Shown in pieces: positions 1-64,000 of a stretch of DNA of 64,000 nucleotides; within the stretch, counting starts at the first letter, position 1; each line of letters begins with the position of its first letter. A program made the translations under genes and the position numbers. The notes below the pieces were generated by a model. It saw only the letters and a program-made list of their open reading frames with translations, had not been told where the DNA came from and made no database searches. The DNA is taken from the NCBI RefSeq assembly GCF_003340495.1, contig NZ_QASA01000001.1, forward strand, positions 3,348,001 to 3,412,000, given 5' to 3'. The stretch is from Adhaeribacter pallidiroseus (GTDB taxonomy: Bacteria; Bacteroidota; Bacteroidia; Cytophagales; Hymenobacteraceae).

Positions 1-376
1 TTTCACCCATTCGTATTAACAAGCTTCCATTAAATTGGTAAAAGGCAATGGACTTGTATATCTTCTGTTCCTATCTGTACACTCCTGCCGAGCGGCACAG
101 CCACCGCATATTCTTGTATTATAACAGTAAAATTTAAAAAAGGGATTGAAGCGCGTTAAAGCAGCGGTTGCTCTACAAAGCCTCTAACCTAACTTTTTAC
201 ATTAAATTGGTAATTGCAGTTTTTGAAAGCATATATTTTCTGTAAAACCAGGTAAAGTATGCAGAAAGAGGTTGTTTTTACATGGGTTAATGATTTATTA
301 ACAATAAACCTCAAACTTTTTTCTAACACCGCCGCGCTATTTGCGTTTAGGGAAAGTAAACCAAAAGTTCTACTCC
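1..376. other. Intergenic region, no gene seen
   Basis: No convincing reading frame is present before the first receptor gene. The stretch is AT-rich and probably holds the promoter and leader of the TonB-dependent receptor starting at 377. I see no exact TTTG-N19-TAnnTTTG promoter in it. A possible upstream gene lies outside the window. Confidence 0.5.
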
Positions 377-3300
377 ATGAAAATCTTTTACTTCCGAATT
401 CTATCTCTTCTGGTTTTTTCAATTTTTTTTCAAAAAAGCTATGGTCAGGGAGTTACAACCTCTTCGTTAACCGGTACAATCACCGATGCCAACGGCGGTG
501 AACTTCCGGGGGCTACCATTGTGGCGGTACACACGCCCTCAGGAACGCGCTATGGTACTACCAGCCTGGTAGATGGCCGTTATACCATCCCCAATATGCG
601 GGTGGGTGGTCCTTACACCATAGATATTACTTTTGTGGGTTATCAGGAGCAGCGATCAGAAAATATCTTTTTGCGCCTTGGCGAACCATTTGTGTTAAAC
701 GGACGCTTATCAGAATCGGGCACGGCCTTGCAGGAAATAGTGGTCTCGGGTACCCGTAATCCGATTTTAAATGCCGAACGAACCGGCGCCTCTACCAACA
801 TCAGTCGTCAGCAAATAGAAACTTTGCCTACCATTAACCGGAGTTTGCAGGATTTTACCCGCTTAACCCCCCAGGCCAACGGCAATAGCTTTGGCGGTGC
901 CAGTAACCGTTTTAATAATATCACCATCGACGGGGCGGTAAATAACGATGTTTTTGGTTTATCTAGTTCGGGTACGCCGGGGGGCCAGGCCAGCACCCAA
1001 CCCATATCCTTAGATGCTATACAAGAAATTCAGGTAGTATTGGCTCCGTACGATGTTACCTATGGTAATTTTACCGGTGGAGGGGTAAATGCGGTTACGC
1101 GGTCCGGCACGAATGACTTTGAGGGCTCTATTTATACTTTTATTAAAGGTGAAAATTTTGTAGGTAGAAACCCAGTCAGTAATGCAAAATATACTACGTT
1201 CTTAGATAACCAATACGGGTTCCGTTTAGGTGGGCCCATTATTAAAAATAAGCTGTTCTTTTTTGTCAACGCCGAAAGAGGACGGCGCGAAGCGCCTTTA
1301 GCCTTTAACGCCGGTGAAAATGGATCGGCTATAACAGTTGGTACAGCGCAAACCATCCGCGATTATACTTTAGCTACTTACGGTTACGATGTGGGCGGCT
1401 ACGGGCCCGTGGATTTAAAAAGAGACAACGACAAACTTTTTGGCCGCATCGATTGGAATATTTCGGATAAACACCAGTTAACCATCCGGCACAATTACAT
1501 TACCGCTTCGGACGATAATTTAACCCGTTCGGGTACCAGCTTCTCGTTTGGCAACAATGCCTACCAGTTTAGTAACCAGCAAAACATTTCGGTGCTGGAG
1601 TTAAGAAGTAATTTGTCGGCTTCTTTATCTAATAATTTAATTTTGGGTTACTCCCGCATCCGCGATAGCCGTGAAATTGCCGGCAGCCTTTTCCCGCAAA
1701 TCCAAATCCGGAACCTGGAAGGTGTTTCGTCCAACAGCGCTTATTTTGGTTCCGAAAGAAGCTCCGTCGCGAACGAACTCGACCAGGATATTTTTGAAAT
1801 TACCGATAACTTCCGGTACGCTTTGGGCAAGCATACTCTAACTTTTGGTACGCACAACGAGTTTTTTAATTTTCGCAATTTATTTATCAACAACGTGGCC
1901 GGTCGTTGGGATTTTAATACTGTAGCCGATTATTTGGCCAATAACCCTTTACAAGCTCGCGCTACTTATTCCATTGTTCCGGGTGAAAGCCGGCCAGCTG
2001 CCGAATTTAGCGCGGCTCAGTTAGGCGTTTACGTGCAGGATGTATTTACCATTACGCCAGCCTTTCGCCTTACTGCCGGTGTGCGTTTAGATGTACCTAT
2101 TATCAGCGATAAACCTTTAAATAACCCAATGGTGAGCACCACTTTTCCGGGAGTTCAAACCAATGAAACGCCCAGTGGTAAATTATTGTGGGCTCCGCGG
2201 GTTGGTTTTAACTACGACGTAACCGGCGACCGTTCGGTGCAGATTCGGGGTGGCGCAGGTATTTTTACCGGCCGGGTACCGTTTGTGTGGCTGTCGAACC
2301 AATTTGTGAACAGTGGCTTGGTGTTGGGTACGGTAGATGTTACCGATAACAATACTACTCCTTTGGTAAATGAAGTAAATGGTGGTAGAGGATTTCAGCC
2401 CGATCCGAACCAGCAGCAAAGTGTTGGGGGTCCTGTTTCCACGGTTGAAATAAACGCGGTTTCGGAAGACTTCCGGATTCCCCAAGTAGCCCGCTTTAAC
2501 TTAGCGACCGATGTGCAATTACCGTTTGGCATTGTAGGAACCCTAGAAGGTATTTATTCGAAAACCATGAACAACGTTACCTACCGCGACATTAATCTGT
2601 TACCCTCCACCAGCACCATTAATGCGGAGTATTCGGGTGGAGCGGATCTGCGGCCCCGGTACAGCACCGCTCCTGCGGGTAAAGTAAGTACGGCTTATAC
2701 CAACGCCATTTTTTTAGATAATACCAATAAAGGGTACAGCTATAACTTTACGGCGCAATTGCAGAAAAATTTTGATTTTAACATAAACGGCATGTTTGCT
2801 TATACTTACGGCCGCTCCACCGACGTAAACTCCGGAACCAACAGCACGGCTTTATCTAACTGGGAATTTGTGCAAATCGTCCGGGATCCCAATAATCCTC
2901 CTTTGACTACTTCGTACTACGAAACCCGCCACCGTTTAGTAGGAAGTTTGGGCTATAACGTTACCTACGGACCCAACAAAGCTTTTGGTACGGGCATTAA
3001 TTTGTTTTACAGTGGCTTTTCGGGCACCCCGTTTACTTATGTATACAACGGCGACCTAAACGGCGATGGCCGGCAGGGAAACGATCTGTTGTTTGTACCG
3101 GCGTCGTTGGAACAAATTAATCTGGTAGATGTTCGGAATAGCGCGGGCGTGGTAACGTTGAGCCGCGACCAGCAATGGCAAAATTTAAACGCGTTTATCG
3201 AAAATGATCCGTACTTACGGGAACAGCGGGGCAAATATACCGAGCGGAACGGAGCCCGTACTCCCTGGGAACACCACTTTGATGTACGCGTAACCCAGGA

Positions 3301-3550
3301 TTTAGGCGTATTAACCGGGAAGTATAAAAATACCCTGCAAATAACGTTTGATATTTTTAACGTGGGTAATTTAATTAACAATGATTGGGGACGCTCTTAC
3401 TTTGTGTCGAACCAGGCGCTATCCCTTATTTCTACCGCTCGTGGCGTAAACGGCTTTAATTTTAACCGGACCAGTCCGGTCGGCTACGACTTGTCTGATT
3501 TAAGTTCAAGGTGGCAAGGCCAACTGGGTATCCGGTATTTATTCCAGTAA
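377..3550 (+). CDS. TonB-dependent receptor, Oar-like, with N-terminal carboxypeptidase regulatory-like domain
   Basis: Outer-membrane beta-barrel that imports a large or scarce substrate using TonB/ExbBD energy; the substrate cannot be read from sequence. The ATG at 377 begins a signal peptide (MKIFYFRILSLLVF, cleavage near SYGQ). The in-frame TTG at 341 would put a charged extension before it, so 377 is preferred. Residues about 30-115 form a carboxypeptidase-regulatory Ig-like fold (LTGTITDANGGELPGATI), followed by a plug (ETLPTINRSLQDFTRLTP) and a long barrel ending in a C-terminal aromatic (RYLFQ). At 1057 residues it has the usual length of this Oar-like family, which lacks a SusD partner; none is adjacent here. 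A strong terminator follows at once. A decayed relative lies immediately downstream. Confidence 0.9.
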   Translation: MKIFYFRILSLLVFSIFFQKSYGQGVTTSSLTGTITDANGGELPGATIVAVHTPSGTRYGTTSLVDGRYTIPNMRVGGPYTIDITFVGYQEQRSENIFLRLGEPFVLNGRLSESGTALQEIVVSGTRNPILNAERTGASTNISRQQIETLPTINRSLQDFTRLTPQANGNSFGGASNRFNNITIDGAVNNDVFGLSSSGTPGGQASTQPISLDAIQEIQVVLAPYDVTYGNFTGGGVNAVTRSGTNDFEGSIYTFIKGENFVGRNPVSNAKYTTFLDNQYGFRLGGPIIKNKLFFFVNAERGRREAPLAFNAGENGSAITVGTAQTIRDYTLATYGYDVGGYGPVDLKRDNDKLFGRIDWNISDKHQLTIRHNYITASDDNLTRSGTSFSFGNNAYQFSNQQNISVLELRSNLSASLSNNLILGYSRIRDSREIAGSLFPQIQIRNLEGVSSNSAYFGSERSSVANELDQDIFEITDNFRYALGKHTLTFGTHNEFFNFRNLFINNVAGRWDFNTVADYLANNPLQARATYSIVPGESRPAAEFSAAQLGVYVQDVFTITPAFRLTAGVRLDVPIISDKPLNNPMVSTTFPGVQTNETPSGKLLWAPRVGFNYDVTGDRSVQIRGGAGIFTGRVPFVWLSNQFVNSGLVLGTVDVTDNNTTPLVNEVNGGRGFQPDPNQQQSVGGPVSTVEINAVSEDFRIPQVARFNLATDVQLPFGIVGTLEGIYSKTMNNVTYRDINLLPSTSTINAEYSGGADLRPRYSTAPAGKVSTAYTNAIFLDNTNKGYSYNFTAQLQKNFDFNINGMFAYTYGRSTDVNSGTNSTALSNWEFVQIVRDPNNPPLTTSYYETRHRLVGSLGYNVTYGPNKAFGTGINLFYSGFSGTPFTYVYNGDLNGDGRQGNDLLFVPASLEQINLVDVRNSAGVVTLSRDQQWQNLNAFIENDPYLREQRGKYTERNGARTPWEHHFDVRVTQDLGVLTGKYKNTLQITFDIFNVGNLINNDWGRSYFVSNQALSLISTARGVNGFNFNRTSPVGYDLSDLSSRWQGQLGIRYLFQ

Positions 3551-3563
3551 TTTCCGTTAAATA

Positions 3564-3611
3564 GCCCAACAAAAAAGGTCAGGTACTTGTACCTGACCTT
3601 TTTTGTTGGGC
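3564..3611 (+). terminator. Strong intrinsic terminator, perfect 23-bp inverted repeat
   Basis: Two perfect 23-bp arms (3564-3586 and 3589-3611) are separated by a 2-base loop. The arms contain an A6 and a T6 tract, so the hairpin could stop transcription from both directions. It lies 13 bp after the receptor stop codon. Confidence 0.92.
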
Positions 3612-4042
3612 GATCTCTAAATTTTTAAAATTCTGTTCAAATCCACCTAGTAATCGGAATTAAGCTTATTCAACTTTCCGCTTCAGGTTACCCCTCCTAT
3701 TAATAATTATTCGTCACGCCCATTTCCCTAGTTCAGGAGAAAACTTAACCAGACAAGTGCTCACCAGTCGGAAACGTTCCACCTAGATTCATAAGAGTAC
3801 TTTCGGCAAAAATTTTAAGCAGAACTATTTTGGAGTGTTGTAGAGTATAACCCGCTATGCTTCAATTATATTGCTTTTTAACATATTAAAATTTCAAAAA
3901 AAATCCTCTATTTTTAAAATTATTTTAAATTTTAAGCTGATTGTTTATTTATTTTGTAAATGTTTCAAAACTTTCTTAACAATTAAATAACATTCATTTA
4001 CCCTCCGAGCAGTAATTTTGCACGCAAATTCAAACATTTTTT
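3612..4042. other. AT-rich intergenic region with a candidate -7 promoter element
   Basis: No open frame is supported. TAATTTTG at 4013-4020 matches the Bacteroidota -7 consensus TAnnTTTG, about 23 bases before the ATG of the broken receptor. No clear TTTG -33 element is seen at the right distance. Confidence 0.45.
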
Positions 4043-7000
4043 ATGAAACACCTTTATCTAAGGCTGGCTGTTTTTTTATAACAGTTGGCATTCCCATTCA
4101 TTTTACGGTGGCACAGACCTCGACTACCTCCGCCATGAACGGTTTGATTACCGATAAAAGTGGCGACGGCTTACCTGGTGCTACTGTTATTGCTATTCAT
4201 ACCCCTACCAACACCCAGTATGCCGCTACTACCAATAACGATGGCCGCTACAACATTCAGAACATGCGGGTAGGCGGGCCTTATACCGTTAAAACCACCT
4301 ACGTAGGTTACCAAGACCAAACCCGCGAAAACATTACCTTAAGCTTAGGCCAAAATTTAAAATTAGATTTTACCATTGCCGAGAGCAGCATTAGTTTGGG
4401 CGAAGTAGAAGTAGTAGGTACCCGCAGCACCGTTATTAACGCCGACCGTACCGAAGCCGCAACCAATGTAACTGCCTAGCAAATTCAAACTTTACCTACC
4501 CTTAGCCGCAGCATTCAAGATTTTACCCGCTTAACGCCGCAAGCAAATGGCAACGGGTTTGCCGGTCGCAGCAGTTCTTTTAACAATATTTCCATTGATG
4601 GTGCTTTGTTTAACAACGCTTTTGGTTTATCCGGCAATTTAGGGGGTCAGACCAATGTCAATCCGATCAGCTTAGATGCGATTGACCAGATTCAGGTTCA
4701 GATTGCGCCTTTGATGTTCGGCAAGGCTCTTTTACCGGAGCCGGTATTAACGCGGTAACCCGCAGTGGCTCCAACGACTTTTGTGGTTCGGTGTATTATT
4801 TTTCGCGGACGCCGGGTTTGGTGGGCCGCGATGTAGGCGACCAGCATTTACCAAAACAGCAGTTTGATCTGAGCCAATTAGGTTTCCGGTTAGGAGGCCC
4901 TATTGTAAAAGATAAATTATTCTTTTTTGTGAATTACGAGCGCGAAAGACGCACGGACCCTGCCACTACGTATTTAGCGCGTCGCCCGGGATTAACCGGT
5001 ACGAACGTTACCACCGTAGATGCCGCGGTACTGGATGAACTTAGCTCGTTTTTAAATCAGAAGTTTGGTTACCAAACGGGAGGTTACGAAAATTACGACT
5101 TTGAAACCAATTCGGATAAGGCTACCGTTAAAATCGACTGGAACATTAACGCGAAAAGCAACTTTTCTTTAAAATACAACTTTCTTGATTCGTACCGCGA
5201 CCAGATTATCAGCAACAGCGGTGGTCCGTCCGGGAATCGCCAACCCGGCGTAAACACTTTGCCTTTCCAGAGTTCCGGCTACGCCATTAACAACAATTTT
5301 AATTCGTTTATTGGTGAGTTAAACACGAAAATCAGCGACAAATACGCGAACAACTTAATTGTAGGTTACACCGGTTTGCGCGATTTCCGCAGTCCGGCCA
5401 GTAGCTTGTTCCCGCTGGTGGAAATTGAAAACGGTGCTGGTTTAAGCTTAACCTCGTTTGGTTACGAGCCTTTTACCTCTTTTAATATTCTGAACTCCGA
5501 TATCTACCAGTTAAGCGATAACTTAACTTTAGCTTTAGGCAAACACGTGGTGACCTTAGGTACTTCAAACGAAGCCTATCATTTCCGGAATGGTTTTGCC
5601 CCGAACTACTACGGCCGTTACCGGTACCGGAATATTCAGGATTTTTACGATGCCGTAAACACCAACACCCCCGGGCCAGTCAGTATCAGGTACAATACGC
5701 GGCTAATCCCAACGGTGTTTTTCCGTACGCCGATATCAATGCTTTGCAGTTAGGTTTTTACGCGCAGGACGAATTCTCGCCCCTGGAAAACGTAAAGATC
5801 ATGTTTGGTCTCCGCGCCGATATTCCGATTATAAACACGGAATTACCGCGTAACCAACCTTTAGAGAATCTTACTTTCCGGGAAGGTCGCCAAATAGATG
5901 TAAGCCAGTTTCAGAAAACCACGCCCTTGTGGTCACCGCGCGTCGGCTTTAACGTAGACGTGAACAACGATCAGAAGACGCAGGTACGCGGGGGAACTGG
6001 TATTTTCACCGGCCGGGTGCCCTACGTGTGGATTTCGAACCAGGCGAGTAATAACGGGGTACTGTTTGGCTCCATTTCCAACAGCGCTTCCGGTACGGCC
6101 TTGGTGCCTAATTTATTCAGCCCGAACGTAGGCACCACGCTGGACCAAGCCGACACCAACCCGAATTTACCCGCCAGCCGTACCGCCAGTTCTTCTTATA
6201 ACATTGCGGTTACCGCTTCGGATTTTAAATTTCCGCAGATTTTCCGGACCAATATTGCCTTGGATCAGAAACTGCCAGGAGGCATTGTGGCTACTTTAGA
6301 AGGTATTTTCACCAAAGATTTAAACGCGGTTTATCACCAGAATATCAACTTACCCGAAGCAAGCTTCCGGCCCAATGGACCCGATAACCGCCCTACGTTC
6401 TGGGTAGAAAACCGAGCTGTGACCAGTGCAATTACTTACGCGGCCGTAAACCGCATTTACGGTGGCGTTATCCCCTCAAACAATACCCCCGAAAAACCTA
6501 ACATTTCGGATGTGATTTTAATGCGGAACTCTAATAAAGGATATTCTTACGCCTTAACTGCCCAACTTCAGAAACAATTCGAGAATGGCCTGTACGCCAT
6601 GGCGGCTTATACCTACTCGGACGCCCGCTCCGTGAACGATGGAGGTTCTATTGCTCAATCGATCTGGCGCGACCGCCAGGTTTCCGGTGACCCGAATGCC
6701 AACGTGCTGAGTTATTCTAACTTTTTACAACGCCACCGCATTGTAGCGGCTATTTCTTACCGCAAAGAATACTTAAACCGCTTAGCTACTTCGGTGGGTT
6801 TATTCGTAGATGCCGGGCCTAATTTCCGATATTCGTATACCTACGCCGGCGATATGAACGGCGATGGCCAGAGCAACGATTTAATTTATATTCCGCGCGA
6901 TGCCAGCGAAATTGTGTTTGAAGACGTAAAAGATGCCCGCACCAGCGAAGTACTTTATTCAGGCGCCGATCAATCCCGTGATTTTTTCAGCTACGTTAGC

Positions 7001-7393
7001 CAGGACAAATATTTGCGCGAAAACCAAGGCAAATACGCCGAATGAAATGTCGCGGAATCGCCGTGGGTATCGAACTTCGATTTAAAAATAACGCAGGATT
7101 TATTCCAGAACATTGGCCGTAAGAAAAACACCTTACAGTTTTCGTTAGACGTGTTTAATTTGGGTAACCGGTTAAATTCAGATTGGGGCGTACGCGATAA
7201 TACCATCCGGGCCTCCATCTTGTCCTTCCGTCGCATTGAAACAGCCGCAGGACCAAACCAGGGGAAACCTGTATTCCAGTTTCCTTACCAGGATGCCAAC
7301 ACCAAACAAGTACTATCCACCTCCTACCGCGATGCTACCACCGAAGCCAGCCGTTGGCGGGCCCAGTTAGGCATCCGGTATATCTTTAACTAA
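4043..7393 (+). pseudogene. Broken TonB-dependent receptor, tandem relative of the gene at 377-3550
   Basis: The protein pieces follow the upstream intact receptor domain by domain, from signal peptide through regulatory domain and plug to the last barrel strand (QLGIRYIFN). Five lesions are visible. A frameshift lies in the T-run inside the signal peptide (about 4071-4078), since the ATG at 4043 reads MKHLYLRLAVFL then stops. TAG at 4477-4479 replaces a Gln codon in the plug. One base is missing near 4711, where the relative has the APYDV motif. Another frameshift lies near 5680, after which the frame reads QYQVQYAANPNG. TGA at 7043-7045 replaces an Arg codon near the C-terminus. Codon use is like the neighbour's, so decay appears recent. 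With five independent lesions, sequencing error alone is unlikely. Confidence 0.9.
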
Positions 7394-7410
7394 GCCATTA
7401 ATTTTATTTA

Positions 7411-7443
7411 AAAAAAAGGTCGGGGTAATCCCGGCCTTTTTTG
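7411..7443 (+). terminator. Intrinsic terminator after the broken receptor
   Basis: A GGTCGGG/CCCGGCC stem (one G-T pair) is flanked by an A-run on the left and a T6 tract on the right, 18 bases after the receptor's final stop. Confidence 0.85.
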
Positions 7444-7861
7444 TTTTACATCCGCAATAAATAATACTGGCTACCTCCGTGTTAATGGGTAAAACTTGGT
7501 AAAATTTAAAAAACTGGATGGTTGACTACCTCCAGTAGAAATGAATATTAAAAAAATAATTCTTTAAAGTATTACCGGATGGCTATCATCTATTGTGGAT
7601 TGAGCGGATACTATAGAACTGTTAAGAGAATAACCAAGTCCTTATGACAAATTTAAAAAATTTAAACAAGTGTTACTTGCTGTGCTTACTTGATTGCTTC
7701 TCTATGGTTCCTTTTCGGGAGATTAATTTCGTAGAGTAGTTACGTTCAGTTGGTATTGATTCGGCGCGACGCTGTTATGCAAGCGTAAAGGGTAGTTTTC
7801 GTAGATAATTGAATTGCATTCTACTTATTAAGAAATTTTTAATTTAAAGTGCTTCATAATT
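7444..7861. other. Intergenic region, no gene seen
   Basis: About 420 bases of AT-rich sequence between the dead receptor and the tRNA promoter. I found no open frame with protein-like composition and no strong repeat. Confidence 0.5.
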
Positions 7862-7892
7862 TTTGCGATAATTAAATAATATTCTACTTTTG
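7862..7892 (+). promoter_or_regulatory. Bacteroidota-type promoter of tRNA-Ala
   Basis: TTTG at 7862-7865 and TACTTTTG at 7885-7892 are separated by exactly 19 bases, matching the TTTG-N19-TAnnTTTG consensus of the Bacteroidota primary sigma factor. The mature tRNA starts 15 bases after the -7 box. Confidence 0.8.
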
Positions 7893-7907
7893 TAGCACCA
7901 AACGCAA

Positions 7908-7981
<74 letters not shown>

Positions 7982-7990
7982 CTGATTTTT

Positions 7991-8028
7991 AAGCACTTAC
8001 AGATAAATTTCTGTAAGTGCTTTTTTTT
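7991..8028 (+). terminator. Terminator of tRNA-Ala
   Basis: AAGCACTTACAGA pairs with TCTGTAAGTGCTT and is followed by a run of eight T. It lies 9 bases after the tRNA. Confidence 0.9.
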
Positions 8029-8209
8029 GTGCACACAAATTGCACACAACTTAGTCCGTTCTTCTGTTACTCTCCACTTCTAAATGTTTCTCTTTTATAA
8101 AAAGCCTTTTACATTTATTATAGTAGAAAGCTTTAAAGGTTTAAGCTGGATTATTGATTTGATAAAGATGCAGGAATGGATCGGTGTCATTGCGGAAAGT
8201 CAATAGGTC

Positions 8210-8482
8210 TTACACTCTGTACATGGCATGCCGGCCAATGAGTTTAAAGGGTAATCCCTTGTCACTATTGTTGCGGCCAGTTAGATCAAAATCTGGTTTC
8301 TGGGGGTAAGCAGCTAATGGAGGAACAGCTATTGGATTGACCTTGGAGTACAGGATTTTGCGGGTGTGTTGGCTAGTAACTTCTTCCTCCGGGCCTAAGG
8401 CAATGCGTTCCCCAACAAGAACCTGACAAAAGTGCTTTCTTGCCATTTCAAGATGCTGTTGAAGCAATTCGACGAATGACAA
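8210..8482 (-). CDS. Hypothetical protein, 90 aa, uncertain
   Basis: An open frame with reasonable amino-acid composition and no competing frame on the other strand. It has no ATG start: the frame opens at a TTG giving MSFVELLQQHLEMARKHF. I recognise no domain, signal peptide or membrane segment. It could be a remnant of a longer gene, because its surroundings (tRNA edge, decayed cassette downstream) are accessory in nature. Treat as a weak call. Confidence 0.3.
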   Translation of the reverse strand: MSFVELLQQHLEMARKHFCQVLVGERIALGPEEEVTSQHTRKILYSKVNPIAVPPLAAYPQKPDFDLTGRNNSDKGLPFKLIGRHAMYRV

Positions 8483-8525
8483 GTAATAGAGTTCATCTAT
8501 TAACTTATTTAATTAAATAAGGTAT

Positions 8526-8750
8526 TTGGATGATTACTTCGAAATACCCGTAACTTATAAAAAGGAAGAACACGACTTTAGAATCCGGTTGATCATGACC
8601 GATTACACGCATCAGTTTGAAGTAGATGAAGATCAGAGTTGCGGGGCCTTGGTGGATGAGGCAACCTTGCAGAGGAACCCTAAGCTGGCTAAGGCATTGT
8701 TACAAGTTATTGCCGAGATACTTGATCAATGTAAAGATATTGTTGTTTAG
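8526..8750 (+). CDS. Small acidic hypothetical protein, 74 aa
   Basis: Encodes a soluble acidic protein (FEIPVTYKKEEHDFRIRL, then DEDQSCGALVDEA). A beta-rich N-terminal half is followed by a helical C-terminus (AKALLQVIAEILDQC). The only available start is TTG at 8526, because an in-frame stop lies at 8514. An AAGG stretch sits a few bases upstream. No family is recognised. Its neighbours are other small orphan genes. Confidence 0.5.
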   Translation: MDDYFEIPVTYKKEEHDFRIRLIMTDYTHQFEVDEDQSCGALVDEATLQRNPKLAKALLQVIAEILDQCKDIVV

Positions 8751-9004
8751 AGCCTTGCATTTTCTGCACTTCCCATTCTTACTAAAGGATTGAACATAAA
8801 AAAACCGGTAAACTAGTATGCTTGCCACTCCCTACAAGGAAAGTGGTAAAAGGTATACTACTAGTACAACTATGTGTTTTGAGTTTAGGGCACTTAGAAT
8901 TTATCCGGCTGTTTTAACGCTATTCTAATAAAAAGAATAACAGCCTCTAGCATCTAAAGTATTTCTTGTTCGTAAGAGAGGCCAAATAAAATTAATGCCG
9001 CAAG

Positions 9005-9223
9005 ATGGGACAAGAAGAAAACAGGGAATACCTGCATGAAATAAGACAAGGCATTATTACCATAAATGAAAATCTGGAGCAAATAGAGGGGTTGTTGAAA
9101 GAGCTAATACTTACGGGTAAGATTGATCTGGATAACGCCGAAATTTTCATGCACATGGCCGCCTGGAACCGGGTCATCGGTGAGATGCAAGTCATTAAGG
9201 GAGCCTTGAGCCGAATTAAATAA
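9005..9223 (+). CDS. Small helical hypothetical protein, 72 aa
   Basis: The ATG at 9005 opens a frame with a strongly helical, coiled-coil-like pattern (EYLHEIRQGIITINENLEQIEGLLKEL kept here only as a description of heptads at residues 9-35). A second helix covers residues 42-70. There is no signal peptide, membrane segment or cysteine, so it is probably cytosolic. No family is recognised. It lies 67 bases before the next gene in the same direction and may share a transcript with it. Confidence 0.55.
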   Translation: MGQEENREYLHEIRQGIITINENLEQIEGLLKELILTGKIDLDNAEIFMHMAAWNRVIGEMQVIKGALSRIK

Positions 9224-9290
9224 ATATAATTATAATTTCCAGTTGTTTATAAGGGCTATGCGTTAAGATTATTATAATTATAAAAACGCA

Positions 9291-9668
9291 ATGTCAGGAA
9301 AAAACAAAAAGCAATTCGGCGTATGGTTAGATTCTAATCAGGCCACTGTAGTGGGCAGAGAACAAGTAGATAATGGTGATTTTATTATTTTGGCCGAAGT
9401 TAAGAATAATGGTCAAGGGAGCAACTCCAACGAAAACACTGCTAACAACGCAGAACAATCCTTGCAGCTAAAATTCTTTAAAGAAATAACCACCCACCTG
9501 CAAAATGCCGAGGAGGTGCATGTAACGGGCACCGGTATTTCGCAGGAACAGTTTATGCATTTTTTAGCCGAAACCGCTCAGTTCAAGAACACGGTGGCTA
9601 AAGAGAGTACTTCGCAAAAAATGGGCGACAAAAAGCTAGTAGATTATATTGCAGAACAATTTAACTAA
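9291..9668 (+). CDS. Hypothetical protein, 125 aa, possibly eRF1/host-attachment-like fold
   Basis: A cytosolic protein starting at ATG 9291. The N-terminus (KQFGVWLDSNQATVVG) resembles the first strands of small proteins with an eRF1-domain-like, RNase H-like fold. An Asn/Gly/Ser-rich linker (residues 45-55) leads into a second half with the motif EEVHVTGTG and a conserved-looking C-terminus (MGDKKLVDYIAEQF). The fold resemblance is from memory of the pattern and is weak. No enzymatic residues can be named. A 16-bp hairpin terminator follows, so this is the last gene of its unit. Confidence 0.6.
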   Translation: MSGKNKKQFGVWLDSNQATVVGREQVDNGDFIILAEVKNNGQGSNSNENTANNAEQSLQLKFFKEITTHLQNAEEVHVTGTGISQEQFMHFLAETAQFKNTVAKESTSQKMGDKKLVDYIAEQFN

Positions 9669-9680
9669 AGTGTTTCTCCT

Positions 9681-9721
9681 TTATAAAAGCTGCTTCAAAC
9701 CAAATGAGGCAGCTTTTATAA
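9681..9721 (+). terminator. Intrinsic terminator, 13-bp perfect stem
   Basis: TTATAAAAGCTGC (9681-9693) pairs with GCAGCTTTTATAA (9709-9721). Three further pairs bring the stem to about 16 bp around a short loop. It begins 12 bases after the preceding stop codon and separates the small-gene unit from the decayed cassette. Confidence 0.85.
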
Positions 9722-9778
9722 TTTATACCGGATTTCAGGTTAATTCAGCTAAACTAAACTAAAAAGCAAGAAGATAAA

Positions 9779-10080
9779 AAAAAATTATTTTATTAACCTG
9801 AAAAATGAGAACCTGCTGGCATTTGCCGGCTTGTGGGACGAACGGATAGATACCAGTTCCGGCGAAATGGTGCGTTCTTCTACCATCATCACTACTCAAG
9901 CCAACGAACTAGTAAAGCCCATCTATCCGGAACGTATGCCGTTATTTTGGATCGCGACACCGAAAAATGGTAGATTTCTAATGATTTTAGTAAGCAAGAA
10001 TTTCTCGATTTACTACAACCTTTCGATCCCAGAAAGATGCAAGCCCAACCCATTCCAGGTACTGCTTTTTTCCCTAGTCC
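9779..10080 (+). pseudogene. Remnant of an SRAP (YedK/HMCES-like) protein
   Basis: SRAP proteins cross-link covalently to abasic sites in single-stranded DNA and are often found with SOS genes. Only the middle and end of the domain remain. The frame reads NYFINLKNENLLAFAGLW, then STIITTQANELVKPIYPERMP, both hallmark stretches of the family. After RMP a one-base frameshift moves the coding frame to VILDRDTEKW, where TAG replaces the next codon. The sequence then continues ISNDFSKQEFLDLLQPFDP and QAQPI. The N-terminus with the catalytic Cys2 is absent. It lies at the head of a row of decayed DNA-damage polymerase genes, which supports a common origin. Confidence 0.82.
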
Positions 10081-10159
10081 AAAGTAATTTATTGCTGTTC
10101 CGGAAAGAATAAATTCACTTGGTAAATAACTAAGTTTCTCCATCAACGTAACCTCCATT

Positions 10160-10333
10160 ATGGATGGACAAGAATATAGTGAGTTAAGCAAACGTTTTGG
10201 GGAATTAACGCTTAAAGAAAATTTAAGCCCAGCAGAAAAAGCAGAATACGAAGATCTAAAAAAAAGAATGACTCTGCTTAGTCCGGACGATAATACGGAA
10301 GATTTTCTGGAAAGTGACGCCAGAGGTAATTAA
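10160..10333 (+). CDS. Small charged hypothetical protein, 57 aa
   Basis: An ATG-initiated frame (MDGQEYSELSKRFGELTLKE) ending in FLESDARGN, hydrophilic and predicted helical with many Glu and Lys residues. It is intact although its neighbours on both sides are broken. No family is recognised. No strong ribosome-binding site is seen. It could be a functional orphan or a chance frame in a decayed region. Confidence 0.45.
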   Translation: MDGQEYSELSKRFGELTLKENLSPAEKAEYEDLKKRMTLLSPDDNTEDFLESDARGN

Positions 10334-10406
10334 TTCTTAACCTCGTTCTTGCGGGTAATTATATCGTTATAGCGTTTTACTTTCACGTACCCCCTTTAAT
10401 AGTCGG

Positions 10407-10748
10407 CTATTTCAGGTTAGCAAAGACCTTATCGGCCTCCGCTTCGTTGAGATTATCTGTTATCATTAAGTCTTTTTCGCTGTTTTCTTTGCGGAGTACC
10501 ACTTTATAAACCAGTTGTATATGCATGGCATGTTGCTGATGGAAAGCTATAGCCATTTGGCAAATTTATCTAATCCGTTTTCTTCAGGCATTTCCAACAC
10601 CAGCTACTCGCCGGGGTACTTAAAATCCGGAATAATCAGGTGCGTTTCTAGCCATTTAGCTTGTTTCACCTCTGGTACTTGCGCTAGGTGCTGCACTTTA
10701 AATTTCTTGTACTCTATTAACTTGCTACTGTGCTTTTACTAAATACAT
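10407..10748 (-). pseudogene. Decayed unknown gene on the minus strand
   Basis: Reading the minus strand, protein-like segments lie in order but in different frames. MYLVKAQ is followed by a stop and a shift. Next comes FKVQHLAQVPEVKQAKWLET, then LIIPDFKYPGE before a stop, then LVLEMPEENGLDKFAKWL. The last segment is an open 39-residue frame beginning MHIQLVYKVVLRKENSEKD and ending VFANLK (10407-10526). Together they suggest a protein of roughly 110 residues broken by at least two stops and one or two shifts. No family is recognised. An alternative is that only the last 39-residue frame is real. Confidence 0.45.
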
Positions 10749-10876
10749 GAGATAACAAGAGCTACTTCTCCTGTGGTAGAAGTAATTGCCTCGTGAAATG
10801 CACCAATCATTTTAATTTTACTATATTAAAAGCCAAATTATTCGAAAAATATTTAGTTATAATCTAATATATTAAG

Positions 10877-10923
10877 TTATTGCTGACATTATTAGTATTT
10901 ATTGCTACTAATGTCAGCAATAA
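10877..10923. repeat. 19-bp inverted repeat upstream of the polymerase remnant
   Basis: Arms 10877-10895 and 10905-10923 match at 18 of 19 positions (TTATTGCTGACATTATTAG against the complement of CTACTAATGTCAGCAATAA) around a 9-base loop. There is no T-run after it, so a terminator is unlikely. Its position just before the Y-family polymerase remnant suggests an operator or a fossil regulatory site. Confidence 0.7.
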
Positions 10924-10930
10924 CGTGAGA

Positions 10931-11725
10931 CATGCTGCCGGAAAACCTTACTTTTCGAGTTGTTGAAACGTTTACGTAATTCGCAGCTCGCCGGCAAGCC
11001 CCTCATCACCGGGGGCTTGTCCGACCGGGGCGTAGTAACCAGTTGCAGCTGCGAAACCCGGTGTTACGGGGTACACGCGGGCATGCCTATCCGGATGGCG
11101 AAGCAACTATGCGAGGAAGCACTCATTTTGCGGGGCGACATGGAAGCCTACAGCAAGTACTCGGCTGACGTTACCCAAGTGATTGCCGTTAAAGCGGAAT
11201 CTACGAGAATTGACAAGCACTATCTGGACGTAATGGGCGTGGACCGTATCTTTGGTACCTGGAAGTGGACCAGTGAACTCCACCAGACCATTATGCGAGA
11301 GACAGGTTTACCCATCTCCTTTGGCCTATCGGTGAATAAAACCGTTTCCAAGATTGCTACGGGCCAGGCCAAACCCAATGGCGCCTTACAAGTGCTTATT
11401 ACCTTAAATAACCTGCTGGTAGCGATGACGGAGAAGCTGACTTTTATGCTGCGGCAACAAGAAAAGCTTACTAGCTGCATTACGGTAAAGATTCGCTACG
11501 CTAACTTTACCACGTACACCCAGCAGATAATGATCCCCTACAACGCGGACGATCACATCCTGATCCGTAAAGCCAAGGTGTTGTTTTAAAGCCCTATAAC
11601 CGCCGTCTGCTGATTCGCTTGCTGGGCGTACGGTTGAGCCACCTGGTTCAGGGCTTTCAGCAGATTGATTTATTTGAAGATACCACGGAATGCGTGAACC
11701 TCTACCAGGCCATGGCAGAAGGTAC
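10931..11725 (+). pseudogene. dinB: Remnant of a Y-family DNA polymerase (Pol IV/DinB type)
   Basis: Pol IV enzymes copy damaged DNA with low fidelity. Recognisable stretches are LRNSQLAGKPLITGG, SCSCETRCYGVHAGMP, MAKQLCEEA, LRGDMEAYSKYSADVTQVI, LDVMGVDRIFG and LPISFGLSVNKTVSKIATGQA, which are palm and finger signatures. Four kinds of damage are visible. The N-terminus is frameshifted near 10965-10970 and has no start. The expected acidic metal ligand before HYLD is changed (RIDKHYLD where SIDEHYLD is usual). After ALQV about 100 residues are missing, including the helix-hairpin-helix region. A frameshift at about 11586 separates the rest of the little-finger domain (NRRLLIRLLGVRLSHLV, then QIDLFEDT). 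It runs almost directly into a DnaE C-terminus. Confidence 0.88.
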
Positions 11726-11727
11726 GC

Positions 11728-12027
11728 ATGGTGGGTACTTTGGTAACCACCATACAGTTACGCAACATTCGCGGAGAACTCATGCAGTTTGGCACTTTCC
11801 TGGACACCAACAATGACTTTTTTGATACCGTCCACTTTCCGTCATCCTTACAAGTGTGGTCCTTCAAAGGCCCTGGCGTATACTTGCTCCTAGGCCGGAT
11901 TACGAAAGAGTTTGGCTTCCCGAGTATGGAAGTAGAAAAAATGGACAAACTCCCTTTCAGGAAAAACATCAGCCTGCAGCGGTTAAGCTTGCCTAAGGAA
12001 TCAAAGGTAAATAAAAGTATTAGGTAA
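11728..12027 (+). pseudogene. C-terminal fragment of a DNA polymerase III alpha-type protein (DnaE)
   Basis: The roughly 100-residue frame reads MVGTLVTTIQLRNIRGE, then MQFGTFLDTNNDFFDTVHF, then GVYLLLGRITKEFGFPSMEVEKM. This is the terminal OB-fold region of Bacteroidota DnaE-type polymerases, where FGTFxDxxGxFFDTVHFP and EEFGFPSxEVEKM are typical. The remaining roughly 900 residues, including polymerase and PHP domains, are gone. It joins the polymerase remnant upstream without a gap, so a large internal deletion is likely. Adjacent dinB and dnaE genes are a known arrangement of damage-inducible mutagenesis cassettes. The TGA-free tail after the fragment (residues 80-99) is probably not native. 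Confidence 0.85.
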
Positions 12028-12087
12028 TTTAGAACAGAATTATTTGGAGTTCTTTTTGTATATACATTTAATCATATATTTATCATT

Positions 12088-12225
12088 ATGGCAGAATATC
12101 AACTCATTTATTTTGGATTAGCTTTTCTCACCAGCTTTAATATTTTGCTGGGCATGATAAGCTTAAACTTTTTTCTCAAAAGCAAACAAGCCAAGGAGCA
12201 ACAAGAGCTCGATAAAGGGTACTAA
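12088..12225 (+). CDS. Tiny single-pass membrane protein, 45 aa
   Basis: The ATG at 12088 starts MAEYQLIYFGLAFLTSFNIL. One hydrophobic helix covers residues 6-29, followed by a charged cytosolic tail (KSKQAKEQQELDKGY). The frame is intact and has good composition. No family is recognised. It sits just after the decayed cassette and may be an independent small gene. Confidence 0.5.
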   Translation: MAEYQLIYFGLAFLTSFNILLGMISLNFFLKSKQAKEQQELDKGY

Positions 12226-12499
12226 CAAGTACGTTTTTTTAAGAAAGGTTCTCACTTTAGGCATCATTAACCCAATAAAAAGATCAAAACTAAATTACCT
12301 TTTTTAGCTAAGTTATTTTACAATTTACTTGTAAAATAAAGCGTTTCTTGTTTCCGCGCATTAAAAAAAAATAAAACATCTGGTTCTATACTATAGTTGT
12401 AGCGCAAATCAGCATCACTGCTACCGTTGTAGCCAATACATAGAACAATACCGGTTCCTTGGTTTCGTATTTACAGGAAGTTGTTGAAGAGTTAGCGTA

Positions 12500-12940
12500 T
12501 TACCTATAAAATTGCATTGTTAAAACTGATCTTGCCGATGTTTTCTGAATACCATTTTCCATATAAGTATCCTTGAGCGTTTCCATATCCCAGATCATAT
12601 TCCTATAATTCCAAATTATAATCTCAAACGGTTGATTTACGCCATTCCTCGCAAGAGAAATAAATCTTTTGTCTTTGGTCATACTGGTAGAATAAGTACC
12701 GTTTTCCGTAGTGCCATCCTTGTAGAGCACATTCATCTTATGATCTTTAAAGGTGAATATCGCCTCTGGATAATCAATTTCTCGGTAGATGATGACCCCG
12801 GCAGAATCATAAAACTCATAACTTTTAGCAGCATTAGTCCAAACGCCTTCTACCACATGATCCGTAGAGCTTACGCCGCCCTCATCTTTTTTGCAGCTGG
12901 AAATGCCAATAAATAAGATAACAACAAAGAGGTACTTCAT
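12500..12940 (-). CDS. Lipocalin-like small lipoprotein, 146 aa
   Basis: The signal peptide MKYLFVVILFIGISSC ends in a lipobox with Cys16, followed by KKDEGG, so it is probably anchored to a membrane facing the periplasm. The mature part (VEGVWTNAAKSYEFYDSAG, then ATFKDHKM-like strands and TENGTYS) is beta-rich. It resembles the small lipocalin-like lipoproteins that open with a V-x-G-x-W motif and are common in Bacteroidota. No enzymatic role is implied. It is a single gene with no close neighbours. Its tail (SARSVLTMQFYR) is intact. Confidence 0.75.
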   Translation of the reverse strand: MKYLFVVILFIGISSCKKDEGGVSSTDHVVEGVWTNAAKSYEFYDSAGVIIYREIDYPEAIFTFKDHKMNVLYKDGTTENGTYSTSMTKDKRFISLARNGVNQPFEIIIWNYRNMIWDMETLKDTYMENGIQKTSARSVLTMQFYR

Positions 12941-13571
12941 AAAAATCAGAGTTTAGTGGTCATTAAGGAGTTTGCGCATACATTTCTATTCTCTATTGGA
13001 TATCCTTTAACTAAGCCTCCAAGAATACAGTATCCACAAAGCCTAGCACAAACAAGAGTTTATGAAGAGGTAAAAAATATAAAACCTCCACATATTAGCC
13101 ATTTAAGTATAGAATTGAATCGTATAATTTTCTGTATGGCAGAGGGCTAAACAGGTGCCCTTTTAAAGATTTGTTTTGCTAAAACACTTTTACCATAACT
13201 ACCTCAGTATAAACGATCTGGCCAGTGAGCGAATCTACGAGGAAGATTTATGCTAAAAGGATGAAGGGGAATTACAGAAAGATAATTAATGATCTTTTCA
13301 TTAACTCAATAATCTGAAAATATTATAATTTTTAAAAAATCGTATTCCTTCATGTAACCTAGCTGTTTGGTTTTAGTGAACCAATGGCTGAATTTTTAAA
13401 AAAGCCAGCTTCAACAACTCCTCCAAGCTTGATTATTAATGACAGATATCTATTATTCTAGTATATTTAGCTGCGGGTAAATTGCTTGTTCAGATTTTTT
13501 TATCCGAGTAATTTTATACCAACACTACAGTATCATTTAACGCTATGTAACATTCCCAAGGGCCTTACTAT
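12941..13571. other. Intergenic region, no gene seen
   Basis: About 630 bases with only short frames of poor composition. A 64-codon frame at 12956-13150 lacks a good start and protein-like character. The last 60 bases probably hold the promoter of the SPFH gene; TAATTTTA at about 13509-13516 is a near match to the -7 consensus. Confidence 0.45.
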
Positions 13572-14354
13572 ATGAAAAAAATATTTGCTGCACTTATTTT
13601 GGTGGCTCTCCTAATTACGGGTTTCACTTTTAGTTGTACCCGCATTGATGCGGGCCACGAAGGGATTTTAGTAAAACAATACGGCTCTGATAAGGGGGTA
13701 CAAGATGTTTCTTTAGTAACCGGACGTGTCTTCTATAATCCTTTAGTAGAAAACGTATATGAGTTTCCGGTTTTTATTCAAACCGCCGATTATGAAGCCT
13801 TTAACGTGAACGCCAAAGATGGTTCCGTTTTTACCGTAGACCCGACTATTTCCTTTGCGGTTACTCCAGGCAAATCGCCGCATATCTTCTCGAAATACCG
13901 GAAAAGAATAGAAGAAATTACGAAAACCACGTTATACAATTACGTGAAAGACGCTTTTCGTAACCAAATGAATAAATACTCGACGGATGAGCTGATTAGT
14001 AACCGGCAAAAATTCGAAGCCGATGTGCAGTCTACCCTCGCCACTACCTTAGAAGCCGATGGGTTTAAATTAGAGCAGTTAACCAGCGGACTCCAGTATC
14101 CGGATGCGATTGTGCGCGCCATTGATGCCAAGAACAAAGCGGTACAGGAAGCCATGCAGGTAGAAAATGAGTTAAAAGTAGCTGAGGCACAGGCTAAAAA
14201 ACTAATTATTCAGGCCGAAGCCGAAAAGAAAGCCAATGAATTAAAACAATCTGCTTTAACCCCTTTGTTAATTCAACAACAGTTTATTGAGAAGTGGGAT
14301 GGTCATACTCCTTTGTATGGCAATTCGCCGGTTATGTTTAAAAGTGTGCAGTAA
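13572..14354 (+). CDS. SPFH/Band 7 (prohibitin-like) protein
   Basis: Membrane-anchored scaffold protein of the prohibitin/stomatin superfamily, which forms ring-like assemblies and modulates membrane proteases. The N-terminus (MKKIFAALILVALLITGFTFSC) is a hydrophobic anchor and also has a possible lipobox Cys22. The SPFH core follows (IDAGHEGILVKQYG, then SVFTVDPTISFAVTP at residues 93-107). A long helical region contains repeated Ala/Glu/Lys segments (QVENELKVAEAQAKKLIIQA, residues 195-215) typical of prohibitin coiled coils. At 260 residues it has the usual length. It stands alone on the plus strand and ends before an AT-rich hairpin. Confidence 0.85.
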   Translation: MKKIFAALILVALLITGFTFSCTRIDAGHEGILVKQYGSDKGVQDVSLVTGRVFYNPLVENVYEFPVFIQTADYEAFNVNAKDGSVFTVDPTISFAVTPGKSPHIFSKYRKRIEEITKTTLYNYVKDAFRNQMNKYSTDELISNRQKFEADVQSTLATTLEADGFKLEQLTSGLQYPDAIVRAIDAKNKAVQEAMQVENELKVAEAQAKKLIIQAEAEKKANELKQSALTPLLIQQQFIEKWDGHTPLYGNSPVMFKSVQ

Positions 14355-14424
14355 AAGATTTTTGTTGATTCTTATATTTAAAAGAATATTTCTTTGATTT
14401 GGCAGATAATAACCTAAGCGGCAT

Positions 14425-14476
14425 ACTAAAAATTTAAAAAAACCTGGTAGTGACACGTTTTTTTTAAATTTTTAGT
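14425..14476 (+). terminator. AT-rich hairpin after the SPFH gene
   Basis: ACTAAAAATTTAAAAAAA (14425-14442) pairs with the reverse complement at 14458-14476 around a 15-base loop. The stem is almost entirely A/T, so its strength is uncertain. Its place 70 bases after the stop fits a terminator. Confidence 0.55.
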
Positions 14477-14671
14477 ATTTTCATAATCCATTTTATTAAA
14501 TCCCGTCGCGTATACGAATTAACAATATGCAGGAATACCCCCTAATCTTGCTTAAGGGCAAAATAAACCCTTTTGGCAACGGCTTATAGGTAAAGCCTAC
14601 TTAATATAATCCGAATAATCCACGACGGGCAACATGTATTTTAAAAAATCTTTTGCCAAAACGTAGTTACC

Positions 14672-16939
14672 TTAAAGTTTGCTTATTACCACGCGCTTGG
14701 CATACACTTTTTCTTTCGAATAAATTAAAGCGGTATACACCCCCGAACTTAAAAAGGCCACATTCAGATGGACTTGTTTGGAATTAGCAGGTTGTATCAA
14801 TACCGTACTGCCAGCGCTATTTACTACCTGTACTTTATTTATGATGTGTTCATGGCTAATCTGCAAATAATTACTTGTTGGGTTTGGATACGCTTTTAAT
14901 GCCGGGTGCTCTTCTTCCGGTAAACCTATTACTACTTCTTCCAGGTTATTAATGGTAATCAGATGCGTAGACTCATACGTGAGGTTGCCCTGATCTTTGG
15001 TTTGCAAGCGAATGGTATAACTGCTTTTCGTTTCGTAATCAAAGGAAACCGCCGCGCGTAGTTCATTACCCGAAACAGTAAAAGAAGCATTATCCTCATC
15101 CCCGTATCCAACTACTAACTGGTACGTATGGCTATCTGGATCATCTTCATCCAAGGAATTAAGCAGGCCAATAACCGCCCCTTTTTTGTTATTTTCATCT
15201 ATTTCCTGAGCAGAAAGCCAAATATCCTGGGGCGCTTCGTTCAGGTCTTTTACCTGAATCGTGAATGCTTTTTCAAAAGTACCATAGCCTTTCCGATCGT
15301 TGGTTCTTACCCGGATATGATAAACAGTCTGGTATTCATAATCTGGAGAACTCCAAAGTTCCAACTTGTTGTCTTGTATTAAAAAATAATCATTATCATC
15401 ATCTCCCTCTCCTTTAACCAAGGTGTACGTATGGGTATCTGCCGCATCGGCATCGGTGGTAGTAAAAGTACCAATGGTACTACCATACTCTGTATTTTCG
15501 GGTATCGTGGCAACCGAAAGAGCAAGATCGGTAGGAGCCACGTTCGGTTCCATGCTCAACTTAATAATCCAGTAATCATAAAGGCCCTTGCTATTCTCGG
15601 TTTTATCTTCTTCCGCGTCTGCGAAACTAGATCCGCCTAATACAAAACCACCATCCTGGGTTAAAGTCATAGTGGTTAAGATGTCCGTCCAGGATGTGCC
15701 AATGGTACGATCCCAGATCTTGTTGCCTTGGGCATCCAGCAGGAGTACCCAATAATCATCCAGAATATCCGTTTCCTCCGATTTATCACCATCAGCATTC
15801 GAATCAGAATGTCCGGCGACTAAATATTTACCTTCGGCGGTTACAGCTAAAGACACTAATTTGTCGGTGTAATAGCCGCCAAAAACCTTATCCCAAGCTT
15901 TACTTCCATCGGCATTCAGTTTTACTAACCAATAATCCTGACTGTAGTCTTTGCTATCCTGGGTTTTATCCCCGCTACTATCCGAAGAAGAACTGCCCCC
16001 TAACAGAAAGCCACCGTCCGGGGTGGGTACAACTGAGCTTAATTTATCGTTATAATCCCCGCCGAAGGACTTATCCCACAGCTTCTTACCCACTGCATCT
16101 ATCTTAACCAGCCAGTAGTCACTGGAGCCTTGCGATTCCTGGGTGCGATCGCCACTTTGGTAAGAATAAGAAGTGCCACCCAAAATATACCCTCCATCTT
16201 TGGTTGGCAAAAGCGCAGCTAATTTATCGGCATCATCCCCGCCAAAGGTTTTATCCCACTCTTTACTGCCGTTGGCCTTAATTTTAATAATCCAATAATC
16301 GGTTCCCCACGAACCTTTATTGTCTTCGGTTTTATCCCCGCCCCTAAAGGAATACGATGATCCTCCCAGAATATACCCGCCGTCTTTGGTTGGTTGCAGT
16401 ACCGTTAGGGTATCGGCATCGTAGCCGCCAAAGGTTTTATCCCATTCTTTACTACCATCGGCCCGGAGCTTAACAATCCAGTAATCGGCACTGCCCCGGG
16501 AATCTTGCGATTTATGGCCGCTCTTATCCGAGTCAGAGGTACCACCCAGGATATAGCCCCCATCCGGCGTTTGTTGCACTACCTTTAATACGTCTGTTCC
16601 CGTACCACCAATGGTTTTGTCCCATTGTTTCTTACCAGAAGCATCTAATTGAACAATCCAATAATCTTCCCAATACCCGATAGCGTTCTGGGATTTATCA
16701 CCCCCTTTATCACCAAAAGAAGTTCCGCCCAGAATATAGCCGCCATCTTTGGTCAGTTGCACCGAAGCCAGATTATCGGACCACTCCGAGCCAATGGTTT
16801 TGTCCCACTGGATAGTTTGACTTAAAGCTAAAATAGGAATGCCGCTCAGGAGCCAGAGCGTTAAGGTTAGCGGCCGCCATAAGGGGAGCACAGGTAAGAT
16901 GTTGACCAATAAGTAAATGCCGCGTAAAGGTTTTTTCAT
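14672..16939 (-). CDS. T9SS-exported protein: seven tandem repeats, two cadherin-like domains, C-terminal sorting domain
   Basis: Secreted or surface protein probably exported by Sec and then the type IX system. The ATG at 16939 starts MKKPLRGIYLLVNILPVLPL; an upstream TTG-type extension was discarded. Seven repeats of 55-62 residues each begin with WDKTIG/WDKTFG-like words and continue GGYILGGTS...DYWIVKL. Seven such units suggest a seven-bladed propeller. Acidic DKSGD-like loops may bind calcium. Two cadherin-like repeats follow (APTDLALSVATIPENTEYG, and APQDIWLSAQEIDENNKKG), each with DxD-type acidic loops. The last 80 residues (ALKAYPNPTSNYLQI to YAKRVVISKL) form a type A sorting domain. 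It is flanked by long non-coding regions. Confidence 0.85.
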   Translation of the reverse strand: MKKPLRGIYLLVNILPVLPLWRPLTLTLWLLSGIPILALSQTIQWDKTIGSEWSDNLASVQLTKDGGYILGGTSFGDKGGDKSQNAIGYWEDYWIVQLDASGKKQWDKTIGGTGTDVLKVVQQTPDGGYILGGTSDSDKSGHKSQDSRGSADYWIVKLRADGSKEWDKTFGGYDADTLTVLQPTKDGGYILGGSSYSFRGGDKTEDNKGSWGTDYWIIKIKANGSKEWDKTFGGDDADKLAALLPTKDGGYILGGTSYSYQSGDRTQESQGSSDYWLVKIDAVGKKLWDKSFGGDYNDKLSSVVPTPDGGFLLGGSSSSDSSGDKTQDSKDYSQDYWLVKLNADGSKAWDKVFGGYYTDKLVSLAVTAEGKYLVAGHSDSNADGDKSEETDILDDYWVLLLDAQGNKIWDRTIGTSWTDILTTMTLTQDGGFVLGGSSFADAEEDKTENSKGLYDYWIIKLSMEPNVAPTDLALSVATIPENTEYGSTIGTFTTTDADAADTHTYTLVKGEGDDDNDYFLIQDNKLELWSSPDYEYQTVYHIRVRTNDRKGYGTFEKAFTIQVKDLNEAPQDIWLSAQEIDENNKKGAVIGLLNSLDEDDPDSHTYQLVVGYGDEDNASFTVSGNELRAAVSFDYETKSSYTIRLQTKDQGNLTYESTHLITINNLEEVVIGLPEEEHPALKAYPNPTSNYLQISHEHIINKVQVVNSAGSTVLIQPANSKQVHLNVAFLSSGVYTALIYSKEKVYAKRVVISKL

Positions 16940-16990
16940 TCTGATTGCTGTTGTGCGTAAACGAGAGTAGTACAAGAGAAAAAAGCACAT

Positions 16991-18167
16991 TACTTACCAG
17001 GAAGTAAGCCGGGAAGATAATTTACGCGCGTTTAGGTCGTAAATCAATCGTCAAATTACTGATTAGTAAGAAGATGAAAAATTTTTAGAAGGGTTATTAT
17101 TTAAAAAAATTTAAAAATTACCGTTATTTTAACCAGTAATTTAAATATTAGAGGCAAGAGTGTAAGTTTTTTGCGAACTAACGGAATAAAAAAGCTTTTC
17201 GCGCTATAAATTGGTTAGTTGATTTCGGTTCAAACAAAATTTAAATAAAGCTTTTTGTACTATAAAGTACTGTTAGCTCCTTTATACGAAACGCATTACC
17301 ACCATATAAATTAGCCATTGCTACCTTCTTTATAGATTCATAATTTAAAAAATTAGGTTGTAAATTTTCCCACCGATTTTAAGACATTTATGAAACCAGC
17401 TGATTTACCCTTTACCTATTTATATCAGTAAAATTAGTTTTTTAAATTTTGGTGATTGGCGGCATTATTACTTATTTATAGGTAGGAGAATAATGAACCG
17501 GCTTTACCTAGCCTCTTATTTTTAAATTAATTTAAAATTCACTAACCTACTTCTTGCCTTTTCGTAAATCTTTTTTAACTTTGAAAAACAAAGTACTTTA
17601 GAGCAAAACAAACGTTAAACTAAGTGGAGCTGCGCTATTTAAACCATAATTTCGCTTGGTAAATCTAAAAAGGTAGCTTCTAACGGCGGAACACCTGGCC
17701 TGATCGGAGTGCCGGAGCAAATAATTCGGGGCGCTCGGAAATAAGTTAGCAGCAACCGCTCATAACCTGTTTCCTTAGTTAGGTAATTTATATAAAACGA
17801 AATACTTGTAAAAAGAAAAGCAGTAGTAAAACCAACAGGCAACAGCAACCTGATCTTACACCATTTTAGAGATTAAGAAAAAGCATTTAAAGTTATTTAC
17901 CTGTCCTATCTACCTAATTAAACAGGATATTTTTTTACATATATACTTTGTAATTCAAAGCACTTTATTAACCTACTTTGTACTAATTAATTACCCTTAA
18001 CCAGCATTACAATGCCCCAAAGCAACGAGCACTAAACAAGTTAATTCCTGCGGCTTTAGCGGGTAATCAAGTGAGTTTCAGTAGCGTGATTCAGTACTAT
18101 TACTACATAACTGCTTAAACTAACCGGAATAAAAGAGAGAAATTAAAAAATTTAAAATTATACTATC
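16991..18167. other. Long AT-rich intergenic region, no gene seen
   Basis: Almost 1.2 kb without a convincing gene. A 69-codon minus-strand frame at 17639-17848 starts near a membrane-like segment but its ending has no family pattern and no promoter is visible; I rejected it. The words TTTAAAATTT and AAATTTTTAAA recur. The region may be old gene decay or a large regulatory spacer. Confidence 0.45.
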
Positions 18168-18503
18168 ATGCGTAACATCAAGAATTTTCCAGAAGAAACA
18201 GTAGAAAACAGCGGATCCATTATTTTAAACAGCATTAGCTGGCTGTTTGGCATTGTTGTTTTTGCCATTGGCGTAGTAAATATGTTTTATGGGAACGACC
18301 CTGGGTTTGGCATTTTCATACTCCTTCTTTCATTTGTTTACTTCCTGCCAGTAAAAGCCATTTTCCAGAAAAAGATACATTTTGCTATTCCCAGATTAAA
18401 CCTCTTGAAAGTTTTCCTGGGCTTGTTTATTATCTGGACCGCCTTAGGTGTTGGGGAATTATTTGATAAAATAAACCTCTTATTGCGTGATTTACATTCC
18501 TGA
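18168..18503 (+). CDS. Small membrane protein, 111 aa, paralogue of the protein at 18890
   Basis: Three predicted membrane helices at roughly residues 23-43, 47-63 and 80-97. The pattern SWLFGIVVFAIGVVNMFYG, then PGFGIFILLLSFVYFLPVKA and AIPRLNLLKVFLGLF, recurs at matching positions in the 96-residue protein encoded at 18890-19180, so the two are paralogues. Its role is unknown. It is the first gene of a four-gene run of membrane proteins in one direction. The ATG at 18168 follows an A-rich stretch. Confidence 0.75.
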   Translation: MRNIKNFPEETVENSGSIILNSISWLFGIVVFAIGVVNMFYGNDPGFGIFILLLSFVYFLPVKAIFQKKIHFAIPRLNLLKVFLGLFIIWTALGVGELFDKINLLLRDLHS

Positions 18504-18544
18504 AAAATTAGCTTTCCAATAAAATTAGTAACAACATACAATTT

Positions 18545-18835
18545 ATGATTATGCAAAATAAAAGACTTATCGGCATTATGCTCACCGTGGCGTTTTTATT
18601 GTTTATTCCTTTGATTGCGATGCAGTTTACCGCAGAAGTAAACTGGACTTTGTCGGACTTCGGGATTGCTGGGATTTTACTGCTCGGTACTGGTTTGCTG
18701 TGCGAAGGGGTTATGCGAACAGTTCAGAAAAAAGATTACCGTATCGGTATTATTGCCTTTATTCTGGTGGTACTCTTGCTCGTTTGGGCAGAATTGGCAG
18801 TTGGCATTTTCGGAACACCCTTCGCGGGTAGTTAG
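18545..18835 (+). CDS. Small membrane protein, 96 aa
   Basis: Three predicted hydrophobic helices (LIGIMLTVAFLLFIPLIAMQ, FGIAGILLLGTGLLCEGVM and IGIIAFILVVLLLVWAEL). The last ends in GIFGTPFAGS, a motif common to small Bacteroidota membrane proteins of unknown role. Two ATG codons (18545 and 18551) can serve as start. It lies 41 bases after the first paralogue and 54 before the second, so the three are probably co-transcribed. Confidence 0.75.
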   Translation: MIMQNKRLIGIMLTVAFLLFIPLIAMQFTAEVNWTLSDFGIAGILLLGTGLLCEGVMRTVQKKDYRIGIIAFILVVLLLVWAELAVGIFGTPFAGS

Positions 18836-18889
18836 CAGGTAAAATCCTGAACGAGAACGAACGGTATATCCGATTAAAATGAAACAAGT

Positions 18890-19180
18890 ATGGGAAATAA
18901 AATAGTAGTAAATAAAAGCTTAGGTCTTTGGCGTACAAGCGCTTGGGTATTTGGTTTAGCTGTTTTAACCGTTGGCCTATTAAATCTATTTTTGGTACAT
19001 CCGGTACCCGGAACAGCTTATCTTCTTCTAGCGTTGGTTTACCTTCCACCGGCTAATGCCTACTTCGCAAAGAGGTTTAATTTTTCAATTCCACTGGTCG
19101 TAAAAATTATGCTGGGCCTTCTTCTGTTTCTGTTCACGTTAGGCGTAAGCGATTTAGGTGATATAATGGATAAGTTGTAA
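18890..19180 (+). CDS. Small membrane protein, 96 aa, paralogue of the protein at 18168
   Basis: Three helices with the same spacing as its paralogue: AWVFGLAVLTVGLLNLFLVH, PGTAYLLLALVYLPPANAYF and IPLVVKIMLGLLLFLFTLGV. The shared pattern is an SxWxFG start, a PG before the second helix, a PxxA turn, then IPxxxK and LGV near the end. The N-terminus is shorter than the paralogue's. Its stop is 10 bases from the next gene. Function is unknown. Confidence 0.75.
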   Translation: MGNKIVVNKSLGLWRTSAWVFGLAVLTVGLLNLFLVHPVPGTAYLLLALVYLPPANAYFAKRFNFSIPLVVKIMLGLLLFLFTLGVSDLGDIMDKL

Positions 19181-19190
19181 AAGTTCGGCC

Positions 19191-20435
19191 ATGAAAAACG
19201 AAATTCTCGCTAACCTGCACGATCCAGGCCAGCTCGAAAAGCTTTATCGCCGCAATAAGGCCTCTTTTAAGCAAGCGTTCCGTAACCTTTATCCGGAATT
19301 AAAAGGGAATTTACTCGCGGAATTCTGGAACGAAAGGCTGCATTACGATAACGAAGAAATTAATTGGGGCACTACCCGCGAATTAGTAATGGTGCTACTG
19401 GCGGCACTGGTAGCGGGTTTTATTGCTAAAATTCCAAGTCTTTTTCAGATCAACGAAGAATTCTTTTATCCCAGGAACATAGGTTTCATCTTTCTACCGT
19501 TGCTCATGGCTTATTTTGCCCGACAAAATAAATTACAACCCAAGTTAATCGGAATAGTCGGTGGTGGCATTTTGCTCTCTCTTATTTACATCAATTTACT
19601 TCCGGAATCTAATACCAGCGACACATTGATCCTGGCTTGTATTCATTTGCCTTTGCTGCTATGGTCATTATTAGGCGTAACCTTTGCCGGCAATAATTTT
19701 TTAGATTATAACCAACGACTAAATTTTTTAAAATACAACGGCGATCTGGTGGTAATGACCACGCTTATTCTGATTGCCGGCGGCCTCCTGACCGGGATTA
19801 CCATTGGGCTATTCTCCCTGATTGGTTTTCAGATTAAACAGTTATATTTTGAATATTTTGGCGTTTTCGGACTGGCGGCTGCCCCTATTGTTGGTACTTA
19901 CTTAACCCAGACAAATCCGCAGTTGGTAAATAAAGTTTCGCCGGTCATAGCTAAAATATTCAGCCCGCTGGTTTTAGTAATGCTTTTAGTTTATTTAGGT
20001 GCCATCGTATATTCGGGCAAAGACCCTTACAACGACCGGGAATTTTTAATTATTTTTAATTTATTACTGATCGGGGTTATGGCGATCATCTTCTTTTCGG
20101 TGGCCGAAAGCTTTAAAACCAAGCGCCATACCACCGCTACCTGGGTCCTTTTTCTTTTATCAACGGTAACTGTTTTGGTAAATGGCATTGCGTTATCGGC
20201 CATTGTGTTCCGGATTGCGGAGTGGGGCCTTACTCCTAACCGGTTGGCGGTGCTGGGCAGTAATTTACTCATGCTCCTCCACCTGCTGTTTATTACTTTT
20301 CAGTTTTATAAAGTACTAACCAAAAAATCAGAAATAACAACCATAAGTCGGGCTATCGCTATATTTTTACCCATTTACAGTCTATGGGCAGCATCGGTCT
20401 TTTTTTTATTTCCCTTGGTTTTTAATTTTAAATAA
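19191..20435 (+). CDS. Polytopic membrane protein, DUF4153-like, 414 aa
   Basis: A soluble helical N-terminus of about 60 residues (LANLHDPGQLEKLYRRNKAS) is followed by about 11-12 hydrophobic helices. The motif LTPNRLAVLGSNLLMLLHL at residues 340-360 fits the DUF4153 group of Bacteroidota inner-membrane proteins, whose function is unknown. It closes the four-gene membrane operon beginning at 18168. Start ATG 19191 is 10 bases after the preceding stop. The family assignment rests on the topology and this motif only. Confidence 0.7.
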   Translation: MKNEILANLHDPGQLEKLYRRNKASFKQAFRNLYPELKGNLLAEFWNERLHYDNEEINWGTTRELVMVLLAALVAGFIAKIPSLFQINEEFFYPRNIGFIFLPLLMAYFARQNKLQPKLIGIVGGGILLSLIYINLLPESNTSDTLILACIHLPLLLWSLLGVTFAGNNFLDYNQRLNFLKYNGDLVVMTTLILIAGGLLTGITIGLFSLIGFQIKQLYFEYFGVFGLAAAPIVGTYLTQTNPQLVNKVSPVIAKIFSPLVLVMLLVYLGAIVYSGKDPYNDREFLIIFNLLLIGVMAIIFFSVAESFKTKRHTTATWVLFLLSTVTVLVNGIALSAIVFRIAEWGLTPNRLAVLGSNLLMLLHLLFITFQFYKVLTKKSEITTISRAIAIFLPIYSLWAASVFFLFPLVFNFK

Positions 20436-20716
20436 GGCTCTTAGCGTATGTATCTCTTATAAATAAAGCAGAAGCAGTAAGGTTAAATGCTACTCATAAC
20501 TAATTATAGCTAAAAATGACTAGTAGCCTTAAAAGAACGGGTACCAAGCTTGGTCTGTGTTTAAGGTAAGTCGGGATAATACCGGTTGTTCATTAAGGCG
20601 AATTAACTTGCTTCGGGATGAATCAAAATTTAAAAAAAAAGTATAATTTTAAAAGTTCCGTACCAATAGTTTAGTTGATTTATGGACTAAAACTAGATTT
20701 TTCCTTTAAAAGCAGG

Positions 20717-21424
20717 TTATTTTTTTAAATTTTCGGGCAGTTCTTTAATAGCAATGTTACGAAAACGATGGGTGGCTCCCGGCGCCCAAGAGTCCAGAAT
20801 ATTCCAACCCACTACGGAAGACGAGAACAAGGCCGTCCAGTGCGATTGCAAACCAATCCTGCCCTGGGTTGCTCCGGCAATAAAGTCGTTTTTAGGTTGG
20901 GTTACGTCCCACATCTGTACCCCGTTAATCCATAAAGTAATCCGGGGCACCTCGCCTACCATTTTGATCCGGAAGGAATTCCAATCGTTGGCCCGCCATA
21001 CTTTTTCCCGCCCGGCGGTTTTTGCTTCTTGGCTCACGGGCATGCGTTCGCCGAGTAAATTACCCGTGCTGCCGGCGGCTTCGTCCAGTTCAATCTGGTA
21101 GGCAATGCCACTTTCGGAGGACCGAATAAATATGCCGCCGTTGGTAAAAGAATCAATTTTAGCTTCCAGGTACAGCTCGAAATTTTTAAATTTTTTATCC
21201 GACAGCAACACCCCGCCTTGTCCGTAAGGATTTTGCCGAATAACTATTGCGCCATCTTCCACCCGTACATCGGGGGTAGTGCCCTGGTGCGTGGTGCGGC
21301 TAAGGTGCCAACCGCGCAAATCTTTTCCGTTAAAAACAGGCGTAAAACCCGCCGGAATTTGCGCCCAAGCCGGAGTAAGACTTAAAGTGCTAACAAACAG
21401 AATGAATACACTTTTTACGGTCAT
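20717..21424 (-). CDS. DUF1080 (3-keto-disaccharide hydrolase-like) secreted protein
   Basis: DUF1080 proteins are concanavalin-like beta-sandwiches often linked to sugar breakdown, some acting on 3-keto-glycosides. The ATG at 21424 (MTVKSVFILFVSTLSLTPAW) begins a signal peptide cleaved near AWAQ; an upstream TTG was discarded. The domain covers most of the mature protein: FTPVFNGKDLRGWH, DGAIVIRQNPYG, NGGIFIRSSESG with YQIELDE, and ITLWINGVQMWD. The usual GxGxL-type sheet and the final RFRNIAIKEL strand are present. At 235 residues it is the standard length. It lies 76 bases after the SUMF1-domain gene in the same direction, so the two may share a transcript. Confidence 0.88.
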   Translation of the reverse strand: MTVKSVFILFVSTLSLTPAWAQIPAGFTPVFNGKDLRGWHLSRTTHQGTTPDVRVEDGAIVIRQNPYGQGGVLLSDKKFKNFELYLEAKIDSFTNGGIFIRSSESGIAYQIELDEAAGSTGNLLGERMPVSQEAKTAGREKVWRANDWNSFRIKMVGEVPRITLWINGVQMWDVTQPKNDFIAGATQGRIGLQSHWTALFSSSVVGWNILDSWAPGATHRFRNIAIKELPENLKK

Positions 21425-21499
21425 TTTTATGTAGTACAATCTTTAGAAACACCTATCTAAGAACTTTTAACTCAAAACTATTAACCCATAACTCTAAAT

Positions 21500-22357
21500 T
21501 CATTTCCGTGCTTCCATTACTAACCGAACACCCGCATCAAAACCATTCCCGGGGCCGGCAGCGTGAGTCATATAAGTAGCATTTTTAACATCGCCGGTAA
21601 AAGAAGCGCCTTTTAACACGTGTTCTTTTCCGGCACGGGGTGGGACCGGATCAGCGAAAATTTTCTCGTTGTAGTAATCCTGCATCCACTCCCACACGTT
21701 GCCCAACATGTCGTATACTCCCCAGGCATTGGGTTTCTTTTGCCCAACTGGGCTGGTAGTAGTGCCCCCCAAAACCGCAACTTCATTTATTTCGGACCAA
21801 GGTATATCTTCTTTGGCGCCGGCCCGCGCGGCGTACTCCCATTCAAACTCGGTGGGTAACCGGTAGGTATGTTGCTTATCCTGGGCATTTAATTTTTGTA
21901 CGAAGGCTTGGGCATCCTGCCAGGTGATGTTTTCGACAGGGTGCTGCGCGTTGTTATCTTTTACCTTATCTTTTTTAAAAAAAGCGGGATTGGTGCCCAT
22001 AATTTTTTGCCATTGTTCCTGCGTAACTTCAAATTTTCCGATGTAATAAGGCTGGTTCAAGTTCACGGTGAAGCCCGGCCTGAAAGCTTTATGGGCCATT
22101 TCGGCGGCGGTTTTATAAGCGCTCGCCGGCAAAGTGGGGCGGTTTAATTTTTCTTTCGGCGGCTCTCCTGTACCCGGCTGAAACTTACCTACCACCATAC
22201 TGCCCGGTTGTATCAACACGAACTCCATTCCAAACGTATTGGTGAAGGTGACGGGTTGGGCTACAAGTTTTATGGGTAACAACAGAAGAATCAAACCAAG
22301 TCTGACTATTGGTTTGATTGAAAATTTATGTTGATGGATTGACATTAAATCGCGCAT
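21500..22357 (-). CDS. SUMF1/formylglycine-generating-enzyme-fold protein
   Basis: The fold is shared with the sulfatase-activating enzyme and with many non-enzymatic relatives. A signal peptide lies at residues 15-35 (PIVRLGLILLLLPIKLVA). The domain begins at TFGMEFVLIQPGSM and continues through YYIGKFEVTQEQWQKIMG, HPVENITWQDAQAFVQKLN, RLPTEFEWEYAARAGA, GVYDMLGNVWEWMQDYY and GVRLVMEARK. The mature domain contains no cysteine, so the copper-binding Cys pair of true formylglycine-generating enzymes is absent; a ligand-binding or structural role is more likely. Two ATG starts are possible (22357 and 22345). Confidence 0.88.
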   Translation of the reverse strand: MRDLMSIHQHKFSIKPIVRLGLILLLLPIKLVAQPVTFTNTFGMEFVLIQPGSMVVGKFQPGTGEPPKEKLNRPTLPASAYKTAAEMAHKAFRPGFTVNLNQPYYIGKFEVTQEQWQKIMGTNPAFFKKDKVKDNNAQHPVENITWQDAQAFVQKLNAQDKQHTYRLPTEFEWEYAARAGAKEDIPWSEINEVAVLGGTTTSPVGQKKPNAWGVYDMLGNVWEWMQDYYNEKIFADPVPPRAGKEHVLKGASFTGDVKNATYMTHAAGPGNGFDAGVRLVMEARK

Positions 22358-22841
22358 TTTAAGTTTTAAAGTAATTTAACTCCAAGCTCCCCTTTTAAGA
22401 TTAGCCGGAGGATTGGTTAACTTTATTCTTCCGTCTTTACTTGGAGCCGGTTCCCGCCTCCAGGCCGCAGTGCTATCGAACTTGCTGGCTTCAAGTTTTG
22501 CCTCCTGGCCGGCGGGCCCCGTTTGGCTCTTTCGGGCGGTCTAAGCTTCCTTTCCTCGCTCCGCTGCGGAATGTGGCTCAACGCCACACCGGAACCTTAG
22601 AAGGCCCTCAAAAGCCAAACTGGTGTCAGTTATTCTTAGCAAGGGCTTTTACAATCATTACTATTTTTTAAATTTTTAAATTTCATACGCGGTAAGTAAG
22701 CCCAAGCTATTGTACTCTACTTTTAAACCGAGTTCAAATATCTGCCCTTCCAATTTTCAATTGTGAATAAATGATGGTTATTGAAAACCGTGTTTCAGGT
22801 TAAAATCTGCAACTTGAAATTTGCAACCTGCAACCTGTAAC
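22358..22841. other. Intergenic region with a GC-rich element of unlike composition
   Basis: Positions about 22440-22640 are clearly richer in G and C than the flanks and contain words such as GCCGGCGGGCCCCG and CGCTCCGCTGCGGAATGTGG. I recognise no protein in any frame and no RNA fold. Positions 22798-22841 hold the phrase-type repeat CTGCAACTTGAAATTTGCAA / CCTGCAACCTGTAACCT seen again in opposite orientation near 37590. It may be a repeated intergenic element or decayed foreign DNA. Confidence 0.5.
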
Positions 22842-25154
22842 CTACTTAGCCCAGTTGGTGTTTTCGTTGCGGCCTAGTTTAAAGATTTCGAGCATTTGCA
22901 GGGTCATGCCTTCGGGAATTTTGGGCGTATTGGCACGTACATTTTTCACTTCTTCGGTGGTTACCACGGAGGCATTGTTCCCGATTTCGCCACTATTCCG
23001 CACGTAACTTAGCACGGAGGCAATCCATTCGTCGTCGTTATGGCCCATTGCCGGCATAATATCCGGATATGTTTTACCATCCACCGGACCCCGTAGGCCG
23101 TTTAAAAGTAATTGCGTGAGCAAAACTTTATCGCCTTTTACCCGGGGTGAACCAGCCAAGGGCGGAGCTGGCATTTGGCCACCGCCCAAAGATCTTCCTT
23201 TTCCGTCTGGGCCGTGGCAGCTGGAACACAATTGTTTGAATATCACCGCGCCTTTGGCTACCAACTTCCGGTCTTCGGGACTAAGGTTTTTAGAACGGGC
23301 TTTTTCGGCAGCTAAGGTTTTCTGGGTTTCCAGGAACGTGGTGTGAGAATACTGCATCAACTCGTTTTTCGGGTTAGCCGCAATTAATTCTTTTATCGTA
23401 TTTTGGGCCACCTCATTTTTGTTAGTTCTTAAGGATAAAGCCAGCTGTATGCGCACATCCGCACTGGGGTCTTCTTTCAGGACGCTTAATTTTTGTATTA
23501 CTTCCAAATCGTTTTTCGCCAGAAAATTTTCGCTAACCCAAACGGCAGTTTTTCTAACCTGCGGTTCTTCGTCGGCCAATGTTCGAAACAACGTCGCTTT
23601 ATCCAGGGCATTTAAACCTTCTAAAGTCCATAAGGCATGCATGCGGGCCAGGTGATTGGGTTGTTCTTTGGCTAGTGTCATTTGCTTTAAAGCGGGTACC
23701 ACCGATTGATCGTTGCGCACAATCAATGTAATCTGGGCATTATCGCGCCACCAGCCATTGGGGTGATTTAAATATTTTACCAGTTGGCTGCTGGGTTCGT
23801 TCAGCATGTTGGGGCGGCGGGTATCGGGTTTAAAATTTTGGTGGACTACCCGGTAAATACGGCCCATGCCCCGGTTTTTATCCAAGCCTTTCTGGGCGAT
23901 TACGCCGCCTAAGTAGGAACCTGGCCCAGACCATTCGCTTTCCTGAATAATACCGTGGTACATATCTACAATGTAAAAATTACCGTCCGGCCCGGTGTTG
24001 GTATTAATGGGCCGAAAATTCATATCCGCGGAGGCCAACCAATCCTTTTTTTCGTAGGCATCTTTCAGGTAAATCTTGCCTTCTTTGTTCGATACTTTAC
24101 CGCGTTTTATGACGCGTCCTACCGGTTCCGGAATAAAATAATCACCCTGCATGTCGGCGGGTAAACGATCGCCGCGGAAAATAGACTGACCGCAGCCAGA
24201 GGTAAAATGGTTTAACGTATTATCTTCGGGGCGCAAAGCTTCTTTTCCACCTTGAGCATCTACGTTGCCGATAATGGGCCAGGGAATGGCAAATTCGGGC
24301 GTATACTGATCTTTAAAATTTAAAGCCCCATAAGCGGGCATCTGCTGAATTTGAACCGCCGGCAAACCCGGACCGGCTTCGGAGTAAAACAAACGTCCGT
24401 AATTATCCGCCGTGAGCCCCCATTGGCCAATCATGTTGTCTACCAAAGTATCGGCGATTAGCTTACCGTTTTGGTATTTGTACCGCAGATTATCGCGGGT
24501 GGGGTAAATCCAGTTATCGAGGTTCCAGAGCAGGCCGCCGTTTTGGTGTTCCAGGTTGCGCACATCCTGCACGTCGTTCCGGAAAACTATTTTCTTTTCA
24601 TCGGCTTTGCCATCGTTGTTGGTGTCGCGGTAACTCCAGATATGTTGCACATTGGTTTCCTGCACCAGCAATTGGTCGCCTATTGGTAAAACCACCCGGG
24701 GTAATAGCAGGCTATCGATGAATACAGTATACTTATCCATTTTGCCGTCGCCATCGGTATCTTCTAAGCGCTTAATGCGGCTGGTGCGTTCGTATTCGCC
24801 GGTGCCCAGGGCATCTTTCATGTAGGTATTCATTTCGGCTACGTACATGCGGCCGTTTCCGTCCCAGGCAATAGCTACCGGCTCCTGCACCATGGGCTCA
24901 CTGGCTACCAACTCCAGGCGATAACCAGGAGGCAGTTGTACCTTTTTCATGCTTTCTTCCGGCGATAAGGGTGCCACCGGCGGATCTTTATCCACCACCA
25001 CGCGTTCAAACGGCGGGTCTGGAGCAAGTTGATTTTGAGCTACGGTATCTTTTTTTGAGGAAGAACAAGCGTTTCCCAAGAGACTAGCTGCAATCACAAT
25101 AGCCAGAATAGGTTTAAGCGTTGTATATTTTTTGTATATTGATAAGATGGACAT
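22842..25154 (-). CDS. PVC-type haem-binding lipoprotein (sorbosone dehydrogenase-like propeller, HEAT repeats, cytochrome c)
   Basis: Large secreted lipoprotein of the membrane-bound dehydrogenase group, probably oxidising a sugar-like substrate and passing electrons to its haem. The signal peptide ends with lipobox Cys30 (LLGNACSSS). Residues about 70-430 form a propeller (QLPPGYRLELVASEP, RMYVAEMNTY, GPDGNFYIVDMYHGIIQ) with DTDGDGKMDK and DTNNDGKADE calcium-loop-like motifs. Residues about 460-620 are HEAT-like repeats. A c-type cytochrome domain follows with CSSCHGPDGKGR near residue 645 and a distal Met in the DIMPAMGH segment. Length and order fit the family. It sits between the GH144 genes and the SUMF1/DUF1080 pair but is separated from both by repeat-bearing spacers. 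Confidence 0.9.
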   Translation of the reverse strand: MSILSIYKKYTTLKPILAIVIAASLLGNACSSSKKDTVAQNQLAPDPPFERVVVDKDPPVAPLSPEESMKKVQLPPGYRLELVASEPMVQEPVAIAWDGNGRMYVAEMNTYMKDALGTGEYERTSRIKRLEDTDGDGKMDKYTVFIDSLLLPRVVLPIGDQLLVQETNVQHIWSYRDTNNDGKADEKKIVFRNDVQDVRNLEHQNGGLLWNLDNWIYPTRDNLRYKYQNGKLIADTLVDNMIGQWGLTADNYGRLFYSEAGPGLPAVQIQQMPAYGALNFKDQYTPEFAIPWPIIGNVDAQGGKEALRPEDNTLNHFTSGCGQSIFRGDRLPADMQGDYFIPEPVGRVIKRGKVSNKEGKIYLKDAYEKKDWLASADMNFRPINTNTGPDGNFYIVDMYHGIIQESEWSGPGSYLGGVIAQKGLDKNRGMGRIYRVVHQNFKPDTRRPNMLNEPSSQLVKYLNHPNGWWRDNAQITLIVRNDQSVVPALKQMTLAKEQPNHLARMHALWTLEGLNALDKATLFRTLADEEPQVRKTAVWVSENFLAKNDLEVIQKLSVLKEDPSADVRIQLALSLRTNKNEVAQNTIKELIAANPKNELMQYSHTTFLETQKTLAAEKARSKNLSPEDRKLVAKGAVIFKQLCSSCHGPDGKGRSLGGGQMPAPPLAGSPRVKGDKVLLTQLLLNGLRGPVDGKTYPDIMPAMGHNDDEWIASVLSYVRNSGEIGNNASVVTTEEVKNVRANTPKIPEGMTLQMLEIFKLGRNENTNWAK

Positions 25155-25740
25155 AAAAAATTTATGTTTTTAATAATTTACTAACGTTATAAGGCTTAGA
25201 GTATGTTTAAAATTCTGAACTGCTAAAATTAGCGGTTATTTAATAGATGAGGTTAATTGCCTAAAAAAGACTTTATAATGCTAGTTTAATGAGCGGATTC
25301 AAAAACGACTTAACTAAAACAGCTCCTTCCATGCTGGCTCAAAGGATTGGTTGCAAGTTAAGAGAATCAACTTGCAGCAAACATTCTTGTATAAAGTAGT
25401 AATAACCAGCATTTTACGGCTTTTTGTTTTTTCTAAAAAAGCTATCTCAAATTTTTAAACATACTCTTAAACCTTATACGGATAAATAATTTTTAAAATT
25501 TACAGCGGATCAAGTTATCTTCAATTCAACCGGCTTTAACGCTGGCGCGAGCGTCCACGCTCGTGTCTACTATCTGGTAGGCCTCTGGCCGGGCTAACTG
25601 AAAAACTACTTTTAAAAGAAATTAATATAAATTCCTAACAGCCAGAGGCCGGACGATAAGCATCACGAGCGAGGACGCTCGCGATAGTAAAAATAATTGC
25701 TAAAAATGTGGTCTGTGGTGAACGGGCCATGGGCTAAGTA
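25155..25740. other. Intergenic region carrying a REPIN-like element
   Basis: No gene is seen. The main content is the nested inverted repeat at 25547-25682, listed separately. The first 200 bases probably hold the promoter of the cytochrome gene. Further A/T words of the AAATTTTTAAA type occur near 25447 and 25493. Confidence 0.5.
25547..25682. repeat. REPIN/MITE-like nested inverted repeat
   Basis: Outer arms of 19 bp at 25547-25565 (GCGAGCGTCCACGCTCGTG) and 25664-25682 match in inverted orientation at 18 of 19 positions. Each arm is itself nearly palindromic (CGAGCG...CGCTCG). Inner 10-bp arms, GGCCTCTGGC at 25580-25589 and its complement at 25641-25650, are perfect. The AT-rich centre holds no gene. 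Two inverted copies of a short GC-rich palindrome around a spacer is the plan of REPIN elements mobilised by a RAYT transposase; none is encoded in the window. Confidence 0.75.
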
Positions 25741-27090
25741 CTATTTCAACTCCGGACTTTGAAAGCCTAATTTTTTTAAACCTTGCTGCACATCCGGCGA
25801 ACTCATAAACAGTTTCCAGATTAAACCGGTACGATAGTTTTCGATCATCACGATAATCGGGCCTTGATCAATGGCGAGATGTGATTTCGCGTACCAGTTT
25901 TCGGTTTCGTTAAAAGCATCCACAAAGCCGTATTTGCTCCAGATTTTATCTCCCAGATCGTTGTAGAAATGTTTAAGCGCCTGCATAGAATACTCAGGTG
26001 TATACGGGAAAGCCGATAAAGCCGCGGTGGGGGTGATTACCCCTAAATCTTCGGTAGGCGAATGGGCGCCGTAACCCTGGTGGTTGTCGCTGGCGGTTAG
26101 TCCCCAACTATTGGGCCCGTAGCCTTTAAATTTTTTCGGATTTTGGAGGCAGTAGGCCCGGTTAATTAACGTATGATTTAAATTTTGCTGCCAGTAATCG
26201 GCGTATTGGTCTTTTAAACCTTTCGGGTTGAGGCCCAGAAAAGAATAATGCGAGAAAAATAAGGGACCTCCGTAATCAAAGCCTAACGGCAGCTTAATAC
26301 TTAAAAACTCCCGGTCGTTGCGGAAGAAATTACTACTCGTCCAGCCCTGGTGGTAAACCTTGGAGTCAATGGCAAACTTAGGGGAAGAAGCCGCCAGCAC
26401 ATAAGTAATCAAACATTCGTTCCAGCCCCGGATCTGGTGGTTCATGCTCCAGCCCTGGTTGGGGCTCCAATGCCAGTATAACACATTCTGCCCGCCTTGC
26501 GTGTGCCAGTTCCATTCCACCCCTTCCCACATCCAGAGTATTTTGTTGCGCAACTGGCTTTCGGTGGAGTTGTTTTGGGTAAAATACTGACGGGCACAAA
26601 TCAGGCCCTGAAATAAAAATGATGTTTCTACTAAATCGCCGCCATCGTCTTTCTGGCTAAACCTAATAACTTTACCGGTCGCCCCGTCTAACCAATGCGG
26701 GTACACCCCGTGAAACTGATCGGCTTTCCAGAGAAAATCCACGATTTTTAAGGTACGCTCGGCGGCTTGCTGGCGGGTAATCCAACCTCGTTCGGCCGCC
26801 ACGATAATACCCATCAAGCCAAACCCGGTTCCGCCGGTAGTTACTACTTCGTCGCCGTAGTCAAAAGATTTGTTGCTACGTTCACGGGCCATGCCACTCA
26901 CCGGGTGCGCAAAATCCCAGAAGTACGCAAAAGTTTGTTTCTGTACCAACTCCAATAGCTGCTCATCCGACAAGTTTTTCGGGCGCGAGTTGTCAAAAAT
27001 ATTTGTGGTGTTCTTGGCCTTGGTTTTTTGGGCCAACGACAGACCCGGCACCATAAGTAAGCAGATTAACAGCAGAAAATAGTTTTTCAT
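25741..27090 (-). CDS. Secreted GH144-type glycoside hydrolase
   Basis: Glucoamylase-like (alpha/alpha)6 barrel protein; characterised GH144 members are endo-beta-1,2-glucanases. The signal peptide MKNYFLLLICLLMVPGLSLAQ is cleaved after LAQ. The barrel covers residues about 40-435 with TFAYFWDFAHPVSGMARER, TTGGTGFGLMGIIVAAERGW, KDDGGDLVETSFLFQGL, IRGWNECLITYVLA, PLFFSHYSFLGLNP, WGLTASDNH and IDQGPIIVMIENYRTGL. The acidic residues in DLVET and NECL are candidate catalytic positions, though I did not verify them. It lies 25 bases after a second GH144 gene, so the two are co-transcribed. The product lacks the extra C-terminal domain of its paralogue. Confidence 0.88.
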   Translation of the reverse strand: MKNYFLLLICLLMVPGLSLAQKTKAKNTTNIFDNSRPKNLSDEQLLELVQKQTFAYFWDFAHPVSGMARERSNKSFDYGDEVVTTGGTGFGLMGIIVAAERGWITRQQAAERTLKIVDFLWKADQFHGVYPHWLDGATGKVIRFSQKDDGGDLVETSFLFQGLICARQYFTQNNSTESQLRNKILWMWEGVEWNWHTQGGQNVLYWHWSPNQGWSMNHQIRGWNECLITYVLAASSPKFAIDSKVYHQGWTSSNFFRNDREFLSIKLPLGFDYGGPLFFSHYSFLGLNPKGLKDQYADYWQQNLNHTLINRAYCLQNPKKFKGYGPNSWGLTASDNHQGYGAHSPTEDLGVITPTAALSAFPYTPEYSMQALKHFYNDLGDKIWSKYGFVDAFNETENWYAKSHLAIDQGPIIVMIENYRTGLIWKLFMSSPDVQQGLKKLGFQSPELK

Positions 27091-27115
27091 AGGCTGATTT
27101 TTAAATTTTTAAAAT

Positions 27116-28735
27116 TTAGTGCAGGTCAACGGCCAACTTTTTCGTTACAGTTGAGTTGCTTAGCCGTAAAGTATATTTTCCGGTCGGTACTTTTTCGCCA
27201 AAACTTACCGAATAAAAACCAGGTGCTTTTGCCTCTTCCTGCCAGATTGTTTCCGCTACGCTTCCATCTTCTTTCTCCAGGGTTAAAGTAAAATTACCAG
27301 CTGTTTGAATGGCTACATCAATCGGGTACTTATTGTGGTCGGGGTTTTTTAACAGGTCGTACTGGCCGGTTCTTATTTCCGGAATGGCCAGATAAAAACC
27401 TGTTTCGGGATTAGGTTGCTTAATGTTTGCTTTTGTTAGACCATTTTGTACTTCGGGTATTTTCGTAAACAAATCCCAGAGCAAACCAGTCCGGTAATTT
27501 TCAATCATGATAACAATGGGGCCTTGATCGATGGCCAGATAGTCTTTCGCTATCCAGCCGCGGGAGCGGTTATAGGCATCGAAAAAGCCGTATTTGCCAT
27601 ATAATTGATTACCTAAATTAGTATACAAATTCCGCAGTACCTGCATGGAGTAATATGGCGTGTAGGGCATGGAACTAATGGCCGCGGTGGGCGCCATGGT
27701 GCCGTTATCATCTATGGGTTGATGCGCTTTGTACCCATCCGGATCATCGGAAGCCGTAAGCCCCCATAAACCAGCCTGGTAGCCGTAATTTTTCGGAGCC
27801 GCATGCATACAATAAGCCCGGTTAATAAGCGTATGTTTTACGTTTTGTTGCCAGTAAAAAGCATAGGAGTCTTGCATTTGCCGCGGATCGAGGCCCAGAA
27901 AGGAATAATGAGCAAAAAATAAAGGTCCGCCATAACCAGGGCCAATCGGCAGCAAGTATCCCTCTAAAGGTTGCTCATTTATAAAGCCGGTTCCCTGAAA
28001 AGTATTTTGATAAACAGCCGGTGAAATAGCGTGCGTGGGTGAACTTAAAGCCAGAATGTAGGTAATCAAACATTCGTTCCAGCCCCGGATGGGCAGGTTC
28101 ATTTCCCAATTATAATCCGGACTCCAGTGCCAGTAGAGTTGACCATCGCCGCGTGAAGCGTACCAGTCCCACTCTACGGTTTCCCACAACTGCGTAATGG
28201 TATTCCGCAACGCTGTTTCGGCCGCATCCGAACCATTAAAGTAAGTTCGGGCAGCTAATAAGCCATTGATGAGAAAAGAAGTTTCTACTAAATCACCCCC
28301 GTTATCTTTCGGGCTAAAAGCAATTACTTTGCCCGTGCTCCCATCTAACCAATGACTCCAGGCTCCGTGAAACCGGTCTGCTTTTTTTAAAAATTCGCCC
28401 ATTTTGGTAAGCCGTTCTACGGCCTCCGCGCGAGGAATCCAACCGCGGCTTACGCCAACAATCAAAGCCGAAATACCAAAACCAGTACCGCCGCTGGTTA
28501 CCAAATCCCCAGAATTCGTGCGTTCGCGGGCCATGCCGGATATTGGATGAGCATATTCCCAAAAATACTGGAGCGTTGCTTGTTGTACCTTGTCCAGTAT
28601 TTCTTTATCCGGCGTAACGGGAGCTACTTCGGGGGTAATAACCGGGGGAGTAAAAATTTCTTCTTCCTTGGCCTTACAGGAAACGAGTATTAAAATTAAA
28701 AACAAGCACCAGTAAGGCAGTCGGGCGTAAATCAT
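27116..28735 (-). CDS. GH144-type glycoside hydrolase lipoprotein with extra C-terminal domain
   Basis: Paralogue of the enzyme at 25741-27090, sharing YFWEYAHPISGMARERTN, KDNGGDLVETSFLINGL, IRGWNECLITYIL, PLFFAHYSFLGLDP and IDQGPIVIMIENYRTGL. The signal peptide ends in a lipobox with Cys20 (LILVSCK), so this copy is probably tethered to the outer membrane, while the paralogue has an ordinary signal peptide. About 90 extra residues at the C-terminus (YPIDVAIQTAGNFTLTLEKE to TVTKKLAVDLH) look like a beta-sandwich module. A terminator separates it from the susD-like gene, 77 bases upstream, so it may be only partly co-expressed with SusCD. Confidence 0.88.
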   Translation of the reverse strand: MIYARLPYWCLFLILILVSCKAKEEEIFTPPVITPEVAPVTPDKEILDKVQQATLQYFWEYAHPISGMARERTNSGDLVTSGGTGFGISALIVGVSRGWIPRAEAVERLTKMGEFLKKADRFHGAWSHWLDGSTGKVIAFSPKDNGGDLVETSFLINGLLAARTYFNGSDAAETALRNTITQLWETVEWDWYASRGDGQLYWHWSPDYNWEMNLPIRGWNECLITYILALSSPTHAISPAVYQNTFQGTGFINEQPLEGYLLPIGPGYGGPLFFAHYSFLGLDPRQMQDSYAFYWQQNVKHTLINRAYCMHAAPKNYGYQAGLWGLTASDDPDGYKAHQPIDDNGTMAPTAAISSMPYTPYYSMQVLRNLYTNLGNQLYGKYGFFDAYNRSRGWIAKDYLAIDQGPIVIMIENYRTGLLWDLFTKIPEVQNGLTKANIKQPNPETGFYLAIPEIRTGQYDLLKNPDHNKYPIDVAIQTAGNFTLTLEKEDGSVAETIWQEEAKAPGFYSVSFGEKVPTGKYTLRLSNSTVTKKLAVDLH

Positions 28736-28764
28736 GCTTTAGCAAAATCGTGACAAAATTAAAA

Positions 28765-28807
28765 AAAGCAGGAAGGCCAATATAATGAAAATCGGACTTC
28801 CTGCTTT
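28765..28807 (-). terminator. Terminator after the SusD-like gene
   Basis: AAAGCAGGAAG (28765-28775) pairs with CTTCCTGCTTT (28797-28807). In minus-strand reading the stem is followed by a T-run (A7 at 28761-28767 on the plus strand). It could attenuate transcription from SusCD into the GH144 genes. Confidence 0.85.
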
Positions 28808-28812
28808 AAAGA

Positions 28813-30279
28813 TTAATAACCCGGATTTTGAGCCAGGTTGCCGCCGCTTAATTCAATTTGATTTTGCGGAATGGCGTAAACTTCGTTTTTACCCGGCGTA
28901 AATTTTTTGCCTTGGGCTTGCAGCACTTCCGCGGCCCGTCCCTGCCGCACTAAATCAAAAAAACGATCGCCGTTTTCCAAGGCCATTTCTACCCGGCGTT
29001 CGTGCCAGATGATATTTCTTAAATCAGCCTGGGCCGTAGTAGTAACGGGGTCTAACCCGGCGCGTTCGCGTACTTTGTTTAAAGAACTTAAAGCCTTATC
29101 GGTCTGGCCAAGTTCGTTAGCGGACTCCGCGTGCATTAGTAAAACTTCAGCTAAACGCATAATCCGGATGTTCTGCCCGTGGGCATAACCACAATCCTTG
29201 GCCACGGAACCGGGTACGTAGGCTTTTTGATTATACCTAGGGTTATCGGCTGTTTCACTAATTTTATCTCCTTCCGGAGTAGTCTCGCCGCGGTACAAAA
29301 TGGTTGCATCTTTTCGCATATCGCCGGGCTCATAGGCATTTTCCAGATCGGTGGTAGGTATACTAAAACCCCAGCCAAACTGCGGCCGGGCCCCTTGCAC
29401 TTCGGCCCACTGGCTGTTAGAAGCGTCGCAGTTACCGGGTATTACCTCAGCCTGAACTTCAAAAATGGATTCGGCATTGTTCTCGCCCGCAAACCGGAAA
29501 ATCTGGTAATAATCGGGGGTTAAAGAATAAGGCAAAGCCACTACTTGCTCGGTTAAAGTTAAAACTTCCGGCCAGGCTTTTTGGTACATTTTTACCTTAG
29601 CCAGCATACCTAAAGCAGCGCCTTTGGTAGCCCGACCCACGTTGGCAGCATCGTAACTCACTGGCAGTACCGCCGAGGCATCATTTAAGTCACTTACAAT
29701 AAGCGCGTATATTTCTTCGGCGCTTGCCCGGGTAGGATTTAATTCCTCGGGAGTTTCCGGGATTTTAGTTACCAGCGGAACGCCACCAAAGGCCCTTACT
29801 AAATTAAAATAATAATATGCCCGCAGAAATTTAGCTTCGGCCAGCAAGCGCGCTTTTAGGTTTTCATCCATGGTAATGGCCGGCACCCGGGTGAGCACCT
29901 GGTTACTCAGGTTGATGCCCGCGTATTGTCCGCTCCAATAATCATTCAGGGTAAATTGCGTGGACGTAAACGTAAAATTATCAAAGTCATTCATGAAAGA
30001 AGCATCGCCCGGGGTGCTGCCTTTTTCGGCATCGTCGGAAGCAATGGTGGTTAGCGCCAGATTAGCAAAAGCCGAAACGGGCCAGGACCGTAAGTGCGCG
30101 TAAATGGCATTTACACCAAATAAAGCTTGCTCCTGGTTCACAAAAAACTGGGATTCTTCGGGCTTACCTTGTGGGTCCACATTCAGAAATTCTTCTTTAC
30201 AGGAATAAATTCCTCCTAAAGCCAGAATGCTGAAACCAACCAAAATTTTAAATTTTGTTTTATATAGTATATTTTTCAT
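28813..30279 (-). CDS. SusD/RagB-like nutrient-binding outer-membrane lipoprotein
   Basis: Surface glycan-binding lid that partners the SusC-like barrel encoded just upstream (18-base gap). The signal peptide ends in lipobox Cys27 (LGGIYSCKEEFLNVDPQGKP), with the FLNxxP start typical of SusD. TPR-like helices follow (AEAKFLRAYYYFNLVRAFGGVPLVT, here only its start and end are diagnostic). The C-terminal RagB region contains NIRIMRLAEVLLMHAESANE, LNKVRERAGL, IWHERRVEMALENGDRFFDL and ends in LAQNPGY. At 488 residues it is of normal length. Binding specificity cannot be read from sequence; the GH144 neighbours suggest a glucan. Confidence 0.93.
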   Translation of the reverse strand: MKNILYKTKFKILVGFSILALGGIYSCKEEFLNVDPQGKPEESQFFVNQEQALFGVNAIYAHLRSWPVSAFANLALTTIASDDAEKGSTPGDASFMNDFDNFTFTSTQFTLNDYWSGQYAGINLSNQVLTRVPAITMDENLKARLLAEAKFLRAYYYFNLVRAFGGVPLVTKIPETPEELNPTRASAEEIYALIVSDLNDASAVLPVSYDAANVGRATKGAALGMLAKVKMYQKAWPEVLTLTEQVVALPYSLTPDYYQIFRFAGENNAESIFEVQAEVIPGNCDASNSQWAEVQGARPQFGWGFSIPTTDLENAYEPGDMRKDATILYRGETTPEGDKISETADNPRYNQKAYVPGSVAKDCGYAHGQNIRIMRLAEVLLMHAESANELGQTDKALSSLNKVRERAGLDPVTTTAQADLRNIIWHERRVEMALENGDRFFDLVRQGRAAEVLQAQGKKFTPGKNEVYAIPQNQIELSGGNLAQNPGY

Positions 30280-30297
30280 TTGTACAACACAGCTAGA

Positions 30298-33273
30298 TTA
30301 AAAATTAACGTTAACACCGAAGTTATAAGTTGCCGAAAGCGGGTAAACGTTTAAATCTATTCCGGCATTGGTTGGCCGCCCGCCCACTTCGGGGGTAAAG
30401 CCGTTATATTTAAAAATAGTTATTGGATTTTGCGCATTGGCGTAAAAGCGAATGGTTTGTATTTTCCATTTACCGGTAAGGTTAGTAGGCAAAGTATAAC
30501 CAACTTGCAGGTTTCGGATCCGGATATAATCACCATTTTCGACGTACCAACTGTTCGGATCTAAATTCACTCCGCTTAAATCGGCCGAAGGATAAGAGTT
30601 AGAAGTATTTACCCCATGCCAGCGATTATCGAAGAAATCTTGGGTATAATTTTCATTCCCGAACCGGTTTCCTTTATTGGCATTGTAAATTTCCACACCG
30701 GCTACGCCCTGAATATCCAGTTGCAAGTCGAAGTTGTAAAAATTAAAACCTGAATTTATCCCGTAAATAAACCGTGGGTTTGGATTACCGGTAATTGTTA
30801 AATCCCGACTATCAACAACTTTATCATTATTTATATCCCGGTATCTGAAATCGCCGGGTTTAGCACCGGGCTGAGCGGAACCTGTAATTTCCTGTTCGGT
30901 TTGATAAACACCATCCACTACAAAACCATAAAACGTCCCTATCGGATCACCCACCCGGGAAATGGTGGTAAAATTACCCGCTACGCCACCACTGCCGCCT
31001 CGTTGAGAAGTCAAAGTGTTAACATCAGTAACTTCGTTTTGGTTATAAGCTACGTTGAAACCTACATTGTACCGGAAATTAGAAGTAGCTTCAGTATTCC
31101 AGTTAGCCGCAAATTCTACCCCGGTATTTTTAAAACTGGCATTGTTACTTTTAATAGTCCCGCCTTGCCCTATAGAACCTAAAGCAGGTACATCAAATAT
31201 AGCATCTTCCGTTCTTTTGTCATACCAATCTGCTTCAATGGTTAACCGGTTATTAAGCGTAACCATCTCAAAACCTAAATCGGTTTCTTTTACCACTTCC
31301 CAAAAAAGTATAGGTGAAACTCTTTGAGTTCTGCTACCCCCGGTATAAGGTATACCAGGACCAAAAAATGCTATTAGGTTAGATCCTAAATCAATAGTTT
31401 GGTTAAAAACATTAGAAGGGATGTTACTATTGCCTAACTTACCCCAACTGGCTCTTATTTTCAGGTTATTTATGGCCGTTTGATTTTTCATGAAAGACTC
31501 TTCAGTCACCATCCAGCCTAAACCAACGGAAGGAAAAATGTCAAAACGATTAGCTTTTGGGAATTTTGAAGAACCATCGTAGCGCAAACTAGTGGTTAAC
31601 AAATATTTGTTGCGGAATGAATAATTGATCCGTCCAAAATAAGAAGCAAAGGTAAATAAGTCGCCGGTATTCTGGATCCGGGCGGTTGACTGATCACCTA
31701 AAGAAAAATAATAAGATGCCTCGGAATTATTAGGCACATCGTTGATGGTACCGATAAGCTCTTCCCAGCGGTCTCTTTGCGATGAGATACCCAATAAAAC
31801 TGTAAACCGATTATCCCCTATTTCTTTATTATAAGTTAAGGTATTTTCCCAAAGCCAGCTGTTGCCTTTGTAATTACTTTTGGTTAACAAACTTCTTTCG
31901 GCAAATTGAACGGAGGTTAACGAATCCTGAGAACGATAATTCCGGTATTCGCTAAGGTTATAATTTAATCCCAGACTGGTCCGGAAAATAAAATCTTTTA
32001 AAAAAGTTACTTCTCCAAAAACGTTTCCGGTTAAACGTTGCGAGCGGTTTACCTGGTTAAACCAATCTAAACTAGCCTGCGGGTTAGAAAAATTACCCAA
32101 ATTAATATTAGCGGGATCGCCGTAACGGCCACTGGCTTCTCGCACGGGTAAAATTGGCGGCGCTACGTACGATTGGTACAAAACCCCAGTGGGAATAGTA
32201 TCGGTTTTAATATTGGAGAAAATGGCATTATACCCCACCTTAATGTTGTTGGTTACCTTAAAATCGGTTTGTAAGCGGGCCGTAATGCGTTCAAAATCAT
32301 TTTTCTTCACGATGCCCTGCTGATTCAGGTAACTGCCGCTAAAATTATAAGTAATCCGCTCGGTGCCGCCGGACATGCTTAGTTGGTGGTTATGAATTTG
32401 AGCCGTGCGCAGTACCTGGTCGTACCAATCGGTGGAGGGGGAGTTTAGAGGCAATCTTCTGGGTTCTTCAATTGATTCGAATTTTTCGTTTACCAAGGTG
32501 GCGTATTCCTGGGCATTAGCCATTTTTAACCGGTTGGTAACGCGTTGCACGCCGGCAAAACCATTGTAATTAATGCGGGGGGTTCCGGCTTTACCTTTTC
32601 GGGTGGTTACTAAAACTACGCCGTTTGCGGCCCTTACTCCGTAAATAGAAGCACTGGAAGCATCTTTTAATACCTCCATCGATTCAATATCCGCAGGATT
32701 TAAAAAGCTCAAATCCGGCACAAAGGTACCGTCTACTACGTAAAGCGGTTCTACTCCCCCTTGAGCTGAACCGACGCCCCGTATCCGGACCTGAGGAGAG
32801 GAACCCGGAGAACCAGCGTTGGTAATCTGCACTCCCGCTACCCGGCCCTGGATGGAACTTACCGGGTTTTGCGACGATTGTTTGACCAGCTCATCTCCTT
32901 TCACGGAAGTAATAGACCCGGTAACATCGCGCTTTTGTTGGGAGCCATACCCCACTACCACCACTTCGTTTAACTGGTTGGCATCGGTAGTTAATTGCAC
33001 ATTTATGGTAGTTCTATTGTTAATAGCAACTTCCTGATCTTGGTAACCAATATAGGAGAATACCAACGATCCGTTGGCAGGGGCATTTACGGTAAAGTTA
33101 CCGTCTACGTCTGTTTGCGCGCCAGAAGAGGTTCCTTTCACCAAAACGCTAACGGCAATCAAGGCTTCACTGGTTTTAGCATCCGTTACTCGGCCCGAAA
33201 TCGGAACGGCATCCTGCGCCAAAAGCAAATGAACACTAAACAGACACCATACAAGTAAAAAGTGTTTTTTCAT
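30298..33273 (-). CDS. SusC/RagA-like TonB-linked outer-membrane transporter
   Basis: TonB-dependent barrel that takes in the oligosaccharide captured by the SusD partner. The signal peptide MKKHFLLVWCLFSVHLLLAQ is followed by the CarboxypepD_reg-like domain (ISGRVTDAKTSEALIAVSV to VFSYIGYQDQEV). The SusC-specific motif VVVGYGSQQKRDVTGSI comes next, then a plug (GVRAANGVVLVTTRKGKAG) and the barrel, with DINNDKVVDSRDLT near the end and a final YNFGVNVNF. At 991 residues it has typical length. It heads the minus-strand locus SusC, SusD, GH144, GH144. Confidence 0.95.
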   Translation of the reverse strand: MKKHFLLVWCLFSVHLLLAQDAVPISGRVTDAKTSEALIAVSVLVKGTSSGAQTDVDGNFTVNAPANGSLVFSYIGYQDQEVAINNRTTINVQLTTDANQLNEVVVVGYGSQQKRDVTGSITSVKGDELVKQSSQNPVSSIQGRVAGVQITNAGSPGSSPQVRIRGVGSAQGGVEPLYVVDGTFVPDLSFLNPADIESMEVLKDASSASIYGVRAANGVVLVTTRKGKAGTPRINYNGFAGVQRVTNRLKMANAQEYATLVNEKFESIEEPRRLPLNSPSTDWYDQVLRTAQIHNHQLSMSGGTERITYNFSGSYLNQQGIVKKNDFERITARLQTDFKVTNNIKVGYNAIFSNIKTDTIPTGVLYQSYVAPPILPVREASGRYGDPANINLGNFSNPQASLDWFNQVNRSQRLTGNVFGEVTFLKDFIFRTSLGLNYNLSEYRNYRSQDSLTSVQFAERSLLTKSNYKGNSWLWENTLTYNKEIGDNRFTVLLGISSQRDRWEELIGTINDVPNNSEASYYFSLGDQSTARIQNTGDLFTFASYFGRINYSFRNKYLLTTSLRYDGSSKFPKANRFDIFPSVGLGWMVTEESFMKNQTAINNLKIRASWGKLGNSNIPSNVFNQTIDLGSNLIAFFGPGIPYTGGSRTQRVSPILFWEVVKETDLGFEMVTLNNRLTIEADWYDKRTEDAIFDVPALGSIGQGGTIKSNNASFKNTGVEFAANWNTEATSNFRYNVGFNVAYNQNEVTDVNTLTSQRGGSGGVAGNFTTISRVGDPIGTFYGFVVDGVYQTEQEITGSAQPGAKPGDFRYRDINNDKVVDSRDLTITGNPNPRFIYGINSGFNFYNFDLQLDIQGVAGVEIYNANKGNRFGNENYTQDFFDNRWHGVNTSNSYPSADLSGVNLDPNSWYVENGDYIRIRNLQVGYTLPTNLTGKWKIQTIRFYANAQNPITIFKYNGFTPEVGGRPTNAGIDLNVYPLSATYNFGVNVNF

Positions 33274-33605
33274 ACGATCAATTTAAAATGGAAACTGAGG
33301 ATTTATACCTCCTGTATACGCCCATTTTAAATTTTGATAACCCTTAACCTGGCTTTTTTTGCAGACTGACCAAAAACATCACCTTCTTACTTGTTACTCA
33401 GAAACTTTTATTTAAAAATTTTCAATCCGGGATTTATACGCAACAAGCTCTTAGGCATGCTGCGGAAAAGAAAAAAGCCTCCCGGAGGAGGCTCTTACCA
33501 GTAGTTACTAAAGCCCAAAAAAGGCTTTTTTAAATTTTTATCCATCAACCGGATTGGGATGTTTTCATTTATTAGCAAAAGCAGCCATTCTATTCATCTT
33601 ACAGT
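33274..33605. other. Intergenic region between divergent transport and replication units
   Basis: Holds the promoter region of the SusC gene and the terminator of the dnaB gene, both read on the minus strand. No open frame is supported. A second small hairpin AAAGCC/GGCTTT followed by T-rich sequence lies at about 33510-33532. Confidence 0.5.
33469..33493 (-). terminator. Terminator of dnaB
   Basis: AGCCTCC (33476-33482) pairs with GGAGGCT (33487-33493) around a 4-base loop. In minus-strand reading it is followed by TTTTTTC. It lies about 110 bases past the dnaB stop. Confidence 0.85.
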
Positions 33606-35183
33606 TTAAAACGGTGGTTCTTCGGTGTCGAAGCTGGATTTTGGCAAAGAGTCGCCGTTCATTTTGCTGGGTAATCGTACCGCGTTGCCGCCGCCAAACG
33701 GATCGTCGAAATTGCTCGGCGGTAAAGCATTCCCGCCGCCAAACGGATCTGCCCCAAAGTCACCTTCCAGGTCGCCGAACTTGGTGAACTTACCGATAAA
33801 TTTAAGATTAACGCTGCCGATGGAACCGTTCCGGTGTTTGGCAATAATTACCTCCCCTACGCCCTGGGTGGGGTTTCCGGTTTCGTCTTCGGTGATGCCG
33901 TAGTACTCGGGGCGGTACAGGAAGATTACCATGTCGGCATCCTGCTCAATGGAACCGGATTCCCGCAAGTCGGAAAGCTGGGGTTTTTTATCGCCGCCGC
34001 GGGTTTCTACAGCACGGCTTAACTGCGACAAGGCAATTACCGGTACGCTTAGTTCTTTAGCCAGCATTTTTAAAGCCCGCGAGATAGACGCAATTTCCTG
34101 CTCCCGGTTCCCGCCGCCGCCTTTGCCTTCGTTCCCGGTCATCAGCTGCAAGTAGTCGATAATAATCATTTGAATGTCGTGCTGGGCTTTTAAGCGGCGG
34201 CACTTGGTGCGCAACTCCCGGATCGATAAACCCGGCGTGTCGTCGATAAAAATCGGGGCTTCGGATAACCGGGAGATTTTGTGGTTCAGCTGGGCCCATT
34301 CGTAATCGGCCAGGTTGCCTTTTTTAATTTTTTCCCCTTCCAGCTCCGCTTCCGCCGAAATCAAACGATTTACCAACTGCAACGACGACATCTCTAAAGA
34401 AAAAATAGCTACGGGTTTCCGGAAATCCACGGCTGCATTCCGCATCGCCGATACCACGAAAGCCGTTTTACCCATTGCCGGACGAGCCGCCAGAATAACC
34501 AAATCCGAAGGTTGCCAGCCGGAAGTAACGCGGTCCAGAGCAGTAAAGCCACTGGGTACGCCGGTTAAACCTTCTTTCTGATTTTTCTTTTCTTCGAGTT
34601 CTTTAATGGCTTTGTGCATCAAAGAACGCATATCGTCGAAGTTTTTACGGATGTTAGCTTCCGAAACTTCAAACAACGATTTCTCGGCGTAGTCTAATAA
34701 GTCAAATACGTCGGTGGTATCTTCAAAAGCCCGTTTTTCCACTTCGCTGGAAATGGAAATTAAATCGCGTTTAATGGAGTTTTCGGTAATAATCCGGGCG
34801 TGAAACTCTACGTTGGCGGCCGAGTTGATCCGGGTAGTGAGATTCATGATGTAGTACGGCCCACCCACAAACTCCAGCTCCCCGTCTTCGCGCAATTGCT
34901 GCGTTACCGTTAAAATATCAATGGGTTCTGATTTATCGAAAAGCGCCAGTATGGCCTTAAATATTTTCTGGTGCGCGTCTTTGTAAAAACTCTGCGGCTT
35001 TAGAATATCAATTACCGTGGTTAAGGCATCTTTTTCGAGCATTAAAGCCCCTAAAACCGCTTCTTCCAAATCCAATGATTGCGGCGGCACTTTGCCCAAA
35101 CCCACGGTTATCGAGCTTTTGTTACTCCCATTCCAACGGCCATTTTTGTTATCGCGCGAAAACTTTACTTTACTTTCCTCCAT
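33606..35183 (-). CDS. dnaB: Replicative DNA helicase DnaB
   Basis: Hexameric helicase that unwinds DNA at the fork and loads primase. The N-terminal domain starts at VPPQSLDLEEAVLGALMLEK. The RecA-like C-terminal domain starts near SGFTALDRVTSGWQ, with Walker A in LAARPAMGKTAFV, the H2-type IFSLEMS, and Walker B in IIIDYLQLM. LSQLSRAVETR and QDADMVIFLYRPEYY motifs follow. The C-terminal tail contains three DPFGGGN-like repeats, common in Bacteroidota DnaB. Start: the ATG at 35183 (MEESKVKF) is preferred; an in-frame GTG at 35243 would add 20 residues of unlike character. There is no intein. It stands alone, transcribed away from mpl. Confidence 0.95.
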   Translation of the reverse strand: MEESKVKFSRDNKNGRWNGSNKSSITVGLGKVPPQSLDLEEAVLGALMLEKDALTTVIDILKPQSFYKDAHQKIFKAILALFDKSEPIDILTVTQQLREDGELEFVGGPYYIMNLTTRINSAANVEFHARIITENSIKRDLISISSEVEKRAFEDTTDVFDLLDYAEKSLFEVSEANIRKNFDDMRSLMHKAIKELEEKKNQKEGLTGVPSGFTALDRVTSGWQPSDLVILAARPAMGKTAFVVSAMRNAAVDFRKPVAIFSLEMSSLQLVNRLISAEAELEGEKIKKGNLADYEWAQLNHKISRLSEAPIFIDDTPGLSIRELRTKCRRLKAQHDIQMIIIDYLQLMTGNEGKGGGGNREQEIASISRALKMLAKELSVPVIALSQLSRAVETRGGDKKPQLSDLRESGSIEQDADMVIFLYRPEYYGITEDETGNPTQGVGEVIIAKHRNGSIGSVNLKFIGKFTKFGDLEGDFGADPFGGGNALPPSNFDDPFGGGNAVRLPSKMNGDSLPKSSFDTEEPPF

Positions 35184-35350
35184 ACACAAATCTAACAAAG
35201 TTCTGGATTGGCTTATTAACAATTTATAAACCTTTTCATCCACAAAGGCTTTGGTGCTGGTACTGAACCCAGTAGATTTTTTTAAATTTTAAGGCTGCTT
35301 AGTCTTACCTTGCCCTGATTTTCTTAAAGAGCCAGACTGAAAAAAATTTG

Positions 35351-35358
35351 TACATTTG
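35351..35358 (+). promoter_or_regulatory. Candidate -7 element of the mpl promoter
   Basis: TACATTTG matches TAnnTTTG exactly and lies 22 bases before the mpl start codon. The expected -33 TTTG 19 bases upstream is not conserved, so only the -7 half is supported. Confidence 0.5.
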
Positions 35359-35380
35359 TTTTCGTACTTACCCCGATTAG

Positions 35381-36760
35381 ATGCACACTGAGCAATTACA
35401 ACGCATTCATCTTATTGCTGTAGGCGGCAGCATTATGCATAATTTAGCGCTGGCGCTTCACCAGAAAGGCCTGGTAATTAGCGGCTCCGACGACGAAATT
35501 TTTAATCCGGCCCACGACCGCCTGCAAGCCGCCGGCATTTTACCCGCCCAAATGGGCTGGTTTCCCGAAAAAATTACCCCGGAATTAGATGCTGTTATTT
35601 TGGGTATGCACGCGCGCGCCGATAACCCGGAGTTGCTGCGGGCCCAGGAATTAAATATCCCGATTTATTCTTTCCCCGAATTTATTTACCAGCAATCCAT
35701 TAATAAACAACGCATTGTAATTGGCGGTAGCCACGGGAAAACGTCTATTACGGCGATTATTCTGCACGTGCTGCAATACCACAACCGCTTATTTGATTAT
35801 GCCGTTGGCGCCCAATTGGAAGGTTTTGACCTGATGGTAAAATTAACCGAAGAAGCCCCCATTATTATCATTGAAGGCGACGAGTATCTGGCTTCGCCTA
35901 TCCAACGGGTACCTAAATTTCATTTGTACCACCACCACATTGGGGTAATTAGCGGCATCAGCTGGGACCACATCAACGTGTTTCCGGACCCGAAAATCTA
36001 CCGCGAACAATTCCGGATTTTTGCCGAAATGACGCCCAAAGCCGGTACGCTTATTTATAACCAGGACGACGAACAAGTGCTGCACGTGGCCGTACCGCGG
36101 AGCGAAGTAGTAAAATACATTGGCTACACCGTACACGAGCACCAGGTCCATAACGGTATTACTTACCTGCAAACCAAAAAAGACGATGTTCCTTTACAGG
36201 TTTTCGGGGAACACAACCTGCGTAATATTGCGGCGGCCAAAGAAGTGTGCCGGTTGGTAGGCATTAAACCCCAGGCCTTTTACGAGGCTTTAAAATCGTT
36301 TAAAGGAGCAGCCCGGCGTTTAGAGTTTTTGGGTGGCAATTCCAGCGCCCGGGTGTACAAAGATTTTGCCCACGCCCCTTCTAAAGTAAAAGCCACCACC
36401 GAAGCTTTAAAAAACCAGTTTCCGGATCGTAAGCTGGTGGCTTGCCTGGAACTGCATACCTTTAGCAGTTTAAATAAAGAATTTTTACCGCAATACAAAG
36501 GCGCTTTTGGGCTAGCGGATGTTCCCCTGGTTTATTTTAACCCGAAAACTTTAGAACATAAACGCATGCCCGCGTTGCAGCCCGAAGATATTAAGCAAGC
36601 CTTTGGCAACGAAAACATTCAGGTTTTTAATAATAGTCAGGAATTAACTGCTTATTTGCACGCGCTTAACTGGACTAACCAGAATCTGTTACTCATGAGT
36701 TCGGGCACTTACGATAACCTGGATATAGCCGCTCTTACGGCCCGCATCAGCCAACAATAA
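35381..36760 (+). CDS. mpl: UDP-N-acetylmuramate:L-alanyl-gamma-D-glutamyl-meso-diaminopimelate ligase (Mpl)
   Basis: Peptidoglycan-recycling ligase that joins free tripeptide to UDP-MurNAc using ATP, in the cytosol. It is a Mur-ligase family member: the N-terminal Rossmann domain starts IHLIAVGGSIMHNLALAL, then the ATP site IGGSHGKTSITAIILHVL, the EGDEYLASP motif, and HHHIGVISGISWDHINVFP in the central domain. The C-terminal domain has HNLRNIAAAKEVCRLVGI and KDFAHAPSKVKATTEAL. The GGSIMHNLA loop and the DEY motif are more like Mpl than MurC. At 459 residues it is the usual length. The exonuclease gene follows after 6 bases, so both are probably co-transcribed. Confidence 0.9.
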   Translation: MHTEQLQRIHLIAVGGSIMHNLALALHQKGLVISGSDDEIFNPAHDRLQAAGILPAQMGWFPEKITPELDAVILGMHARADNPELLRAQELNIPIYSFPEFIYQQSINKQRIVIGGSHGKTSITAIILHVLQYHNRLFDYAVGAQLEGFDLMVKLTEEAPIIIIEGDEYLASPIQRVPKFHLYHHHIGVISGISWDHINVFPDPKIYREQFRIFAEMTPKAGTLIYNQDDEQVLHVAVPRSEVVKYIGYTVHEHQVHNGITYLQTKKDDVPLQVFGEHNLRNIAAAKEVCRLVGIKPQAFYEALKSFKGAARRLEFLGGNSSARVYKDFAHAPSKVKATTEALKNQFPDRKLVACLELHTFSSLNKEFLPQYKGAFGLADVPLVYFNPKTLEHKRMPALQPEDIKQAFGNENIQVFNNSQELTAYLHALNWTNQNLLLMSSGTYDNLDIAALTARISQQ

Positions 36761-36766
36761 TTAACT

Positions 36767-37585
36767 ATGAAACTCAACCTGCGCAAACCGCTTGTTTTCT
36801 TCGACCTGGAAACTACCGGCCTGGATATTTGCCGCGACCGCATCGTGGAAATTTGTCTTTTAAAAGTAATGCCTTCCGGCGAAGAAATCGTGCGCACCAT
36901 GCGGATTAATCCTACCATTCCGATACCGCTGGAAAGTAGCTTGATTCATAACATTTACGATGAAGACGTGCAGGATGCGCCCACTTTTGCGAAGGTAGCG
37001 CACCAGGTAGATGCTTTTCTAAAAGGCTGCGATTTAGCGGGGTATAACCTGATAAAATTTGATATTCCGGTACTGGCCGAGGAATTTTTGCGGGTAGATA
37101 TTGATTTTGATATTACCAACCGCTCGATAGTAGATGTTTGCCGGATTTTTCACCAGATGGAGCAACGTACTTTATCGGCGGCCTATAAGTTTTACTGTGG
37201 TAAACCTTTGGAGAAATCGCACACCGCCGAAGCCGATACCATTGCCACCTACGATATTTTAAAAGCGCAACTCGACATGTACGAGCACGTGGCCGTTACC
37301 ACGCCGGATTGCCAAGAAGAATACCCGGTGGTAAACGACATTCCGAAACTACACAAGTTTACTTTTCAGAACGCCGCTGATTTATCGGGCCGGATTTTAT
37401 TTAATGCCGCCGGCCAGGAAGTTTTTAATTTTGGCAAGCACAAAAACGTACCCGTAGAAGAAATTTTCGCCAAAGATCCGCATTATTACGACTGGCTCAT
37501 GAAAGGCGACTTTCCGCTGCAAACCAAAAAAGTTTTTACCCGCATCAAACTCCGCAGTTTTAAGGGCAGCTTTAAGATTGGTTAG
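36767..37585 (+). CDS. DnaQ-family 3'-5' exonuclease with C-terminal extension
   Basis: Exonuclease of the DEDDh group. Motif I is FFDLETTGLD, motif II is LAGYNLIKFDIPVL and motif III is SHTAEADTIATYDIL with the His-Asp pair. The exonuclease domain spans residues about 7-180. The remaining 90 residues carry a small repeated unit found in many Bacteroidota exonucleases (GQEVFNFGKHKNVPVEEIF, then DPHYYDWLMKGDF). This tail is the family's usual C-terminus, possibly for nucleic-acid binding. It lies 6 bases after mpl. It is not necessarily the proofreading subunit of the replicase; repair or RNA trimming is equally possible. Confidence 0.88.
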   Translation: MKLNLRKPLVFFDLETTGLDICRDRIVEICLLKVMPSGEEIVRTMRINPTIPIPLESSLIHNIYDEDVQDAPTFAKVAHQVDAFLKGCDLAGYNLIKFDIPVLAEEFLRVDIDFDITNRSIVDVCRIFHQMEQRTLSAAYKFYCGKPLEKSHTAEADTIATYDILKAQLDMYEHVAVTTPDCQEEYPVVNDIPKLHKFTFQNAADLSGRILFNAAGQEVFNFGKHKNVPVEEIFAKDPHYYDWLMKGDFPLQTKKVFTRIKLRSFKGSFKIG

Positions 37586-37593
37586 AGGTTGCA

Positions 37594-37680
37594 GGTTACA
37601 GGTTGGAAAGTTGAAAGGTTTGAAAGTTAGAAAGTTGAAAGGTTTGAAAGGTTTGAAAGTTGAAAGGTTTGAAAGTTTAA
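37594..37680. repeat. Imperfect short tandem repeat (GTTGAAAGGTTTGAAA type)
   Basis: After a copy of GGTTGCAGGTTACAGGTTG, the words GTTGAAAGG, TTTGAAAG and TTAGAAAG alternate eight or nine times. A related array with GTTGAAAGGTTGGAATGTTG starts at 52760. The repeat is non-coding and could be unstable in length. Confidence 0.7.
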
Positions 37681-37751
37681 TAAAAATTTAAAAAATCAGG
37701 CTGGCGCTCGCGAAAGTTTAGATTTAGGATTAGGTTAACCACTTTTTCTCA

Positions 37752-37807
37752 GTCATTCAGGAGGAACCAATTTGGCTACGTAGCTAAATAGGTTCCTCCT
37801 GAATGAC
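37752..37807. repeat. Perfect 17-bp inverted repeat hairpin, REP-like
   Basis: GTCATTCAGGAGGAACC (37752-37768) and its exact complement (37791-37807) flank a 22-base loop that itself contains a palindrome (AGCTACGTAGCT-like). There is no following T-run. The arms include AGGAGG, so a repeat element of the REP type is more likely than a terminator. Confidence 0.75.
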
Positions 37808-37931
37808 GCTCTTATCTATATTTTTATAATTTTGCTCGTTTGCTATGCAACAAGTAGCTTTAGCCAGGTGCAGAAAGTGACGCTAAACTGTTCTGTTGGT
37901 CAGCGAGTTTTTAGCGTCTTGCGTTTTTTTG

Positions 37932-37959
37932 GTTCTTTTTGTGTCAAGACAAAAAGAAC
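37932..37959. repeat. 10-bp perfect inverted repeat
   Basis: GTTCTTTTTG and its complement CAAAAAGAAC flank an 8-base loop. It is preceded by a run of seven T. It has no gene on either side that it would serve as terminator for, so it may be another intergenic element. Confidence 0.55.
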
Positions 37960-38133
37960 AAATACACTAGCAATGAAACAACTTCACTCAACAATTAACG
38001 CTAAAGCCGCAGCTATGCAAACAATAATAAACTTGCAATACACATAAGCAATAACTGCTACTATGCGAACAAGTATTATGTACATAGCCAAATCTTAAAA
38101 TTTTGTTATAGTCAATGGATCATCGACTAAATA

Positions 38134-38205
38134 CTATTTCACTTTATCTGATTTTAACACCAGCGCCACAGTAAGAGCCGCTATCCAAAAGATTTTCTTC
38201 TTCAT
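38134..38205 (-). CDS. Possible 23-residue hydrophobic peptide
   Basis: An ATG frame reads MKKKIFWIAALTVALVLKSD and ends KVK. It looks like a signal-type or small membrane peptide. The M48 gene's terminator lies just upstream on the same strand, which would need a separate promoter. It may be a remnant of a larger secreted protein. Confidence 0.25.
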   Translation of the reverse strand: MKKKIFWIAALTVALVLKSDKVK

Positions 38206-38214
38206 AATTTTAAA

Positions 38215-38256
38215 AAATTAAAAAAGCCTGGTTGTTTATACGCCACCAGGCTTTTG
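38215..38256 (-). terminator. Terminator of the M48 peptidase gene
   Basis: AAAAGCCTGG (38222-38231) pairs with CCAGGCTTTT (38246-38255). In minus-strand reading it is followed by a T-rich stretch. It starts about 20 bases after the M48 stop codon. Confidence 0.85.
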
Positions 38257-38276
38257 TTTTATGATTCAAATTTAAG

Positions 38277-39068
38277 TTATTTTTTATAATACTTCAAAGC
38301 CTCCGGCATATGTCTTTGGATATCCGCAATTCGGGTGGCATCCGAAGGGTGAGTAGACAGAAATTCCGGTGGCGCTTGCCCGTTTTTACCCGATGCCATT
38401 CTTTCCCAGAAAGAAATGGCTTGTTGCGGATCATAACCAGCCATAGCCATAAATATCAATCCCAGTTCATCGGCTTCCGATTCTTGCTTGCGGCCGTAAG
38501 CCAACATGCCTAACTGCGAACCAGCCCCGTAGGCCGTTAAAAATAAATTATTGGTTAAGCCGGGGTTAGAACCTAAAGCAGCTTGCAAAGTTGCGCCACC
38601 TAATTGCTGCAATAGCCCTTGGCTCATTCGCTCATCGCCGTGCTTGGCAATAGCGTGGGCTATTTCGTGCCCCATAACTACCGCTAAACCGGTTTCATCG
38701 CGGGCTACCGGTATTAACCCCGTATAAACCACTACTTTACCGCCCGGCATACACCAGGCATTTACTTGTTTATCTTGGATTAGATTAAACTCCCAGGCAT
38801 ATCCGGCCAATTGGTCGCTTAAATTATTCTGAGCCATGTATTGCTCTACCGCCCGTTGAATACGCCCGCCAACCCGTTTTACCATAGCGGTACTTTGCGA
38901 GTTATTAATAACCTGGGCCGTATCCAACACTTGCTTGTAAGAAGCATAACTCATTTGCTGCATTTCGGCGGCAGGAACTAAAGATAATTGCCGACGACCA
39001 GTAATAGGCACCGTAGCACAACCCATTACCATTAAAAAAGTACTGTACAAAAATATTTTTTTCAACAT
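38277..39068 (-). CDS. M48-family metalloprotease lipoprotein
   Basis: Periplasmic, membrane-tethered zinc protease of the LoiP/BepA type, likely for outer-membrane protein quality control. The ATG at 39068 (MLKKIFLYSTFLMVMGC) gives a lipoprotein signal with Cys17; an upstream in-frame extension was discarded since it would bury the signal. The zinc motif is VVMGHEIAHAIAKHG, with the third ligand in QESEADELGLIFMAMAGY. The C-terminal part contains FLSTHPSDATRIADIQRHMP, typical of the family. At 263 residues it is normal in length and lacks the TPR domain of BepA. Confidence 0.9.
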   Translation of the reverse strand: MLKKIFLYSTFLMVMGCATVPITGRRQLSLVPAAEMQQMSYASYKQVLDTAQVINNSQSTAMVKRVGGRIQRAVEQYMAQNNLSDQLAGYAWEFNLIQDKQVNAWCMPGGKVVVYTGLIPVARDETGLAVVMGHEIAHAIAKHGDERMSQGLLQQLGGATLQAALGSNPGLTNNLFLTAYGAGSQLGMLAYGRKQESEADELGLIFMAMAGYDPQQAISFWERMASGKNGQAPPEFLSTHPSDATRIADIQRHMPEALKYYKK

Positions 39069-39369
39069 AAATTTTAGTGGATTAAGTAATAACTCTATCT
39101 CGTTTCTACAACGATGCATTATCTTATTTAAATACACACGTTGTATTTGCATGGTTAGTAAAGCACATTATATGCCAGTTGGCTTTATACGTTAAGGGAA
39201 GCCCGAAATGTTCTGCCCTTACTCTAGGTAAATACGCAATGTGGTATTCAAGTTAGCTGGTATTTAAACCGTCAGAGAAAAGCATTTATTTAAAATCTAC
39301 CCCTATTTTTTTGAAGGAACCTTCTCTAAAAAAATTATTCAGCTAATTTTGAGTAAAACTACCTGCCGC

Positions 39370-39981
39370 ATGAAAATACTTTGCATTGGCCGCAACTACG
39401 CCGACCACATTGCTGAACTGCACAACGAAATACCCGACGAACCAGTCATTTTTTTAAAACCCGATACGGCTCTGCTTAAAAACAACGACTCTTTTTACTA
39501 TCCGGACTTTACCCAGGATATTCATCACGAACTGGAAATTATTCTGCGCATCAGCAAAGAAGGCAAAAACATTCAGCCCCAGTTTGCGGGAAATTACTTT
39601 GATGCCATTGGTTTAGGCATTGACTTTACCGCCCGCGATTTACAAAGTAAAGCCAAAAGCAAAGGTTTACCCTGGGACTTGGCCAAAGGTTTTAACGGCT
39701 CCGCACCAGTGTCCGAATTTTTGCCGCTCACGGATTACCCGGATTTAAAAAATATTAGTTTTACCTTGCGCCTGAACCAGGAAATAAAGCAACAAGGTAA
39801 TACCAGCCTGATGCTGCATCCGTTCGAGAATATAATCAGCTACATTTCGCGGTTTATACTTTTAAAAAAAGGCGATATTATTTTTACGGGTACGCCCAAA
39901 GGAGTGGGCCCGGTGCAGGTAGGTGACCGTTTGGAAGCATTTTTAGAAGACCAAAAAGTTTTAGATTTTGAGATTAAGTAA
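39370..39981 (+). CDS. Fumarylacetoacetate-hydrolase-family protein
   Basis: FAA-fold enzyme, cytosolic, probably an acylpyruvase or oxaloacetate tautomerase; the exact substrate is not set by sequence. The ATG at 39370 (MKILCIGRNYADHIAELHN) is preferred over a TTG seven codons upstream because family members start with this motif. EPVIFLKPDTALL follows. The metal ligands fall in IHHELEIILRI (two Glu) and GLGIDFTARDLQ (Asp). The C-terminal motif GDIIFTGTPKGVGPVQVGD is intact. At 203 residues it has the short-form length. The next gene overlaps its end by 14 bases. Confidence 0.9.
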   Translation: MKILCIGRNYADHIAELHNEIPDEPVIFLKPDTALLKNNDSFYYPDFTQDIHHELEIILRISKEGKNIQPQFAGNYFDAIGLGIDFTARDLQSKAKSKGLPWDLAKGFNGSAPVSEFLPLTDYPDLKNISFTLRLNQEIKQQGNTSLMLHPFENIISYISRFILLKKGDIIFTGTPKGVGPVQVGDRLEAFLEDQKVLDFEIK

Positions 39982-41866
39982 GTTATTCCTGTTAAGTACG
40001 CTCTTTTGCTTGTTGTTTTCGGATGCCTTTGCCCAAAATCCTGAAGAAGCCGAGGGTTATTTTTTATTCCCGATTCATCCGGGCCGCCAGAATTTTTTAT
40101 CGGGTAGCATGGGCGAAATCCGGCCGAACCATTTTCACGGCGGTATTGATATTAAAACCGATCAGGTTACCGGCTTACCGGTTTACGCGGCCGCGGATGG
40201 GTATATTTCTAAAATCGAGGTTTCCAGTTACGGGTACGGCTACATGTTGTACCTCACGCACCCGAATGGTTTAACCACTACTTACGGCCACCTCGAAAGC
40301 TTTGCGCCAGCCATTGCCCAGTACGTCCTGGAAATGCAATATGCCAAGCAAGCCTTCGACGTAAAATTAACGCCGGCTAAAGATCAGTTTGTTTTTAAAC
40401 GGGGCGATATCATTGCTAAATCGGGTAATACCGGGGGCTCGGCCGGGCCGCATTTGCATTTTGAAGTGCGCGATGCTAAGAACAATTTGCAGAATCCTTT
40501 AAAGTACGGCTTTACCGAAATCCAGGATAACGTTGCTCCGGAGGTGGTATCGGTTGCGTTAAAAACCATGAGCATTGAATCGCGCATAAATCAGTTATTT
40601 GGTCGCCAGGTATTTCAAGCAATAAAAACCGGCTCCAATGCTTTTATTCTGAAAGATACCATCCGGGCAAATGGCTTATTGGGTCTGGAGTTTAACGCTT
40701 TTGACCGGTACACCGGCGCCTGGAATAAAAATGGCGTGCAACAGGTAGATGTTTTAATCGGCGGCAAACCGCATTACACCCATTTAATCGATAATGTTCC
40801 TTTTGATTACCAGCGCATGGTATCGTGGCACGTGAACTACGAAGTTCTAAAACTAACCGGCAAAGATTTCCAGAAATGCTACATCGACGATGGCAATACT
40901 TTGCCCTTATACAATACCGGTCCGCACAAAGGAAAATTAAAAATTAATCCCGGTGCTACCTATCCCGTTACCATGCAGTTCCAGGACTCTTACCACAACA
41001 CCAGTACCTTGCAGTTTGTGATTCAGGGCGAAAAACCAATCGTAAACCATACCTTTGCCGCCACGGGCAAAAAAAAGCAGATTAGTTACGAAGTTGCCGA
41101 GGCTATTTTAAAAATTTCGGCCGCCGATACCGGCAGCACTCCCAAAAACATTAATTTATTTATCCGGAATAAGCGCTACGATTTAATTCCGAGCTACACG
41201 GTGCAGTCAACGGCGGTGTATTTATACGACTTACGCGGGGGCTTACCTGATTCTATGGTTTTTAATGGGTCTGCCCGAAAATTTAATTTCCGGCAAGCCA
41301 TCCCAAACAACACCGATTATTCGTACGCCGATAACCACTTAGCCCTGCAATTTTATCCGTTTACCTTGTTCGACACGCTTTACCTGCGATCTAACTACGA
41401 GAACGGCGTCTGGACTCTGAACGATGTGACTACTCCCCTTTTCCAACCTTTAAAAGTAACCATTAAGCCTGAGGTGCCGGTAACCGATAAAACTACCGCG
41501 GGAGCGGTATGGTTGGGGTGGGGCAAGAGCCGGGCGTTCATCAACGGCGTCTGGAAAGACGATCAGTTTACGTTTACTACCCGCAACCTGGGCAAGTACA
41601 CCATCATGAACGATACTAAACCGCCCATCGTACGGTTACTTTCCAAATCGGCGGCCCTGGTGCGGTTTAAAGTGGGTGATGATTTATCGGGCTTAGCTTC
41701 GTACCGGGCCGAAATTAACGGCCAATTTCTATTACTAAAGTACGAACATAAAGCCGCGCTGCTTTATTCCGAAAAGTTAGATAAATCGGTACCGTTAAAA
41801 GGCGATCTTACTTTATGGGTAAAAGATGCGGTAGGTCACGAGACTATCTTTCGTACAAAAATTTAA
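39968..41866 (+). CDS. Secreted M23-family metallopeptidase
   Basis: LytM-type zinc endopeptidase acting on peptidoglycan cross-links or regulating other hydrolases. The frame begins with TTG at 39968 (MRLSKLFLLSTLFCLLFSDA, signal peptide ending FAQ). No ATG fits before the signal, and the gene overlaps the FAA gene by 14 bases, so translational coupling is likely. The M23 domain is at residues about 30-175, with the ligands in HFHGGIDIKTDQ (His and Asp) and PHLHFEVRD. The remaining 450 residues are beta-rich repeats without a named domain (for example FTTRNLGKYTIMND and LSGLASYRAEING near the end), usual for this long Bacteroidota M23 group. Confidence 0.88.
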   Translation: MRLSKLFLLSTLFCLLFSDAFAQNPEEAEGYFLFPIHPGRQNFLSGSMGEIRPNHFHGGIDIKTDQVTGLPVYAAADGYISKIEVSSYGYGYMLYLTHPNGLTTTYGHLESFAPAIAQYVLEMQYAKQAFDVKLTPAKDQFVFKRGDIIAKSGNTGGSAGPHLHFEVRDAKNNLQNPLKYGFTEIQDNVAPEVVSVALKTMSIESRINQLFGRQVFQAIKTGSNAFILKDTIRANGLLGLEFNAFDRYTGAWNKNGVQQVDVLIGGKPHYTHLIDNVPFDYQRMVSWHVNYEVLKLTGKDFQKCYIDDGNTLPLYNTGPHKGKLKINPGATYPVTMQFQDSYHNTSTLQFVIQGEKPIVNHTFAATGKKKQISYEVAEAILKISAADTGSTPKNINLFIRNKRYDLIPSYTVQSTAVYLYDLRGGLPDSMVFNGSARKFNFRQAIPNNTDYSYADNHLALQFYPFTLFDTLYLRSNYENGVWTLNDVTTPLFQPLKVTIKPEVPVTDKTTAGAVWLGWGKSRAFINGVWKDDQFTFTTRNLGKYTIMNDTKPPIVRLLSKSAALVRFKVGDDLSGLASYRAEINGQFLLLKYEHKAALLYSEKLDKSVPLKGDLTLWVKDAVGHETIFRTKI

Positions 41867-41947
41867 AAATTTCTATCCTTCTGATAAAAGAAGAAAATAT
41901 TCCTGTATTATTGTAAAAAATACAATAAGTATTTTAATGTTAAAACG

Positions 41948-42409
41948 ATGAATTTACAAATCGGCGACGAAGCCCCGGATTTTGCAATTCCGGACCAGGA
42001 TGGCATTGTGCACAAACTATCCGATTACCAAGGTCGCAAGCTGGTTATTTACTTTTACCCCAAAGACGATACGCCGGGCTGCACCGCCCAGGCCTGCAAC
42101 CTCCGCGATAATTATTACGACCTACGCCAAAAAGGCTACGAAGTAATCGGCGTAAGCGTAGATGATGAAAAGTCGCACCAGAAGTTTATTAAAAAATTTG
42201 AACTACCCTTCACGCTACTATCCGACACCGACCATAAAATGGTAGAAGCTTATGGTGTTTGGCAGGAAAAAAGCATGTACGGCCGCAAATACATGGGCAC
42301 CATGCGCTACACCTTTATCATCGACGAAAAAGGCATCATCCAGGACATCATCACCAAAGTAGACACCAAAGACCACGCGAGCCAGCTTGCTGGCTCGCGT
42401 GCTAGTTAA
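41948..42409 (+). CDS. bcp: Thiol peroxidase Bcp (peroxiredoxin Q)
   Basis: Thioredoxin-dependent peroxidase that reduces H2O2 and organic peroxides. The fold runs from GDEAPDFAIPDQDG through YFYPKDDTPGCTAQACNLRD, where the first Cys is peroxidatic and the second, five residues on, is resolving, as in atypical two-Cys Bcp. Downstream motifs are VIGVSVDDEKSHQKF, FTLLSDTDHKMVEAYGVW and MRYTFIIDEKGII. The C-terminus is odd: codons for HASQLAGSRA are a perfect 28-base palindrome, and the last residues (SRAS) go beyond the usual end of the family. The enzyme core is unaffected. Confidence 0.95.
   Translation: MNLQIGDEAPDFAIPDQDGIVHKLSDYQGRKLVIYFYPKDDTPGCTAQACNLRDNYYDLRQKGYEVIGVSVDDEKSHQKFIKKFELPFTLLSDTDHKMVEAYGVWQEKSMYGRKYMGTMRYTFIIDEKGIIQDIITKVDTKDHASQLAGSRAS
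42374..42401. repeat. Perfect palindrome forming the 3' end of bcp
   Basis: CACGCGAGCCAGC (42374-42386) and its exact complement (42389-42401) are separated by TT. It lies inside the coding frame and ends 8 bases before the end of the stop codon. GCGAGC is shared with the REPIN-like element at 25547. It could be a REP-type insertion and could also help end transcription. Confidence 0.75.
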
Positions 42410-42558
42410 AAGTTATGAGTTATAAATTATGAGTTTAGATCAGTAAATAAGTTTTGCATAAACTTTCTTACTTCTACCTAAACTACATCAACTATATAAC
42501 TTTTCAACCTTCAAACTAGCAACTCATAACTCATAACTTTCAACTCTTAACTCTTAAA
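42410..42558. repeat. Pair of inverted phrase repeats (AGTTATGAGTTATAA / AACTCATAACTCATAA)
   Basis: AGTTATGAGTTATAAATTATGAG follows bcp, and near 42520-42557 the complementary words AACTCATAACTCATAACTTTC and AACTCTTAACTCTT occur just before the transketolase start. The two arrays can pair across about 90 bases. Similar words recur at 21465-21500 and 45930-46000. Confidence 0.6.
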
Positions 42559-43416
42559 ATGAACCCCTTTAACAAGAATAAAGAAGAATTAAAAACCCTC
42601 GCGGCACAGGTACGTCGGGATATTTTACGGATGGTGCACGCCGTAAACTCCGGACACCCGGGTGGTTCGTTGGGTTGTACCGAGTTTTTTGTATCGCTTT
42701 ATTTTAAAATTCTGGATCACAATCCGGATTTTAACATGAGCGGCGCCAACGAGGATATTTTCTTTTTATCCAACGGCCATATATCAGCTGCTTGGTACAG
42801 CGTTTTAGCCCGGTCCGGGTATTTTGAAGTAAGTGAGTTAGCTACTTTCCGGAAGATTAATTCGCGCTTACAAGGTCACCCGGCCACGCACGAGCATTTA
42901 CCCGGCATACGCATTGCCTCTGGTTCTTTAGGGCAAGGTTTATCGGTTGCAACGGGGGCGGCACAGGCTAAAAAACTAAACGGCGACGATAAATTAGTAT
43001 ACGTGTTGATGGGCGACGGCGAATTAGACGAAGGCCAGATTTGGGAAGCCGCCATGTACGCCCCGCACCACAAAGTAGATAACTTAATTGCCACCGTAGA
43101 TTACAACGGCCAGCAGATCGACGGCCCCACGGATGCTATTATGAACCTGGGTAACCTGCGGGCCAAGTGGGAAGCCTTTGGCTGGAAAGTTTTAAACTGC
43201 CCGGATGGCAATAATTTCGATGAATTACTACCAGTTCTGGAAGAAGCCAAATCGCTAACGGGTAAGGGCCAGCCGATTATTATCTTAATGAATACGCAAA
43301 TGGGCTTTGGCGTGGACTTTATGATGGGTTCGCACAAATGGCACGGCGTGGCGCCGAACGATGCCCAGTTACAAGAAGCCTTGTTGCAATTAAAAGAAGC
43401 TCAAGACGATTATTAA
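42559..43416 (+). CDS. Transketolase, N-terminal subunit
   Basis: Thiamine-diphosphate-binding half of a two-subunit transketolase (pentose phosphate pathway). The ThDP/Mg2+ site is VLMGDGELDEGQIWEAAMYA with a following NNG-like VDYNGQQIDGPT. Other family motifs are VNSGHPGGSLGCTEFF, LSNGHISAAWYSVLA and ASGSLGQGLSVATGAA. At 285 residues it has the usual length of the N-half. Its partner is at 44974, separated by a VWA-protein gene on the same strand instead of being adjacent, as is usual. Confidence 0.93.
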   Translation: MNPFNKNKEELKTLAAQVRRDILRMVHAVNSGHPGGSLGCTEFFVSLYFKILDHNPDFNMSGANEDIFFLSNGHISAAWYSVLARSGYFEVSELATFRKINSRLQGHPATHEHLPGIRIASGSLGQGLSVATGAAQAKKLNGDDKLVYVLMGDGELDEGQIWEAAMYAPHHKVDNLIATVDYNGQQIDGPTDAIMNLGNLRAKWEAFGWKVLNCPDGNNFDELLPVLEEAKSLTGKGQPIIILMNTQMGFGVDFMMGSHKWHGVAPNDAQLQEALLQLKEAQDDY

Positions 43417-43569
43417 TTTTAAAAAATTACTTCCTTAAAAGAAACTTCCTTTATCCGGCAGATCAGGAAGTTTGCTTAAAAGGAATAATGCAATACCATT
43501 ACACGCATTGCTTTGAATGGGTTTTATAGCATCCTTTTTCTAAAAATTTAAAAAATCCAGATTAGTTCT

Positions 43570-44967
43570 TTGAAAGTAGCGGTCAAAATAGGGTTAGTCA
43601 TGAGTTTGCTCCTGATAATGCATCCGTGGAGTTACGGCCAGACTGCCCTTAAAAAACCCGAACCAATAAAGAAAACCCGAATTTTGTTTTTGCTCGATGG
43701 CTCCGGCAGTATGCTGGCGAAGTGGGAAAGCAGCGACCGCATGAAAGTGGCAAAAGTGCTGCTCTCTAAGTTAGTAGATTCGCTGGCTCAATACGAAAAC
43801 CTGGAACTCGCCTTGCGGGTATACGGGCATCAGTTCGACAAAGAAAAAAACAACTGCACGGATTCGCGGCTGGAAGTAGCTTTTAAAGAAGGGAACGAAG
43901 AACAAATTAAAACCCGACTCAAGCAAATTGTGCCGCGAGGAAATACGCCCATTACTTATTCTCTGGAGCAAGCCGCCAAAGATTTTCCGGTTGATAAAAA
44001 CGCCCGGAACGTATTGATTTTGATTACGGATGGTTTAGAATCCTGCGGCGGAGATCCCTGCGCTACGGCTAAAGCGCTCCAGAAAAAACGCATTTTTTTA
44101 AAACCCTTTGTCATTGGTATTGGCATCGAAAAACAATTTGTGCCGGAATTAGCCTGCATGGGACAATACTTTAACGCCGCCGATATTAGCTCGTTCCGGA
44201 AGGTACTGGATAACGTGGTAAAAATGGCGCTGAGCAAAACTACGGTGTCGGTGGAGTTAAAAGACGAACAAGGCAAACCGGTAGAAACCAACGTAAACCT
44301 GACATTTATTAATAATGTAACCGAAGAACCCGAGTACAACTACGTGCATTACTTATCGGCCGCCGGTAAAACCGACGTACTGGATATTGATGCTTTGTTG
44401 AGTTACGATTTAGTAGTAAATACCGTACCACCCGTTGTGTTAAAAGACTTAGATATTAAGCCGGGCGAACACAATGTATTTTCGGCTAAAACGCCGCAAG
44501 GCACTTTATATTTACGGCAAGATGCCGTATCACCGTTTGATGTTACGGAGGCTATTGTCCGGGAAAATAATTCTAAAAACACGCTGGTCGCTTTGCGTTT
44601 TGGGAGCCGGCAAAAGTTACTGGCGGGCACATACGATCTGGAATTACTCACTTTACCGCGCATTTATTTAAACAACGTGGAGATAAAGCAGGGCCAAACC
44701 AATACCATTACTTTTCCGCCAGCGGGTTTATTAAATATTCCCACGGAACTGCAAGGTTTTGGCAGTCTGTACGTGCTGGAAAAAGACGGCAGCCAGCGCT
44801 GGATTTACAATTTACCCGAAAGCAACAGCCGCATTAATTTACCTTTACAGCCCGGTCAGTACCGCTTGGTTTATCGCACCAAAACCGCCAATGCGAGTAA
44901 GTTTACCGACGTGCAAAATTTTGAAATAAAATCTGCCGCCACCACCACCATTAAACTATTTCGCTAA
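43570..44967 (+). CDS. Secreted von Willebrand factor A-domain protein
   Basis: The frame starts with TTG at 43570 (MKVAVKIGLVMSLLLIMHPW, cleaved after SYGQ). An internal ATG at 43600 would lose the positive charges of the signal. The vWA domain covers residues about 35-220: FLLDGSGSMLAKWESSDRMK carries the metal-site DxSxS, with ILITDGLESCGGDPCATA as the second loop. The rest (residues 230-465) consists of beta-sandwich segments such as GTLYLRQDAVSP and PAGLLNIPTELQGFGSLY, possibly repeated units. A ligand cannot be named. The gene sits between the two transketolase halves in the same direction, 6 bases before the C-half, so all three are likely one transcript. Confidence 0.88.
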   Translation: MKVAVKIGLVMSLLLIMHPWSYGQTALKKPEPIKKTRILFLLDGSGSMLAKWESSDRMKVAKVLLSKLVDSLAQYENLELALRVYGHQFDKEKNNCTDSRLEVAFKEGNEEQIKTRLKQIVPRGNTPITYSLEQAAKDFPVDKNARNVLILITDGLESCGGDPCATAKALQKKRIFLKPFVIGIGIEKQFVPELACMGQYFNAADISSFRKVLDNVVKMALSKTTVSVELKDEQGKPVETNVNLTFINNVTEEPEYNYVHYLSAAGKTDVLDIDALLSYDLVVNTVPPVVLKDLDIKPGEHNVFSAKTPQGTLYLRQDAVSPFDVTEAIVRENNSKNTLVALRFGSRQKLLAGTYDLELLTLPRIYLNNVEIKQGQTNTITFPPAGLLNIPTELQGFGSLYVLEKDGSQRWIYNLPESNSRINLPLQPGQYRLVYRTKTANASKFTDVQNFEIKSAATTTIKLFR

Positions 44968-44973
44968 ATAATA

Positions 44974-45927
44974 ATGAAAGACTTTCCTTACACCGAATCT
45001 AAAGATACCCGCTCCGGTTTCGGTGCCGGTTTACACGAATTAGGCAAAACCAACCCCAATGTGGTAGCCCTTTGCGCCGATTTAACGGGTTCTTTAAAAA
45101 TGGACGCCTTTAAAAAAGATTTTCCGGAACGTTTCTTCCAGGTAGGTATCGCCGAAGCCAACATGATTGGTTTGGCCGCCGGGATGACTATTGGCGGTAA
45201 AATTCCGTTTACCGGTACTTTTGCTAACTTTTCGACGGGCCGGGTTTACGACCAAATTCGTCAATCGGTGGCTTATTCCGGTAAAAACGTAAAAATCTGC
45301 GCGTCGCACGCTGGCTTAACATTAGGCGAAGATGGCGCTACCCACCAGATTCTGGAAGACGTGGGCATGATGCGCATGCTGCCGCACATGACCGTAATCA
45401 ATCCTTGCGATTTTAACCAAACCAAAGCCGCTACTATCGCTATTGCGGAGTACGAAGGTCCGGTTTATTTGCGCTTTGGCCGCCCGGTAGTACCTAACTT
45501 TACCCCCGCCGATCAGAAATTTGAAATTGGCAAAGCCGTTGTTTTAAACGAAGGCGCTGATGTAAGTATATTCGCTACCGGCCATTTGGTTTGGAAAGCC
45601 ATTTTGGCGGGCAAGCTGCTAGCGGAGCAAGGCATCGACGCCGAAATAATAAATATCCACACCATTAAACCTTTAGACGAAGCAGCAGTCTTAGCATCGG
45701 TGAGCAAAACGCGTTGCGTAGTAACCGCTGAAGAACATCAATTGAATGGCGGCTTAGGAGACAGCATTGCGCAGCTATTAGCCCGGAAAATGCCTTTGCC
45801 GATCGAAATGGTGGGAGTACACGATTCTTTCGGGGAAAGCGCTACTCCCGACCAGCTAATGGAAAAATACGGTTTAACCGAATCGGCCATTGTACAAGCC
45901 GTGCAAACCGTAATGGCCCGTAAGTAG
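44974..45927 (+). CDS. Transketolase, C-terminal subunit
   Basis: Pyrimidine-binding and C-terminal half of transketolase. The frame includes VALCADLTGSLKMD, FFQVGIAEANMIGLAAGM with the Glu that activates ThDP, PFTGTFANFSTGRVYDQIRQ, ASHAGLTLGEDGATHQILED and GPVYLRFGRP. The C-terminal domain has INIHTIKPLDEAAVLASV and HQLNGGLGDSIAQLL. At 317 residues it has normal length. It lies 6 bases after the VWA gene. Its N-half is at 42559. Confidence 0.93.
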   Translation: MKDFPYTESKDTRSGFGAGLHELGKTNPNVVALCADLTGSLKMDAFKKDFPERFFQVGIAEANMIGLAAGMTIGGKIPFTGTFANFSTGRVYDQIRQSVAYSGKNVKICASHAGLTLGEDGATHQILEDVGMMRMLPHMTVINPCDFNQTKAATIAIAEYEGPVYLRFGRPVVPNFTPADQKFEIGKAVVLNEGADVSIFATGHLVWKAILAGKLLAEQGIDAEIINIHTIKPLDEAAVLASVSKTRCVVTAEEHQLNGGLGDSIAQLLARKMPLPIEMVGVHDSFGESATPDQLMEKYGLTESAIVQAVQTVMARK

Positions 45928-46007
45928 TTGTTAGTTATTGGTTGTTGGTTGCCGGAAAAAAGCAAACTACTCTGACAACTAACAACCAATAACCGATAAC
46001 TAAATAT
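45928..46007. repeat. Inverted phrase repeat between transketolase and sigma-factor genes
   Basis: TTAGTTATTGGTTGTTGGTT at 45934-45953 matches, in inverted orientation, ACTAACAACCAATAACCGAT near 45980-45999 at most positions. It belongs to the same low-complexity family as the arrays at 42410 and 52760. No T-run follows, so a terminator is unlikely. Confidence 0.6.
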
Positions 46008-46547
46008 TTGGAAGACCAGGAAATACTTGAAAAATTCAAAAATCCCGATTCCCGTAATTGGGCTTTTAACCAGTTGGTGCGCCAATACCAGCAAAAAGTA
46101 TATTGGCACGTCCGGAAAATGGTCATTGACCACGACGAAGCCGATGATTTAACCCAGGAAGTTTTTATTAAAGTCTGGAAACATCTTCTGGACTTCCGGC
46201 AAGACGCCCAGCTGTATACCTGGATTTACCGCATTGCCACCAACGAATGCCTGAACTTTTTAAAATCTAAAAAACGCCGGTTCTTTTTACCCATCAACGA
46301 CATCACAGAAGAACTATCGCAAAAGATAGACGCCAACGTGGGTCCGGATGCCGACGAAATTCAGTTGAAACTGCAAAAAGCTTTGTTAAAATTACCCGAT
46401 AAGCAACGGCTGGTTTTTAACATGCGCTACTACGACGAATTAAAATACGAAGAAATAGCCGAAATTCTGGGTACATCGGTGGGTGCCTTAAAAGCCTCGT
46501 ACCACCACGCCGCAAAAAAAATTGAAGATTTTCTGACCAACACTTAA
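46008..46547 (+). CDS. ECF-type sigma-70 factor
   Basis: Alternative RNA polymerase sigma factor. Region 2 is FNQLVRQYQQKVYWHVRKMV with DEADDLTQEVFIKVWKHL; region 4 is LLKLPDKQRLVFNMRYYDEL and KYEEIAEILGTSVGALKASY. The start is TTG at 46008 (MEDQEILEKFKNPDS), since an in-frame stop lies just upstream and no ATG fits. At 179 residues it is typical. The next two genes, a single-pass membrane protein and a periplasmic Spy-like protein, follow closely (30 and 4 bases), suggesting a sigma, anti-sigma and sensor module of the Cnr type. Confidence 0.93.
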   Translation: MEDQEILEKFKNPDSRNWAFNQLVRQYQQKVYWHVRKMVIDHDEADDLTQEVFIKVWKHLLDFRQDAQLYTWIYRIATNECLNFLKSKKRRFFLPINDITEELSQKIDANVGPDADEIQLKLQKALLKLPDKQRLVFNMRYYDELKYEEIAEILGTSVGALKASYHHAAKKIEDFLTNT

Positions 46548-46577
46548 ACCTTCGGGTGCGAACTCTATCTAAAAAGC

Positions 46578-47021
46578 ATGAAACAAAAATTTGACCTGGA
46601 CGATATTCCGAAAGCCAAACTGTACCGGGTGCCGGATGATTATTTTCAGAAACTACCGCAAGTAGTCATGAACCGGGTTGCGGCCCCACCCCAAGCGCCG
46701 GTAAGTTCCTGGTGGAGCAAGCTAGCCTATTCGTACCGCGCGGGTTTAACCAGTATCTTATTAATCATCAGTTTTATAGCGGCTTTTCAGTTTTCACCCT
46801 TGCCGGTTGCGCCTGATTTAAAATTAACTCCCGGTTTAGCTAACATTAACCAGCAGGAAGCTTTGGAATACGTTTTGGTGCAGGATAACATTGATAATGC
46901 CGATTTAGCAGAATTAAGTATAACCGATACGGATGTTTCGGCAGACTTTATAAACGCAACCCATACAGACATACTGGAAACGGTAGACGAACAACAATTA
47001 GAAGACGTTTATTTTAATTAA
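46578..47021 (+). CDS. Single-pass membrane protein, putative anti-sigma factor
   Basis: A cytosolic N-terminus of about 55 residues (FDLDDIPKAKLYRVPDDYFQ) is followed by one hydrophobic helix at residues 59-75 (ILLIISFIAAFQF) and an acidic periplasmic tail rich in Asp and Ala (SITDTDVSADFINATHTDIL). No zinc-binding HxxxCxxC motif is present. Position directly after the sigma factor, with this topology, suggests an anti-sigma role; this is inferred from context. It lies 4 bases before the next gene. Confidence 0.7.
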   Translation: MKQKFDLDDIPKAKLYRVPDDYFQKLPQVVMNRVAAPPQAPVSSWWSKLAYSYRAGLTSILLIISFIAAFQFSPLPVAPDLKLTPGLANINQQEALEYVLVQDNIDNADLAELSITDTDVSADFINATHTDILETVDEQQLEDVYFN

Positions 47022-47025
47022 AAGA

Positions 47026-47505
47026 ATGAAATTTAAAAATTTAATTTTTACAATACTATTATTTTTTACCACCGTACTGGCCCAGGCGCAATCAAACCGT
47101 GGCCCCGGAGAGCATAACGACGAGCAGCGGCAAGAACGAATGGATAAAATTAAAAATGCCAAAATTGCTTACCTCACCGATAAATTACAGCTTTCTACGG
47201 AGCAGGCGCAAAAATTTTGGCCGGTTTATAACACCTACGAAGCCGACCGCCGGCAAGCGCATGTCCGTCCTAGGATTATGAAAGAAGCCAACCTGGAGGC
47301 AATGTCGGAGTCGCAATTGCGGGAAGCGATTAACGAAATGCACACCGTACGCCAAAACGAGTTAAACGTTGAAAAGCAATACGTCGATAAATTCCTGAAA
47401 GTGATTTCGGTAAAGCAATTGGCCACGTTGTACCGGAGTGAGCGGGAGTTTACCCGGGTACTCCTTAAAAAGTTAGATGACCAGCGCCCCATTGGCCGCA
47501 GATAG
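47026..47505 (+). CDS. Periplasmic Spy/CpxP-like helical protein
   Basis: The signal peptide MKFKNLIFTILLFFTTVLAQ is cleaved near AQAQ. The mature part is helical and charged: LTDKLQLSTEQAQKFWPVYN resembles the LTxxQ motif of Spy/CpxP-type stress chaperones and periplasmic metal sensors. A second half contains EKQYVDKFLKVISVKQLATL. There is no cysteine or His cluster, so metal sensing is not supported directly. It closes the sigma/anti-sigma-like operon and ends before a clear terminator. Confidence 0.72.
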   Translation: MKFKNLIFTILLFFTTVLAQAQSNRGPGEHNDEQRQERMDKIKNAKIAYLTDKLQLSTEQAQKFWPVYNTYEADRRQAHVRPRIMKEANLEAMSESQLREAINEMHTVRQNELNVEKQYVDKFLKVISVKQLATLYRSEREFTRVLLKKLDDQRPIGRR

Positions 47506-47547
47506 TTTCTAAAATACCTGTTTTCCTGTTTCCTGTTTTGTTTACCC

Positions 47548-47578
47548 GCCCGGCTTTTAGCACAAGCCGGGCTTTTTT
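47548..47578 (+). terminator. Terminator of the sigma-factor operon
   Basis: GCCCGGCTT (47548-47556) pairs with AAGCCGGGC (47564-47572) and is followed by a T6 tract. Confidence 0.92.
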
Positions 47579-47697
47579 ATGTTCTTTGCCGTAAACTTGC
47601 GTAACCGGGTTTCCTATTTCGCTAGAAACCCATCAGGTTAATTAAATGTAAAAAATGTCCGTGGTCCGTCGACCATGGACTATGAACTAATCACAAT

Positions 47698-48891
47698 ATG
47701 CTCTCACAAAGGCAATTATTTTTAAAATATCAAGCCCAAACCACCGATTTTCCCTTGCTCCTGGAGGTAGAACGGGCCGAAGGCGTTTACATGTACGGCC
47801 CCAACGGCGAACGCTACCTGGATTTAATTTCCGGCATTGGCGTGAGTAACGTGGGCCACCGGCACCCCGAAGTTATTGCGGCTATTCATAAACAACTAGA
47901 TAAATACCTGCACTTAATGGTGTACGGCGAAGTGGTGCAAGGCCCACAGGTACAGTTATCGGCGCAACTGGTAAAAACGTTACCATCGCATTTAAATAAT
48001 GTTTACCTGGTAAACTCCGGTTCCGAGGCTGTGGAAGGCGCGTTAAAACTAGCTAAACGTTATACTGGCCGCACCGAACTTATTTCGTTTAACAATGCCT
48101 ATCACGGCTCCACGCACGGGTCTTTGTCGCTCAACGGCTCCGAAAATTTTAAAAATGCCTTCCGGCCCTTATTGCCCGATGTGCGCCAGATTCAGCATAA
48201 CTCCTTACCCGATCTGGAAAACATTACCACGCGAACTGCCGCCGTTATTTTGGAAACCGTGCAGGGCGAAGCCGGCGTACGTTTACCGGCATTGGGTTAT
48301 TTAACTACTTTACGCGAACGGTGCCATCAAACCGGTACCTTATTAATTCTGGATGAAATTCAGGCGGGTTTCGGACGAACCGGTACTTTCTGGGCTTTCG
48401 AGCAATTTGGCATTGAGCCCGATATGCTGGTTTGCGCCAAAGGGATGGGTGGCGGTATGCCCATTGGCGCCTTCATTGCTTCGCAGGAAGTGATGGGTAG
48501 TTTAAAAAACGATCCTTTGCTCGGCCATATTACCACTTTTGGCGGCCATCCGGTTTCCTGCGCGGCGTCGCTGGCTACTCTGCAAGTTTTACAAAACAGT
48601 GATTTACTAGCGCAAGTACCCGCTAAAGCCAATTTGTTCCGGCAATTACTGGTTCATCCTTGCATAAAATCTATCCGCAACTGTGGTTTATTAATGGCCG
48701 CCGAGTTTGAGTCGTTTGCCGTACTAAAACCCGTTATCGACCGGGCTATCCTAAATGGCGTGTTAACCGATTGGTTTTTATTTTGCGATAATTCTATGCG
48801 CATTGCGCCGCCTTTAACCATAACCGAAGCAGAAATCACCGCAGCTTGCCAGATTATTCTAAAATCCATTAAGGAAGTATTTCCGCAATAA
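47698..48891 (+). CDS. Class III aminotransferase (acetylornithine/aspartate aminotransferase family)
   Basis: PLP-dependent enzyme. The family start GVYMYGPNGERYLDLISGIG is followed by SNVGHRHPEVIAAIHKQLD, VNSGSEAVEGALKLAKRYTG (cofactor phosphate loop), ILETVQGEAGVRLP, LILDEIQAGFGRTGTFWAFE (the Asp that contacts the pyridine ring) and MLVCAKGMGGGMPIGAFIAS, where Lys is the Schiff-base residue. The substrate is not fixed by these motifs; ornithine or acetylornithine transaminases and 4-aminobutyrate transaminases share them. At 397 residues it has the usual length. It is flanked by a terminator upstream and by spacers. Confidence 0.92.
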   Translation: MLSQRQLFLKYQAQTTDFPLLLEVERAEGVYMYGPNGERYLDLISGIGVSNVGHRHPEVIAAIHKQLDKYLHLMVYGEVVQGPQVQLSAQLVKTLPSHLNNVYLVNSGSEAVEGALKLAKRYTGRTELISFNNAYHGSTHGSLSLNGSENFKNAFRPLLPDVRQIQHNSLPDLENITTRTAAVILETVQGEAGVRLPALGYLTTLRERCHQTGTLLILDEIQAGFGRTGTFWAFEQFGIEPDMLVCAKGMGGGMPIGAFIASQEVMGSLKNDPLLGHITTFGGHPVSCAASLATLQVLQNSDLLAQVPAKANLFRQLLVHPCIKSIRNCGLLMAAEFESFAVLKPVIDRAILNGVLTDWFLFCDNSMRIAPPLTITEAEITAACQIILKSIKEVFPQ

Positions 48892-49175
48892 AATTTTAAA
48901 AAAATCAAATTCTAGTCCGGCTTTACTGGTCTACCGGAATTACTATTGTTAAAGCAGTTCAGTTTGCAACCAATAATCCATCACTAGTAACTCAATTTTT
49001 TAAATTTTAAACCTAGGGCTGGTATTTTAAGCAGTACTCCAACAAACTTTTAAATTAGTAGTAAAAGGGTAGGCTCACTCGCTCGGGTCAGCGCCTTTTA
49101 CCCGGTAATTTTTAAAATTTTTAAATACCGGAGGTAGATTTAAATTGTCCGAATTTTCTTCTTGGTTACTATTCT

Positions 49176-50933
49176 ATGGAAATAGTTATTGTATTGGGTT
49201 TACTCCTGATTGCCATTGTTCTGTTTGCTACCGAAAAGATTTCCGTAGATATCGTTACGCTATTAATGCTGATTATTCTGTGCGCTACCCGCATTATTAC
49301 CCCCGAAGAAGCTTTTGCCGGCTTTAGCAGCGATTTTATTGTGATTATTGCTTCGGTTTTTGTGCTCAGCGCCGCCCTGGAAGAAACCGGTATTCTGGAT
49401 TTTGTAATTGTAAAACTGGTGCGCGTAGCCGGTAAAAACGCTGGGTTTATGCTCTTTCTGGTAATGGCTATCGCCGGCAGTATCTCGGCTTTTATGAACA
49501 ATACCACCGTTACCGCCATGTTCGTAACGCCTTTGGTTTCGCTCTCGCGGCAAATAAAAACGAGTAGTTCCAAACTGCTTATGCCGCTGGCTTATGCTTC
49601 TATTTTGGGCGGCACCTGTACGTTAATCGGCACGTCTACCAACGTAGCGGTAAGCGGTTACATTGATAAAGTTGGCTTAGAACCAGTGGGCTTATTCGAG
49701 ATTACGCCCATCGGCCTTGTTATTTTTGCGGTTGGTCTGGTGTATATGATGACGATTGGGCGGAAAATGCTACCTGATCATCAGGATCACGGCTTAACCG
49801 AAGAATATAAAATTCAGAAATACATCACCGAAGTGGTGGTCATGGAAGAATCGCCTTTGGTGGGCCAAATAGCTTATTCCTCCGATCTGGCGAAGCAAAA
49901 ATTTAAAATTTTAAACATCATCCGCAACAAAGAAAAGTTTTTACCCGATCACCGGACGCGCATCCGGGCCAACGATATTATTCTGGTTGAAGGGGAAAAA
50001 GATGATCTGATCAAAATAAAAGAAACCAAGGGCGTAGAAATTATGGCCGATGTTATTCTGGAAGAAGCCTTACAAAGCGAAGACATCCGACTGGCTGAAA
50101 TCCTGATCACTGCGCATTCTGATATGATCCGGCAGTCGATTAAAGAAGTGGATTTTCAACGCCGCTACGGCTTAGTGGTGCTGGCTATTTCGCGGCAAGG
50201 CGAATCTATCCGCACTAAAATTGGCGCTGTACGCTTAAAACTCGGCGATTTGTTGCTGGTGCAAGGTTCGGCGCAACGCTTAAGCTACTTAAGTTCCACG
50301 CAACACTTAGCGGTGCTCGATGCTTTTACTCCGGTTTTGTTTAAAAAGCAAAAAGGACTTATTACGGTAAGCTGCTTTTTACTTGCCATTTTAATAGGAT
50401 CTTTGGGGCTATTACCTTTATCGATTAGTTTTTTAACGGCCGCAGTCATTAGTATTTTGCTCAAGTGCATTAATACCGATAAAGCGTACAGTGCTATTGA
50501 TTGGCGATTATTAATCTTAATTGGCGGTATGACCGCTTTTGGTACCGCCATGGAACGATCCGGAGCCGCTACTTTTTTAGCGCAGAACATTGTGTCGTGG
50601 CTTAAACCGTTTGGCACCACGGGCATATTAGCCGGCTTTGTTTTTCTAACGGTATTTCTAACCCAACCTATGTCTAACGCGGCAGCAGCTTTGGTAATTG
50701 TGCCGGTAGCTTTACAAACTGCCGCTACCTTAGGGGCTAATCCGCGATCGTTTGCCATTGCTATCATGCTGGCCGCTTCCGTTTCTTTGGTAACGCCTTT
50801 TGAGCCGTCGTGTATTCTGGTTTATGGTCCGGGCAAATATAAGTTTAATGATTTTTTGCGCATTGGTTCCGGACTAACGCTGCTGTTAGTAGTAATTATT
50901 TTAACGATGGTTCCGATGTTCTGGCCATTATAA
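49176..50933 (+). CDS. SLC13-family permease with two TrkA-C domains
   Basis: Inner-membrane transporter of the DASS/ArsB-type superfamily; the substrate could be an anion such as sulfate or a dicarboxylate. About ten helices are split in two halves. The N-half contains SAFMNNTTVTAMFVTPLV and LGGTCTLIGTSTNVAVSG, a signature of the family. Two RCK/TrkA-C domains lie at residues about 215-300 and 305-390 (ANDIILVEGEKDDLIK; LGDLLLVQGSAQRLSYL). The C-half repeats the signature in TQPMSNAAAALVIVPVAL and VTPFEPSCILVYGPGKY. At 585 residues it is normal. It is a single gene. Confidence 0.92.
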   Translation: MEIVIVLGLLLIAIVLFATEKISVDIVTLLMLIILCATRIITPEEAFAGFSSDFIVIIASVFVLSAALEETGILDFVIVKLVRVAGKNAGFMLFLVMAIAGSISAFMNNTTVTAMFVTPLVSLSRQIKTSSSKLLMPLAYASILGGTCTLIGTSTNVAVSGYIDKVGLEPVGLFEITPIGLVIFAVGLVYMMTIGRKMLPDHQDHGLTEEYKIQKYITEVVVMEESPLVGQIAYSSDLAKQKFKILNIIRNKEKFLPDHRTRIRANDIILVEGEKDDLIKIKETKGVEIMADVILEEALQSEDIRLAEILITAHSDMIRQSIKEVDFQRRYGLVVLAISRQGESIRTKIGAVRLKLGDLLLVQGSAQRLSYLSSTQHLAVLDAFTPVLFKKQKGLITVSCFLLAILIGSLGLLPLSISFLTAAVISILLKCINTDKAYSAIDWRLLILIGGMTAFGTAMERSGAATFLAQNIVSWLKPFGTTGILAGFVFLTVFLTQPMSNAAAALVIVPVALQTAATLGANPRSFAIAIMLAASVSLVTPFEPSCILVYGPGKYKFNDFLRIGSGLTLLLVVIILTMVPMFWPL

Positions 50934-51022
50934 AACCAATCCGAGCGGTAAACGCGGGGAACAACCAGGAATAAAAACTTTGGTTAATGACTAAGCAGCA
51001 CCCATTTTTAAAAAATCAGTAC

Positions 51023-51451
51023 TCAGGATTCCAGAAAGGCTTGCGATTCTTGCTTAATATGCTCCCGCGACTGACCGTCTTTTACCCCTAAAGAGATATT
51101 CCGGACTAAAACGCCCACAATGGCTTTTTTAAAACCTAACTTCTCGGCCATTTCCACGCAGAAATCCATTTCGTTATCATCCACAATTCCATCGGCCAGC
51201 ATCATTTCCACTAAGTCGTATATTTGATCAAACCGCTCTGAATCATTAGCGGGCATTTCGAACTTAACCGCATTGGCATTGGCCAATAAGGAGCGGACCT
51301 CTTCTTGCTTTAAACCGTTTTTCTTACCAATGGCGATAATATAATTCATTTCTGCCGAATCTACGTGACCATCAATCTTGGCGAGGGCACCTAGGTTTAG
51401 AATATGACTCTTAATTCGTTTTATTTGCTCACTTTCAAAAAAGCTAAACAT
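51023..51451 (-). CDS. TerB-like protein
   Basis: A compact all-helical cytosolic protein of 142 residues. The pattern HILNLGALAKIDGHVDSAEM with a later VEMMLADGIVDDNEMDFCVE shows two acidic DGxVxxxE loops, the hallmark of the TerB/DUF533 group whose members bind metal near membranes. EMAEKLGFKKAIVGVLVRNI follows. The N-terminus has no signal. The exact function is unknown, and no other ter genes are nearby. It is transcribed opposite to its neighbours. Confidence 0.8.
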   Translation of the reverse strand: MFSFFESEQIKRIKSHILNLGALAKIDGHVDSAEMNYIIAIGKKNGLKQEEVRSLLANANAVKFEMPANDSERFDQIYDLVEMMLADGIVDDNEMDFCVEMAEKLGFKKAIVGVLVRNISLGVKDGQSREHIKQESQAFLES

Positions 51452-51785
51452 ATCTTACAATATAGGTTTGGGATCAGGGCTGTATTACTATTTTACTAAT
51501 CTAACAAAAAAAACATACATAAATTATCCGGATAATCTTATTTTTTAAATTTTTCCGGATCAGAAAGGCATGTGCCGGGAGTTACTTCGTATACGCAAGT
51601 TCTTTTTATTGGTAGCCACTATTAAATACTATTTTTTGCAATTTTTCTAAGGCAAAAATCCTGTATATCTCTTTGAACAACAACAAACTAGGCTGACCAT
51701 TGCCAAATTTTACTTAAAAACTACTAAGTAACTACGCATATTCACAAACTTAATTAGTTAATTTGCCGCCTTAACCAATTTAGCC
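51452..51785. other. Intergenic region between divergent TerB-like and pfkA genes
   Basis: About 330 AT-rich bases with no supported gene. It must hold both promoters. TTAATTTG at about 51758-51765 is a near match to a -7 element for pfkA. Confidence 0.45.
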
Positions 51786-52757
51786 ATGAAACGCATTGCA
51801 GTTTTAACTTCCGGAGGAGATTCCCCCGGCATGAATGCTTGTATCCGAGCAGTCGTCCGAACGGCTATTTATTACGGGGTGGAGGTATTTGGTATTCGTA
51901 AAGGATACAATGGCCTGATTAAGGGAGATTTAATCAAAATGGAATCTTCTTCGGTTAGTAATACTATTCAGAAAGGCGGTACTATTCTTAAATCGGCCCG
52001 CAGCCAGGATTTTATGACTTCCGAAGGGCGGCAGCAGGCCTTTGAACATTTAAAAAAACACGATATAGAAGGCTTAGTCGCAATTGGCGGTAATGGCACT
52101 TTTACCGGCGCTACCTTATTTCACGAAGAATTTGGTATTCCGATTGTAGGTGCTCCGGGAACTATTGATAATGATTTGTACGGCACCGATTATACCATTG
52201 GCTACGATACCGCGGTAAATACCGCCCTGGATGCTATTGATAAAATTCGCGATACCGCCGACAGCCACGAGCGGGTGTTTTTCGTGGAAGTAATGGGTCG
52301 GGATTCGGGATATATTGCCATGCCTTGTGCCATTGGCGGCGGCGCCGAAATCGTGCTCATCCCGGAAACAAAAACTACCATTCCGGATGTAATTTCTACG
52401 TTGCAAAATGGTTGGAGCCGTTCGAAAACTTCCTTTATTATTGTGGTGGCCGAAGGCGACGAAGAAGGCAACGCTACCGAAATTGCGGCCCGCGTGAAAG
52501 AAGCTATTCCGCAAATGGACGCCCGGGTTACGATTCTGGGCCACGTACAACGGGGCGGCTCCCCTACAGCCGCCGACCGGTTACTCGCCAGCCAGATAGG
52601 TATTGCCTGCGTAGAAGGATTGCTCAACGGCAAAAAAGACGTGATGGCCGGTTTTGTAAACAACCGCTTAGTTTATACTCCTTTTAAAGACACGATTACC
52701 AAAAAGAAAATTATCAACCAACGCTTCGTGCGCATGGTTGAAATTTTGAGTGTTTAG
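51786..52757 (+). CDS. pfkA: 6-phosphofructokinase
   Basis: Glycolytic kinase converting fructose-6-phosphate to fructose-1,6-bisphosphate. Motifs are LTSGGDSPGMNACIRAVVRT, LVAIGGNGTFTGATLFHEEF, GAPGTIDNDLYGTDYTIGYD with the catalytic Asp of TIDND, VEVMGRDSGYIAM, and ILGHVQRGGSPTAADRLLAS. The usual GGDGS magnesium-binding loop reads GGNGT here, replacing the Asp with Asn. At 323 residues it is normal for a bacterial tetrameric enzyme. Whether the donor is ATP cannot be read with certainty given this change. A phrase-type repeat follows. Confidence 0.92.
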   Translation: MKRIAVLTSGGDSPGMNACIRAVVRTAIYYGVEVFGIRKGYNGLIKGDLIKMESSSVSNTIQKGGTILKSARSQDFMTSEGRQQAFEHLKKHDIEGLVAIGGNGTFTGATLFHEEFGIPIVGAPGTIDNDLYGTDYTIGYDTAVNTALDAIDKIRDTADSHERVFFVEVMGRDSGYIAMPCAIGGGAEIVLIPETKTTIPDVISTLQNGWSRSKTSFIIVVAEGDEEGNATEIAARVKEAIPQMDARVTILGHVQRGGSPTAADRLLASQIGIACVEGLLNGKKDVMAGFVNNRLVYTPFKDTITKKKIINQRFVRMVEILSV

Positions 52758-52911
52758 TGAGTTAGAAAGTTGAAAGGTTGGAATGTTGAAAGATTGAAAC
52801 TTTGGTAAATTTTTAAAATTTTGCTTTTAACCATCTTTACCAAGTACAAAAATGCTTTTTGTTTGGAAAAAGACAGACTACAACTTTTAAATAACAAACC
52901 TTTCAACTCAT
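52758..52911. repeat. Inverted phrase repeat after pfkA
   Basis: GTTAGAAAGTTGAAAGGTTG and GAATGTTGAAAGATTG at 52759-52800 face the complementary word AACCTTTCAACTCA at about 52895-52909. Same family as the array at 37594. It also covers the 3' end of the miaA gene. Confidence 0.6.
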
Positions 52912-53829
52912 CCTTTGCTCGATGAATTGTAGCAAGGCTTCCCATTCCTGCGGGTGAAACCAGGTAAAATCGTTGTTTTTCGTAAACCAGGTGAGTTGGC
53001 GTTTGGCGTAGCGGCGGCTGTTGCGTTTTAATAAGCGCACGGCTTCTTCCCAATCGTATTTACCCTCCAGATAGGCAAACAGCTCCTGGTAGCCTACGGT
53101 TTGGAGTGCATTATGGGCTTTGTAAGGTTCCAGTTGTTTAACTTCCGGCAGTAAACCGGCTTCTAGCATGTGGTCTATCCGACGATCAATGCGGTGGTAC
53201 AACTCTGAACGTTCGCGATTTAAACCAATTCTTAAAATCTGAAAAGGGCGCTCTATGGCCTGCTTCTTTCGGAAGGTTGAATAAGGCTGGTTAGTAGCTA
53301 AAGTCACTTCTAAAGCACGAATTACCCGCTGCGCATTTGCCCGATCTACCTGGTTATAATAAACCGGATCCAGTTGCTGCAGTTGCTGCAATAAAGCCTC
53401 TAAGCCTTGTTCCTGTTTTTGTAAATTTAATTTTTCCCGGATAGCGGCCGGTACTTCCGGCATTTCATCCATTCCTTCCAGCACCGCCCGCACGTACAGT
53501 CCGGAACCACCCGTTAGTATCACGCAAGTATGTTCTAGAAACAGCTGATTTAATAACCGCAGTACGTCTTGTTCGTAGGTGCCGGCGTTGTATTCTTGGG
53601 TAATAGTATGCGAATTAATAAAATAATGCGGCACTCCTTGCATTTCCGCGGGAGTAGGTTTAGCGGTACCAATGGTCATTTCGCGGTAAAACTGCCGGGA
53701 GTCGGCGGAAACAATTACGGTTTGGTAATGCTGCGCTAACCGGATGCTTAACTCGGTTTTACCTACAGCCGTGGGCCCCACCAGAACAATTAATGCATTT
53801 TTTTTAATTTTTTTTGTTTCGGATCCCAT
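52903..53829 (-). CDS. miaA: tRNA dimethylallyltransferase
   Basis: Adds a dimethylallyl group to A37 of tRNAs reading U-starting codons. The ATG at 53829 (MGSETKKIKKNALIVLV) is the likely start; the longer frame to 53901 is in the overlap with the neighbour. The P-loop is VLVGPTAVGKTELSIRLA. Other family motifs are VSADSRQFYREMTIGTAKP, VPHYFINSHTI, LTGGSGLYVRAVLEGMDEMP, NAQRVIRALEV and RRYAKRQLTWFTKNNDFTWF. At 308 residues it is normal. It overlaps the end of the glycosyltransferase gene by about 40 bases on the same strand. Confidence 0.95.
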   Translation of the reverse strand: MGSETKKIKKNALIVLVGPTAVGKTELSIRLAQHYQTVIVSADSRQFYREMTIGTAKPTPAEMQGVPHYFINSHTITQEYNAGTYEQDVLRLLNQLFLEHTCVILTGGSGLYVRAVLEGMDEMPEVPAAIREKLNLQKQEQGLEALLQQLQQLDPVYYNQVDRANAQRVIRALEVTLATNQPYSTFRKKQAIERPFQILRIGLNRERSELYHRIDRRIDHMLEAGLLPEVKQLEPYKAHNALQTVGYQELFAYLEGKYDWEEAVRLLKRNSRRYAKRQLTWFTKNNDFTWFHPQEWEALLQFIEQRMS

Positions 53830-54910
53830 ATTTTTCGGTAAAATGTCAGGAGTTTTGGCTCTTCTATTTGCCAATTCCATTTTTGGCGGGCAACCAAGCA
53901 ATTTTGCACCAGTTTATCATAATAGGCCGCATCTCCTATTAAATGATTTATAGCACCCGCAATAGCCTCCGGGTTAAGCGGTACCACTTCGGCTACCTGG
54001 TACTCGGTGTTCAAACGTTGGTATTCCGGGAAATCTACTATTAACTGCGGAACAGCGGCATGCACGTAATCAAAAAACTTATTACCTAAGGAATAATAAT
54101 AACTCAGTCCCCGGTTTTCGAGCAAATTTATACCTAAAAAAGCTTCTTGTGTAATTTTTTTAATTCTTCGGGTCGAACATAACCTGTAAAAATTACTTTA
54201 TCGGTTAGGTGCAGCTCTTTCGTTTTTTGTTTTAATGCCGCATACACGTCGCCTTTTCCGCAGAGTATCAATTTCCGGTTCACAAAAACCATGGCCTGCA
54301 GCAAGGCTTCTAATCCGCGGCCTTCATTTATAGCTCCTTGATACAAAAGATACTCCCTGGAGGCTGGAGCCAGTATTTTTAAATCTGGATCTAAAACAGT
54401 AAAATTCTGAATTACCGCAAAAGGTACCTGGTATTTCGTGTAAAACAATTGCGCCAAAGCATGATTTACGGTGTAAGCAAAACGCGTACGCGCCAGTATA
54501 AACTGCTCGATGGTTAACCATATTTTTTTAATTTTAGGACGGTTTACCACTTCTACTACTTCCGGAAAATACTCATGTGCGTCGTAAACAAAAGGTTTTC
54601 GGCTTAGCTTGGCTTTAAAAAATACCGGCAAGGCGGTGTCCAGGTCTACGGCTACGTACGCATCAAAAGTTCGGAATAATAAATACCAGAAAATACGGAT
54701 TGTATATTCCAGATAAAACAACTTACCTTTATTAAAAAAGCAGGATAGCCGGTGTTGCAGGTAGCTGCGCGGTAAAAGCGGCTGCGATTCGGGCCACGTG
54801 CGACCCACCAGTAAAACAGCATACCCGGCCTGCGCCAACGTGGTACAAATACGTTGCATGCGCTGGTCATAATTCAGGTCCGTAGTTACGGCAAAAAAAA
54901 TATTTTTCAT
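53790..54910 (-). pseudogene. GT4-type glycosyltransferase with one frameshift
   Basis: Probably transfers sugar in surface polysaccharide or lipid synthesis. The first frame (54910-54134) starts MKNIFFAVTTDLNYDQRMQR and contains VYDAHEYFPEVVEV, LYQGAINEGRGLEALLQAM and the nucleotide-sugar region VIFTGYVRPEELKKL, then stops early. The next frame (54125-53790) continues without loss: LLENRGLSYYYSLGNKFFDY and VAEVVPLNPEAIAGAINHLI. A single missing base near 54150, next to a run of seven A, would restore reading (ELKKL-T-QEAFLGINLLENRGL). The rest is intact, so this is either a recent inactivation or a sequence error. The C-terminus overlaps miaA. Confidence 0.8.
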
Positions 54911-55080
54911 TCATCTTAACTAAGTGCAATTGATTTCTAAGATATATGCACGCATATCACTAATATTAATGCTACAGCTTAGAAAGTTAAATTAATTTTT
55001 ATAAATTATTATTTATTTCGTAGCACCTTAGTAGCGCTAACTACGTTCCGAATAATTTACAGGCTTATTGTTTGTTGCAC

Positions 55081-58000
55081 ATGCCGACCAAAGAAAATCA
55101 AATTACCCAGTTAAACGATATTGTTGCCCTGGCCGAACAAGTTTTAACCATAGCGGCTGCGGTAACTGCCCCAAAATCGATTCTTTTCATTTGCCTTCCT
55201 AACGGAACCATTCTGGCGCAAAACGAGAATGCCAGCTTCCTATCAGCTCCGGATAAAAACTTCCGGGAGTCTACCAATGTTCTTAAACTTATTACGGATA
55301 GTACCCCTGCCTTAACGGATGTTTGGAATACCTTGCCTGCTTTTCTGCCAGTAAATGGCTTCTTACGGGTTAAAATAAACACGGCACCTGCCAGTAGCTA
55401 TACTTACCAAGTTTCTTCGTTGTTTTTAGAGGGGCAAGAATTTAAAATCTTACGGTTAAATTTAGCCGCACCAAACTCAGAAAAGCAGACGTATCAACTT
55501 GATAAAAGCATTGCGGCGGCCCCTAGCCCCGAAAAAGCAGATAAAGAATTAAAAATTAGCGACGCGGAAGAAAAATATGTTGCTCTTTTTGAAAACATTC
55601 AGGATGCTGTTTTATTACTAAAAAACAAACTTATTGTAGCGTGTAACCAAGCAGCGGCGGCCTTGTTTAACAGTGCTAAAAAGGAATTGATTAATGCCCC
55701 GCTGTGGAAATTTTTACCTACGCAATATACCGGAGTTTTCTCAGGCGAGCATCAAACCCGCCAGACGAAAGCCTACGCCATTATAGAAAAAGAATTAGTA
55801 CCCGGGCAAACCGAAAAAATCGATTGGAAAATACTGCAACCGGATGGTTCGGAAATGGACCTGGAGATTACAGTTCTGGTTACTTTTTTAAATAATCAAT
55901 CGTACCGGCAGATTATTATTCGGAATGTAACCGCCACGAAGCAGGCTGTTGCTTCGCCCGACCGCGAAGTAATATGGCACGAATCGGTGAAGCACTTCCG
56001 CGATTTTCTGGGTAGAATAGAAATGGCCTATATCAGCTTAGATGTAGAAGGCACCATTACCTATGTAAACAATTATTTTTTAGAATACACCAATTATAAC
56101 CGGGAAGAAGTTATCGGGCTCAACTTTTTTGACGCTTTTGTACCCGAACCGGAACGCGAAGAACGGCGGCAGAACTTCTTCGAAATGATTCGCTCCAAAA
56201 TCATAACCAGCTACAACGAACGGGATATTGAAACTAAATCCGGGATGGTGAAAACCTTGCGTTGGCAGCGTATGTTTGATTTTGACCCCGACGGCCGCGT
56301 GATAGGCGTTACGCACCTGGGCCGCGATGTAACCGACAAGAAAATAGCCATGGAAGCGCTTAAAGACAATAAAAGCCGCTTACAGGATATTTTGATAATG
56401 CCCACGATTTAATTCAAAATATTTCGATTGATAACAAGTTTATATTTGTTAATAAAGCTTGGAAAGAGAAGTTAGGTTACGACGATTTTGACATTGAAAG
56501 ACTAACCCTGAACGATATTGTACACCCTTATTACAAAGCCAAGCTTATTTACCAGCTCCGTAATTTGTATAAAGGTGAGCACGTAAATAAAATAGAAACC
56601 GTTTTTTTAACAAAAACAAATAAGCCCGTTCACTTAATCGGTAGTATTAGCTGTACCTGGCAAAACGGCAAACCGGTTTTATCCAGGGCCATTCTGCACG
56701 ATATTACCGACCGGATTAAAGCCGAACGCTTACAAAAAGTATATTACAGCATTGCTAATCTGGCGATTAGCAGCAAAGATTTACAATCGCTTTATGGTGC
56801 CATTCACCGGGAACTGAGCAAAATAATCGAAACCAACAATATTTTTATTGCGCTTTGCGACGACGAAAGAACTAAGCTCCAGTTTGCGTATTACGTAGAT
56901 CAGTACAAATCCGAGGACGAAAATGTAAGCGAACGGCCTTTCTCCAATGGCATGGCGGAGTACATTATTAAAACCGGTAAGCCGGCTTATCTGCTCCGCG
57001 AAGATATTATAGAACTGGAACAAAAAGGCTTACTGCAATTGGTTGGTAAAATGCCGGAAGTAATGCTGTGCTCTCCTTTATCGGTGGGCGACCGCATTAT
57101 TGGCGTTATTGCCGTGCAGGATTATAAAAAACAAGATATTTACGTTAACTCGGATATCGAAATCCTGCACTTTATTTCGAATCAGGTAGCCTTAGCAATT
57201 GAAAGAAAACGCAACGAAGTACAGATTAACAACCAGAATGCCCGCTTAAAAGCTATTTTCGAAAGTGGGTCGCACCATATCTGGTCGATAGATAAAAATT
57301 CTTGCCTGACATCGTTTAATCAAAACTATGCTTCTGCCTTTCTGAAACAACACGGATTTATGCCGCAATTTGATCTTTGCTTGCGCGAAATTAAAAATCA
57401 AGGCTTAACCTCCGAAACAGTAAAAGAATGGAATGAATATTACGAAAATGCTTTACAAGGTTTCCCGCAACATTTTGAAATAGATTTAACCCAGTTAGAT
57501 GGATCTACCATCTGGCGGGAAGTTTACTTAAACCCAATTTACTTGGAAGATGGCTCTTTTGAAGAAATATCCGGTATTGCGCTGGATATTACCGAGAAAA
57601 AGCTCTCGCAAATGGCGCTGGCTAAAGAAGAAGAAAAATTCCGGAGCATTTTCGAGTCTTTCCAGGATTTATACTACCGCACCGACGAAGAAAACAAAGT
57701 AGTACTAATGAGTCCGTCGGTAACAGAAATGCTGGGATACCAGGTACACGAGGTAATTGGCATACCGGCCACCAGTTTTTATGCTTACCCCGAAGAGTTA
57801 ATGAATTTAGTGTACATTTTAAAGAAAGAAGGCACTATCCGCAACTTTGAAACTAACCTGGTAAGTAAATCCGGCACCATTATTCCATTTCTGTTAAATG
57901 CGCATATACTTATAGATAAGGAGGGTCATTATTTAGGTATAGAAGGAGTTGGCCGAGACATGACCGAATTGAAGCAAACCCAAACCGAATTAATCCGGGC

Positions 58001-59561
58001 AAAGGAAGTGGCCGAAGACTCTGCGTATGCCAAAACCTTGTTCCTGGCGAACATGAGCCATGAATTAAGAACACCGATGAACGGTATAATTGGTATGATT
58101 GATTTGCTGCACAGTACCGAAACTACCGAGGAGCAAACGGAATACATTGATACTCTCCGGAAATCATCGGATGCCTTACTGGCTATCTTAAATGACATTT
58201 TGGATTTATCGAAAATACAGGCTGGAAAATTATTACAGATTAATGAAATGGGCATTGATCTGCATTATGCTTTAGAGAAAATATATTCTTTGTTTGCTAA
58301 TCGGGCCAACCTCAAGGATCTGGATTTTACTTATAATATAACCCCCCATACCCCGCGATTTATTGTTACGGATGAAACACGGTTGCTACAGATATTATCT
58401 AATTTAACTTCTAACGCTATCAAGTTTACCAATGCCGGTAAAGTAACCATTCAGGTAAACAGCATCTCCTCGGATGGGGAATTCTATACCATTATGTTCC
58501 GAATAAAAGATAGCGGTATAGGTATCACTAATGCCGACAAACAGCTACTCTTCACCAACTTTACGCAACTCGATAATACTTCTACCAAAACCTTTGGTGG
58601 TACTGGTCTAGGATTAGCTATTTCTAAACAACTAAGCGAATTATTAGGTGGTGATATTGGCGTGGAGTCGATTTATGGAGAAGGCAGCACTTTTTGGTTT
58701 ACCATTCGTTGCCAAGAAGCGCTTAATCAGGAAGAAATTTTAAATAATCGAAATAAAGACAAAGGAAAACCTATCGAGAGCGAGGCTTTTACGGATGAGC
58801 CTTACATATTATTAGTGGATGATAACGGTATCAATCAAAAGGTAGCCCAAAAACTACTCGCCAAGTTAGGATGCCGCACCGAACTGGCGTCCAACGGTTT
58901 CGAAGCTATTTCTCAGGCTACCGCTAATCCGTATGAAGTTATTTTTATGGATATTCAAATGCCCGAGATGGACGGCATTGAAGCTACTAAACGCATTAAA
59001 GAACAATTAGGTGATAAATGCCCGCCTATTATTGCCATGACGGCTTATTCCATGAAAGATGACGCTGAGAAATTCATGTCGCAGGGAATGGATGACTATG
59101 TATCAAAGCCGATTAAATCTACGGATTTACAGAATATGATAAAAAAATGGCGGCCTTTTAAAACGCCAGCAGCTATTATAGAAGATGCAGAGGTAATAAC
59201 GGATGAACTTGAAACAGAAGAGGTAGCATTTATCGATGATGAAGTAGTGCAGCAATTAATTGAGTTAGGCGGAAAAGATTTTGCTTTGCAACTCTTTGTA
59301 GATTTTGAAGATGAAGCCGGTCCTTTAATCGAGGAAGCCAAAAAAGAAGTTCAATCCCAACAATACGATAATATTTTAAGTACCTTGCACCAAATGAAAG
59401 GAACCGGATTTACGCTAGGCTTAAATCCGCTGGCCGAAGTTGTTAAAAAAATGGAACACGATATCAAGCAAAAAAATGTAAGTAACGTAGACCAGGATTT
59501 TGAATTATTAGAAGATCACTTTACTTATTACAAACAAATTTATCGAGAAAAATTTATCTAA
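55081..59561 (+). pseudogene. Hybrid sensor histidine kinase (PAS, GAF, HisKA, ATPase, receiver, Hpt) with one frameshift
   Basis: Multi-sensor phosphorelay protein of about 1,490 residues. The first frame (55081-56412) holds PAS domains (for example YVALFENIQDAVLLLKNKL, and RIEMAYISLDVEGTITYVNN). A one-base loss at about 56392-56395 in ATTTTGAT shifts the frame; restoring it gives DIFDNAHDLIQNISIDNKF. The second frame (to 59561) has a GAF domain (about 730 on), more PAS domains, HisKA with NMSHELRTPMNG, an ATPase (NLTSNAIKFT, DSGIGI, GGTGLGLAIS), a receiver (YILLVDDNG, FMDIQMP, MTAYS, SKPI) and an Hpt (LHQMKGTGF). The start ATG at 55081 is preferred over the preceding TTG. All catalytic residues are intact, so a sequence error is possible. 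Confidence 0.85.
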
Positions 59562-59567
59562 ACTCAC

Positions 59568-59945
59568 ATGGAAGACAACAAAACAATACTTATTGCGGAA
59601 GATAGTTCTGTAATTCTTAATCTGACTAAGAAAATTCTAGAGTTGCAGAATTATAAAATTTTAACCGCCAAAAATGGCAGCGAGGTTATCAACCAAGTAC
59701 AAAATCAAAAAATTGATGCGATTCTCATGGACTTAAACATTCCTAAGAAAAACGGCATGGAATGTACCAAAGAAATCCGGAGCAGCGACAATAAAGACAT
59801 TGCCAATATTCCGATTATTGCGGTTACCGGTAACGCTAATAATTATACCATGGAGCAATTTAAAGAAGCCGGCATCAATGCTTACTTGCCAAAACCGCTG
59901 GATTTTGACATGCTGGTGCAAACCGTAAAACAATACGTAGTATAA
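59568..59945 (+). CDS. Stand-alone response-regulator receiver protein
   Basis: A CheY-type domain of 125 residues with no output domain. Motifs: TILIAEDSSVILNLTKKIL (acidic pair), ILMDLNIPKKNGMECTKEI (phosphoacceptor Asp), IIAVTGNANNYTMEQ (Thr) and YLPKPLDFDMLVQ (Lys-Pro). It begins 6 bases after the hybrid kinase gene and is very likely its phosphorelay partner. As Thr-Gly replaces Thr-Ala after strand 4, its output behaviour may differ from CheY. Confidence 0.92.
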   Translation: MEDNKTILIAEDSSVILNLTKKILELQNYKILTAKNGSEVINQVQNQKIDAILMDLNIPKKNGMECTKEIRSSDNKDIANIPIIAVTGNANNYTMEQFKEAGINAYLPKPLDFDMLVQTVKQYVV

Positions 59946-59954
59946 CATTACCGA

Positions 59955-60230
59955 ATGGAGCTAAAATATACCCGTCATTTTTTAAGCAAACTCGAAGAAA
60001 TCTTTACGGAAGCCAATTACGTGTTGCGCTACGAAAAAGGAAACTTTAAATCGGGATTTTGCTTGATTAAAGATTCAAAAGTGGCTATTGTTAATAAATA
60101 TTATCCGGTTGAAGGAAAAATCAACTGTTTGTACGATATTTTAAAAAACATAGCTTTGGATGAATCTTGTTTAAGTGAAAAAACGCGGCCATTATACCAA
60201 GAGATTTGTCGGAAAGAGCGCTCCCATTAA
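59955..60230 (+). CDS. Hypothetical protein, 91 aa
   Basis: A small basic protein with no signal or membrane segment: LKYTRHFLSKLEEIFTEANY, YEKGNFKSGFCLIKDSKVAI, NKYYPVEGKINCLYDILKNI. Three cysteines are scattered and form no metal motif. The start is ATG 59955, 9 bases after the receiver gene. Its stop codon shares one base with the start of the MBL hydrolase gene (TAATG), so the three are probably co-transcribed. No family is recognised. Confidence 0.8.
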   Translation: MELKYTRHFLSKLEEIFTEANYVLRYEKGNFKSGFCLIKDSKVAIVNKYYPVEGKINCLYDILKNIALDESCLSEKTRPLYQEICRKERSH

Positions 60231-60991
60231 TGTTAACTTTTTTAGGTACGGGCACCTCCCAAGGTGTGCCTGTTATTGGTTGTGATTGCGAAGTCTGCCA
60301 ATCGGTAGATTACCGCGATAAACGTTTACGTACTTCGGCTCACCTGCAAATTGGGGGCAAAAGTATTATTATTGATTCAGGCCCGGATTTTAGGCAACAA
60401 GTGCTGCGGGAACGCATTAAAAAGCTGGATGCACTGATTTATACCCACGAGCATAAAGATCACACCTCTGGCCTCGACGATATCCGGGCCTATAACTTTC
60501 TGCAGCACCGGGATATGCCGCTATACGGCGAACCCCGGGTTTTAGCGCAAATTAAAAAAGAGTTTGCTTACATTTTTACAAATGCCACTTATCCCGGGGT
60601 GCCGCGTGTAGAACTTTACCCGATTTCAGAAGCTGGTTTTGTAGCAGAAGGAATTTCTTTTCAACCAATCCGGATTTACCATCATAAACTACCCATTCTG
60701 GGGTTCCGGGTAGGTAATTTGTCTTACATCACCGATGCTAACTTTATTTCGGAAGAATCCAAAAAAATAATTCAGGGCTCTGAAATTATTGTATTGAATG
60801 CGCTACGCCGCGAACCACACATTTCGCATTTTTCCTTAGAAGAGGCCATTGATTTATTAATGGAGTTTAAACCCAAAAAAGCTTATTTAACGCACATCAG
60901 CCACTTACTGGGTTTGCACCACGAAGTGGAAGCCGAATTACCCGACTTTATCCGGCTGGCGTACGATGGTTTAAAAGTAGGAATTAGCTAA
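60230..60991 (+). CDS. MBL-fold metallo-hydrolase (PhnP-like)
   Basis: Zinc-dependent phosphodiesterase-type hydrolase of the metallo-beta-lactamase fold. The N-terminus MLTFLGTGTSQGVPVIGCDC and the ECVxxxxxCxVC-like motif ECQ-type (CDCEVCQS) fit the PhnP/YycJ-like group. The zinc ligands lie in IDSGPDFRQQVLRE, IYTHEHKDHTSGLDD (HxHxDH) and VLNALRREPHISHFSLEEAI with LTHISHLLGLHHE near the C-terminus. The ATG at 60230 overlaps the previous stop by one base and is preferred to an upstream frame in that gene. The substrate is unknown. Confidence 0.9.
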   Translation: MLTFLGTGTSQGVPVIGCDCEVCQSVDYRDKRLRTSAHLQIGGKSIIIDSGPDFRQQVLRERIKKLDALIYTHEHKDHTSGLDDIRAYNFLQHRDMPLYGEPRVLAQIKKEFAYIFTNATYPGVPRVELYPISEAGFVAEGISFQPIRIYHHKLPILGFRVGNLSYITDANFISEESKKIIQGSEIIVLNALRREPHISHFSLEEAIDLLMEFKPKKAYLTHISHLLGLHHEVEAELPDFIRLAYDGLKVGIS

Positions 60992-61232
60992 AGGCAGGAA
61001 TTACTGCTTATTTGTAAATTAGGAGAAGCCGGACCAAGAAACCAGGTGAATATTAGTAATAGAACGAAGGAGCGACTTATTTAAACAAAGTTTTAAGTGC
61101 TCCGGATTGCACCCGTTTTCAGTTTATTTACCATTTTTTAAATTTTTCTATTTCCGACCCAAAAAAAGCAACACGGAGCAATTAGCCATATTGTCTGGAA
61201 ACGTTTGCGAAAACTATTTCGTAATTTGCACC

Positions 61233-62812
61233 GTGCATAACAACTATTACTTTCTGCGTCAGTTAACGGTAGCCTTACCAACAGAGCTGGTGGGCACTCG
61301 AATTAATGCGTGCTTCAGCCAGGAAAAAGATGAGTTAATCATTTCTTTCGGCCCCAACCATCTAGCAGATACTTTTACAATCAAAGCTATTCTTACAGCT
61401 AATTTTTCGTCGCTTTATTTTCCGAGTTATTTTACTCGCGCAAAAAATAATTCAATTAATTTATTTCCGGAAATTATTGAGGAAGAAGTACTGGAGATTG
61501 TGCAGCACCAAAATGAGCGAAGCTTTTACCTGGCTTTGAGTAACCACAAGGCGTTGCTTTTTAAACTATTCGGGAATCGGTCTAACATTATTTACTTCGA
61601 ACAAGAACAAGCAAAAGCGTTATTTCACAAAAAATTTCCGAAGGATATCGAGTTACATCTTACCCACCTGCACCGGCAACTAATGCCGGACAAAGCCGAT
61701 TTTTTAAAAAATCGGCCTGCCCCTGAGAAAGTTTATCCTACTTTCGGCGATTTACCCGGGTTATATCTAAAAAACAAGGGGTACGATGCGGCCACTTCCG
61801 AACAGAAATGGGAATTAATTCAGGAAGTAAAAATAAGCTTAGAGAATCCTTCGGCTTATTATCTTGTTAAACTAAATAATCAAACCCGTTTGTCGTTGTT
61901 GCCTTTGGGTGACATTAAAAACCAGTTTGATTCGCCTGTAATGGCGTTAAAAGAGTTTGTACCGGCATACTTAGCCGAGGCTGGCTTTGAGCGGAACTAC
62001 AAGCAAGCTTCCCAAAATTTGCAGCGTCAGCAACAACATGCGGAACTAGTTATTCGCCAAATTCAAAAACGTTTAAAAGCTCTCCAAACCGAAGCCTCCT
62101 ACGCCCAAACAGCCGACGTAATAATGGCCAACTTAACGAACATTCCCGAACGCGCCGAAGAAGTATTATTATATGACTTTTATCAGGACAAGGAGCGTTT
62201 ATTTAAATTAAAAGCCACCGAAACACCGCAAAGATTTGCCGAGCGATTATATAAGAAAAGTAAAAACCAGCAAATTGAAGTTCATCAACTGCAAGAGCGC
62301 TTAAAACAAAAAGAAGAAGAATATCTAGAAGCTGAAATCTTGTTACAGGAATTATCCACTATTCAGGATAACAAAACCCTTAAAGTTTTTTAAAAAATCA
62401 CGAAGAAGACCTAACAGTTAAGGAATCGCCAACGGAAAAGCCTTTTCGGGTGTTTAAAACCAGTGGTTTTCAAATATTAGTTGGCAAAAGTGCTAAAAAC
62501 AACAATGTGCTTACCCAGCAATTTACCTTTAAAGAAGATTTGTGGTTACACGCCAAAGATGTGAGTGGCTCGCATGTGGTTATAAAGTACCAAGCCGGAA
62601 AAACTTTTCCGGAACCGGTCATTCAAAAAGCGGCACAATTAGCGGCTTATTATTCTAAGCGCAAAACCGATTCGCTCTGCCCGGTTTTATACACGCCTAA
62701 GAAATTTGTCCGTAAACGCAAAGGAGCCGCGCCCGGCGAAGTGGTAGTGGAACGGGAAAAGGTAATTTTAGTACAGCCTGGTAATCCTTTCGAGAAAATA
62801 CCCGGTTTTTAA
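61233..62812 (+). pseudogene. NFACT (RqcH/FbpA-like) protein with one frameshift
   Basis: Binds stalled large ribosomal subunits with tRNA in ribosome rescue, or fibronectin in some relatives. The GTG at 61233 gives MHNNYYFLRQLTVALPTEL, the usual start of the family; the open frame upstream to 61107 is unlike the family. NFACT-N covers residues about 1-200, followed by a coiled coil (NLQRQQQHAELVIRQIQKRL; LQERLKQKEEEYLEAEILLQ). A one-base shift in TTTTTTAAAAAA near 62390 truncates it after KTLKVF; in the next frame LKNHEEDLTVKESPTEKPF continues into the NFACT-R domain (FRVFKTSGFQILVGKSAKNN, HAKDVSGSHVVIKY, SKRKTDSLCPVLYT, VERE). All domains are present, so sequence error is possible. Confidence 0.85.
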
Positions 62813-62814
62813 AC

Positions 62815-62847
62815 AAAAAAGCCGCTGAAAATTTCAGCGGCTTTTTT
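62815..62847. terminator. Bidirectional terminator
   Basis: AAAAAAGCCGCTGAAA and its complement form a near-perfect 16-bp stem with A6 and T6 flanks. It lies between the converging NFACT gene and the minus-strand tRNA-Leu and can serve both. Confidence 0.92.
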
Positions 62848-62852
62848 GTTTG

Positions 62853-62935
62853 TGCGCGCGGGGAGATTCGAACTCCCACACCCGTAAGGCACCACCCCCT
62901 CAAGATGGCGTGTCTACCAGTTTCACCACGTGCGC
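62853..62935 (-). tRNA. tRNA-Leu(GAG)
   Basis: An 83-base class II tRNA on the minus strand. It starts GCGCACGTGGTGAAACTGG with a TAGACAC D-arm end. The anticodon stem CCATC/GGTGG surrounds TTGAGGG, giving anticodon GAG. The long variable arm is TGCCTTACGGGTG-like, then the T-arm GGGAG-TTCGAAT-CTCCC and acceptor end CGCGCGC with discriminator A. One A-C mismatch occurs at acceptor position 5-68. No CCA is encoded. Confidence 0.95.
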
Positions 62936-63065
62936 AGGTTTATTTTATAGAGCGCAAATGTACGTATCTTTTATAACTCGCACAATACCGATCCTGTAAA
63001 TTTAAACTACCAGAACGTTTAGAACTATTGCCTCATAAAAGATGGCTGAGCATATAATAAGCTCA

Positions 63066-63106
63066 TAAAAAACCCGTATTGTTACCAAGCGGAAACAATA
63101 CGGGTT
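63066..63106 (-). terminator. Terminator of the small lipoprotein gene
   Basis: AACCCGTATTGTT (63071-63083) pairs with AACAATACGGGTT (63094-63106). In minus-strand reading it is followed by TTTTTTATG. Confidence 0.85.
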
Positions 63107-63169
63107 AACTAAGTATAGTGTATTAGAAAATATTATTTTCCTGAATAATTCTATCTTTACAAGTAAAGA

Positions 63170-63382
63170 TTACTGTGCAGCAGCAGAATCAGTAGTGGTA
63201 GTAGCTGCTGAATCAGTTGTCATGGCATCAGTGGCAGCGCTGTCAGTAGACATAGCATCTGTGCTTTCAGTGGTTTCGGTAGTAGTACCTTCACCTTCTG
63301 TTTTAGTTTCTGATTTACAAGAAGAGAATGATACGGCAAGAGCTGTTAAAGCTACGAAGGCGAATTTTGATAGGTTTTTCAT
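63170..63382 (-). CDS. Small Thr/Ser/Ala-rich lipoprotein, 70 aa
   Basis: The signal peptide MKNLSKFAFVALTALAVSFS ends with a lipobox (FSSC, Cys22). The mature tail of about 48 residues is low-complexity and acidic, with near-repeats of TDAMSTDSAATDAM and TDSAAT. No fold is expected. Such tails occur in many Bacteroidota and may act as a surface linker or stress-related protein. It lies between tRNA-Leu and an ECF sigma gene, divergent from the latter. Confidence 0.8.
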   Translation of the reverse strand: MKNLSKFAFVALTALAVSFSSCKSETKTEGEGTTTETTESTDAMSTDSAATDAMTTDSAATTTTDSAAAQ

Positions 63383-63476
63383 TGTTGTTGTAATTTAAAT
63401 GAGTTTCGGGTTAATTTCCTCTTCATACCGCCAAACAGAAAAGGTAACCCAATTAAAATAAATATTTTTTCTGGGT

Positions 63477-63484
63477 TACATTTG
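63477..63484 (+). promoter_or_regulatory. Candidate -7 element of the sigma-factor gene
   Basis: TACATTTG matches TAnnTTTG exactly, 30 bases before the ATG at 63515. No TTTG -33 element is found at 19 bases upstream. Confidence 0.45.
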
Positions 63485-63514
63485 CAGCCCCAGAAGTATT
63501 AAACAAAGAATTTA

Positions 63515-64000
63515 ATGCATAAAGCACTTTATTTTTCAGATGAAGCCATTATTCACGGGATAGTAAACGACGATGAGGAGGCACTCGCTTACTTATACAA
63601 AATTCATTTCCCCATGATTCTGAACTTTATCTTAACGAATAGCGGCACCGAAGACGAAGCAAAAGATATTTACCAGGAAAGCATTATTGTTTTCTACGAA
63701 AAGATTAAAGCCGGAAGTCTGGAATTAAACTGCCAAATTAAAACCTATATATACTCTGTTTGCAGGCGATTATGGCTTAAGAAGTTAACTGAAAAAAATA
63801 AATACACGAGTACCTCCGTTAACGATTCGGATGCTTTTTTAAATTTATTAAGCGATGCGACGGTAATAGATGAGAACGATCAGAAATTTTCGACCATGGC
63901 CCAAGCTTTAAACCAATTAGGAGAACCGTGCCGCACCTTACTGGAAGATTATTATTTTCAGGATTTATCGATGCAACTGATAACCGAAAAATTTGGTTAC
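63515..64000 (+). CDS. ECF-type sigma factor, cut by the window end
   Basis: The ATG at 63515 opens MHKALYFSDEAIIHGIVNDD. Region 2 follows as ALAYLYKIHFPMILNFILTN with GTEDEAKDIYQESIIVFYEK and CQIKTYIYSVCRRLWLKKL. Region 4 begins with LNQLGEPCRTLLEDYYFQDL and SMQLITEKFGY, where the window stops. All 162 codons are open. It lies divergent from the small lipoprotein gene. Only the last 20-30 residues are probably missing. Confidence 0.88.
   Translation, partial: MHKALYFSDEAIIHGIVNDDEEALAYLYKIHFPMILNFILTNSGTEDEAKDIYQESIIVFYEKIKAGSLELNCQIKTYIYSVCRRLWLKKLTEKNKYTSTSVNDSDAFLNLLSDATVIDENDQKFSTMAQALNQLGEPCRTLLEDYYFQDLSMQLITEKFGY

Follow-up and report, generated by a model that had tools for sequence, protein, structure and literature searches.

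Operons in which SRAP (DUF159/YedK) is encoded together with DinB, and sometimes also with a DnaE paralog, were described in 2013 (Aravind et al., PMC3765255, available text). For the Bacteroidetes, the accessible parts of two further papers describe a PolY2-DnaE2 pair (PMC6511836, 2019) and a DnaE2B-PolY-RecA arrangement (PMC12926913, 2026). For LexA-like repressors of the Bacteroidetes, CTAA-N5-TTAG has been tested by experiment as the operator, and it is reported from the Hymenobacteraceae and other groups; binding was lost when either dyad carried substitutions (PMC8565304, available text). The gene set and the operator considered here are already published, and the locus that we report is an ordinary, explained pseudogene locus; none of the literature matches listed is a paper on it, although this does not prove that there is none.

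The locus lies in a window of 64,000 nucleotides (the whole stretch of DNA analysed; G000:C1:3348001-3412000, where G000 is the organism's own genome). Between 9753 and 11977 the window contains three collinear fragments on the + strand, in the order SRAP, DinB and DnaE-type polymerase. The original prediction had placed remnants of these three families consecutively on one strand, and this is borne out by Pfam for SRAP and DinB and by tblastn against the intact copies for all three. The boundaries that it gave, 9779 and 12027, are slightly off because the DNA similarity to the intact cassette in the same chromosome spans 9753-11977; the similarity falls into four blocks (9753-10080, 10847-11393, 11399-11715 and 11718-11977), with 77-84% DNA identity when measured per piece. 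The features of the locus are as follows.

9753..10087, + strand: SRAP remnant, C-terminal ~110 of 229 residues, N-terminal half missing
10160..10333, + strand: open reading frame of 57 residues, kind unknown (from the list of open reading frames)
10337..10527, - strand: decayed small gene (from a DNA match to genome G003)
10867..10933, no strand: dinB promoter region, inverted repeat whose 29-nt arms are 83% complementary, containing CTGACATTATTAG
10932..11586, + strand: dinB remnant, first part (from Pfam IMS, alignments and tblastn pieces)
11587..11729, + strand: dinB remnant, later part, shifted in frame and covering residues ~323-369 of 387
11716..11977, + strand: dnaE remnant, residues 892-974 of 988, with DNA similarity extending slightly beyond

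The SRAP remnant changes frame near 9941-9944 and has an in-frame stop soon behind, so that the frameshift, the stop and the missing N-terminus were all correctly foreseen. The missing half would have included Cys2, which we take to be the catalytic residue. The first piece (9774-9941) matches the Pfam SRAP profile with an E value of 4.2e-11, and the second (9944-10087, with one stop read as X) has no profile match in Pfam or NCBIfam. By tblastn the two pieces correspond to residues 130-182 and 182-229 of the organism's own intact SRAP with 85 and 71% amino-acid identity, respectively, and the DNA identity is 77.8% over 9753-10080.

The dinB remnant was thought to have lost its start. Its ATG is still present at 10932, and what has gone is about 26 nt right after it; together with a frame change this loss takes away the FDLD segment, and the SIDE motif is changed as well. 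The internal loss of about 100 residues that had been proposed is real and in frame, but measures 273 bp, or about 91 residues. The region 10948-11586 matches Pfam IMS (E = 1.7e-29) and IMS_C (E = 1.2e-8), and the proposed second frame shift was likewise found: the second piece is 85% identical to residues 323-369 of the intact DinB, with an E value of just 0.17 in Pfam. As predicted, the C-terminal end is all that remains of the DnaE-type polymerase, although it comprises some 80-90 residues rather than about 100. This piece has no Pfam or NCBIfam profile match, but over 11716-11964 it shares 79.5% of its amino acids with residues 892-974 of the intact DnaE (E = 1e-35), with 81% DNA identity. 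In the remnant, residue ~369 of dinB abuts residue ~892 of dnaE, which is what one deletion of ~2.7 kb would leave, and we infer a single event. Working reading frames are absent, each of the three genes having suffered frame changes, large losses or both, and it is very probable that the remnant makes no working protein now.

An intact SRAP-dinB-dnaE cassette of the remnant's subtype is present in the same chromosome on the minus strand (C1:~3937003-3941955). Its products are a SRAP of 229 residues, a DinB of 387 residues and a DnaE of 988 residues, in which Pfam recognizes SRAP, IMS/IMS_C and DNA polymerase III alpha domains, and dinB and dnaE overlap by a few bases. The DinB retains FDLD and SIDEHYLD. 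The DnaE motifs PDFDID and KLD, which contain the residues that we presume to be catalytic, align with PDID-TD and KMD of the solved alpha subunit 3e0d; a loss of the third catalytic Asp had been suspected, but the alignment of KLD with KMD rules it out. No RecA-like open reading frame was recognized by eye around the cassette. UmuD, which belongs to the cassettes that the original prediction drew on for comparison, does not form part of it; a umuDC-like pair is found elsewhere in the genome, as are an S24 protein whose N-terminus looks HTH-like by eye and another DinB-like locus, L035, with 34% identity. Since this second cassette is intact, the unit was not lost as a whole, as had been supposed; rather, a redundant copy decayed. 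The proposal that the pieces once formed a single damage-response cassette stands, and intact versions occur in relatives.

A search of 59 genomes gave 20 DinB loci besides the remnant at at least 51% identity, of which 18 were examined (those of G039 and G050 were left out). In 17 of the 18 loci dnaE follows dinB. In nine of the 18 loci, and in seven of the ten labelled as belonging to the genus, a SRAP gene precedes dinB on its strand at a distance of up to ~1.2 kb, so that the view of SRAP at the head as a less common arrangement is not upheld; L077 starts too near a contig end to tell, and six of the nine upstream SRAPs are just 30-37% like the organism's own. We also considered the best 80 of 512 DinB relatives, a broader set that comes partly from the same contigs, so that the two sets are not independent. 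Among these 80, dnaE lies downstream in 45 of the 72 loci with room for it. SRAP lies upstream in five of 67 with room, as judged with a profile derived from Hymenobacteraceae SRAPs, which could overlook distant members, and all five are among the 11 loci that bear the operator motif discussed below.

An exact CTAA-N5-TTAG is present within 220 bp upstream of dinB in all 18 intact loci, with 29 sites in total, compared with two sites for the most frequent among 63 further palindromes similar in composition and at most one in 200 mononucleotide shuffles. Within the best 80 of 512 relatives, 77 of which had 250 bp upstream, the exact motif occurs within 250 bp in 11 loci; these are the full set of 11 from Adhaeribacter, Rufibacter and Pontibacter, and the 69 others lack it; GGA-N5-TCC occurs in one of the 80. 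In the organism's own genome the exact motif is also found ~70-80 bp upstream of the S24 gene and of the umuDC-like pair, and the examined stretch of L035 has no exact copy. Exact sites are absent from the 250 bp upstream of all ten SRAP genes considered, and on this ground dinB-dnaE looks like a LexA-controlled unit, with SRAP as its putative neighbour. Across eight genomes of the genus the pattern TRCTAANNNNNTTAGYA gave 35 sites compared with 23 for its reversed control, and therefore the pattern count alone defines no regulon; the informative comparison is that of the promoters.

The remnant differs from the intact loci in this region. The 220 bp upstream of its dinB contain no exact CTAA-N5-TTAG but three sites with one mismatch, and a changed LexA-type site, CTGACATTATTAG, lies at 10883-10895, in the place that matches the operator, with one half altered. 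Inspection of the alignment by eye shows that the inverted repeat around this site is seemingly missing from the intact copy. Its downstream arm, again by eye, resembles an inverted operator arm, as template switching would leave.

We are highly confident that the remnant represents a paralog, now dead, of the SRAP-dinB-dnaE SOS cassette (SRAP, an active Y-family polymerase and a DnaE2-type polymerase); it decayed when redundant and most likely derives from duplication or a second acquisition in the lineage. All of the remnant pieces are closest to one cassette subtype, which comprises the organism's own intact copy (L060), a copy on an Adhaeribacter swui plasmid (L061) and L063. A DNA tree of ten dinB sequences groups the remnant with its own intact copy (SH-aLRT/UFBoot 95.2/95), with a branch of 0.236 for the remnant that is more than threefold longer than that of the intact copy (0.071). 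The dS between these two is 0.75, compared with 1.4-2.4 for the other five pairs among four sequences (194 codons). In a protein tree of 19 rows the remnant is marked as a long branch, and the relationship between it, the intact copy and the plasmid copy of A. swui is only weakly resolved (83/77). For one dinB piece the plasmid copy (84.0%) is as near as the organism's own (83.5%).

The remnant deviates at 19 of 172 positions that are conserved in three intact copies; in the mirror test the organism's own intact copy deviates at three of 156. The dN/dS between the remnant and its own intact copy is 0.128, compared with 0.032-0.040 for intact pairs. When the remnant is paired with either of the two remaining intact copies it is 0.05-0.06, from which it follows that much of the remnant's divergence arose under constraint. 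The substitution pattern fits a period under constraint with later decay, which would have begun once the copy was redundant. The neighbouring open reading frame of 125 residues was found in four of ten genomes searched, the organism's own included. In G001, G002 and G006, which have it, the match to the window there extends over just ~0.4-0.5 kb (the G001 contig ends right behind the open reading frame), and no SRAP, DinB or DnaE was found at E 1e-4 in the stretches around it.

Arrival on a plasmid or other mobile element, followed by decay, instead of duplication within the chromosome, is unlikely but deserves to be weighed. The idea of a mobile unit, which the original prediction had raised, finds indirect support only, in that an intact cassette of the remnant's subtype is carried by a plasmid of 116.7 kb in Adhaeribacter swui KCTC 52873 (unnamed2, 116,703 bp). 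This plasmid is annotated with SOS response-associated peptidase, dinB and dnaE in that order, and has a replication initiation gene ~5.5 kb off, on the SRAP side away from dinB. Of 72,556 records in a plasmid collection, five match DinB at E 1e-60, and identity exceeds 60% in the A. swui plasmid alone. The DNA tree, however, pairs the remnant with the chromosomal copy, and no mobile-element gene was recognized among the neighbouring open reading frames scanned (at most ten in the window, or pieces of them, besides the remnants). The suggested link to tRNA-Ala finds no support: the tRNA lies 1.8 kb from the remnant with open reading frames conserved in relatives in between, and its 3' 22-mer occurs once in the window without a repeat. 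A blastn search with the whole tRNA-Ala returned the tRNA itself and one 11-nt match (E = 0.79) at 10522-10532, which corresponds to tRNA positions 30-40 and not to the 3' end. Integration at this tRNA was rejected on the grounds of the unrepeated 22-mer and of this short match outside the 3' end.

That unrelated fragments were brought together by separate insertions is very improbable, although the DNA between the SRAP and dinB remnants speaks for it to some extent. This stretch of ~0.8 kb is absent from the organism's own intact cassette. Its open reading frame of 57 residues has a best Pfam E value of 0.1 and nothing in NCBIfam, and its decayed small gene matches G003:C2:5006554-5006745 with 74% DNA identity (E = 1.6e-26), the sole such match among seven other genomes of the genus. 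The relative in G003 lies directly 3' of an intact SRAP, on the strand opposite to it; this SRAP (L094:10758-11444), convergent with the small gene, is of the remnant's subtype, and no dinB or dnaE was found in the 20-kb stretch around it. From the G003 arrangement and the extra 0.8 kb, SRAP may have been a neighbour of dinB-dnaE and not part of one transcript. Against separate insertions, order and strand are those of the intact cassettes, dinB and dnaE are joined as if by one deletion and every piece is nearest to the same subtype. A sequencing or assembly error that imitates broken genes could account for single frame changes alone and is practically ruled out by the ~16-23% DNA divergence from the intact copy, the large deletions, the changed operator and the quality of the genome (99.97% complete, three contigs).

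Decay of a redundant copy, the reading that we prefer, can be set out as follows. A spare copy would have accumulated frame changes, small deletions and the 273-bp internal deletion; a loss of ~2.7 kb would have fused dinB to the end of dnaE, and the LexA-type operator would have changed too. The intact copy presumably does the work: a LexA-like repressor would leave CTAA-N5-TTAG upon damage, dinB-dnaE would then be expressed, and an active Y-family polymerase and DnaE would carry out error-prone synthesis, with SRAP probably cross-linking to abasic sites. The anatomy, the intact copy and the operator pattern were computed here; what we say of induction, of the biochemical steps and of the part played by SRAP comes from published work and general background.

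The surroundings of the remnant offer some further observations. An open reading frame of 74 residues at 8526-8750 of the window belongs to a small family without a Pfam match that has further copies elsewhere; in G001 and G006 its relatives are separated from SRAP by ~2-2.4 kb, and in G003 by ~0.8 kb. At 14672-16990, convergent with the remnant, is a protein with a secretion sorting tail, which is 55% identical over 300 residues to L061:3920-4813, itself convergent with the A. swui plasmid cassette. Synteny through such proteins is only suggestive, as they may be common. Finally, behind an intact TonB-dependent receptor gene (341-3550) lies a second receptor-like gene (4018-7393) which is split over three frames, with 54, 39 and 37% identity to the intact receptor; it looks like a broken and rather diverged paralog.

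By itself the remnant locus, a dead and redundant SOS cassette, has little importance. It provides a worked example of cassette decay, with operator change, loss of a catalytic segment and one large loss, beside a retained sister copy, and it points to a turnover in the copy number of mutagenic polymerases in the Hymenobacteraceae that is countable across strains. We tentatively suggest, at somewhat less than an even chance, that SRAP-dinB-dnaE cassettes turn over in Adhaeribacter by repeated gain, also through plasmids, and decay, so that the dosage of mutagenic polymerases varies between close species. The pointers to this are the two dinB-dnaE loci apiece in G001, G002 and G004 (A. swui), one of the two in the last being that on the plasmid, the remnant itself and isolated C-terminal ends of dnaE in G006 (C1:5326885-5327028, L064) and G008 (C18:455024-455239, L076). 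The 14-kb stretches around these two ends contain no DinB match, and they are perhaps further decayed cassettes; they come from a search with a C-terminal query only, which other kinds of remnant would escape. Around L064 the opposite strand shows faint similarity to SRAP (E = 0.007), and G008 contains one more weakly matching piece of dnaE, the third, at C17:549256 (E = 1.5e-5). The hint that cassettes were repeatedly gained and lost in the genus is the most interesting remainder of this analysis.

Comparison with the known systems places the locus as follows. The order SRAP, DinB, DnaE on one strand is shared by the remnant, the organism's own intact cassette and the A. swui plasmid. Relative to the SRAP-DinB(-DnaE) operons of Aravind et al., the copy in the window is decayed, and the intact loci have a LexA-type site upstream of dinB itself. 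The PolY2-DnaE2B pair appears similar to the intact copy only, as judged by active-site motifs in both the Y-family protein and DnaE, whereas the remnant lacks FDLD and has an altered SIDE; the available text of PMC6511836 and PMC12926913 makes no mention of SRAP at the head. The ImuA-ImuB-DnaE2 mutasome likewise combines a Y-family protein with a DnaE2-type polymerase and is damage regulated, but ImuB is catalytically inactive, whereas the intact DinB described here retains FDLD and SIDE. The likeness to the Bacteroidetes LexA regulon lies in the motif upstream of all 18 intact dinB genes examined, of the S24 regulator-like gene and of the umuDC-like pair, from which the remnant departs with one changed half and no exact operator.
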